Position numbers and translations under genes: made by a program
Notes under the pieces: model-generated
The model's input: only the letters and a program-made list of their open reading frames with translations
The model's database searches: none
What the model was told of the DNA's origin: nothing
In this document: positions 1-36,774 of the stretch, one piece after another
How positions within the stretch are numbered: position 1 is the stretch's first letter
Layout of the letters: every line of letters begins with the position of its first letter
From: Balneolaceae bacterium
Lineage (GTDB): Bacteria > Bacteroidota > Rhodothermia > Balneolales > Balneolaceae
Assembly: GCA_020832285.1 (NCBI GenBank)
Contig: JAFIFB010000104.1
Location: forward strand, 1-36,774
Direction of reading: 5' to 3'
Length of the DNA: 36,774 nucleotides

Positions 1-132
1 GCCGAACAGGTGAACTCCAAAATTCAGCAGGTAAAGTCCATTTCAAAAGGCTATCGAAATTATGATAATTTCCGCACAGCCATCTTGTTTTACTTTGGCA
101 AGTTAGACCTCTACCCACAAGGTTTCCAGTAG
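1..132 (+). pseudogene. ISL3-family transposase, C-terminal end (cut by window start)
   Basis: Frame 1 is open from the first base to the TAG at 130-132 and reads AEQVNSKIQQVKSISKGYRN followed by a DNFRTAILFYFGKLDLYP-like tail. This matches the C-terminal end of DDE transposases of the ISL3 (IS204/IS1001/IS1165) family, where the last conserved block is N-x-I-x-x-x-K-x-x-(A/S)-x-G-(Y/F)-R-N followed by FR-x-x-ILF-x-x-GKLDL. The rest of the gene, with the catalytic DDE residues, lies left of the window, so whether it is intact cannot be judged. The stop codon falls inside the probable terminal inverted repeat of the IS. The family call is from recognition of the motif, not from a search. Confidence 0.75.
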
Positions 133-138
133 AACCAA
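112..138. repeat. Probable right terminal inverted repeat of the ISL3-type element
   Basis: The stretch around acccacaaggtttccagtag, followed by aacc, looks like the inner-to-outer end of an ISL3-type inverted repeat (CCCACA... ending in GAACC). Coding for the GH95 remnant becomes recognisable a few bases later, at about 142. The exact end is inferred, because the partner repeat and the target duplication lie outside the window. Confidence 0.45.
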
Positions 139-609
139 AAATCTATTGCATTTCGTAATGAACACGGAGCAACGGGAATTGGCTGGAGCCGTGCCTGGAT
201 GGTCAACTTTTTTGCCCGTCTGCATGATGCAGAGATGGTTCAGGAACACATTACTAAATTCATTGAAGACTCCATTTCCGATAATCTGTTTTGTCTTGTG
301 TTTAGTCAGAGACCTCCGTTTCAAATGGAAGGCAATATGGGGGTTACTGCCGGAATAGCCGAAGCCCTTCTGCAAAGCCACCAGGGATATGTAGAACTGC
401 TTCCTGCTCTGCCGGCGGATTGGCAAGACGGGCATGTAAAAGGCCTTCGGGCACGCGGTGGGTTTGAGGTAGATATCTGGTGGGAAAACGGCAGCCTGCA
501 AAAAAGCAGAGTAAGCTCACTGAATGGAGAAAAAAGTCTGTTTCGTTACAAACAACAAGAAATTGAATTGGATCTCGCGAGAGGGGAGTCTCAGCTCATA
601 TTTCACTAA
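139..609 (+). pseudogene. GH95 alpha-L-fucosidase, C-terminal remnant interrupted by an IS
   Basis: Frame 1 continues after the transposase stop as a GH95-like C-terminal region of about 155 residues. The segment HGATGIGWSRAWMVNFFARL is the conserved (A/T)TGWS-x-x-WK-x-N-x-WARL block at the end of the (alpha/alpha)6 catalytic barrel. It is followed by a QMEGNMGVTAGIAEALLQSH-type block and the beta-sandwich tail with LLPALPADWQDGHVKGLRARGGFEVD, all typical of GH95. Family members are about 750-800 residues long, so most of the catalytic domain is missing here. An ATG at 199 would give a 136-aa product, but this can hardly be an active enzyme. In the family these enzymes cleave alpha-1,2-linked fucose (some act on galactose) from glycans in the periplasm or outside the cell. 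The gene was probably split by the ISL3-type element just upstream; the 5' part may survive beyond the left edge. Confidence 0.8.
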
Positions 610-620
610 AGTTAATGTGA

Positions 621-853
621 GGTTGAAGGGTGAACTATGATTTGTGATGACAGGCTGTGATTAACTTTGATTTTTTCCCTTTAGTCACAGACCATCACAT
701 AATCAGCGAAAATCATATTTCAGACGGTGAGTGTTGAGGGGTGAACTATGATTTGTGATGATAGGCTGTGATTAACTTTGATTTTTTCCCTTTAATCACA
801 GTGCATCACATAATCAGCGAAAATCATTGTTCAGACATTGAGGTTGAAGGGTT
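621..853. repeat. Tandem 111-bp hairpin repeat, about 2.1 copies
   Basis: Two near-identical units of 111 bp begin at about 621 and 732. A third unit begins at 842 and breaks off after a dozen bases. Each unit holds ggtgaactatgatttgtgat and later catcacataatcagcgaaaa. Inside a unit, gtgatg...ctgtgatta pairs with ta(a/g)tcacag...catcac across a T-rich loop (ctttgattttttcccttt), giving an imperfect stem-loop of roughly 65 bases. The differences between copies are a few substitutions, some of which fall in the stem. Together with flanking sequence this fills the 294-base gap between the GH95 remnant and the M28 peptidase gene; no ORF is seen in it. Confidence 0.85.
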
Positions 854-903
854 ACACAAAGAATTAGCCCGATACCTATCCATTTATAAAATACGGAAGA
901 ATT

Positions 904-3282
904 TTAATCAGACCGGTTCAGCTCAAAGGTTTTCATAAGCTGAGTGAAATCCAGCAGGAAAAATTTCATCATTGTTTCGTCGCGATCGGGGATGTCAAGT
1001 TCCGGGATGTTAGGCAGGCCGGGAATCGCAGAGATAAGTGTGAGTCTGTATTCAACGGGATCGGAATAGGTGAATTCCATTTCAAATCCGGTTTCGGGTG
1101 AGCCAAAATAGATGAGCCTTTCGCCGGAAAAATTTTCATCCTGCGAATTTATTCTGTTTCCATTAATATAAATATTCTCAACAGGGTTTTCACCTGGCAG
1201 TAAAAGTTCGGTGTAGTATGTTTCAGCTTCAGGAGTTATCAGGATATGGAATTTCCGTCCGTTTTCAGTGAGGCTGTCAGAGAGCACCTCAAGGCTGGCC
1301 ATCCCGACATCTTGCACAGGTGCTTCATTGTAAATGAGTGTAAGGTTTTCCGGTGCACCGAACAGCAATGTCCCGATTTCGTCATATTCAAATTCAGAGA
1401 ACTTTTTTTCGGAAGGTTCATCGCCAAGGAAAAAGGATGTCCAATCATCGGGTGCCGGTCCGGGAGAGTACCAGAGTGCTTTGTCTTCATCAAGATTCGC
1501 GAAATAGTTGACACCGTTTGGTTTTTTGTGTTCTGAGGAAAGTCCGCTTGTAGAAATACCGCCAGTAATGAAAATCAGTGCAGCTGCCAGAAATGCGAGG
1601 GGAAGTTTCCATCGAAACGGTTCAGCAGAAATGTCAAGCTGAAGAACCAGAAATCCAAGAGTCATTAAAAACAATCCTGTAAGCGGGCCTGTAGCCATGA
1701 TTGTCAAAGTGACCTTAAGGTGCCAGACTAACGGAGCGAGCAACAGTAAAACAGTACCTCCGGTAAGCAGAAGTGCCGTCAGTTTTGCCCGGTAGTTATC
1801 TGGTTTTTCGAATATGCAGAAAAGCAGCGCTGCACCGGTAAATATGGCTGGCCAAATAAAAAGATAGGCGATGCCCGGCAGAAAAAAAGAGAGAGCTATA
1901 CCAGCTGTCAGCCATAGAATGAGGGGGCCGCACGCGAGATCGGATGCAGAAAACCATCGTTTCAGAATCAGGTGAACTGCAAGGAATCCTGCCACAACCA
2001 ACGAAAATATTCCGGTGATGAACCAGGAGCTGTTGTGGGGACCGAAGAACTGAAACCAGGAGATATTCTCGATGGATTCGCTCAGAAAAGCCCACAAGAA
2101 ATGAGCTGCGATTGAAAGCAGCACAACCAGCAGTGGATAGGTCAAAAAACCCGCTGTAATACCCTTCCAGGTCAGTTTGTTTTTTTTGAAACCGGCGGCG
2201 ATCACGCCTGTAACAAACAGAAATGCAAAAATGGCGAGTGGAACGGCCAGGTACTCCGGATAGTGAACCAGCCCGATGAACAACAGGTTGAAGTAAATTC
2301 GGTTTGAAGACTCAAGGGTCGAAAGATCCCTGTTCCCAAATGCTTTTGTGAGCGAAAGCATATAATTGCCATGATGCTGAAGAGTACGGGGGTCGGCATT
2401 GGTAAAGCTGTCTTCGGAAGTATGATAGTGCAGGACACCCGCAATATTTGCGATATCCATTCCAGGTATTCCTGCATCATCAAAATTACTCAGGTCGGTG
2501 TCATTCGGAATAATTCTGAGAATTTCATTAGAGTAGGAAGATGCAATGGCATCCGGTACCTGCTTAGCCAATTTTTTGATCAGCTCTCCATTTTCTCCAC
2601 CCACAGTACGGAACATGAATGCCGGTCCAGAATCACCACGTCCCTCGAAATTCATCACAAGATTGAGCTCCTCAAACCAGGGATGTTCATCAATAAAAGC
2701 CTGAGATCCGATCAGGCCGGTCTCTTCGGAATCCATAATCAGCAAATAGAGATCGTTCTGAAGTGGTTCACCTGCAAGTACCGCCCGGGCGGTTTCAAGG
2801 ATGGCAGCTACACCGTTTCCGGCATCGGAGGCGCCATAGGAATTGGGTACGGAATCGTAATGGGATATCAGCCCAATGCCCCCGGTTGCACTGGTGCCGG
2901 GAATTTTTACAAGAATATTGTGAACGTCAGACATCCTGTACCCATAAAAATCGTTAAATCCAGTAGTGGATTGGACTTCAGGTTCAAGTCCCATATTTTC
3001 GAGCTCATCCAACAGGTACTCCCGGACTCTCTGGTGAGCTGAAGAACCCACTGGATGAACTTCACGGGTGATTTCCCTCAGATAGTTTCGCGCACGCTCG
3101 GCAGAAAATTCAGTTTCCGGGGCTGATGCAGAGACAACATCCGGCGGCACAGCTTGATCACGGATTGCAAGAAAAGCAAGAAACAGTAAAAACAGAATGG
3201 CAATACCCCCTGCTGTTCTGGTATGGAGGCTTATTTTTGAGCTTTGATTGTACCCGGATTCGTTCATAATGTAATTTGTCAA
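904..3282 (-). CDS. Membrane-bound M28 family peptidase (ERMP1/Fxna-like architecture)
   Basis: A 792-residue protein. One N-terminal membrane segment (about 24-41) precedes an M28 zinc-peptidase domain (about 60-330). That is followed by roughly eight membrane segments (about 330-580) and a soluble C-terminal domain of about 200 residues. Candidate metal ligands are H141 (ISHYDS), D153 (GASDAGNG), E186/E187 (DSEETGL) and H287 (HYHTSED). The fourth ligand position reads NFEGRG, with E213 instead of the Asp of most M28 enzymes. As far as I recall this is also seen in the eukaryotic ERMP1/Pff1 group, which shares the peptidase-plus-membrane layout. It should cleave N-terminal residues from peptides on the outer face of the inner membrane. 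The gene starts 113 bases after the TonB receptor gene on the same strand and may be its fourth operon member. A second in-frame ATG lies five codons downstream (3265-3267), so the exact start is uncertain. Confidence 0.85.
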   Translation of the reverse strand: MTNYIMNESGYNQSSKISLHTRTAGGIAILFLLFLAFLAIRDQAVPPDVVSASAPETEFSAERARNYLREITREVHPVGSSAHQRVREYLLDELENMGLEPEVQSTTGFNDFYGYRMSDVHNILVKIPGTSATGGIGLISHYDSVPNSYGASDAGNGVAAILETARAVLAGEPLQNDLYLLIMDSEETGLIGSQAFIDEHPWFEELNLVMNFEGRGDSGPAFMFRTVGGENGELIKKLAKQVPDAIASSYSNEILRIIPNDTDLSNFDDAGIPGMDIANIAGVLHYHTSEDSFTNADPRTLQHHGNYMLSLTKAFGNRDLSTLESSNRIYFNLLFIGLVHYPEYLAVPLAIFAFLFVTGVIAAGFKKNKLTWKGITAGFLTYPLLVVLLSIAAHFLWAFLSESIENISWFQFFGPHNSSWFITGIFSLVVAGFLAVHLILKRWFSASDLACGPLILWLTAGIALSFFLPGIAYLFIWPAIFTGAALLFCIFEKPDNYRAKLTALLLTGGTVLLLLAPLVWHLKVTLTIMATGPLTGLFLMTLGFLVLQLDISAEPFRWKLPLAFLAAALIFITGGISTSGLSSEHKKPNGVNYFANLDEDKALWYSPGPAPDDWTSFFLGDEPSEKKFSEFEYDEIGTLLFGAPENLTLIYNEAPVQDVGMASLEVLSDSLTENGRKFHILITPEAETYYTELLLPGENPVENIYINGNRINSQDENFSGERLIYFGSPETGFEMEFTYSDPVEYRLTLISAIPGLPNIPELDIPDRDETMMKFFLLDFTQLMKTFELNRSD

Positions 3283-3395
3283 TGCCGGTTATAGAGATGT
3301 ACATTTATCAGCTGGATGAAGCTGCCAAATTAAGGAAAGTATCGGTAGATGTGTAAAATTAACCTCAGCTACCCAGATAGCAGAAATAAGTGATG

Positions 3396-6176
3396 TTAAA
3401 ACGCTATACTAACACTCAATGACGGATAAAACCCCGGAAAAGTGCGGCTTTTCACGCTGTAGCCGGTTTGCTCACCGTCGCTGAAAACAGGCAGGAGATA
3501 TTGATCGAGTGCATTGTCCCGATTCAGAAGGTTGATAAGCTCCAGGCGGATATCCATGTCAGCCGGTCCGGGGCTCGGGCGATAAATGACGGAGAGGTCC
3601 ACCTGGTAAAAAGATGGCAGTTTATCTTCTTCAGGTCGGTCGAAGGATTGCGGAAGTGGGATACCGGAGTCGCGGTACGGCAGGTAATTGTAGTATGAAT
3701 CGCGGAAAGCCCATGTTCGGCCCCATATTCCCTGCAATTTTGATACGAGTGTAAGTTCAGGAAAAACGTGCCACATTGCCCGAAAATGCATTCGGTGAGG
3801 TTCATTCCAGGGTGCGGGAACTGTTCGCCCGAACTGAGAGTCCATTTCAACAAGTACGCGGCTGTAATCGTAACCGGCAAGCAGCTCGATAGGGTAATCC
3901 GTCAGCGATCGGTTCAAACGTATACTTCCGCCCACAGCAGTCATTTCAGTGGTTTCGGCAAAGGCACTGACCTTGTCATCACGCAGTTCAGAAGTGGCTT
4001 GAACCTGGGGCTCATGCAGGCTTACGTATGATGTGATATTGGTGACGGGCTGCCATTTGTAGTAGGCTTCCAGCTTCAGTGAGGTTTTAGAATCCGGCTC
4101 CAAAAGGAATGAGCTGTTCAAATGCCAGGCTTTGGGAATATCCAGGTCTCCTGCATGAGACCAGACGGTAAACGAAGGCACAACAGCAGTGGGGCTGGTG
4201 TTAGCAAGACGGAATTCATTAATGAACTGCCGGTAAAGTCCGCCTGAAATTCTTGCACTCCAGAAACCGATGCCGGAATCAGGCCGGTCGTACTGAACAG
4301 AAACTCTTGGTTCGGGGAAAACCGTGTTCATCTGTGAGTTGTAGGTAAAACGGCTTCCCCAGTCAATATTCCAGAAATGTCCGAATGTATGGCTGTTGTT
4401 GAGGAATGAGCTGAATAGTGTAGAGGATTGATCATTCAAAATATAATAATCAGTCAGTTCGGCCAGTTCCACACTGGTGTGAATTCGTTCGGTTCGGATC
4501 CCGCCTTCAAGAGAAAATGCAGGTGTAATGCTGTAAGTCGCCTCCGATTGGAGAATGGTATGATCAATGCTGTTTCCGTCAATCTGTGTTGGAAGAGGTA
4601 AAAAAGTACGCCCGGAATGACTTTCAGAACTCACAAATAAGGGGGTGGTTCCTGAAGTAAACCGTGTGATGGGAAGATAAGTAATACCGGTTTGATTTTG
4701 GTTTTGAAAACGGCTGGAGCTGTAACTGGCCTGTGTAGTAATATCCAGACGGGGCGTAACCACTTTATTCCATGAGAACCGGGCCATTAAGTTTTTCCAT
4801 TCATTGCGGTCGGTGGCAAAAATATAGGGCGGATCGGGCTGAGGAGACTGGTTCTGGTTAAGCAGGTAGGTCTCCACTCTGTTTTCGGCAATATAAAGGG
4901 AGCCTTTCATGATGTTGAAATCATCAAGCTTGTAGGAAGCAGCAAAATGATAGTCATAAAACCGGACATCCGAATCGTGAAAGTAAGGGGAAAAATTTGA
5001 GGCGTCCGTATCCAGATCACCCATAAAATTGGTGATAAGGGGGTCAAGTATATCCCAGTTTTGAAGTGTTTTTTCGAGGTTTGGGTCGCGGTAAACATCC
5101 CAGAAGTTTGTGCGGAAGGCACTCATCAAATTAAAACCCGAATCACCAAATTCATAACCGATCTCTCCGAGAAGATTCAGGCTGAGCGGATCGCTTTGTA
5201 TCGTGAATCCTTTGGTTTTGCTGTTTTTCAGATCGTGGGAAAAATCGATCAAACCGGCTATCTGGCTCCCCTGTTGAACACCGTAGCCGGCTTTGTGCAG
5301 GTCAATGGAGCCGACGGCATACGGGCTGAATGCACTAAACAGGTGCCCGAAACTGTAGGGATTATAAATCGGGGCGCCATCAAGTAAAATACGATGTTCA
5401 CCTTGTTGTCCACCCTGCAGGTGAAGGTCGGTGATTGGCAAACCGTACTGGACACCGGGTATAAAATTCAGGCTGCGTATGGCATCATTCATTACTCCAC
5501 CAGCCTGGTGAAGGGGATGGTTGGGACCGGAAAGAGATTGCTGCCCCGGAACTCTTTGTCGGTGCGATTCCACCACAATCGGTGAGAAAGACTGCGGCTT
5601 CGGTTCAAGGGAAATCTGTTCACGAATCTCTTCATTCGGGCCGATTTCATACGTTTTCATCACCGGTTCGTAGCCAACATAGCTGAAAATGATGGTATGT
5701 CTGCCGGTCATCAGCCGGTTGAGAGAGAAATTACCGGATCGGTTGGTACTTGTTCCGCCCGATGCATCTGCCAGAAGAACGGTGGCTCCGGGAAGTGGTT
5801 CACCCGTTTCACTGTCTGAAATTTTTCCGGAAAATGTACCAAAAAAAGGCCCCTCCGATACAGAACGGACAATCACATAGGTTCCAGATGAAAGTGTGAG
5901 ATAATCGAGCTGAAACTCCTTTAAAACGGTTTTTAGTGCGGTCTGAATTTCTTTGTCTTGCAAACGCTGATAGACATGATGATCCCGGACAAGCTGCGGA
6001 TCGTAAACCAGATCAATCCCGGAAACCCTGGTGATCTGATCGAGAGCATCACTGAGTGCATCCCCGCGAAATTCAAAGGAGTAACGCTGTTCCGAACCGG
6101 TGGTATCCTGTGCATATATGTTCATCACAGGCAGAAAAAAAGAGATCATTAATATGTATCTCAGGCTTCTCCTCAT
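3396..6176 (-). CDS. TonB-dependent transducer receptor with STN domain
   Basis: A 926-residue outer-membrane receptor. It has a signal peptide (about 1-22) and an STN (secretin/TonB short N-terminal) domain at about 45-105. A carboxypeptidase-regulatory-like beta domain (about 113-200; EPLPGATVLLADASGGTSTN) and a plug with LHLQGGQQGEHRILLDGAPI (about 250-270) come next. A 22-strand-type barrel ends in a C-terminal Phe, as expected for BAM-inserted proteins. The STN domain is the part that signals to a FecR-type anti-sigma factor, and fecR and a sigma gene lie directly upstream on the same strand, so this is a FecA-like transducer. The carboxypeptidase-like domain is typical of Bacteroidota receptors. 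No SusD gene is present, which argues against a classical glycan SusCD pair. The substrate is unknown; the neighbouring peptidase hints at peptides or protein-derived ligands (inference). A 102-base gap separates it from fecR. Confidence 0.9.
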   Translation of the reverse strand: MRRSLRYILMISFFLPVMNIYAQDTTGSEQRYSFEFRGDALSDALDQITRVSGIDLVYDPQLVRDHHVYQRLQDKEIQTALKTVLKEFQLDYLTLSSGTYVIVRSVSEGPFFGTFSGKISDSETGEPLPGATVLLADASGGTSTNRSGNFSLNRLMTGRHTIIFSYVGYEPVMKTYEIGPNEEIREQISLEPKPQSFSPIVVESHRQRVPGQQSLSGPNHPLHQAGGVMNDAIRSLNFIPGVQYGLPITDLHLQGGQQGEHRILLDGAPIYNPYSFGHLFSAFSPYAVGSIDLHKAGYGVQQGSQIAGLIDFSHDLKNSKTKGFTIQSDPLSLNLLGEIGYEFGDSGFNLMSAFRTNFWDVYRDPNLEKTLQNWDILDPLITNFMGDLDTDASNFSPYFHDSDVRFYDYHFAASYKLDDFNIMKGSLYIAENRVETYLLNQNQSPQPDPPYIFATDRNEWKNLMARFSWNKVVTPRLDITTQASYSSSRFQNQNQTGITYLPITRFTSGTTPLFVSSESHSGRTFLPLPTQIDGNSIDHTILQSEATYSITPAFSLEGGIRTERIHTSVELAELTDYYILNDQSSTLFSSFLNNSHTFGHFWNIDWGSRFTYNSQMNTVFPEPRVSVQYDRPDSGIGFWSARISGGLYRQFINEFRLANTSPTAVVPSFTVWSHAGDLDIPKAWHLNSSFLLEPDSKTSLKLEAYYKWQPVTNITSYVSLHEPQVQATSELRDDKVSAFAETTEMTAVGGSIRLNRSLTDYPIELLAGYDYSRVLVEMDSQFGRTVPAPWNEPHRMHFRAMWHVFPELTLVSKLQGIWGRTWAFRDSYYNYLPYRDSGIPLPQSFDRPEEDKLPSFYQVDLSVIYRPSPGPADMDIRLELINLLNRDNALDQYLLPVFSDGEQTGYSVKSRTFPGFYPSLSVSIAF

Positions 6177-6278
6177 GGGCTTTTTCTCTCACTTCAAATT
6201 GATTGAATTTCTTGGCAGGCCGAAAATCACTTGATTCGTTTTCAAATCTAAATATAAAAAACCAAATGACATAACTGA

Positions 6279-7223
6279 CTATTTAAAGATTCTGTATCCG
6301 GTAGTTGTTCGGGTATAACGCAATCCTTTTACTGTACAAATATCATCAAGCACCGATTCGAGCTGAACCTGTTCGGAATAATATGCGGTGAGTGTACTCT
6401 GTTCTACACCATCCACGTCCAGTTCGATGGTTGCGTTGTATCTGCGTTCCAGTTCGTACAGAATGGAGATAAGTGTTTGATCCCGGAATACAAAACGCTG
6501 ATTGCGCCAGGCTGTGATGTCCTCAATCGTTACAGGTTCAGGATTGGCAGGCTCGGTAAGCCGGGGGTTCCAGCGGCTGCTTTCACCGGCTCTGAGTGTG
6601 ATTTGATTCTCTTTAAGCTTTTTCGGGTAAAAAAGGACTTCTCCTTCGCTTACCGAAACTGTGGTTTCCATCTGCTGGTCACCGCGCCATGAGCGTACAT
6701 TAAATTCGGTCCCGGTCACTTCTATCGATGCACCGTTCGCCTCAACAATAAACGGGTGACCGTGGCTGGCCACATTGAAGTAAGCCTCACCGTTCAATTC
6801 TACGGTTCTGTCGGTAAAGCGGTAGAGGCGGTTGTATCGGAGGGTGGTTCCGCTATTCATCTCAACCAGGGTGCCGTCGGGAAGTTCAAGAGTAGCCATT
6901 TCTCCGTAAGGAACCGAGGCCGTTCTGGGCAGAAAGAAAAAGAGGAATGTGACGGCGATAAGTGCAACAACAGCTACAAGGTAGCGGGCATATTGGGGAA
7001 TATTTCCGACAATCGATTTCTTTCCGGAGTGCGGCTCTATCCGTCTATGAACCTTGGAGAGAGCATTTTCGATCTCTTTAGGTGAGATTTCCATTTGAGA
7101 AGGCCTTGCGTATTCAGATTTCTTCCAGACAGAAATCATGTCGGTATGATCGTTTTCGTTGAGTTGCTCCAGAACTTCTTTCGGAACCGCACCGTTTTTT
7201 TGATTTTTACCTGTTTGGGTCAT
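6279..7223 (-). CDS. FecR-family anti-sigma factor
   Basis: A 314-residue protein with a cytoplasmic N-terminal part (1-79), one membrane helix (about 80-98, YLVAVVALIAVTFLFFFLP), a periplasmic FecR domain (about 105-200, with LNGEAYFNVA and GTEFNVRSW) and a C-terminal DUF4974-like domain (about 240-314). In this family the N-terminal part binds the sigma factor, and the periplasmic part is contacted by the STN domain of the receptor. Its ATG overlaps the stop of the sigma gene by four bases (ATGA), so the two are translationally coupled. The order sigma - fecR - receptor is the standard Bacteroidota arrangement. Confidence 0.93.
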   Translation of the reverse strand: MTQTGKNQKNGAVPKEVLEQLNENDHTDMISVWKKSEYARPSQMEISPKEIENALSKVHRRIEPHSGKKSIVGNIPQYARYLVAVVALIAVTFLFFFLPRTASVPYGEMATLELPDGTLVEMNSGTTLRYNRLYRFTDRTVELNGEAYFNVASHGHPFIVEANGASIEVTGTEFNVRSWRGDQQMETTVSVSEGEVLFYPKKLKENQITLRAGESSRWNPRLTEPANPEPVTIEDITAWRNQRFVFRDQTLISILYELERRYNATIELDVDGVEQSTLTAYYSEQVQLESVLDDICTVKGLRYTRTTTGYRIFK

Positions 7224-7801
7224 AAATCGTTGTTTATATTCTTCTGATATTCGTCATAAAATGTTCTGAGCTGCCGGAGCGCTGCAACGATATGATTGTT
7301 TACAGTTTTGGGTGATATTTCCATTACATCGGCAATTTCATCATGTTCCAGGCCATCAAACCGGCTCAGTTCAAACGCTTCCTGCTGGCGATCCGGAAGG
7401 GCATATATCCATTCTCTGAACTTTTGATCCAGACTTCCGTTACTGTTGCCCGGGGATTCAATGGAGAGCTCATCGGATGAAAAAGCTTCTCCCTGAACAA
7501 GTTCGGAGTCAACCACAGTGCCTGAACTGTCGCGTAAATGATTTAGACACAAATTTCGCACAATACGGTACAAATAGGCTTTGAGTGACCGGTTTGGGTC
7601 GATCTCGCTGCGTTTTTGCCACAGAATAACAAAAGCATCCTGCACAATATCACAGGCCGAGGACTTTTGGCCGGTATATCCCGCAGCAAAGCGGACCAGC
7701 ATTGGATAACCCCACCGGAAAAATTCATCAAATGCCTTTCGGTCTGATTTCCTGATCTTCCAGGCCCAGGTTTTTATCTGTTGTTCTGTTTTTCGATTCA
7801 T
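7220..7801 (-). CDS. ECF RNA polymerase sigma factor, FecI-like
   Basis: A 193-residue sigma-70 family factor of the Bacteroidota ECF type. Region 2 (about 25-95) contains the CDIVQDAFVILWQKR core-binding helix and LKAYLYRIVRNLCLNHLRD. Region 4 (about 125-180) has the HTH DEIADVMEISPKTVNNHI. It should direct transcription of the receptor operon when FecR releases or activates it. It is the first gene of the minus-strand block 7801-904. A purine stretch (agaaagga) ends two bases before its ATG, too close for a strong ribosome binding site. I could not assign a promoter in the 328-base divergent region upstream. Confidence 0.92.
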   Translation of the reverse strand: MNRKTEQQIKTWAWKIRKSDRKAFDEFFRWGYPMLVRFAAGYTGQKSSACDIVQDAFVILWQKRSEIDPNRSLKAYLYRIVRNLCLNHLRDSSGTVVDSELVQGEAFSSDELSIESPGNSNGSLDQKFREWIYALPDRQQEAFELSRFDGLEHDEIADVMEISPKTVNNHIVAALRQLRTFYDEYQKNINNDL

Positions 7802-8129
7802 GAATCCTTTCTACCGTTCATACACATTCAAAACGGTTATTACCTATCAATCTTTAAATTTTTTTTGCAAATCCTCTCCATTTAAAAAAATGGTGTTACT
7901 TTTGAACATTAAACACTTGATCTCCATTCTTTTTATAAATTTTTACAATTTTTATGGAGCTGTTTTATGCTTTAAAAGTCTATAGAGCAAACTATTGCAG
8001 GTGGTAATCAGAAGTTGGGAGGCAAATGAAAAATGGGAACCGGTTTAATTTGTTCAATGTTGAATCATTGTTCTTTGAGAACAAAATTTGGCAATTGCCG
8101 AATTCTTAACCCCAATCAACCCAATAATA
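7802..8129. other. Divergent intergenic region, no gene
   Basis: AT-rich spacer between the sigma-factor gene (minus) and the fasciclin gene (plus). It should hold both promoters, but no clear Bacteroidota promoter pair (TTG and TAnnTTTG) could be fixed. A short palindrome, ccatttaaaaaaatgg at 7878-7893, is the only dyad noticed. Confidence 0.5.
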
Positions 8130-8666
8130 ATGAAAACAATTAAAACTTTAGGGCTGACCATACTTGCTTTAGCACTTCTTGCAATGGCACCGGCAGCAAT
8201 AGAAAACAGCGATACGGAACAGAGTCACAATCACAACAGCGATATCGTGGATCTTGCTGTTCAGACTGATGTATTATCTACACTTGTGGCAGCAGTTGAA
8301 GCGGCAGGATTAGTTGAAACGTTGAAATCTGATGGACCTTTTACAGTATTTGCACCTACTAACGAGGCGTTTGAAGCTCTGCCAGACGGAGTTCTCGAGT
8401 CACTTCTGATGGAGGAAAACAGAGACCAATTAATTGAAATTCTCACCTATCACGTGGTTCCCGGTAAAGTGATGTCTTCGGACCTGAGCGATGGCATGAC
8501 TGCCGAAACAGTTCAGGGCACAGAGATTACTATTTCTTTGAGTAACTACGGAGTCTCTGTTGATGATGCTTCAGTGGTTCAGGCCGATGTGGAAGCATCC
8601 AACGGAGTTGTTCATCTAATTGATGCTGTAATGATCCCGCAACCAGAGTCAGATTCATCCTACTGA
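8130..8666 (+). CDS. Secreted fasciclin (FAS1) domain protein
   Basis: The ATG at 8130 gives a 178-residue protein starting MKTIKTLGLTILALALLAMA, a clear signal peptide. An upstream TTG at 8088 would only put non-signal residues in front and is rejected. One FAS1 domain fills about residues 38-175. It has the H1-like motif DGPFTVFAPTNEAFEALP, the LTYHVVPGKV block and the H2 motif NGVVHLIDAVMIPQ. FAS1 proteins act outside the cytoplasm in adhesion or surface structure, often without a known ligand. There is no lipobox cysteine, so the product is probably released to the periplasm or exterior. It is transcribed alone, divergent from the ECF sigma gene; whether that sigma factor controls it is not visible. 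Confidence 0.9.
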   Translation: MKTIKTLGLTILALALLAMAPAAIENSDTEQSHNHNSDIVDLAVQTDVLSTLVAAVEAAGLVETLKSDGPFTVFAPTNEAFEALPDGVLESLLMEENRDQLIEILTYHVVPGKVMSSDLSDGMTAETVQGTEITISLSNYGVSVDDASVVQADVEASNGVVHLIDAVMIPQPESDSSY

Positions 8667-9157
8667 GCGTTGGAAAGATTCTGAGAGCTAAACCCGTTCG
8701 GCAGTTTTTCATGTAATGATGAAGATTGCCGGGCGGTTCGTTTTAAAGAGAGATTTTACTACTTGAAATCATAGCTGTCCAAAACGTTTATCAAGCTGAA
8801 AAAAAGCTTTAATTTTCCGAATGTATGGTTAGATATCATACGGTGTACAATCTCCTGTCTCCTGCTTGAACGAATCGGTAATTTGCAAGTTTGCAGCCCT
8901 CCAACCCAGGACGATACTCTGTACTGTCAAGCAAGCTAAATCGGTTTTTACCTCACATCAAGCACATTGAGAAAGGAATAAAGTCGAGAATAGCTTTGTG
9001 AAATAGCATTTCGACATCATTCCTTCGTTGCTACTCAATCCCTCCGCTCGAGCAGATCTTGTTGCCTGAAAATGCCCGCCTAAATCATTTTAAATAAATT
9101 TCGAGAGTTAAAAAAATGATCAGGCAGGCTAAGATGGGTAATCAAAAACCTGGTAAA
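8667..9157. other. Intergenic region, no gene, contains a long imperfect hairpin
   Basis: 491 bases between the convergent fasciclin and metalloprotease genes without a credible ORF. The notable content is the hairpin at 8965-9038, listed separately. Confidence 0.6.
8965..9038. repeat. Long imperfect hairpin between convergent genes
   Basis: The arm attgag-aaaggaat-aaa-gtcgagaatagc (8965-8992) pairs with gcatttcgac-atc-attcctt...ctcaat (9005-9038) across a short loop. The best paired blocks are GGAAT/ATTCC and GTCGA/TCGAC. No U-tract follows on either strand, so it is not a standard terminator. It could be a small mobile palindromic repeat or a 3'-end RNA structure. Confidence 0.5.
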
Positions 9158-11650
9158 TTACGGGTCAAGAATGTCAACAATTCTCTGTTCAATATCGATA
9201 AGGTGGATACGAGTTGCACGGTCGTTCACATTGCTGCGGGTTTGGGTAACATCGGCCTTCAGCAGTTCAAGCTGTTCGCGAACGATCGGGCGAATGTCTG
9301 ACTGGCTGACATTTATCTGGCTCATCCCCAGCATCTGCCTCATCTGTGCGGAAACGGAGGGCAGTTCTTCACTCATCAGGTATCCCATTCGTTCTATATA
9401 CGCACGCTGAAGATTTCGTCGGTAAACTGATGCAGAAGAGTTCGAGTCGAGTTCACTCCAAATGGCTCCCCGAAGCGAGTCCATAAATTCAAATGGAGAG
9501 TAGGTATTTTCCTCACGGTAGCTGTATTCAATCAACCGCGCAATGCGGGACGGATTCAGCAGATTCTCGAGTACGGTTACCTGTCTTTGCCGATAATTGT
9601 CGATAAATTCAGCCTGGTTAACCCGGCTCAAAATATCGCTGTTAACTGCCCAGGTGGGATCACTGAAAGCGTATGTTTTCAGAAAATCCATCGCTTCACG
9701 CTGCCTGTGCGCTTCAACCGGTTCAAATACTGCACCTTCCTGATCGAAGGTCTTGTCGGTTTCGTACACACCGCCAACATACGGCACTACATGACTCATG
9801 TATCGGCCCCACTGAACCATAATTTGTCCATAAAGCTCATCCAGATCAGAAAATTCTTCACCATCTTTCTGAATCCAGTCAATCAGGTTGCCGGTAATCA
9901 CCTCCAGATTTTTCAGACCGTAATAGCTGGCCCGCATGGCATCATCACCAAGGTCTTCACGGTTTGAACGCGGGTCGATCGGGTTAACGGTTTGCCTTCC
10001 GTAGAAATACTGCAGATCATCCGCCCGCTCTGTGCTCCATTTGTGTAGAGTTTCCTCCTGCTCTTTAAGTGTTTTATCACCGAACCATGTGTAGCCCCAT
10101 TTTACCGCCCAGATATCGTAGGGGCCTACTCTTGGATAGAAATTTGTTACTCCGTCACCGGGCTGAGCAATGTAATTGAACCGGGCGTAATCCATTATTG
10201 AGGGGGCCGTTCCGTGATTATCGGTATATGTGGGCGATCGGAGTGAATCGACAGGAACTGCGTAGCTTGAGCCAAAATTATGAGGCAGCCCCAGGGTGTG
10301 GCCTACTTCATGGGCTGAAACAAACCGGACCAGCTCTCCCATCACATCATCATCGAACTGAGTGGCTCTGGCTTCGGGATTGGCTGCAGCGGTTTGAACA
10401 AAATACCAGTTTCGCAACAGCCTCATCACATTGTGGTACCAGCCAATGGCCGAGGTCATGATCTGTCCCGATCGGGGATCGTGCACATGAGGTCCGAAAG
10501 CGTTCTGAATCGGGGAGGCAAAATAGCGGATACTCGGATAGCGAATATCCTCAAGGCTGAAATCAGGATCTTCATCCGGAGTGGGAGCCATCTTGCCGTA
10601 GATTGCATTTTTGAAACCGGCCGCTTCAAAGGCCACCTGCCAGTCGTCCACTCCCTTAATCAGCCATTTTCTCCACTGTTCCGGGGTGGCGGGATCAATA
10701 TAAAAAACAATGGGATTTTCCGGTTCAACCAGTTCGCCCCGCAAATAGGCCTCTTTGTCTTTGGGGATGAGCTCCCAGCGGGTGACGTGGCTCACCGGTT
10801 TGGCGCGATGTTCTTCAGTGCCGTAATCGGTTTGATTGGCCGTAAAGTAGCCCACTCTCGCATCGGGCCGGCGGCGCTGCATCGGTTCTTCCGGCATCAG
10901 AATCATGCTGTGATTAATTTCCAGAGAGATCGTGCTGGCATCGGAATTGGAAGGCGGATTTTGCGCTTCGTATGTGACGAGATGCCGCGCTTCAATATTT
11001 TTTGGGAAACTGCGAATATGCTCAATAAAGGTGCGGTTACCATCCACCCGGCGTACCTGGTACTGCTGGCGCATATTTTGCTGTAATCCCAGTGCGGGCA
11101 CATCAGTTGTGAAAAGATTTGTCACTTCAATAACAGAACCAGTGGTATCTTCATTAAATGCCTGGATATCAAAGGATGCGATTATCGGTTCGAAGTTGGA
11201 GTTTCTGACCGCCTCATAGACCGGGAGGGAATCACTGGCTGTATTACTGAAGGAAACACGGCGGAGTAAAATGCTATCGTCCCGCTTTTCCCATCGCAAA
11301 ACCTGATTGTTACTGCGCATTCCGCCGTAAAGTATACCATCGGCTGTTCTGGATATCCGGGAGACCATCAGCATTTCGCGGCCGAGAATTGAATCTGGGA
11401 TTTCATAAAAAAAACTGGAGCCATCTTTGTAAACATTAAACAGCCCTTCATCTTTTTCTGCACTTTCTTTGATAACCTCAGAAAATGGTTTGATGTCGTT
11501 ATTACTGCCCTGTTGAGGGGCCATTCGAGCTCGCTCGGGAGCCTGAGTAGTTTCTGGTGATTCTTCAGTTGCGGATTCTGTAGAAGCGCAGCCTGCCATC
11601 ACAAAAAGTGATAACACGATAGCTGTATACTTTATGAGAAGTTGTATCAT
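9158..11650 (-). CDS. Zinc-dependent metalloprotease lipoprotein (DUF5117/DUF4953 type)
   Basis: An 830-residue protein. It has a lipoprotein signal peptide (lipobox ending at C21, VMAGC), then a DUF5118/DUF5117-like N-terminal region, and a catalytic region with the extended zincin motif SAHEVGHTLGLPHNF at about 445-459. The two His of HEVGH and the later H of LPHN are the expected zinc ligands, with E the catalytic base. Downstream is SIMDYARFNY, probably the Met-turn region. Such proteins are common in Bacteroidota and relatives and are thought to sit on the outer membrane or in the periplasm and degrade proteins; the substrate is unknown. The gene is monocistronic. It is preceded by a structured leader with a tiny ORF and a terminator-like hairpin (11674-11774), suggesting attenuation. 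Confidence 0.9.
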   Translation of the reverse strand: MIQLLIKYTAIVLSLFVMAGCASTESATEESPETTQAPERARMAPQQGSNNDIKPFSEVIKESAEKDEGLFNVYKDGSSFFYEIPDSILGREMLMVSRISRTADGILYGGMRSNNQVLRWEKRDDSILLRRVSFSNTASDSLPVYEAVRNSNFEPIIASFDIQAFNEDTTGSVIEVTNLFTTDVPALGLQQNMRQQYQVRRVDGNRTFIEHIRSFPKNIEARHLVTYEAQNPPSNSDASTISLEINHSMILMPEEPMQRRRPDARVGYFTANQTDYGTEEHRAKPVSHVTRWELIPKDKEAYLRGELVEPENPIVFYIDPATPEQWRKWLIKGVDDWQVAFEAAGFKNAIYGKMAPTPDEDPDFSLEDIRYPSIRYFASPIQNAFGPHVHDPRSGQIMTSAIGWYHNVMRLLRNWYFVQTAAANPEARATQFDDDVMGELVRFVSAHEVGHTLGLPHNFGSSYAVPVDSLRSPTYTDNHGTAPSIMDYARFNYIAQPGDGVTNFYPRVGPYDIWAVKWGYTWFGDKTLKEQEETLHKWSTERADDLQYFYGRQTVNPIDPRSNREDLGDDAMRASYYGLKNLEVITGNLIDWIQKDGEEFSDLDELYGQIMVQWGRYMSHVVPYVGGVYETDKTFDQEGAVFEPVEAHRQREAMDFLKTYAFSDPTWAVNSDILSRVNQAEFIDNYRQRQVTVLENLLNPSRIARLIEYSYREENTYSPFEFMDSLRGAIWSELDSNSSASVYRRNLQRAYIERMGYLMSEELPSVSAQMRQMLGMSQINVSQSDIRPIVREQLELLKADVTQTRSNVNDRATRIHLIDIEQRIVDILDP

Positions 11651-11673
11651 AAGATCTGTTTTCTTAAATGAAT

Positions 11674-11774
11674 AAATAAAAAAGGCTCATCAACATCGTT
11701 TCCGACCACCCTTATAGGTGATAGCCTTTCATATTTCCTCCTTAGCAGTCGGATAGATTACCCTTCAAAAAGGG
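11674..11774 (-). ncRNA. Candidate structured 5' leader of the metalloprotease gene
   Basis: Read on the minus strand, in order: a hairpin cccttTTTGaaggg (11774-11761); a helix CCGAC (11752-11748) with GTCGG (11706-11702); inside it, a small hairpin cacct...agggtg that abuts the closing strand. The segment AAAGGCT (11729-11723) can instead pair with AGCCTTT (11687-11681), followed by a T-run, which is a terminator-like structure. The two folds share bases between 11712 and 11729, so they look mutually exclusive. The protease start codon lies about 25 bases beyond the T-run. I do not recognise it as any riboswitch class I know. The 302-base gap 11651-11952 holds this leader and the promoter region of the asparaginase gene. 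Confidence 0.4.
11712..11732 (-). CDS. Possible six-codon leader ORF (MKGYHL)
   Basis: On the minus strand a perfect aaggagg (11743-11737) stands four bases before an ATG (11732-11730) that opens MKGYHL and stops at TAA (11714-11712). Strong Shine-Dalgarno sequences are rare in this window, so this is conspicuous. The ORF overlaps the helices of the candidate leader RNA, as leader peptides in attenuators do. There is no run of one amino acid that would point to a sensed tRNA. Confidence 0.35.
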   Translation of the reverse strand: MKGYHL

Positions 11775-11952
11775 AGCGCTGGGAACTTAGTGAATGGTGA
11801 GAGTAAAACAGATACCGTAAAATGTAAAAAATGGAAAAACTGTCGATATTGAATCCGGAATTTAAAAAATGGAACCGATTCCATTCTCTACAGGCTGGAA
11901 TGAAATGTAAATTCAACTATTTTATAAAATTCTGTAATCAATAAGTTAAAAA

Positions 11953-12951
11953 ATGACATCACGAAGAAAATTTCTGAAAAGCTCTCTATTATCTTCAACC
12001 CTATTGATGCCTGGAGCTGTGAAAAATGCAGCTGGTATCTTTTCTGAGAAAAAACAATCTGCCAGGGGACATAAACCACTGATCGTCTCTACCTGGAATC
12101 ACGGTATTGCTGCCAATAAACGGGCATGGGAAATCCTGAACGAAACCGGCTCCATCCTGGATGCGGTGGAAGAAGGGGTAAAAGTTACCGAAGCCGATCC
12201 GTCCAGCCGGACGGTTGGCCTGTATGGTTACCCGGACAGGGAGGGAATTGTAACACTGGATGCCTCCATTATGAAAGGTGATGGTGAGTGCGGGTCGGTC
12301 TGTTTTGTCAGGCAGATCAAACATCCCATTACGCTGGCTCGAAAAGTTATGGAAAAAACCCCTCATGTAATGCTGGCTGGTGAGGGCGCCCGCCAGTTTG
12401 CTATTTCTGAGGGGATGCCTCTGGAAGAAGAGGTACTGCACCCTGAATCACAAAAAGCGTATGAAGAGTGGCTTGAAGAAGCCGAATACCGGCCCATCAT
12501 CAATATCGAAAACCACGATACCATCGGTATGGTTGGTCTGGACGCAGACGGAAACCTGGCAGGAACTTGTACCACCAGCGGTCTGTCCTACAAAATGCAC
12601 GGCCGCGTGGGCGACAGTCCGATTATCGGGGCCGGGCTTTATGTGGATAACGAAGTAGGTGCGGCAACGGCCACGGGAATGGGTGAGACAATCATCAAAG
12701 TGTGCGGCAGTTTTCTGGTTGTGGAGCTGATGCGGCAGGGGCGTTCACCCCAGGAAGCGTGTGAAGAAGCGATCGCTCGGCTTATTGATAAAAACCTGGA
12801 AAATATCGAGGATATGCAGGCCGGTTTCATCGCCATCAACAAAGATGGAGAGTATGGCGGCTATGCAGTTCACCCCGGGTTTAATTTTGCCGTACATCAC
12901 GAAGGCGGTAATGAAATGGAAGATGCAAAAAGCCGGTTTGGGAATGATTAA
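11953..12951 (+). CDS. Exported N4-(beta-N-acetylglucosaminyl)-L-asparaginase family Ntn-hydrolase
   Basis: A 332-residue member of the asparaginase-2/glycosylasparaginase family. The N-terminus has a Tat signal (TSRRKFLKSSLL), so it is exported folded. Mature enzymes of this family cleave themselves before a Thr, which then acts as the N-terminal nucleophile. Here this is T190 in ENHDTIGMVGLDADG, followed by the substrate-binding TSGLSYKMHGRVGDSPIIGAG and the G-x-x-x-A-T-G-MGE block. The length and the TSG(L/W)-x-x-K-x-x-GRVGDSP signature fit glycosylasparaginase, which removes the N-glycan stub GlcNAc from Asn; plain L-asparaginase or isoaspartyl activity is also possible. It is followed 36 bases later by cutC on the same strand, so the two may be co-transcribed. 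Confidence 0.9.
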   Translation: MTSRRKFLKSSLLSSTLLMPGAVKNAAGIFSEKKQSARGHKPLIVSTWNHGIAANKRAWEILNETGSILDAVEEGVKVTEADPSSRTVGLYGYPDREGIVTLDASIMKGDGECGSVCFVRQIKHPITLARKVMEKTPHVMLAGEGARQFAISEGMPLEEEVLHPESQKAYEEWLEEAEYRPIINIENHDTIGMVGLDADGNLAGTCTTSGLSYKMHGRVGDSPIIGAGLYVDNEVGAATATGMGETIIKVCGSFLVVELMRQGRSPQEACEEAIARLIDKNLENIEDMQAGFIAINKDGEYGGYAVHPGFNFAVHHEGGNEMEDAKSRFGND

Positions 12952-12987
12952 ATTCTGATATATTGCACCGTTGAAAAAGAAAAAGAA

Positions 12988-13740
12988 ATGAAAATCCTTC
13001 TCGAATCCCCCATATACACTACAGAAGCCGCACTGAAAGCGGCAAAGTTTGGCGTTGACCGGCTGGAGCTGTGCAGCTCTTTTCATGAAGGTGGTGAAAC
13101 ACCGGGTGTCGGAATGCTGGCGTATCTGAAAGCGCATCTGCAGATTCCGGTTTTTGTAATGATTCGTCCCAGAGGCGGTGATTTTGTCTATTCGGATGAG
13201 GAACTGGGTGTCATGGACGAAGAGATCCGGATTTTCTCCTCACTGGGTGCTGATGGGTTTGTCTTTGGCATTTTGAACCGGGATGGATCCGTAAACAGTG
13301 ATGCATGCGGCCAACTGATCGAAACAGCAAGCGGCAAGCCCTGCACGTTTCACCGTGCGGTTGATGTGAGTCGTAATCTCGAAGAATCCCTTGAAACAAT
13401 CATCAAATGTGGATTTCACCGAATTCTGACTTCGGGAGGGAAAAATAGTGTGGAGAAAGGCCTGGAACAGATTATGCGGCTGCTGAAGCTTGCTGGTGAC
13501 CGGGTCATCATTATGCCCGGAGGCGGTATGAAACCGGAACTGGTTGAACCGCTACGGAAGACTGGCTGGCTCAGGGAGATTCATGCAAGCTGTAAAGAGT
13601 TTCGCCCGTCAGAAAGCCGCTGGCATAATCCGGATGTGCAGCTTCTTGCTGATGGAGCTGAAGATACCGGTGTACTTACCATCAGCCGTAATAAAGTGGA
13701 TGAATATCGTAAAGTGCTGTCGTCGGCAGTAGATTTATGA
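12988..13740 (+). CDS. cutC: CutC family protein
   Basis: A 250-residue TIM-barrel protein with the conserved CutC signature: an N-terminal LLESPIYTTEAALKAAKFGVDRLELC, the strand VFVMIRPRGGDFVYSDEEL and the motif CTFHRAVDVS, plus a C-terminal GGGMKPE and HASC. CutC was first linked to copper tolerance in E. coli; the biochemical activity is not settled. It is cytoplasmic (no signal). It lies 36 bases after the asparaginase gene. Many genomes put cutC next to glycosylasparaginase or glycan-catabolism genes, which fits a role other than copper (inference). Confidence 0.92.
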   Translation: MKILLESPIYTTEAALKAAKFGVDRLELCSSFHEGGETPGVGMLAYLKAHLQIPVFVMIRPRGGDFVYSDEELGVMDEEIRIFSSLGADGFVFGILNRDGSVNSDACGQLIETASGKPCTFHRAVDVSRNLEESLETIIKCGFHRILTSGGKNSVEKGLEQIMRLLKLAGDRVIIMPGGGMKPELVEPLRKTGWLREIHASCKEFRPSESRWHNPDVQLLADGAEDTGVLTISRNKVDEYRKVLSSAVDL

Positions 13741-13749
13741 ATACAAATA

Positions 13750-13886
13750 TAGTGTCATGTCAACTGTAAAAGTGTGAGAGAGTCATCAGACGAGTCGTTC
13801 CGGGATCATCCCAATCATCTACATTGGTATATTTTTGAAAAACTCGTCAGATGACTTAACCCGACGTTTTATCTTTGACATAACAG
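13750..13886. mobile_element. MITE-like long palindrome, about 137 bp
   Basis: Arms of about 45 bp (13750-13795 and 13842-13886) are imperfect reverse complements. The outer part gtcatgtcaactgtaaaa matches ttttatctttgacat; the inner part gtcatcagacgagt matches actcgtcagatgac with one difference in 14. The roughly 46-bp centre has small hairpins (gggatcatccc). TA stands just outside both ends (ta|gtgtcatg and cataacag|ta), as for IS630/mariner-type elements, but the terminal G/C do not match. There is no coding capacity. Confidence 0.65.
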
Positions 13887-13989
13887 TAGTAGGTATGGGA
13901 GCATTTTTTACATTCTGGTTTTCAAAAGAATTTAGACTCAGGCCGTATCACTTTTATCTGAGTTTAGCATGGCAATATCTGTGACGTTT

Positions 13990-14120
13990 TGCGGTCGTTT
14001 GATAATTTGTGGAATAACCGAAGCAAGGGGCGAACAAAACTTGTTCTTTGATGTGGATGATGCACTACCTATCTGATACGAACGAGACCGCAGTCAGGCT
14101 TCACAATCGTTCTCGCCCCT
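13990..14120. other. Interleaved inverted repeats, possible pseudoknotted RNA
   Basis: tgcggtcgtt (13990-13999) can pair with aacgagaccgca (14081-14092), allowing a 2-base bulge. aggggcgaac (14026-14035) can pair with gttctcgcccct (14109-14120), again with a 2-base bulge. The second pair starts inside the first and ends outside it, the topology of a pseudoknot. No known RNA family is recognised. Confidence 0.35.
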
Positions 14121-14153
14121 GAAATCAAATATTTAGAGACGATGTTCTGACCT

Positions 14154-14177
14154 GCGGAATTCTGCAAACTATTCCGC
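14154..14177. other. Perfect 7-bp hairpin
   Basis: gcggaat (14154-14160) and attccgc (14171-14177) enclose a 10-base loop. Only ttaatg follows, so it is a weak terminator candidate at best. Confidence 0.4.
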
Positions 14178-14319
14178 TTAATGTAAAGCCGTTTCAGGAT
14201 TTAGGAAATAGATAGTAGGTTGAATACTTAAAATTTTGATTTATCTTTCGTGAACCAAAACACCTGTTCAGATTGTTAGTCTATTGTATCTTGATCTTGA
14301 AACAACACCCAGCACAATA

Positions 14320-14736
14320 ATGAAAAAACTTATTTTTTTATTTTCACTCGTAATTTTAATTATCGGAGGTTTTATCGTGAACCCATTTTCGTCATCAGAT
14401 TCTCAGGATGTAGACATCACTACAGAAGAGTTCAAACAAATACTTGAACAAAATCCTGGCGAGGTAATTGATGTAAGGACAAAGGATGAATTTAATTCAG
14501 GACACTTAAAACTATCAGCTGCTCAATATGACTGGCTTAACGGAGAGTTTCACGATGCCATTGAAGAGATGGACAAGAGCAAAACTTATTATCTCTATTG
14601 CCGCACAGGAAATCGAAGTGGCCAGGCAGCCCGAATGATGAGAGAACGCGGATTTGATAATGTTTATAATGTAGGCGGTTTTGAAGATCTGGCCAACGCC
14701 GGTTTCGAAGCCAGCAATAGTCTCGAGGGAGAGTAG
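14320..14736 (+). CDS. Exported or membrane-anchored rhodanese-like protein
   Basis: The ATG at 14320 gives 138 residues beginning MKKLIFLFSLVILIIGGFIV, a signal or anchor helix; an upstream in-frame start at 14284 would add 12 residues that spoil the signal and is rejected. A single rhodanese domain (about 35-130) has EVIDVRTKDEFNSGHL and the active-site loop CRTGNRSG. The catalytic Cys is in the usual six-residue loop, so it is probably active in sulfur transfer or as a persulfide carrier in the periplasm. It is followed after two bases by a 60-residue ORF, so the two are co-transcribed. Confidence 0.9.
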   Translation: MKKLIFLFSLVILIIGGFIVNPFSSSDSQDVDITTEEFKQILEQNPGEVIDVRTKDEFNSGHLKLSAAQYDWLNGEFHDAIEEMDKSKTYYLYCRTGNRSGQAARMMRERGFDNVYNVGGFEDLANAGFEASNSLEGE

Positions 14737-14738
14737 AC

Positions 14739-14921
14739 ATGAAGATGGACATTTCTCCCGAAGAGTTTGAAGAGATTGAAAATGTGATCTCCAGTGATGA
14801 AAGTGTGGTTGGCATCGATGCAAAAAAAACACACATCATAATCATCCATTTGCTGAGGGAAATTCAGCAAAAACTCGATCAATTGGAAGCCCGTATAGAC
14901 AGCATAGAAGAGAATATCTAA
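14739..14921 (+). CDS. Small conserved-looking protein with a C-terminal coiled coil
   Basis: A 60-residue acidic protein whose ATG lies two bases after the rhodanese stop. The N-terminal part (MKMDISPEEFEEIENVIS) is followed by VVGIDAKKTHIIIIHLL and a heptad-like segment LREIQQKLDQLEARIDSIEE, which should form a short coiled coil. No signal or membrane segment. I do not recognise a named family. The tight spacing to the rhodanese gene argues that it is a real gene; the function is unknown. Confidence 0.7.
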   Translation: MKMDISPEEFEEIENVISSDESVVGIDAKKTHIIIIHLLREIQQKLDQLEARIDSIEENI

Positions 14922-14991
14922 ACCAGGTACCAGAAACCCGGTAATAAATATTTTCTTATAATATAGATTCATCAAACCAAAGGGAAGGGCT

Positions 14992-15858
14992 ATGCAATCC
15001 CAAAATACCATTCTTGTTACAGGAGCAACAGGCAGGCAGGGTGGTGCTGTAACAAGGCATCTCTTATTATCGGGTTTTAAGGTGAGGGCACTGACCAGAA
15101 ATCCCAACAGCCCAAAAGCAAAAGTACTGAAAAAATTGGGAGCAATTACTGTAAAGGGAAATTTGAATGAACCGGATTCAATCCGCCCTGCATTTGAAGA
15201 TCTTTACGGTGTATTTAGCGTTCAGAATCCTTGGATCACCGGTCTGAAAAAGGAGGTGGAACATGGAATACGAGTAGCAGAAATGGCTGCTAAGGCAGGC
15301 GTTCAGTTTCTGGTTTATGCATCAGCAGGTACCGGTGAGTCTGACACGGGTGTACCTCATTTTAACAGCAAACTGGAAGTTGAAGAATTCATCCGATCAG
15401 TTGGCATTCATTATACCATTTTGCGGCCAAATTCTTTTATGGAACTAATGTTTGACAGAGATTTTTTTCCATCACTGGTGGCATGGAGTGTAAAAGAAAA
15501 AATTATCGGCTCTGATCGGTCTGTTTTGTGGATTTCAACCGATGATGTGGGAGCAATTGCTGCTAAAATATTTGCTAATCCGACTTTATATCTTGGAAAA
15601 GATTTGATGCTTGCTTCAGACAAAAAGTCAATGAATGAGTGCAGGAAAACCTACAAGTCCGTTTTTGGCAAAAAGCCGTTTCAAATTCCTGCTCCTGTCT
15701 GGTTATTCAAACTGATGCAAAACGACCTCTATCGAATGTTTCAATGGATGAAAACCTGGGAAGAGACAGAAGATATCATCCGGCAAACAAAGGTAATACG
15801 ACCAGAAGTTAAAAACCTGCGTGAGTGGATGGAGAGTAAAAAGAATGAGAAAAACTGA
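14992..15858 (+). CDS. NmrA-like NAD(P)-binding Rossmann protein
   Basis: A 288-residue atypical short-chain dehydrogenase of the NmrA/HSCARG type. The N-terminal ILVTGATGRQGGAVTRHLL contains the GxxGxxG nucleotide motif. The ALTRN after strand 2 suggests NADP(H) preference, and GVFSVQNPW and YASAGTGES are typical of the family. The classical Tyr-x-x-x-Lys pair is absent, as usual for NmrA-like proteins, many of which act as redox sensors rather than enzymes. A purine-rich aagggaagg lies before the ATG. It is convergent with the methyltransferase gene, 40 bases away. Confidence 0.88.
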   Translation: MQSQNTILVTGATGRQGGAVTRHLLLSGFKVRALTRNPNSPKAKVLKKLGAITVKGNLNEPDSIRPAFEDLYGVFSVQNPWITGLKKEVEHGIRVAEMAAKAGVQFLVYASAGTGESDTGVPHFNSKLEVEEFIRSVGIHYTILRPNSFMELMFDRDFFPSLVAWSVKEKIIGSDRSVLWISTDDVGAIAAKIFANPTLYLGKDLMLASDKKSMNECRKTYKSVFGKKPFQIPAPVWLFKLMQNDLYRMFQWMKTWEETEDIIRQTKVIRPEVKNLREWMESKKNEKN

Positions 15859-15898
15859 TGCAGGCTAAAACAGCTATCGTTTTACCTTTGATGTGAAA

Positions 15899-16575
15899 CT
15901 ACTCACAACGCGCGTAAAAAAACTTCCACCACTTGTAACTCCACCGGTCGGACTCCCGAATTGAAAAACCGGCATCGGCAAGCATCTTCTTAAATTCATC
16001 CTCCGATCGTGTGTTAATATGCTCTGGAGTAAGCTGGCTGATGAACTGATTCAGTATTACAAACCAGCCCGACCGGTTCCAGTCTTGCAGCCAAAGTGTG
16101 CCACCGGGTTTCAGTAGTCTCCTGAAGTGGCCCAAAGCCTTCTGTTGCTCTGTGTAATAGTGAAATGCGTTCAGGCAAATAATCTGTGAGAACGAGCTGT
16201 CATCAAACGGCAGTTCTTCGGCGAAATGGGAAGTATATTCCGCTTCTTCATAGCGAAGCCGGTACCGGGCTTCTTCCAGCATTTTCGCAGAAGGATCGTT
16301 AAGAACAAGCTTTCGTACGTTTCCAAACTTTTTCAAAATAGCCTCAGCCATCAATCCGGTTCCGGCACTCACATCCAGAATTTCATCATCTGGGTTGATC
16401 TCAAGCTTATCAAGCAGTTTTTCGTGGGTGTGCATGAGATAAGAACGATGCTGATGCTCATACCGTTTGGCGAGCTTGTCGTAATATCGGGCGGTTTTAT
16501 GGGCTGCTTTGTTGATAGCGGGATTTTTCTTTTTAAGATAGCTGTGAGGCCAAAGATTTCAAAGTCAGCAGGCAA
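15899..16575 (-). pseudogene. Class I SAM-dependent methyltransferase with disturbed N-terminus
   Basis: The ATG at 16435 yields 178 residues with the core methyltransferase motif I (EILDVSAGTGLMAEAILKKF), motif II/III region (LPFDDSSFSQIICLNAFHYY) and LLKPGGTLWLQDW. Upstream in the same frame the sequence still codes for NKAAHKTARYYDKLAKRY, the N-terminal helix expected of this family, but there is no start codon before a TGA at about 16560. A second frame (TTG at 16575, MPADFEIFGLTAILK) joins it at an A-rich run near 16522-16533. One extra A there would give a continuous reading frame ending the join as ...AILKKKNPAINKAAHK. So either one base was lost in the homopolymer, or the start codon was mutated, or the read has an error. 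The 178-aa form alone may be partly functional. Confidence 0.65.
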
Positions 16576-16733
16576 GATTCATCACAACAGTAAGTGAATT
16601 CCCTATTCTGATTTCAGTAATTACCTGTACAATATTTAAGCTCCACAGAATAATTTAATAGTTACAGCTATCCGGAGAATGAGAATAAGTCCTGCAGAAG
16701 TGATGCCCCGGAATCTAAAAAAGCCTGAAAATT

Positions 16734-16738
16734 GGAGG
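16734..16738 (+). promoter_or_regulatory. Ribosome binding site deciding the TTG start of nifJ
   Basis: ggagg with seven bases to the TTG at 16746. No ATG lies in frame nearby, and the first residues MKKKPETITTDANEA fit the family N-terminus, so the TTG is the likely start. Confidence 0.7.
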
Positions 16739-16745
16739 GATTGTT

Positions 16746-19700
16746 TTGAAAAAAAAGCCAGAAACTATCACAACAGATGCCAATGAAGCCGTGGCAATGG
16801 TAGCACACAGTTTAAATGAAGTGATTGCCATCTATCCGATCACTCCCGCATCTCCGATGGGGGAATGGGCCGATGCCTGGACGATGTCGGGCAGGAAAAA
16901 TATCTGGGGCAGTGTGCCTGAAGTTATCGAAATGCAGAGTGAGGGTGGTGCGGCAGGAACGGTTCACGGTTCATTGCAAACCGGTGCACTCACTACAACG
17001 TTTACAGCATCACAGGGCCTTCTTTTAATGATGCCTAATCTATACAAAATAGCCGGAGAACTCAATTCAACAGTGATTCACGTGGCAGCACGATCTGTGG
17101 CTACACACGCCCTCTCCATTTTTGGCGACCACAGCGATGTGATGGCGATGCGTATGACCGGGATGGGGCTGCTGGGATCCGCGAATGTACAGGAATCGAT
17201 GGATCTGGCATTGATTTCACATGCCGCATCACTGGAATCCCGAATTCCGTTTATTCACTTTTTTGACGGTTTCAGAACCTCGCACGAAATACAGAAAATC
17301 GAAGTTGTCACAGAAGATCAGATGAGGGCCATGATTGATGATGAACTGGTGATAGCCCACCGTAAACGGGCACTCTCTTCAGACCATCCTTTTATCCGCG
17401 GCACCGCACAAAACCCCGATGTCTTTTTTCAATCGCGGGAAGCAGCAAATCTGTACTATCAGAAATGTCCGGCGATTGTGCAGGAAGCAATGAATCGCTT
17501 TGCTCAGCTAACAGGACGATCTTATAATCTTTTCGACTATTACGGAGTGGAAGATGCCGACCGTGTTATTGTGATCATGGGATCCGGCGCAGATACCGTT
17601 CATGAGACTGTAGATGCACTTAATAATGAAGGAGAAAAAACAGGTGTTGTAAAAGTGCGGCTCTATCGCCCGTTTGATACCGAAGCATTTCTGAAGGCTC
17701 TCCCCGAAAGCGTGAAATCGATTGCTGTTCTCGACCGTACCAAAGAGCCCGGTGCCACAGGAGAGCCGCTTTACACCGATGTAGTAACTGCACTCCGCGA
17801 GAAAAAAATGTTCTCAAACGGTTCAGCTCTAAACTTTCCGTCTGTGATTGGCGGGCGGTATGGACTCTCTTCCAAGGAGTTTACGCCTTCAATGGTCCGT
17901 ACAGTTTTCAGCGAGTTGAAAAAAGAGGAACAGAAAAATCACTTTACCCTCGGTATTCATGATGATGTAACGCACACAAGCCTTTCGTATGAAAATAAGC
18001 CTGTGCGACCTGACGGAAATCTTTTTGAAGGAGTATTCTTCGGACTTGGTTCAGATGGAACTGTAAGTGCTAACAAAAATTCTATTAAAATTATCGGGGA
18101 GCAGACGGACTACCATGTGCAGGGCTATTTTGTTTACGATTCAAAAAAATCGGGAGCGATAACCACCTCACACCTGCGCTTCGGCAGCAAACCGATTCGT
18201 TCTCCTTACCTCATCGAAAAAGCTGATTTTGTGGCGTGCCATCAATCTGCCTTCCTTAACAGGTATGATATGCTGAAATATGCCCGTAATGGATCTGTTT
18301 TCCTGCTGAATACACCCTGGCCAAAAGAGGAAATTTGGCAAAATCTTCCCGAAAATGTTCAAAAAGAGTTGATTGAAAAGGAGATGCGGCTCTACTGCAT
18401 AGATGCCGGTAAGGTTGCCAGGGAAAGCGGAGTGAGTGACCGGATCAATACGGTGATGCAGGCCTGCTTTTTTGCAATTTCAGAAATTCTGGAAAAAGAT
18501 AAAGCAATTGGTTTCATCAAGCAGGCGATTGACAACACCTACGGTAAAAAAGGACGGACCGTTCGAGAAGCAAACCACCGTGCTGTAGATCTTGCACTGG
18601 AAAATCTTTTCGAGATCGATCCGAAATCTTTCGCAAAAGATGATACTTCAAATAAAGTGATGCGGCGAACTGTTTCGGAGGAGGCTCCTGAATTTGTTCA
18701 GAAAGTAATTGCCGAAATTATTGCAGGCCAGGGTGATGATCTTCCCGTGAGTGCATTCCCGGCAGATGGTACATTTCCAAGCGGAACAGCGATGTGGGAA
18801 AAGAGAAATATTTCTCAGCAGATTCCCGTACTCGATCCCGACGTTTGTATTCAGTGCAGTAAGTGTGTGATGGTATGTCCGCACTCCGTCATACGTGTGA
18901 AGGCATTTGATGAGAGTTACCTCGAGGCAGCTCCTTCTACATTTAAATTTATGGATGCAAAAGGTCGAGAATGGCCTGATGAGACCAAAATTTCCATCCA
19001 GGTTTCACCTGAAGATTGTACCGGATGTGAACTTTGTGTGGAGGTTTGCCCCGCTAAAAACAGACAGGAAGTGGGACGCAAAGCGCTCAATATGGATTGG
19101 ACGGAACCTCTGATGGAACAGGAGAAAGAAAACTGGAATTTCTTCCTCGATCTTCCCGAGTATGACCGTACTGCACTGAAGACCAACACAGTGAAGGGAT
19201 CGCAATATTTGCAACCGCTGTTTGAGTTTTCCGGTGCCTGTGCAGGATGTGGGGAAACGCCTTATATCAAACTGGTCACCCAGCTTTTTGGTGAACGGAT
19301 GATCGTGGCAAATGCCACCGGCTGTTCGTCGATTTACGGAGGTAACTTGCCCACCACACCGTGGACAAAAAATGCCGAAGGGCTTGGCCCGGCTTGGTCG
19401 AACTCTCTTTTTGAAGACAACGCAGAATTTGGCCTTGGTTTCCGTATCACAATAGACAAACAGCACGAGCAGGCGTTACAGCTTTTGAAACAGATGAACG
19501 GATCTATACCCGAAGAACTTTCCACTGAAATTCTGAATGCCGACCAATCAGATGAAGCCGGGATTTTTGAACAGCGTGAAAGAGTTCGAAAACTTAAAGA
19601 GTACCTGGAGAGAAATGAATCGAAGGAGAACCGGATGCTGCTGAGTCTGGCCGATTACCTGGTAAGGAAAAGTGTGTGGATCATCGGTGGTGACGGCTGG

Positions 19701-20318
19701 GCTTATGATATCGGCTATGGCGGACTGGACCACGTTTTGGCAAGCGGCCGCGATGTGAACATCCTGGTGCTGGATACGGAGGTGTACTCCAACACGGGCG
19801 GTCAGCGTTCCAAAGCAACTCCACTTGGAGCTATCGCGAAATTTGCAGCTGGAGGGAAAGAATCGCCCAAAAAAGATCTGGGTATGCTGGCTGTAAGCGG
19901 TGGTGAAGCCTACGTTGCCAGGATAGCGATGGGTGCAGACGACACACAGGCAATCCGTGCAATTATAGAAGCGGAAAAATATCCCGGCCCGTCGATTATT
20001 ATTGCATACAGTCACTGTATTGCTCATGGGTACGATATGAAATATGGCCTCAACCAGCAGAAACTGGCTGTTACGTCAGGGTATTGGCCGCTGTTCCGAT
20101 TTAATCCGATGCTGGCAAGTGAAGGAAAAAATCCATTTCAGCTCGATTCCAAAGCACCGAAGATCCCGTTCAAAGAGTACGCGAACAACGAAATGCGCTA
20201 CCTGATGCTTAATAAATCAAACCCGAAAGCTGCCAAATCACTAATGGCTCAGGCTCAGGCTCATGTCAATAAACAGTGGCGGCACTATGAAGAGATGGAG
20301 AAACTGTATGAACCTTGA
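16746..20318 (+). CDS. nifJ: Pyruvate:ferredoxin (flavodoxin) oxidoreductase
   Basis: A single-chain PFOR of 1190 residues, the normal length. It converts pyruvate and CoA to acetyl-CoA and CO2, passing electrons to ferredoxin or flavodoxin. Domains in order: pyruvate-binding domain I (IYPITPASPMGEWADAW, about 30-45), domain II, gamma domain (about 420-640; GLGSDGTVSANKNSIKIIGE), then a two-cluster ferredoxin domain with Cys 701/704/707/711 (CIQCSKCVMVCP) and Cys 758/761/764/768 (CTGCELCVEVCP). The C-terminal TPP domain has GACAGCGETPYIKL, NATGCSSIYGG and GGDGWAYDIGYGGLDHVLAS. The start is TTG; ggagg (16734-16738) seven bases before it supports this choice. The next gene overlaps its end by 11 bases. 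It is cytoplasmic and oxygen-sensitive in most organisms. Confidence 0.97.
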   Translation: MKKKPETITTDANEAVAMVAHSLNEVIAIYPITPASPMGEWADAWTMSGRKNIWGSVPEVIEMQSEGGAAGTVHGSLQTGALTTTFTASQGLLLMMPNLYKIAGELNSTVIHVAARSVATHALSIFGDHSDVMAMRMTGMGLLGSANVQESMDLALISHAASLESRIPFIHFFDGFRTSHEIQKIEVVTEDQMRAMIDDELVIAHRKRALSSDHPFIRGTAQNPDVFFQSREAANLYYQKCPAIVQEAMNRFAQLTGRSYNLFDYYGVEDADRVIVIMGSGADTVHETVDALNNEGEKTGVVKVRLYRPFDTEAFLKALPESVKSIAVLDRTKEPGATGEPLYTDVVTALREKKMFSNGSALNFPSVIGGRYGLSSKEFTPSMVRTVFSELKKEEQKNHFTLGIHDDVTHTSLSYENKPVRPDGNLFEGVFFGLGSDGTVSANKNSIKIIGEQTDYHVQGYFVYDSKKSGAITTSHLRFGSKPIRSPYLIEKADFVACHQSAFLNRYDMLKYARNGSVFLLNTPWPKEEIWQNLPENVQKELIEKEMRLYCIDAGKVARESGVSDRINTVMQACFFAISEILEKDKAIGFIKQAIDNTYGKKGRTVREANHRAVDLALENLFEIDPKSFAKDDTSNKVMRRTVSEEAPEFVQKVIAEIIAGQGDDLPVSAFPADGTFPSGTAMWEKRNISQQIPVLDPDVCIQCSKCVMVCPHSVIRVKAFDESYLEAAPSTFKFMDAKGREWPDETKISIQVSPEDCTGCELCVEVCPAKNRQEVGRKALNMDWTEPLMEQEKENWNFFLDLPEYDRTALKTNTVKGSQYLQPLFEFSGACAGCGETPYIKLVTQLFGERMIVANATGCSSIYGGNLPTTPWTKNAEGLGPAWSNSLFEDNAEFGLGFRITIDKQHEQALQLLKQMNGSIPEELSTEILNADQSDEAGIFEQRERVRKLKEYLERNESKENRMLLSLADYLVRKSVWIIGGDGWAYDIGYGGLDHVLASGRDVNILVLDTEVYSNTGGQRSKATPLGAIAKFAAGGKESPKKDLGMLAVSGGEAYVARIAMGADDTQAIRAIIEAEKYPGPSIIIAYSHCIAHGYDMKYGLNQQKLAVTSGYWPLFRFNPMLASEGKNPFQLDSKAPKIPFKEYANNEMRYLMLNKSNPKAAKSLMAQAQAHVNKQWRHYEEMEKLYEP

Positions 20319-21315
20319 AACCAAATATCTTGGTCTGACACTTAAAAATCCGCTGGTGCCATCGGCCTCCCCGCTTTCGAGTGATGTTTCAAATGTGAAA
20401 AAGATGGAGGATGCCGGTGCCTCAGCAGTTGTACTCTACTCGCTATTTGAAGAGCAGATTATTCATGAGAACCGTGCACTCGATCACTTTCTTACTACAA
20501 CTGGAGAAAGCTACGCCGAAGCATTGAGCTACTTTCCTGAACCTGAGGAGTATCACAATCTCGAAGCGGACGATTATCTTGAGCATATTGCACGTTTAAA
20601 ACAAGAAGTGGAAATTCCTGTTATCGCCAGCCTGAATGGTGTTTCGAAGGGGGGATGGATGTCATACGCCAAAAGAATGGAAGAAGCAGGAGCTGATGCA
20701 CTGGAATTGAATATTTACTACATTGCGGCAAGTCCTGATATGACCTCGGAGACCGTGGAGAAAATGTACCTCGAAAATCTGAAAACTGTAAAAAGTTCTG
20801 TGAATATTCCGGTATCAATAAAGCTGGGCCCTTACTTCAGTGCATTTGCCAACATGGCCACCAAACTGGAAACGGCGGGTGCAGATGGCCTTGTCCTTTT
20901 CAACCGATTTTATCAGCCCGATATCGATCTTGAAACACTGGATGTTACTCCTGGCCTGGAGCTGAGCCGTTCCTTTGAAAAACGCCTTCCACTCCGGTGG
21001 ATAGCCATTCTTCGGCCGCACCTTGAATGCAGTCTTGCCGCTACTACAGGAGTTCATACTTCGGAAGATGTAGTCAAAATGCTTCTTGTCGGTGCAGATG
21101 TCGTCATGATGACATCACTGCTTTTACAGAAAGGTATTGGTACTATTCGTATACTGATTGAGGGTTTGCAGGAGTGGATGGATGAGAAAGGCTACGAGTC
21201 GGTTGAGCAGATGCAGGGTGCAATGAGTTCTGCATCAGTTGCCGAACCGGCTGCATTCGAAAGGGCCAACTACCTGAAAATTCTGCAGAGTTATCGCGGC
21301 GATAACTTTATCTGA
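20308..21315 (+). CDS. Dihydroorotate-dehydrogenase-like flavoprotein (function unsettled)
   Basis: The ATG at 20308 (MNLETKYLGLTLKNPLVPSA) fits the family N-terminus and overlaps the end of nifJ by 11 bases; an earlier in-frame ATG at 20263 would read deep into nifJ and is rejected. The 335-residue TIM-barrel protein belongs to the DHOD-like group (COG0167). It keeps the FMN-type phosphate region near VHTSEDVVKMLLVGADVVMM. At the place where true DHODs have LN-(L/I)-SCPN with the catalytic Cys or Ser, this protein has ELNIYYIAASPD (about 133-144), so the base is missing. It is therefore unlikely to make orotate. Homologues are often next to nifJ. Its role may be in electron transfer with PFOR and the reductase downstream (inference). 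Confidence 0.85.
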   Translation: MNLETKYLGLTLKNPLVPSASPLSSDVSNVKKMEDAGASAVVLYSLFEEQIIHENRALDHFLTTTGESYAEALSYFPEPEEYHNLEADDYLEHIARLKQEVEIPVIASLNGVSKGGWMSYAKRMEEAGADALELNIYYIAASPDMTSETVEKMYLENLKTVKSSVNIPVSIKLGPYFSAFANMATKLETAGADGLVLFNRFYQPDIDLETLDVTPGLELSRSFEKRLPLRWIAILRPHLECSLAATTGVHTSEDVVKMLLVGADVVMMTSLLLQKGIGTIRILIEGLQEWMDEKGYESVEQMQGAMSSASVAEPAAFERANYLKILQSYRGDNFI

Positions 21316-21345
21316 AATTGTCACCTATCAAAAAATCGAACCAAC

Positions 21346-22290
21346 ATGCCACTTACGACTGAAAAAACAATCTCCCTCCCTGATGTTGACATGCACTTTT
21401 ATAAACCGCGGAATCCGGTTACAGTGCCCATCACCAAAAGCGAAATTGCCACAGACTCATCTTCACCAAACTTTGTTCGCCATATCGAATTTGATGTCTC
21501 AGGAACGGACCTCGAGAACCGTATTGTGCCTGGCCAAAGTGTGGGAGTAATTGCCGAGGGAATCGATGAAAACGGGCGGCCTCACAAAGTGCGTCTGTAT
21601 TCGAGCTGTTCACCTTCGGGCGGGGAAGATGGCAAAGGAAAAATTTATGCTACCACTGTAAAACGGGTGATCGATGAACACTGGGAGACACAGGAACTCT
21701 TTTTGGGTGTTTGCTCTAACTATCTTTGCAACCGAAAAGCGGGCGACAAGATTCTGATGACAGGTCCTGCGGGTAAGCGGTTTATCCTGCCTGAAAACCC
21801 ACAGGATTACAACTATCTCTTTTTTGCCACGGGCACCGGAATTGCACCCTTCCGCGGAATGATTATGGATTTACTTCGAATGAATTACAGCAACGATCTT
21901 GTATTGTCTTTTGGTTGCCCCTACCGTACCGACCTGCTTTACAAAAACCTGTTTGAAGAGCTGGATGAGAAACACTCTTCATTTCGGTATTTAAAATCGG
22001 TTTCACGTGAAGATCCGCGAGCCGACGGTACCAAGCCTTATGTACAGTATTCACTTATTGACCGGGCTGATCTTATGAAGCCAATTCTTGAAAAAGATAA
22101 CACGCTGATCTATATCTGTGGTCTGAAAGGAATGGAAACCGGCATATTCCAGATTTTGGCGATGATGGGTATGTTCGATTACCTGAAAGTGGATGACACA
22201 CTCATGGAAAAAGACCCGGCACACTGGACCCGGGATGAACTGAAAAGTGGCATAAAGCCCGCAGACCGAATGTTCCTGGAGGTTTACTGA
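21346..22290 (+). CDS. Ferredoxin-NADP(+) reductase, plant-type
   Basis: A 314-residue FNR. It has the FAD motif RLYSSCSP (83-90), the CSNYLCN-x-K-x-GD block (123-133), the NADP-binding GTGIAPFR (163-170) and YICGLKGME (about 255-263), and a C-terminal Tyr (LEVY) that stacks on the flavin in the plant-type family. No phycobilisome-linker or extra N-terminal domain beyond about 25 residues. It starts 30 bases after the DHOD-like gene. With PFOR it can move electrons from pyruvate via ferredoxin to NADPH, or run in reverse. No ferredoxin gene is in the window, so the carrier is encoded elsewhere. A terminator follows at 22314. Confidence 0.93.
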   Translation: MPLTTEKTISLPDVDMHFYKPRNPVTVPITKSEIATDSSSPNFVRHIEFDVSGTDLENRIVPGQSVGVIAEGIDENGRPHKVRLYSSCSPSGGEDGKGKIYATTVKRVIDEHWETQELFLGVCSNYLCNRKAGDKILMTGPAGKRFILPENPQDYNYLFFATGTGIAPFRGMIMDLLRMNYSNDLVLSFGCPYRTDLLYKNLFEELDEKHSSFRYLKSVSREDPRADGTKPYVQYSLIDRADLMKPILEKDNTLIYICGLKGMETGIFQILAMMGMFDYLKVDDTLMEKDPAHWTRDELKSGIKPADRMFLEVY

Positions 22291-22313
22291 GTCAGAATGG
22301 TATAGTTTCCGTG

Positions 22314-22354
22314 TGCGGCTGTGAGATTTCCTTTAATTTTATAGCCGCATTTTG
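22314..22354 (+). terminator. Rho-independent terminator after the nifJ operon
   Basis: tgcggct (22314-22320) and agccgca (22343-22349) form a perfect 7-bp stem, with tttt directly after. It lies 24 bases after the reductase stop and between convergent genes, so it may also stop the opposite transcript. Confidence 0.8.
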
Positions 22355-22358
22355 TTAA

Positions 22359-23213
22359 TCATTGATTTTGTTCAAGAAATTTCTGGAGTATTCTTCTCAT
22401 TTTGTCAATGGAAATAAATTTCGGCCTTGTGACCCTGTAAACATTACAGTAAGATGAGATTGCGGCTATTTTTTTCAGGTAGTCCGTCTCATTTTCCGGC
22501 ATGGCTGAGAGATATTGGACGCGATAAATTTCATTATATATAGCCGAGAATGCTTCAGTACCAGTGATTTTTTGGATGTCAACTTCCTGCACGTCGCCAA
22601 TGGCAAGCATCAAAACATCATGGAGAGGATGTGAGTCATATTTTTTTTTCTTTATGGAAAAATAAAATTTTTCCTGATCAGGGCGGATTCGGTCCAGGTC
22701 ATGATCATTATTTGTGAGCTGTTTTAAACTATCATTCCATAATTTAATACGGGCCGATTTTGGAAGGATGTGAGGAAGGCCATCCCGAAGAAAAACCGGA
22801 GTCACATCGTCAGTGAGAAAACCTGCTCCTTTAAGGCAGAAAGAAGTGGTGAGCGATGATTTTCCTGCACCCGACTCTCCACAAAGCATCACACCTCGAC
22901 CTACTGTTTCAAACGAACTTCCGTGCAATGGCAGCATCTTACGTTGATGAAGAATAGCACCGTACACCGAGCCGTTCAGGTAAAGCTCAACAGAATTGTT
23001 GGTTACACCCTTTTCGGGCGCAATCTCAACATAATCACCGTGAGATGCATAAAAACTACCCACCCCCTTTACCTTCATAAAAAACTCTTTTGGGCCGATG
23101 TTTAACCAGTCATTCGAGTAAACTGAGTGGGTTACTTTTCTGACTGATACTACTTGCTTTAATTTTACATCATCCAGTGGGAATGAAAGTGTTATTTTAT
23201 ATGGTTTGCACAT
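22359..23213 (-). CDS. HPr-kinase/phosphorylase-like P-loop protein
   Basis: A 284-residue protein with an HprK C-terminal-like kinase domain. It has LPLHGSSFE (about 94-102; the His corresponds to the conserved catalytic-region His of HprK), a Walker A motif GESGAGKS (112-119) and GAGFLTDDVTPV (129-140), which matches the DD-x-V motif. The HprK N-terminal domain and the signature for HPr binding are not recognisable. Such stand-alone HprK-like proteins are known from peptide-modification clusters (for instance lasso-peptide kinases) and from many uncharacterised loci. No precursor peptide, PqqD or cyclase gene is nearby. It lies 14 bases after the M28 peptidase gene and should be in the scpA operon. 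The substrate is unknown. Confidence 0.75.
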   Translation of the reverse strand: MCKPYKITLSFPLDDVKLKQVVSVRKVTHSVYSNDWLNIGPKEFFMKVKGVGSFYASHGDYVEIAPEKGVTNNSVELYLNGSVYGAILHQRKMLPLHGSSFETVGRGVMLCGESGAGKSSLTTSFCLKGAGFLTDDVTPVFLRDGLPHILPKSARIKLWNDSLKQLTNNDHDLDRIRPDQEKFYFSIKKKKYDSHPLHDVLMLAIGDVQEVDIQKITGTEAFSAIYNEIYRVQYLSAMPENETDYLKKIAAISSYCNVYRVTRPKFISIDKMRRILQKFLEQNQ

Positions 23214-23227
23214 GCAAATAAATACTG

Positions 23228-24913
23228 TTATCTCGGCATTCGGTTGGTTATATCAATAAATTCCTGGTTATCTACTTCAGGCCGTTCATCAGCGTTGGTT
23301 ACTTTTATAGTTGAAGAGTAAATAAGTTGAACAATCCGGGTATATTTATCGAACTCTATTCTGTCTACGGTGTCTGATGGCCGGTGATAATTATCGTGCA
23401 GACCGGTGAAGAAAAAGACGAATGGAATACTGAGCCGTCCGAAATTCCAATGGTCACTTCTGCGGAATAACTGATTCGGATCGTTTAGATCGTTGTAATG
23501 ACGGTCAATCCTCATATTTACGCTCCGTTCATTGGCGGCAACAACCATGCTGTCCAGCTCTGATGATATGATATCCCCGCCAATAAGATAAACGTAATCG
23601 GTGTCTCCGGCCTCCACATTTCGTGAATCACTTCTTCCCACCATATCGGCATTAAAATTGGCGATGGTATTTTCGATCGGAATTACAGGATGATCGGAAT
23701 AGTATCGTGAACCCAGCAGCCCCACCTCCTCGGCCGAAACGTGGAGAAAGAGCACACTTCGTTTTGGTTTGTAACCCGCTTGCCTGGCTTCGTTCAGGGC
23801 GTTGGCAACAGCCATCAGTGCCACGGTTCCGCTGCCGTTGTCATCGGCGCCGTTATAAATCATATCCCCGGTTTCATCCGGAGGGCCAATACCCAGGTGA
23901 TCGTAATGCGCTACCAGCACAAGGGCTTCTTCTTTTAGTTCAGGATCGGCGCCTTCGAAATAGGCCAGCACATTTTCTGTTTCAAGAAATCCGGGTCCGT
24001 CATACGGTTCATAACGCAAATAGTGTGAGGTTTGAGACGCTCGAAAATCACGTATGTTGTTAATCAGGGATTCACGGGCTGCATCCAGATCGCTTTCGCT
24101 TCCCAACCCAAGTATTCCGGCTGCCATCAGCGGACTAATTTGCAGTTGTGCAGCCGGCATACTTTGTCTGCGTTGTCCCTGTTGAAGATAGCGCAGACTC
24201 AGGTTTGCCGGATTGGCCACGAGGCGGGAATGTCTTTCGGCTGCTTCATTAAAGTTTGCAGAAACCTGATCTGAAATCAACAGGATTCCTTTTGCATTGT
24301 AATTCCTTAAAATTAGGCTCATGCGGTTATTCGAGGAAATTCTTGGATTGATCAGCGTGTCGCCATCCACAACGTAAGGGATGTCATCAAAAATCATCAC
24401 CCATTTATCTTCCAGTTCATCCCCGTCAAGATGGTGAACGTTTCGTTCATAATCGTTCACTCCGAAACCGGCAAAAACGATGTCACCCTCCAGCGGCATA
24501 TTACCGCCAAATGTTCGGTAGTAATGGCCGTGTGAACCGGGAGACTCCACAGTAGTGTTTATGGCAAGAGTGTCAGTGCCCTCAATATGGTAAGATGTAT
24601 ATACAAGACTGTCGGTGGCAGTGGCATTAAGTTCAAAATGCTGGAACCAGGTGTCATTATCACCTTTGGGTGTAAATCCGAGGTCTTCATAAAATTCAGC
24701 CAGGTAACGGGCTGCAATTTTTTGACCCCTCATCCCTGTGTCCCGTCCTTCAAGGCTGTCGTGTGCGATAATTTCGAGATGGTGCCTGAGAAAATCAGAG
24801 TCAATGGTTTCGGAAAATTGCAGCAAATTTTCCGTGGAGGTATCGTAGGTAATCGAGTTGGTTCCTGCACAGCCTGCAGCTATAAAAAACAGGGCAAAGA
24901 TTGTTTTTTTCAT
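23228..24913 (-). CDS. M28 family peptidase lipoprotein
   Basis: A 561-residue lipoprotein (lipobox ending at C15, IAAGC). A PA-like insert (about 120-300) precedes the core of the M28 catalytic domain. Zinc ligands are all visible: H336 (AHYDHLG), D357 (GADDNGSG), E395/E396 (SAEEVGL), D423 (NADMVGR) and H510 (DNYHRPSD). Family members are aminopeptidases or carboxypeptidases; here the location is probably the periplasm or outer membrane. The start overlaps the scpA stop by four bases, so it is translationally coupled. Unlike the M28 protein at 904-3282 it has no membrane domain and has the usual Asp as fourth ligand. Confidence 0.92.
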   Translation of the reverse strand: MKKTIFALFFIAAGCAGTNSITYDTSTENLLQFSETIDSDFLRHHLEIIAHDSLEGRDTGMRGQKIAARYLAEFYEDLGFTPKGDNDTWFQHFELNATATDSLVYTSYHIEGTDTLAINTTVESPGSHGHYYRTFGGNMPLEGDIVFAGFGVNDYERNVHHLDGDELEDKWVMIFDDIPYVVDGDTLINPRISSNNRMSLILRNYNAKGILLISDQVSANFNEAAERHSRLVANPANLSLRYLQQGQRRQSMPAAQLQISPLMAAGILGLGSESDLDAARESLINNIRDFRASQTSHYLRYEPYDGPGFLETENVLAYFEGADPELKEEALVLVAHYDHLGIGPPDETGDMIYNGADDNGSGTVALMAVANALNEARQAGYKPKRSVLFLHVSAEEVGLLGSRYYSDHPVIPIENTIANFNADMVGRSDSRNVEAGDTDYVYLIGGDIISSELDSMVVAANERSVNMRIDRHYNDLNDPNQLFRRSDHWNFGRLSIPFVFFFTGLHDNYHRPSDTVDRIEFDKYTRIVQLIYSSTIKVTNADERPEVDNQEFIDITNRMPR

Positions 24914-25677
24914 GATGAAATATTTTCATTGGGTGCCTGGCCGATAATTTCGTCAACTGGCTTCAGGTCGATAAAAAAGTTTACAGGATCGTTATTTTCG
25001 ATAAACAGGTTGATTTGCTGCTCTTTCAGCATTTCCAGAACTGCAAGAAAGGTAACCACAATTGCGGCTTTTGTTTTCAATTCCATACATATGTTGTAGA
25101 AAGAACAGCGTCCCCTTTCCTGGAGCAGATCCAGAATATACTCCGTTTGTTGTTCAACTGTCATCTTCACCTTTTCCACTTTATGATAGGTGTTTTGACG
25201 TTTGATATCGGCGAGAACTTTGCGGAAAGCGGCCATCAGGTCAAAAAGAGTTACATCTTTCAGTGCTTCCCCTGATGCCTGTTTTTCAACTTCATCGGAA
25301 TCGGTATAACCGCGGTAGTATTTTTTCCGGGTTTCTTCATCGATAATGGTGAGCTTTTCAGCCATCTCTTTGTAACGTTTGTACTCCAGCAGTTTCTGGA
25401 CCAGTTCGTAGCGTGGATCGTCCTCGTCCAGGTCATCATCCACGTCACTCTCTGCAGGCAGCATCATTCGTGCTTTAATCGACATAAGCATACTGGCCAT
25501 GTAGATGAATTCACTGGCAATATCCAGGTCCAGTACTTCCATCAGGCGTATATATTCCAAAAATTCTCTGGTTATGTGAGAGATGGGGATGTCGTAAATG
25601 TTCAGCTCGTCTCTTTTGATAAAAAAAAGAAGCAGGTCAAGGGGCCCTTCGAAATTTTTAAGCTGAACTCTGTACAT
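24910..25677 (-). CDS. scpA: Segregation and condensation protein A
   Basis: A 255-residue kleisin of the bacterial SMC complex. The N-terminal NFEGPLDLLLFFIKRDELNI and IASEFIYMASMLMSIKARMMLP are diagnostic. The C-terminal winged-helix part (about 175-250) should bind the SMC head, while the N-terminal helix bundle binds the SMC neck; ScpB joins the middle. No scpB is adjacent, which is unusual but not rare in this phylum. It is the first gene of a minus-strand operon scpA - M28 peptidase - HprK-like. It is divergent from marR with 147 bases between them. Confidence 0.95.
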   Translation of the reverse strand: MYRVQLKNFEGPLDLLLFFIKRDELNIYDIPISHITREFLEYIRLMEVLDLDIASEFIYMASMLMSIKARMMLPAESDVDDDLDEDDPRYELVQKLLEYKRYKEMAEKLTIIDEETRKKYYRGYTDSDEVEKQASGEALKDVTLFDLMAAFRKVLADIKRQNTYHKVEKVKMTVEQQTEYILDLLQERGRCSFYNICMELKTKAAIVVTFLAVLEMLKEQQINLFIENNDPVNFFIDLKPVDEIIGQAPNENISS

Positions 25678-25792
25678 GATAAGATCGGATATTCTGAAAG
25701 ATCGTAATTCATGTACTTAAAAGGAAATGCCAGGTTACATTTGCGGGGCAAGTAATCGCTGAATTTGGATTATTCAAAAATTTTATGCTTTA

Positions 25793-25802
25793 TGTATATA
25801 CA
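25793..25802. promoter_or_regulatory. Perfect palindrome tgtatataca upstream of marR
   Basis: A 10-bp palindrome 22 bases before the marR start, in the AT-rich divergent region shared with scpA. MarR proteins usually bind palindromes in their own promoter, so this is a candidate operator (inference). It could equally be part of an AT-rich promoter. Confidence 0.35.
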
Positions 25803-25824
25803 ATTTTAATTAATCTCTCCTGCC

Positions 25825-26226
25825 ATGCATGCGATACTCAATTCATTCAGCCGGGAAGTATGCCAGTTTTTTGATGACTATTTTAAAGAGCATAAACTTG
25901 CCACTCCTTATGTAGAATTGATTTTACTGCTCCATGAACATGAGAAGATAACCCAAAAGGATTTAGCTGAAAAAATGCATCTGGCCCCTTCAACCATCAC
26001 AAGGTTTGTGAATAAACTTGTAAAGAAAGGCTTGGTTGAAAAAAGCAGGAATGGCAGGCTGTCTCAGGTTTCATTATCGGAAAAAGGAAAGAATCTGGCT
26101 CCACATCTTGTTAAAGCCTATGATGAGGCACTCTCTGTTCTAAAGGGAAAATTGGGAGAAAAATATGTACATACAACTGAACAGTTGCTCAAACACGGTT
26201 CTGATCTGTTGAGGAAGAATCCATAG
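25825..26226 (+). CDS. MarR-family transcriptional regulator
   Basis: A 133-residue winged-helix protein. The HTH (about 50-75) reads ITQKDLAEKMHLAPSTITRF, followed by VNKLVKKGLVEKSRNGR and a wing ending SLSEKGK, the MarR signature. N- and C-terminal helices supply the dimer interface. The ligand is unknown. Its 3' end overlaps that of the convergent VOC gene by 38 bases, so the two are unlikely to be transcribed together at full rate. Confidence 0.92.
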   Translation: MHAILNSFSREVCQFFDDYFKEHKLATPYVELILLLHEHEKITQKDLAEKMHLAPSTITRFVNKLVKKGLVEKSRNGRLSQVSLSEKGKNLAPHLVKAYDEALSVLKGKLGEKYVHTTEQLLKHGSDLLRKNP

Positions 26227-26638
26227 TTTTTCGTTTCCAGATTTTGGGACTTACCACTTCCAGGCTGTTTCCTGCAGGATCACGAAAATATAGAGAAACC
26301 GATCCATTCGGCCAGCTTACTTCCGATTCAATTGGGATCTGTTGATCGTTTAAAAACTCTCTCCACAAGCTGATCTCATCATCTTTGACTGAAAAAGCCA
26401 CATGCCCGGGCCCCCTGCTCCCGTGCAGCGGAATAATATCTCCGCCCATGTCGGTCTGTTCACTGGAGGTGTGATCGGGATTAAAAATCAGCAGCATGGT
26501 TATTCCACATTTAAAAAAAAGGTGTCTCCGGTCTTCTTTAGTGATCAGTTGAAGCCCTGGTAGTTTTGTGTAAAAATCAGCGGCTTTTTGGAGATCCGAA
26601 GCATACAAGCAAGTTTCCAGGATTCCGGAAATTTTCAT
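26189..26638 (-). CDS. VOC-superfamily (glyoxalase/bleomycin-resistance-like) protein
   Basis: A 149-residue protein with two beta-alpha-beta-beta-beta modules. The first begins ILETCLYASDLQKAADFYTK; the second has GPGHVAFSVKD, and the last strand shows YFRDPAGNSLEVV. Possible metal ligands are the His in GHVAFSV and the Glu in SLEVV. It may be a glyoxalase, a dioxygenase or a resistance protein; the substrate cannot be read from the sequence. The C-terminal dozen residues are encoded in the overlap with marR. Confidence 0.88.
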   Translation of the reverse strand: MKISGILETCLYASDLQKAADFYTKLPGLQLITKEDRRHLFFKCGITMLLIFNPDHTSSEQTDMGGDIIPLHGSRGPGHVAFSVKDDEISLWREFLNDQQIPIESEVSWPNGSVSLYFRDPAGNSLEVVSPKIWKRKTMDSSSTDQNRV

Positions 26639-26737
26639 GAATTTTTTTTAAATGAACGTTAGAGGGATGAGTGAACTTATAATTTAAAAGCTGCATATTT
26701 AAGAATAAGCATTTTAATTCATCCGACAGATAAAAGT

Positions 26738-27886
26738 ATGAAAAAATCATTTTTCCTGATTCTTGCTGTATTTATTACTGCATGTGCCATGCCAGATGGT
26801 CCGGTTGAAACCAGCGATGAGGTACCAGAAGCGGAAGGTTGGCAAACCGAACTTATTTCAGACGGACTTGTGCATCCCTGGTCGGTGGCCTGGCTTCCGG
26901 ATGGATCGAAGCTTGTTTCAGAACGGCCCGGCCGGCTACGTGTAATTCGCGATGGAAAATTACATCCAGAACCGATTCGGGGCCTTCCCCCGATCTATGT
27001 CTCTGGCCAGGGTGGCCTGCTTGATATCTCTCTCCATCCCAATTTTGAAGAGAACCGGCGTCTCTATTTTACGTTTGCTTATGGTGATGAGGATGAAAAC
27101 CAAACCGCTGTGGCAAAAGCTATACTGGAAGACCATGAGCTGCAAGATGTTGAGATCCTGTTTTTCGCTGAACCGGTAAAAAGTGATAATCAGCATTTTG
27201 GTTCGCGAATTGTCTGGCTGCCCGATGGTACCTTTCTTGTTTCCATTGGAGACGGCGGTAACCGTCCCGCATCGATTGATGGAATTCTGAGCCGGGAATA
27301 TGCCCAAAAAATGGATGCTCACATCGGGAAAGTGATCCGTTTGAATGATGACGGTTCCGTACCGGACGATAACCCTTTTATTGACGATCCAACAGCAAAA
27401 CCAGAAATCTGGACACTTGGACACCGAAATGTTCAGGGTTTAACCGTTGACCCTGAAACCGGCTATGTATGGGCTAATGAACACGGTTCACGAGGTGGCG
27501 ATGAACTGAACCTTCTGATAGCGGGAGAAAACTACGGATGGCCTCTTGTAACCTACAGCCGTGAATATTACGGGCCGAGAATCTCAGATGAAACTTCCAG
27601 GCCGGGAATGGAAGATCCCAAACTAGTGTGGACACCAGCACAGGCACCGAGCGGACTTGCAATTTATAAAGGCGAGCAGTTTCCCGAATGGAAAGGAAAT
27701 CTTTTCAGTGGCGGTCTTGCTGGTGAACAAATCCGCAGAATCATACTCGATGGTGAAAATGTAATCGGCGAAGAGTCCCTTTCTATCGGTCGTCGCGTGA
27801 GAGATGTCAGGCTGGGACCGGACGGATTTCTTTACATTTTAACTGATCATGAAAACGGTGAATTGCTGCGGATTGTCCCGGATTAG
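26738..27886 (+). CDS. PQQ-dependent aldose sugar dehydrogenase-type lipoprotein
   Basis: A 382-residue six-bladed beta-propeller of the soluble glucose/sorbosone dehydrogenase (GSDH) family. It starts with a lipoprotein signal (lipobox ending FITAC) and continues with HPWSVAWLPDGSKLVSERPG, GQGGLLDISLHPNF and the active-site region SDNQHFGSRIVW, whose His is the expected catalytic base. GHRNVQGL and NEHGSRGGDELN follow, as in the E. coli YliI type. It would oxidise aldose sugars in the periplasm if PQQ is available; no PQQ synthesis genes are in the window. A single gene with its own upstream region. Confidence 0.93.
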   Translation: MKKSFFLILAVFITACAMPDGPVETSDEVPEAEGWQTELISDGLVHPWSVAWLPDGSKLVSERPGRLRVIRDGKLHPEPIRGLPPIYVSGQGGLLDISLHPNFEENRRLYFTFAYGDEDENQTAVAKAILEDHELQDVEILFFAEPVKSDNQHFGSRIVWLPDGTFLVSIGDGGNRPASIDGILSREYAQKMDAHIGKVIRLNDDGSVPDDNPFIDDPTAKPEIWTLGHRNVQGLTVDPETGYVWANEHGSRGGDELNLLIAGENYGWPLVTYSREYYGPRISDETSRPGMEDPKLVWTPAQAPSGLAIYKGEQFPEWKGNLFSGGLAGEQIRRIILDGENVIGEESLSIGRRVRDVRLGPDGFLYILTDHENGELLRIVPD

Positions 27887-28026
27887 TAGTGATGAGGATG
27901 CAATAAAGTTTATGGGATTTGTTTGTTGAAATATGATTCCGTAATACTGTATATCATCCCTCTGCTTCATTCTTTTATCAATTCTGCTATCTTCTCTTCG
28001 CTTTATTTTGAAAAAAATACAATTTC

Positions 28027-28644
28027 ATGACACGTACCACTCTTTTGTTATTCGCCTCTGCATTATTTGTGATCTCATGCGGTGAGCCGCAAAACGATCA
28101 TCAACAAATTCAAACAGAATCTGAAACGGAGTTCTTCGAGCAGTTTTTTTATGCTCTGGCAGAACAGTGCGGCAATGCTTATCCCGGGGGCCTTACCCTG
28201 GAACCGCCCGGAGATGAAATGCTGACCGGTACCGAACTGCTGATCGTTCATTTTCGCGAATGTGATGAAGATCAGCTCAAACTGCCGTTCCACATTGAGC
28301 TTGAAGAAGAACAAGAGTGGGATCGCTCACGTACCTGGATTTTTACCAAACACCACGACAGACTGGAAATCCGCCACGATCACCGCAAGCCCGATGGCAG
28401 TGAGGACGATTTTACCATGTACGGTGGTTTTTCACATGGTGAGGGAACCGCTGTTCGACATGAATTTAAATCGGTGGAACGCACCGAAGAGACCGGTATT
28501 TTTCGCGGCTGGCGAATTGAAATTGTACCCGGCGAGCGGTACACTTATGGCACCATCCGGGATACAAGCTGGAGCTGGCGCGTAGATTTCGACCTGACTG
28601 AGCCGCTTGAAGAATTGCCACCCGCACCCTGGGGGCATGAATAA
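28027..28644 (+). CDS. Lipoprotein of unknown function
   Basis: A 205-residue protein with a lipoprotein signal (MTRTTLLLFASALFVISCGE, lipobox Cys at 18). The mature part is acidic and rich in Trp and aromatic residues. It shows blocks such as LLIVHFRECDEDQLKLPFHI, DRSRTWIFTK, IRHDHRKPDGSEDDFTMYGG and WSWRVDFDLTEPL. These look like a conserved beta-rich family that I have seen only as hypothetical proteins, so no function is assigned. It lies 140 bases after the sugar dehydrogenase gene and may be transcribed with it or alone. Confidence 0.75.
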   Translation: MTRTTLLLFASALFVISCGEPQNDHQQIQTESETEFFEQFFYALAEQCGNAYPGGLTLEPPGDEMLTGTELLIVHFRECDEDQLKLPFHIELEEEQEWDRSRTWIFTKHHDRLEIRHDHRKPDGSEDDFTMYGGFSHGEGTAVRHEFKSVERTEETGIFRGWRIEIVPGERYTYGTIRDTSWSWRVDFDLTEPLEELPPAPWGHE

Positions 28645-28720
28645 TGATTTATATCGGGCCGCTGAACACAGAGATGGTTGCTATAATCTGATGATTCAGT
28701 TATTGCTAATACTTCAGGGA

Positions 28721-28832
28721 GGTGAACTGTGATTTTATTTGATAGTCTGTGATTGAGTGTGATGGATACTTGTAAATCAAAGTCCATCACACAATCAGCG
28801 ATAATGACAGTTCAGACGGTTGATTGAGGTTG
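28721..28832. repeat. Third, diverged copy of the 111-bp hairpin repeat
   Basis: It shares ggtgaactgtgatttt, gtctgtgatt, catcacacaatcagcgataa and gttcagacggt with the tandem copies at 621-853. The stem here is gtgtgatgga (28757-28766) with tccatcacac (28783-28792), a perfect 10-bp match enclosing 16 bases. The stem sequence differs from the other copies while the pairing is kept. Confidence 0.75.
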
Positions 28833-28866
28833 AGAATAGAGTTGTAGAAATCGAGTCAACTATGAA

Positions 28867-30258
28867 TCAGGAAACTATCCTCATTCGATCCGGATCCCAC
28901 TTCACAATGGTTCCATCATAGTAACTCTGGTTTCCTGCAAATGTGGGGCCGGCTGCCCGTAATCCGAAGCTTGCATCCTGTAAGACTGGTGTGCCATTGC
29001 GAATCGAGTTGAAGAAGTTGACAAAGTGGTCATATCGCATTCCTTTGTAATCGTCAGGATCTCGATAGACAAATTCATTCGGCTCTTGAATTTTAGCATT
29101 TTGTGGGTACATTTTGTTGTACTCGGCGATGAACTGCTCACGAATATCCTCTGGAAACGTATTAATGGACATCCCCGGAGCTTCGGGTAATGGGTTGCGT
29201 CTCAGTGTAAGAGACGACCAGCTGATCGTAATATCACCTTCAGATCCCACGATTCGGAAGAGAAATTGTCCTCCGTCACCACTAATAAAGTTGGTGCGAA
29301 GTGCTAAATTGAATGGCGGGTGGTTTTCTGTTTCCGGATAGTCATAGAGGCCGAGATGGATATCCGGCACATCACGTCCATCCTTCCAGTGGCGCAAACC
29401 GCCCGTTGACATTACACGAGTTGGGCCATCTGATCCTGTGATAAAATGAAGCATAGAGAGCATGTGAACGTAGAGATCTCCTGCCTGTCCAGTTCCGTAA
29501 TCCTGATAGTTTCTCCAGCGGAAGAACCGTTTGGGATCCCAGGGCATATCCGTTACTCCACGTTGATAGGCCTCCCAATCGACCGTTTCCGGTGATGCAT
29601 CTGGCGGTATCGAATATTGCCAGGCTCCCATTGCACTGTGCCGGTCAATAATCGCTTCCACAAAGTTTATTTCCCCGATTTTTCCTTCTTGAATTAGTTC
29701 TTTTGCTTTGGCACTCAGAAGCGAACTGGTGTATTGACTCCCCACCTGAAATACCATTCCGGTCTCTTGTTCTACTTGGATAACACGATGTCCCTCATCC
29801 ACTTTTTGGACCATTGGTTTCTCACAGTAGACATGTTTTCCCGCTCTCATTGCGTCCACATTGATCTTCTCGTGCCAGTGATCGGTCGTAGCATTGATAA
29901 CCACATCCACATCAGTACGATCCAGGATCTCCCGGTAATCTGCAGTGGTCTGAATATCATTTCCCCATAGTTCTTTGGCACGGCGCAGCCTTCCTTCATA
30001 AAGATCGCAAGCCGCCACAAGCTCCACCCCGCTCACCTGAAGAGCGGTTTGTGCATCACCAATTCCCATTCCTCCGGTTCCAATCAGGCCGAGGCGGATA
30101 TGGTCATTAGCCGAAAATTTCTTCTGGCCAAGGTCAACGAAATTGAGGGTCTCTGCCTTATTGCCCGCCTTGATCATCATGGGAACCATGCTCATTCCGG
30201 CCGCAGTTGCTCCCATTTTCTTTAAAAACGAGCGTCTTGATTGATCATTCTTTTTCAT
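28867..30258 (-). CDS. Tat-exported Gfo/Idh/MocA family oxidoreductase
   Basis: A 463-residue protein. It begins with a twin-arginine signal (QSRRSFLKKMGATAAGMSM). A Rossmann domain (about 54-180) with IRLGLIGTGGMGIGDAQTAL and the EKP motif (YCEKPMVQ) is followed by a C-terminal alpha/beta substrate domain of the family. The export of a nucleotide-binding dehydrogenase is typical of this Bacteroidota/Planctomycete subgroup, which carries a tightly bound NAD(P) across the membrane folded; some act on glycosides. The substrate is unknown. No partner gene is close, but the sugar dehydrogenase at 26738 also fits sugar metabolism outside the cytoplasm. Confidence 0.92.
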   Translation of the reverse strand: MKKNDQSRRSFLKKMGATAAGMSMVPMMIKAGNKAETLNFVDLGQKKFSANDHIRLGLIGTGGMGIGDAQTALQVSGVELVAACDLYEGRLRRAKELWGNDIQTTADYREILDRTDVDVVINATTDHWHEKINVDAMRAGKHVYCEKPMVQKVDEGHRVIQVEQETGMVFQVGSQYTSSLLSAKAKELIQEGKIGEINFVEAIIDRHSAMGAWQYSIPPDASPETVDWEAYQRGVTDMPWDPKRFFRWRNYQDYGTGQAGDLYVHMLSMLHFITGSDGPTRVMSTGGLRHWKDGRDVPDIHLGLYDYPETENHPPFNLALRTNFISGDGGQFLFRIVGSEGDITISWSSLTLRRNPLPEAPGMSINTFPEDIREQFIAEYNKMYPQNAKIQEPNEFVYRDPDDYKGMRYDHFVNFFNSIRNGTPVLQDASFGLRAAGPTFAGNQSYYDGTIVKWDPDRMRIVS

Positions 30259-30406
30259 GCTGATGGATTATGTTTTTTTTGCTGTAATTGAAGACTTTTT
30301 ATGGATAATGAATCTTCGTAACTCAAGGTTGTTGTGCCAGGTTTAGTTTCGGTAATTCGGGAAATATAAGCAATCTGTGGTGAGTCTAATTACCAACTTT
30401 TTAGAA

Positions 30407-30569
30407 ACCTGAGTTCGATCCATAATATTGAAATTAAAATTCTTCCGCCGGCTGTCGGAGAGATTTAGAGGGGTGTCCATAGTTTTTTGCCACATCCTGG
30501 TGAACATCCCACTTAACCCCCTTTTTAAGGGAGACTAATAATAACTTGATTTATGAATCGAACTCAGGT
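30407..30569. mobile_element. MITE-like element, 163 bp, with 5-bp target duplication
   Basis: The ends acctgagttcgatccataa (30407-30425) and ttatgaatcgaactcaggt (30551-30569) are reverse complements with one mismatch in 19. TAGAA stands directly outside both ends (30402-30406 and 30570-30574), as expected for a target-site duplication. The interior has no ORF, so it must be moved in trans. It contains cccctttttaaggg near the right end. Confidence 0.8.
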
Positions 30570-30824
30570 TAGAATGAAAAATAATAGAAAGATCGTTTTA
30601 GAATTCATATAAACTGAGGTATTTCCATGTAAGGTTAATTAGACTTTTGTTACTGAATTTTAAAAAACAGAAACCAATAGAAGGGTAGTTGACAGAGAAC
30701 TGGTCTTTACTAAAATTGCGGAAGTGGAAATTGATCGAGTATAAAGATGTGCCATTGAAATTGAATCAATTATTAAGAATAGAATAGTTTATTTGTGAAC
30801 CCTCCCCACAAATAATACTCAAAA

Positions 30825-30869
30825 TAAAAAAGCCTCACATCGCTATAAAATTATACGCTGCAAGGCTTT
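30825..30869 (-). terminator. Rho-independent terminator downstream of the displaced tRNA end
   Basis: On the minus strand aaagcctt...gaggctttttt forms a stem (aaggcttt 30862-30869 with aaagcct 30828-30834) with an inner palindrome tataaaattata, followed by a T-run. It lies just downstream of the tRNA 3' fragment in the direction of a minus-strand tRNA gene. Confidence 0.7.
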
Positions 30870-30872
30870 ACT

Positions 30873-30897
30873 GGGTGTGGGTGGTACAGGACTCAAA
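30873..30897 (-). other. Integration site: 3' fragment of a tRNA gene (attachment site)
   Basis: On the minus strand the sequence reads TTTGAGT CCTGT ACCACCC A CA, that is a T-loop, the 3' half of the T-stem, the 3' acceptor strand and the discriminator base of a tRNA. The T-loop has T in place of the invariant C56. The 5' half of the T-stem (ACAGG) and the rest of the tRNA are missing, so it is a remnant, not a gene. The integrase gene is 316 bases away. The acceptor strand predicts a tRNA starting GGGTGGT; the amino acid cannot be told. Confidence 0.65.
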
Positions 30898-31001
30898 CAT
30901 CTGATAATTACTGCACTTCTTTACTGTCAAACCATTCATTTAGGATAAATAAAAGCCATATTTGTAATTAGATGCCTTTCAAGAGAGCAAAGTTTACTGT
31001 A

Positions 31002-31026
31002 TTTTGTTGGTAACAAAATTGGTAAC
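31002..31026. promoter_or_regulatory. GGTAAC direct repeats and ttttgtt dyad before the first element genes
   Basis: ggtaac occurs at 31009-31014 and 31021-31026, twelve bases apart. ttttgtt-ggt-aacaaaa (31002-31018) is a perfect 7-bp dyad. It lies 18 bases before the 54-aa ORF. A similar pair in inverse orientation precedes the small ORF at 36562, suggesting a shared operator or iteron. Confidence 0.45.
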
Positions 31027-31043
31027 ACCACAACACCACTACC

Positions 31044-31208
31044 ATGAAAACATACAGAATACAAGCCAACGCAATCGACACCACATATAAAGGAGACTCA
31101 GAAGATGAAGCTCTCGACAATTACGCAAAAGATGCAGGATATAAAGACTATTCAGATCTAATTGATCAACATGGTGAAATAGATTCTATTGAAGAGATAA
31201 CGGAGTAA
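31044..31208 (+). CDS. Small acidic protein, 54 aa, upstream of the integrase
   Basis: ATG at 31044, TAA at 31206-31208; the product starts MKTYRIQANAIDTTYKGDSE and ends IDSIEEITE. It is rich in Asp, Glu and Tyr, without signal or membrane segment. The gene ends four bases before the integrase ATG, and its start is preceded by the ACCAC-rich leader also found before other element genes, which supports that it is real. The role is unknown; the position suggests a recombination-directionality or regulatory partner (inference). Confidence 0.65.
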   Translation: MKTYRIQANAIDTTYKGDSEDEALDNYAKDAGYKDYSDLIDQHGEIDSIEEITE

Positions 31209-31212
31209 CACC

Positions 31213-32487
31213 ATGAAAACCACCATTAAACCCTATCTACTTAAGAGAAGAAAAACAGCTAATGGCCTCTATCCGGTTTATATCAGGATCACACAGAGAG
31301 GCTCTTACTCTCTTTATTCAACTGAGATCTACATTACAAAGAAAATGTGGAATGATAAGGGAAATTACACGAAGCAAAACTGGATCAAAGATCATCCTTC
31401 AGCAGATGTCTGGAATCAGGATATATTTAACATCTGGAAAGAGATTGAGAATATCATCCAACAGAATCCAGGCATTCACCGGAAACAGATTGTAAAGAAG
31501 CTCAACCATGAAGATGGATCAGGAGAGTTTATTTCCTTTGCTGAGAAGTTTATCAATGAAATGGAACAGGCTGGAAAGTACCACCAACATAAACATTTCA
31601 ATGTGTTACTGAATAAGATCCGGGACTATGTAAAATCAAAGGCAAAGAAACCGGATGATATACGCTTTTCTGATATTGATGTTCAGTTCCTGGAAGGATT
31701 AAAAGATTGGATGGCCAAAGAACACTTCGATTCTGAGGGGAACATTCAATGGAAGGCTAATCATCAGAATACCATATCAAAAGAAATGGTGCGGTTAAAG
31801 GCTTTACTCAGAGAGGCCAACAAAAAAGGAGTTATCAGTAAAAATCCGTTTGATGATCCAAATTACAACAGAGTTAAAAATGTAAAAACGAAAAAAAAGG
31901 CCTTATCACTTGAACAGATTGAAATGATTGAGGCTCTGGATCTGGAGAAAGGTTCATCTCTCTGGCATGTAAGAAACTATTTTATGTTTTCATTTTGGAA
32001 TGGTGGAATCCGGTTCACTGATCTGGCTTTACTGAAATGGGAAAATATCAAAGATGGAAGGCTGATCTATCAAATGGGTAAAAATGACAAAGAGAAGAAC
32101 ATCAAACTTACTGCACCGGCTAAACTGATCCTGGATCATTACAAAGATCATCCAGGCAGTATTGAGAATTTCATCTTTCCGATCATTCAGCAGAAAGGCC
32201 TCACAATGTTAGGACTTAAGAAAAAAGCAGGCTCAGCAAATGCAATGATCAACAGAGATCTGAAACAGATCCAGAGGCTGGCCGGGATAGGTATAAATAT
32301 CAGTTTTCACATATCCAGGCACTCTTTTGCACGTTGGGCAAATGATAAAGGCCTCAGCATTGAATTTATCGGCAAAACCCTTGCTCACAGTGATAGAGCC
32401 ACAACAGAGCAATATCTGGATTCTCTCAGTGAATACAATGCAGATTCTGAGCTGGAAAACTTAGTAAATAGCAGAGGCGAAAAATAA
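31213..32487 (+). CDS. Tyrosine recombinase (integrase)
   Basis: A 424-residue site-specific recombinase of the type common in Bacteroidota mobile elements. It has an N-terminal arm-binding domain (about 1-95; IKPYLLKRRKTANGLYPVYI), a SAM-like core-binding domain (about 105-210) and the catalytic domain. The active-site residues R267 (GGIRFTDL), H366 and R369 (HISRHSF), H392 (LAHSD) and Y401 (EQYLDS) are all present, so the enzyme should be active. It lies beside the tRNA-derived att site, as is normal for such elements. Confidence 0.95.
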   Translation: MKTTIKPYLLKRRKTANGLYPVYIRITQRGSYSLYSTEIYITKKMWNDKGNYTKQNWIKDHPSADVWNQDIFNIWKEIENIIQQNPGIHRKQIVKKLNHEDGSGEFISFAEKFINEMEQAGKYHQHKHFNVLLNKIRDYVKSKAKKPDDIRFSDIDVQFLEGLKDWMAKEHFDSEGNIQWKANHQNTISKEMVRLKALLREANKKGVISKNPFDDPNYNRVKNVKTKKKALSLEQIEMIEALDLEKGSSLWHVRNYFMFSFWNGGIRFTDLALLKWENIKDGRLIYQMGKNDKEKNIKLTAPAKLILDHYKDHPGSIENFIFPIIQQKGLTMLGLKKKAGSANAMINRDLKQIQRLAGIGINISFHISRHSFARWANDKGLSIEFIGKTLAHSDRATTEQYLDSLSEYNADSELENLVNSRGEK

Positions 32488-32550
32488 TATGTTTTTTCAG
32501 ACCACCACTTTTACCACAAACACCACTTTTTCACCAAAACCACTACCGTT

Positions 32551-33396
32551 ATGAGTAAAAAATACACCTTCAAAGATTGGCTGACCGGAAAGATTAAAAC
32601 AGAAAATCTAACATCTTTGATCTTACAGTATCATATAAACAAGGATCACGGTATGAATGAACCATGTTTGCCACCGGATGAAGTTACTAAGATTAGAAAA
32701 GTACAAAAAGAGACGTTCCATAAAGCCGTTGAATTAACTTCACAGACAGAAATCAGAGTGATTAAGCAGGCTATTGAGAATGGGGAGGTAAGAAGTCCTA
32801 AAAATACCCTGAGGCTCGAAATTGAGAAAGCTGAACAGTTTATTTCTGAAAACCCAGAATTAGAGAGTCGTTATGAAAGGTATAAAACAGAACATGGTGG
32901 GATCAGGCCGGATGAAGTGGAAAGAATTAATCAGATGTACAGGAATTTTGAAAATAATCCCAATTTTGGAGGTTGGGCAGGCTTTTGTGCAGGAGAAAAG
33001 GGCAACAGGAAACCATTGAGATTAACTGATCTGTATATCAATAAAATATACCTGGAAGCATTGAAAGAAATACAAAGTAAATTAGATGGCCAGGGTTCAG
33101 TAGATATTGATATAAAGAAAACTAATCGACCAAAGCCAAAGAATGATACAGCTCAAAAAATGTATGAAGTGGAAAAGAAAAACCAGCCTAAAAAAGAGGC
33201 CATTATAAATAAGGCAGTTGAAATAATTAGAAGTACAGGCAGAGAATTCAAGACAAAAAGTAATAACTGTCAAAAATGGCTCTGGGATGATGCAAGAATT
33301 AATAAAATTGATTCAGGCAATGCCAGGGGCTGGCTGGATAATGCTATCAAAGACGGCACTATAAACAGAAAATTAAAAGAGTTGCCTATGGAATGA
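32551..33396 (+). CDS. Unknown 281-aa protein of the integrative element
   Basis: A 281-residue, charged, probably helical and cytoplasmic protein. It starts MSKKYTFKDWLTGKIKTENL and has a central segment FENNPNFGGWAGFCAGEKGN that stands out by Gly and aromatic residues. A Lys-rich linker (IDIKKTNRPKPKNDTAQKM) follows, and a C-terminal part with WLWDDARINKIDSGNARGWL. I recognise no domain. It lies between the integrase and the excisionase-like gene; the position fits either an accessory cargo protein or a replication/regulation partner. Its ATG is preceded by a long ACCAC-rich leader. Confidence 0.8.
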   Translation: MSKKYTFKDWLTGKIKTENLTSLILQYHINKDHGMNEPCLPPDEVTKIRKVQKETFHKAVELTSQTEIRVIKQAIENGEVRSPKNTLRLEIEKAEQFISENPELESRYERYKTEHGGIRPDEVERINQMYRNFENNPNFGGWAGFCAGEKGNRKPLRLTDLYINKIYLEALKEIQSKLDGQGSVDIDIKKTNRPKPKNDTAQKMYEVEKKNQPKKEAIINKAVEIIRSTGREFKTKSNNCQKWLWDDARINKIDSGNARGWLDNAIKDGTINRKLKELPME

Positions 33397-33517
33397 GTAC
33401 GGAATGAGTACGGAAATTTCAGTGCTTCCATACTCTGTAAATTACTGTTATTATATGATTTAAATTGCTTGAATTGATATATTTACTCCAGAAACAATAA
33501 TTCACCACCTGGAGAAT

Positions 33518-33814
33518 ATGAATGACTCAGTAATAGTAACTACAGAAACAGCACTGGAAAAAGTTTTTAGTAAGCTCTTTGAAAAGAAAATTAATGAAGC
33601 ACTGCCAGAACTTGTAAAAGAAGCGACAGCAAAACCCTGGCTGACTAAAGAAGAGTTAATGGATCTAACAGGCTGGAGTTCCAGAACGATCCAACACATG
33701 CGGGATACTAAAAAAATCCCTTACTCCAAACATGGCAGAAAAATTCTGTATCCACGAAAAGGGATAATGGAGTTTTTAGAGGCGCACCACATTCAGCCTC
33801 AGTACTTGAAATAG
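33518..33814 (+). CDS. Excisionase-like helix-turn-helix protein
   Basis: A 98-residue protein with a MerR-like/HTH_17 DNA-binding domain in its second half. WLTKEELMDLTGWSSRTIQ contains the HTH, and MRDTKKIPYSKHGRKILYPR is the wing with the typical IPYxKxGRKILY pattern. Residues 1-45 form a helical, perhaps dimerising segment. Such proteins in Bacteroidota elements act as excision factors or regulators. It lies just before the helicase gene (18 bases), so the two are likely co-transcribed. Confidence 0.88.
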   Translation: MNDSVIVTTETALEKVFSKLFEKKINEALPELVKEATAKPWLTKEELMDLTGWSSRTIQHMRDTKKIPYSKHGRKILYPRKGIMEFLEAHHIQPQYLK

Positions 33815-33832
33815 GAATAAAACCACACTCGA

Positions 33833-35395
33833 ATGTTACAACCGGATGAAATAATTCAAGAGGCCACCACACTGGCCAAAACTGAGATAAATAAAGATTC
33901 TCAGTTTGTACTCAATTCACTTCTTAAACAGATCCAGCCTGTTAATTTCAAGTCTGAGGTTTTTGATGTTGATAAGCTGATTAAAAGAAAGGCAGAGCTT
34001 ACCAAAAAAACAACTCTGGCAGATGGCTCTCTCGATGACAGTAAAAAAGCTGAACTCGATGAAATAACACGGATCACCAAAGAGCTGGAAGGCCTCAAAC
34101 TATATCAAAAACATTATCTGATCATCACCATTGAAAAGTTATTGGAGACAGCCAGAGCCAATGAATGGGATCTATGCAAGCGGTTCTCATATTATTACGT
34201 ATTTAATGGTCAATACTGGACTGTGATCAATGAAGATGATCTGGCCACATTTTTGGGAAAGGTTGCTGAAAAAATGGGAGTTCCAAAGTTTGACTCCAGG
34301 CATTACGAATTTAAAGACAAGCTTTTCAAGCAATTTGAAGCCACTGCACACCTGCCAGAGCCAGATATCAATGATGATACAGTTCTGATCAATCTTAAAA
34401 ATGGCACGTTTGAAATAACTCCAAAAGGCCAAAAATTAAGAGAGTTCAATTCTGATGATTTTTTGACTTATCAGATGGAATTTGAACACGATCCGACGGC
34501 CACAGCACCACTGTTTTTTCGTTACCTGGATGAAGTTTTGCCAGATGCAGAAAGCCAAAAAGTATTGGCTGAGTTCATGGGATACATATTTACCAGGAAC
34601 TTGAAACTTGAAAAGGTACTGTTTTTGTACGGATCTGGCCGGAATGGCAAGAGTGTAATGTTCGATATAATCAGAGCAATGTTAGGGGAAAATAATATCT
34701 CTTATTTCGGCCTTTCTTCATTGACCAATGATAACGGATATTACAGAGCGCAATTAGTAAACAAGTTGATAAATTGGGCTTCTGATATCGGAGACAAACT
34801 ACAAAGTAACACTTTCAAACAGCTTGCAAGTTCTGAGCCAATAGAATGCCGGTTGCCTTATAAAGAGCCATTTCTTCTCACAAACGTTTGCAAATTTGCT
34901 TTTAATACTAACACCCTTCCAACGGATGTTGAACACACAGACGCATTTTTTGAGCGTTTTCTGATCATTCCTTTTGATAAGTACATAAAGCCTGAAAACC
35001 GAGATCCTGAGCTGGCAAAGAAAATCATATCCAAAGAAATGCCAGGAGTTTTCAACTGGGTACTGGATGGCCTAAATAGATTATTAGAGCAGGGCAATTT
35101 CTCACACTGTCAGGCAAGTGATCAGGTGCTAAAGGAATTCCGAAAAGAAGCCGATTCAGTGGCCATGTTTACCGATGAAATGAACTACCAGGCAGATCCT
35201 GAAAACTGGACAAAAGCAAAGCCTGTTTATAGTGATTATAGGGAATATTGCTATGGTGAAGGTATGAAGCCATTGAAGAGATCAAACTTTCATAAGCGAC
35301 TGGAAGCCCTGGGCTTTTTTACGGCCACAATGAACGTTGGAAAAGTAATTTACATGCGAAAACACCAGGCCAATGGCCATGCTGCAGGATTTTAA
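33833..35395 (+). CDS. P4/D5-type phage or plasmid replication helicase
   Basis: A 520-residue protein with a D5_N-like region (about 110-230) and a superfamily 3 helicase domain (about 235-400). Walker A is GSGRNGKS (267-274); NKLINWASDIGD holds a likely Walker B/acidic region; FAFNTNTLP is the sensor-1/C-motif-like Asn block. A C-terminal winged-helix-type segment (about 430-505) ends it. These proteins unwind DNA at the origin of phages and satellite elements such as P4. The usual N-terminal primase domain is absent; the next gene looks like the primase part. Confidence 0.92.
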   Translation: MLQPDEIIQEATTLAKTEINKDSQFVLNSLLKQIQPVNFKSEVFDVDKLIKRKAELTKKTTLADGSLDDSKKAELDEITRITKELEGLKLYQKHYLIITIEKLLETARANEWDLCKRFSYYYVFNGQYWTVINEDDLATFLGKVAEKMGVPKFDSRHYEFKDKLFKQFEATAHLPEPDINDDTVLINLKNGTFEITPKGQKLREFNSDDFLTYQMEFEHDPTATAPLFFRYLDEVLPDAESQKVLAEFMGYIFTRNLKLEKVLFLYGSGRNGKSVMFDIIRAMLGENNISYFGLSSLTNDNGYYRAQLVNKLINWASDIGDKLQSNTFKQLASSEPIECRLPYKEPFLLTNVCKFAFNTNTLPTDVEHTDAFFERFLIIPFDKYIKPENRDPELAKKIISKEMPGVFNWVLDGLNRLLEQGNFSHCQASDQVLKEFRKEADSVAMFTDEMNYQADPENWTKAKPVYSDYREYCYGEGMKPLKRSNFHKRLEALGFFTATMNVGKVIYMRKHQANGHAAGF

Positions 35396-35410
35396 ATATC
35401 AATTAGAGGA

Positions 35411-36457
35411 ATGGATATGATAAGTGAAGAACTTAAACCTTCAGATATTAGCTCAATATTAGACTCACTGTCTATACCTTTCAATGGAAAAGGCTGGCAG
35501 ACAATAAAAAGCCCTATTCGTGAAGAGAGAAATGCGTCCTTCGGGTTGAATGATGAAACAGGCGCTTGGAAAGACCACAGCACAGGTGAAACTGGCGATA
35601 TTATCACTCTAATTGAACGTATAAATCATATGGACACCAAAACTGCAATTCAATGGCTGAAAAGGAAAATTGATCTGCCTGAAGGCACACGTACCGCACC
35701 AGAGCCACGCAAAGAGCCAGTGCCAAGCTATTTACCATTTTACTATGTAGAGCGTTCTCTGGGCAATTATGAAGCAAATACGCTAATAAAATGGATGGCC
35801 ACTTTACCGGGCTGGGATCTGCAAAGGGCTGAGGCAACAGCAAGAAAATATTATGTAGGCACTTCAGCCGATGGCTGGGCCATTTTCTGGCAAGTTGATG
35901 CTGAAAATAAATTGAGATCTGGCAAAATGATGGTATATGATGAAACCGGCCACCGGGTAAAAGATGGATATAGCCAGGACTGGATACACTCCAAACTAAA
36001 GAGATCCGGCCAACTGCAAGATTTTGAGCTTGTGCAATGTTTTTACGGCCTTCATTTAGTTGATGATAAACCGGTAGCCATTGTGGAAAGTGAGAAAACA
36101 GCAATCATTGCCAGTGAGTATCTGCCACAATTTACCTGGATGGCAGCCGGTCAACTTCAGGGAATCAGTGAGTACAAAATGAGATCACTCAAAAACAGGA
36201 AAGTTGTTTTGTTTCCAGATATAGGATGTTTTGATCAATGGCAAGAGAAAGCGCTGGAGCTTGCTCACATTGCAGATATACAGGTATCGGATTTATTAGA
36301 GAAAAATGCCTCAGATGAAACCAACGGATATGATTTAGCAGACTATCTGATCACGTTTGATCTGAGAGATTTTTCACCACATGGATGGAACCCGTTTACA
36401 GGTGAAATATTCGACTCCAGAGGCTATCCACGAAGTTGGGATAATATAGCTGTTTGA
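35411..36457 (+). CDS. Primase-like protein: zinc-less CHC2-type N-terminus and TOPRIM-like domain
   Basis: A 348-residue protein (a second ATG lies two codons downstream). Residues about 25-75 follow the DnaG zinc-ribbon pattern (KSPIREERNASFGLN, WKDHSTGETGDIITL) but have no Cys or His at the metal positions. The rest resembles the DUF6371 group of Bacteroidota element proteins. It has YYVGTSADGWAIFWQVD, a TOPRIM-like VAIVESEKTAIIAS (about 221-234) with the conserved Glu, and VVLFPDIGCFDQW with the acidic residue. It lies 15 bases after the helicase gene, so helicase and primase-like protein form a split version of the usual primase-helicase. Confidence 0.8.
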   Translation: MDMISEELKPSDISSILDSLSIPFNGKGWQTIKSPIREERNASFGLNDETGAWKDHSTGETGDIITLIERINHMDTKTAIQWLKRKIDLPEGTRTAPEPRKEPVPSYLPFYYVERSLGNYEANTLIKWMATLPGWDLQRAEATARKYYVGTSADGWAIFWQVDAENKLRSGKMMVYDETGHRVKDGYSQDWIHSKLKRSGQLQDFELVQCFYGLHLVDDKPVAIVESEKTAIIASEYLPQFTWMAAGQLQGISEYKMRSLKNRKVVLFPDIGCFDQWQEKALELAHIADIQVSDLLEKNASDETNGYDLADYLITFDLRDFSPHGWNPFTGEIFDSRGYPRSWDNIAV

Positions 36458-36517
36458 GTTGGCATACAGCCACAACACGAACTATAAACCAATTAAAAAC
36501 ACAGTATAAAAAACAAT

Positions 36518-36535
36518 GTTACCAAAATCGTTACC
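36518..36535. repeat. GTTACC direct repeats before the small ORF
   Basis: gttacc at 36518-36523 and 36530-36535, twelve bases apart: the reverse-complement orientation of the GGTAAC pair at 31009. It lies 26 bases before the ATG at 36562. Confidence 0.45.
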
Positions 36536-36561
36536 AGAAACCACACAAAACCACCACAATT

Positions 36562-36741
36562 ATGACTGATAAAAAGCTGGCTGATATTGCAAAATTTATA
36601 CGGATGAGACAGAAAGCACTCATACACGAAACCGATTTTAATAAAGGCATGAACCACGCCTATCAGGATATTCTCTTTTTAGTTGAGGACATGCTGGCAG
36701 ATCCAAAGTTTCCAATTGATGAAATAACAAAAGCCAAATAA
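36562..36741 (+). CDS. Small protein, 59 aa, of the integrative element
   Basis: The ATG at 36562 gives MTDKKLADIAKFIRMRQKAL and ends IDEITKAK; an upstream in-frame start at 36454 would overlap the preceding gene by four bases and translate a low-complexity leader, and is rejected in favour of the start after the ACCAC-rich leader. It is probably helical, cytoplasmic and without a recognised domain. The TAA overlaps the next ATG by one base (taatg), so the following gene is coupled to it. Confidence 0.65.
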   Translation: MTDKKLADIAKFIRMRQKALIHETDFNKGMNHAYQDILFLVEDMLADPKFPIDEITKAK

Positions 36742-36774
36742 TGAGTAAACTCAGGCCGGAATATCAGAAGCTAA
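36741..36774 (+). CDS. Start of a further element gene, cut by the window end
   Basis: ATG at 36741, overlapping the previous stop by one base; the visible start is MSKLRPEYQKL, open to the last base. Too short to identify. Confidence 0.5.
   Translation, partial: MSKLRPEYQKL

Follow-up and report, generated by a model that had tools for sequence, protein, structure and literature searches.

The Met-zincin metalloprotease gene (DUF4953/DUF5117/DUF5118 by Pfam scan; positions 9158-11650, minus strand) in the window analysed here, a stretch of 36,774 nucleotides from a Balneolaceae bacterium, is preceded by what we tentatively read as an extension of the 5'UTR by about 92 nt, of recent origin and confined to one lineage, that is a candidate for a translation-coupled transcription attenuator. 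We place the probability of this model somewhat short of even. It builds on a six-codon open reading frame (ORF) that overlaps a terminator-like hairpin, on the predicted order in which the helices of the leader would form, and on the comparison with the only other species in which the leader was found.

Layout and predicted folding of the leader

All features of the leader lie on the minus strand. Read from about 11780 to 11650, they are a 5' hairpin CCCTT/AAGGG predicted by folding (11761-11774), the sequence UCCGACUGCU, the Shine-Dalgarno (SD)-like motif AAGGAGG, a short ORF (uORF1), the sequence GGUGGUCGGA, the sequence AGCCTTT with a T-run and, finally, the protease ATG. The AAGGAGG motif (11737-11743), positioned 4 nt ahead of the uORF1 ATG, and the predicted uORF1 itself (MKGYHL plus TAA; 11712-11732) can be read directly where the original prediction had put them, and both pairings that it had proposed, CCGAC/GTCGG and AAAGGCT/AGCCTTT followed by a T-run, are likewise present. 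The first of these extends to a helix of 10 pairs, with UCCGACUGCU (11744-11753, containing CCGAC at 11752-11748) as its 5' arm and GGUGGUCGGA (11701-11710, containing GTCGG at 11706-11702) as its 3' arm. In the second, a terminator-like hairpin (11678-11729; -15.7 kcal/mol), AAAGGCT (11729-11723) pairs with AGCCTTT (11687-11681), an arm that runs into TTTTTT (11683-11678). uORF1, with its strong SD, overlaps the 5' arm of this hairpin. A possible second ORF (uORF2; MLMSLFYLFI plus TAA; 11664-11696), again read directly, overlaps the T-run, starts 15 nt past the uORF1 stop codon and ends 13 nt ahead of the protease ATG. The distance of this ATG (11650) from the T-run is 27 bases. The N-terminus of the encoded protease contains LFVMAGC, which we take to be a lipobox, making this N-terminus presumably lipoprotein-like.

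According to the original prediction, part of uORF1 can pair in the terminator-like hairpin instead of lying within the CCGAC/GTCGG helix. Both pairings are present in the sequence, but they have no bases in common: they cross in pseudoknot order, so that one excludes the other by topology in a nested fold and not through competition for the same bases. At equilibrium, with the leader folded up to the T-run, the pair probability is 0.999 for the terminator versus 0.001 for the CCGAC helix, and this value for the latter in the presence of the complete terminator counts against the attenuator. Folding of successive prefixes gave the 10-pair helix as the lowest-energy structure while the 3' end lay between 11700 and 11685, and the terminator from 11680 onward; these prefix folds, together with the pairings, count in favor of the attenuator. 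With an assumed ribosome footprint on uORF1, placed at either its start or its stop codon, the probability of the terminator core pair dropped from 0.999 to 0.000, because the assumed footprint covers the 5' arm of the terminator. The crossing stems, taken as an H-type pseudoknot, have energies of -14.0 and -10.7 kcal/mol.

How readily such parts arise by chance was estimated for a spot that the original prediction had picked from 36.8 kb, and the following figures are uncorrected for that choice. A T-run hairpin at least as stable as the one observed (-15.7 kcal/mol) was present in 3 of 400 dinucleotide shuffles of the leader, a result counted for the attenuator, and in 9 of the 1222 overlapping tiles into which both strands of the window were divided (leader tiles included); a terminator scan limited to short loops left this hairpin unlisted, which we count against the attenuator. 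When the 302-nt intergenic region was shuffled 5000 times with dinucleotides preserved, 12 of the shuffled sequences contained the arrangement AAGGAGG-N3-8-ATG and 105 the looser AGGAG-N3-9-ATG; across the window AAGGAG-N3-8-ATG is without enrichment (three found versus 2.44 expected). Other parts are not unusual. The best contiguous helix, the 10-pair CCGAC/GTCGG helix, was equalled in 27 of 500 shuffles, the fold of the whole leader has a z of -1.08 with 26 of 200 shuffles as good (counted against the attenuator), and a layout like that of uORF2, with an ORF ending 8-16 nt ahead of the start codon, occurred in 327 of 5000 shuffles.

The two stop-to-start gaps of 15 and 13 nt would also suit a translational relay, in which ribosomes loaded at uORF1 by the SD would initiate again, first at uORF2 and afterwards at the protease start, which lacks an SD. 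Both frames are kept in the sister species, pairing with the 16S tail is good before uORF2 (-12.8 kcal/mol) and poor at the protease start (-4.5 kcal/mol), and an excess of leader ORFs 10-11 nt ahead of genes, with a peak also in Bacteroidetes, is described in PMC4833913. We nevertheless regard such a relay as unlikely, given the frequency of the uORF2 layout in shuffles, the overlap of uORF2 with the T-run, a base changed in the sister within the stretch before uORF2, and the lack of the leader in 22 of the 24 genus orthologues. These pairing energies, like all SD energies quoted here, were computed with a generic 16S tail and not with that of the host, whose 16S was not found in its own assembly.

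Predicted promoter and distribution among relatives

A promoter for the protease gene is predicted on the minus strand from a TTTTACA box (11829-11823) and a -7-like box, TAAGTTCC (11789-11782), spaced 40 nt start to start; from the spacing of these boxes, the 5'UTR, or leader RNA, would comprise about 128 nt (11651-11778). PMC7366714 quotes the consensus TAnnTTTG for Bacteroides fragilis, and its validity in Balneolaceae is an assumption. Of 24 upstream regions from the genus, all but L037 and L051 contain a TTTTACA-like box; seven of these 22, those of both leader species, L035 and L038-L041, also have a TAnnTT box at +38 to +40. The -7-like box of the leader locus is weak, with 4 of 6 letters, and other upstream regions match equally well at other spacings, which counts against the attenuator. 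It starts at -139 from the ATG in the presence of the leader versus -47 in L035 and L038-L041. Since the promoter-like spacing is kept while this distance differs, about 92 nt would have been gained downstream of the promoter and within the predicted 5'UTR, which suggests an insertion of this length inside the 5'UTR of the protease gene; the kept spacing is counted for the attenuator. The leader element probably lies in the transcribed 5'UTR, with a predicted start near 11778, because the spacing of its -7-like box equals that in five leaderless orthologues.

The same promoter-like box, with a terminator-like hairpin about 100 nt downstream, would also fit an independent short RNA of about 100 nt, reaching from 11778 to the terminator at 11678, with the protease being read from another start. 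We consider this decidedly unlikely, in that the protease gene would then need its own nearby promoter, and the promoter-like boxes used are those found before the orthologous protease genes.

Farther upstream, between the protease gene and the divergent asparaginase gene, the window contains the palindrome GGAATCGGTTCC (11871-11882). Palindromes of the GAAACCGGTTCC type are present in 11 of the 24 orthologous upstream regions (in L040 as a weak variant), eight of them at -136 to -160 from the ATG, and GGAATCGGTTCC is probably an operator, a putative assignment from sequence. In the sister species, the interval between the asparaginase gene and the promoter region of the protease is longer by about 76 bases (window 11924-11926; about 4044-4119 of L085).

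The leader itself has a narrow distribution. Of 25 orthologous loci taken from the genus, L043 was set aside for lack of upstream DNA; the leader is present in two of the remaining 24 upstream regions, and its absence from the other 22, judged by reading and by model and pattern searches, counts against the attenuator. A full-length blastn match was obtained in two of 98 genomes, the own genome and that of the sister species (G017; 96%). At E up to 10 some match occurs in 93 of the 98, with short stretches left uncounted; the matches listed besides those in the own genome and G017 are short, and among them G005 and G034 (21-24 nt) pass an E of 0.001. Within the own genome, a search at E up to 0.001 detected no second copy. 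A covariance model built from the two leader copies yielded three matches in 128 genomes of the order and, with stricter filters, the same three in 244 genomes of the class. The leader copies score 134 and 135 bits; the third match (G040; 25.6 bits, E 0.04) falls within what seems to be coding sequence and was discarded as a chance hit. Hence, the leader is accepted in two of 244 class genomes and, by these searches, does not represent a conserved class of riboswitch. The original prediction had made its case depend on the helices being conserved in relatives, and beyond the sister species this largely failed: the covariance search of the order and class recovered the sister copy and nothing further that could be accepted, and that copy has a weaker SD and a CCGAC helix with one pair disrupted.

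An Rfam scan of the window returned no family at the gathering score, in keeping with the original view that the leader belongs to no known class. The suggestion of an attenuator or riboswitch is partly supported: the element probably resides in the 5'UTR, and a ribosome on the ORF would cover the 5' arm of the terminator-like hairpin, but the riboswitch reading is not supported, given that no conserved aptamer is apparent. A metabolite riboswitch of an unknown class would account for alternative helices ahead of a gene and for the lack of an Rfam match; it is scarcely credible, given that an aptamer conserved among relatives is not apparent, that the own genome has a single locus (E up to 0.001) and that the element is restricted to two species.

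In pattern searches, the SD followed by MKGYHL was found in none of the viral contigs and in one of 394 genomes of the phylum, the own one (G017 was outside that draw). A related pattern with two mismatches allowed was found, among 146 relatives, in the own genome and one further genome. An origin of the leader from a phage or a plasmid was considered and rejected: blastn against phages gave no match, and against plasmids only four records with short matches of 23-37 nt. The upstream regions of 31 of 80 orthologous loci from a named collection were scanned, and this SD-ORF combination was present only in the record of the sister species; loci L133 and L147 have SD-like ORFs unrelated to that of the leader. 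Three of these 31, distant orthologues without the leader, have T-run hairpins of their own (-13.0 to -15.8 kcal/mol), a finding counted against the attenuator. The closest protease loci in this collection are from Balneolaceae metagenome-assembled genomes and from Rhodohalobacter halophilus; the relatives are Balneolaceae of the genus that includes this species. Elsewhere in the window, the intergenic sequence 13747-13892, which contains an inverted repeat, has at least 10 matching places in the G017 genome (79-88%) and none among phages; judged by these copies, it is a dispersed repeat family.

Conservation between the two species and the neutral alternative

The leader (11651-11785) differs from that of the sister species G017 by six substitutions in 134 aligned sites and by one deletion. 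At four-fold sites of 14 ORFs, 348 of 2474 positions differ (14%); the lower value for the leader (P 0.0003) counts for the attenuator. The remaining intergenic DNA that could be aligned between the two species has 214 changes in 2652 sites, and the leader is not clearly more conserved than this (P 0.08 one-sided; Fisher 0.19), which counts against the attenuator. A second comparison excluded the region 7802-9157, which may hold an unlisted gene, and set the leader against the remaining 142 changes in 1528 sites (P 0.03; Fisher 0.06). With the promoter included (11651-11925), 9 changes in 274 sites are found, a lower value (P 0.001).

uORF1 has no change in 21 nt and the terminator stem is also unchanged, both of which we count for the attenuator; the frame of uORF2 is intact. 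The SD and the CCGAC helix together account for three of the six substitutions. The sister SD reads AAGGAGA instead of AAGGAGG, and its energy is reduced to -8.2 kcal/mol from -11.1 kcal/mol, a weakening that counts against the attenuator. Within CCGAC an A is replaced by G with pairing retained, while a G to A change in the partner region disrupts one pair each in the long helix and in an inner hairpin. The long helix is at -9.9 kcal/mol in the sister versus -14.0 kcal/mol here, again counted against the attenuator. Double changes were not seen between the two leader copies.

Taken at face value, much of this would suit a neutral or nearly neutral insertion into the 5'UTR of two sister species, in which hairpins, SD and ORF are incidental, and we consider this explanation nearly as likely as the attenuator. 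The leader is missing from 22 of 24 orthologous upstream regions, and the model search leaves 242 of the 244 class genomes without it, the rejected weak match coming from one of these. Its conservation is not clearly above that of the pair's other intergenic DNA, half of its substitutions strike the SD and the CCGAC helix, and uORF2 and this helix turn up in 5-7% of shuffles. Against neutrality stand the SD-ATG arrangement and the T-run hairpin, each of which occurs in less than 1% of shuffles, and the unchanged uORF1 and terminator stem in a pair of genomes whose four-fold sites differ by 14%.

Proposed mechanism and relation to known systems

For the attenuator, we envisage the following course of events. 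Transcription would start near 11778, and the 10-pair helix, as the earlier structure, would hold back formation of the terminator. If uORF1 is free of ribosomes, the terminator hairpin would then fold and RNA polymerase would stop near 11678; when uORF1 is translated, the ribosome would cover the 5' arm of the terminator and transcription would proceed into the protease gene. Since a ribosome on uORF1 removes the terminator in the folding model, translation of uORF1 would favor readthrough. The peptide MKGYHL contains no repeated set or run of regulatory or stall codons that would match the protease product, so that uORF1 would sense translation as such and not a single amino acid. Possibly the module came in as a terminator insertion and was then co-opted for regulation.

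Only 2 of 23 ORFs of the window taken as genes have an SD-like motif, AAGGAGG-N3-7-ATG occurs 45 times in the whole genome versus 22 times for the reversed pattern, and strong SDs look uncommon in this host, though they are present. In a lineage whose genes seldom have an SD, one can imagine an SD-led hexapeptide that is read mainly by ribosomes with a free anti-SD, such that the leader would report the state of the ribosomes and switch on an exported protease through the terminator; we give this elaboration only a very slim chance.

If real, the leader would represent an attenuator recently gained in two species, and relatives of the same genus lack it before the same gene, so that the gain of a leader switch can be tested. 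It would also be a case of leader-ORF translation from a strong SD among bacteria in which such signals look uncommon. At present, it is one candidate among many fast-evolving leaders.

Leader-ORF transcription attenuators include coupling of the pyrBI/pyrL type and, reportedly, the vmlR leader. They share with the present case a short, SD-led ORF that overlaps a terminator-like hairpin before a gene; here, in contrast, there are no known stall or regulatory codons, the distribution is limited to two species and the terminator is a predicted one. The general kind, short leader-like ORFs in long 5'UTRs, is already noted in the phylum: PMC7366714 describes long 5'UTRs of B. thetaiotaomicron with short ORFs reminiscent of attenuating leader peptides.

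The mobile attenuators of Naville and Gautheret, as presented in PMC2965389, are inserted terminators taken over as 5' regulators, and acquisition of the leader as an inserted terminator would fit this scheme. Unlike them, the leader has no phage match, only short plasmid matches and no other copy in its own genome at E up to 0.001.

According to PMC9976891, many Bacteroidota have a strong SD ahead of rpsU. The SD-dependent autoregulation of rpsU described there resembles our case in placing a strong SD where few genes have one, but pairing is weaker here (-11.1 versus below -13 kcal/mol) and a leader ORF takes the place of rpsU. Control of this bS21 type was rejected as an explanation: the SDs of uORF1 (-11.1 here, -8.2 in the sister) and the stretch before uORF2 (-12.8) compare with values below -13 kcal/mol, and no SD was seen by eye ahead of rpsU of the genus in the 11 loci read of 12 (L201-L210, L212).

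The toiL uORF of the E. coli topAI leader offers a further parallel, in that ribosome occupancy of a uORF would reshape the leader RNA in both cases; according to PMC12121999, toiL acts on translation and on Rho-dependent termination, whereas the leader described here would act through an intrinsic-terminator-like hairpin.
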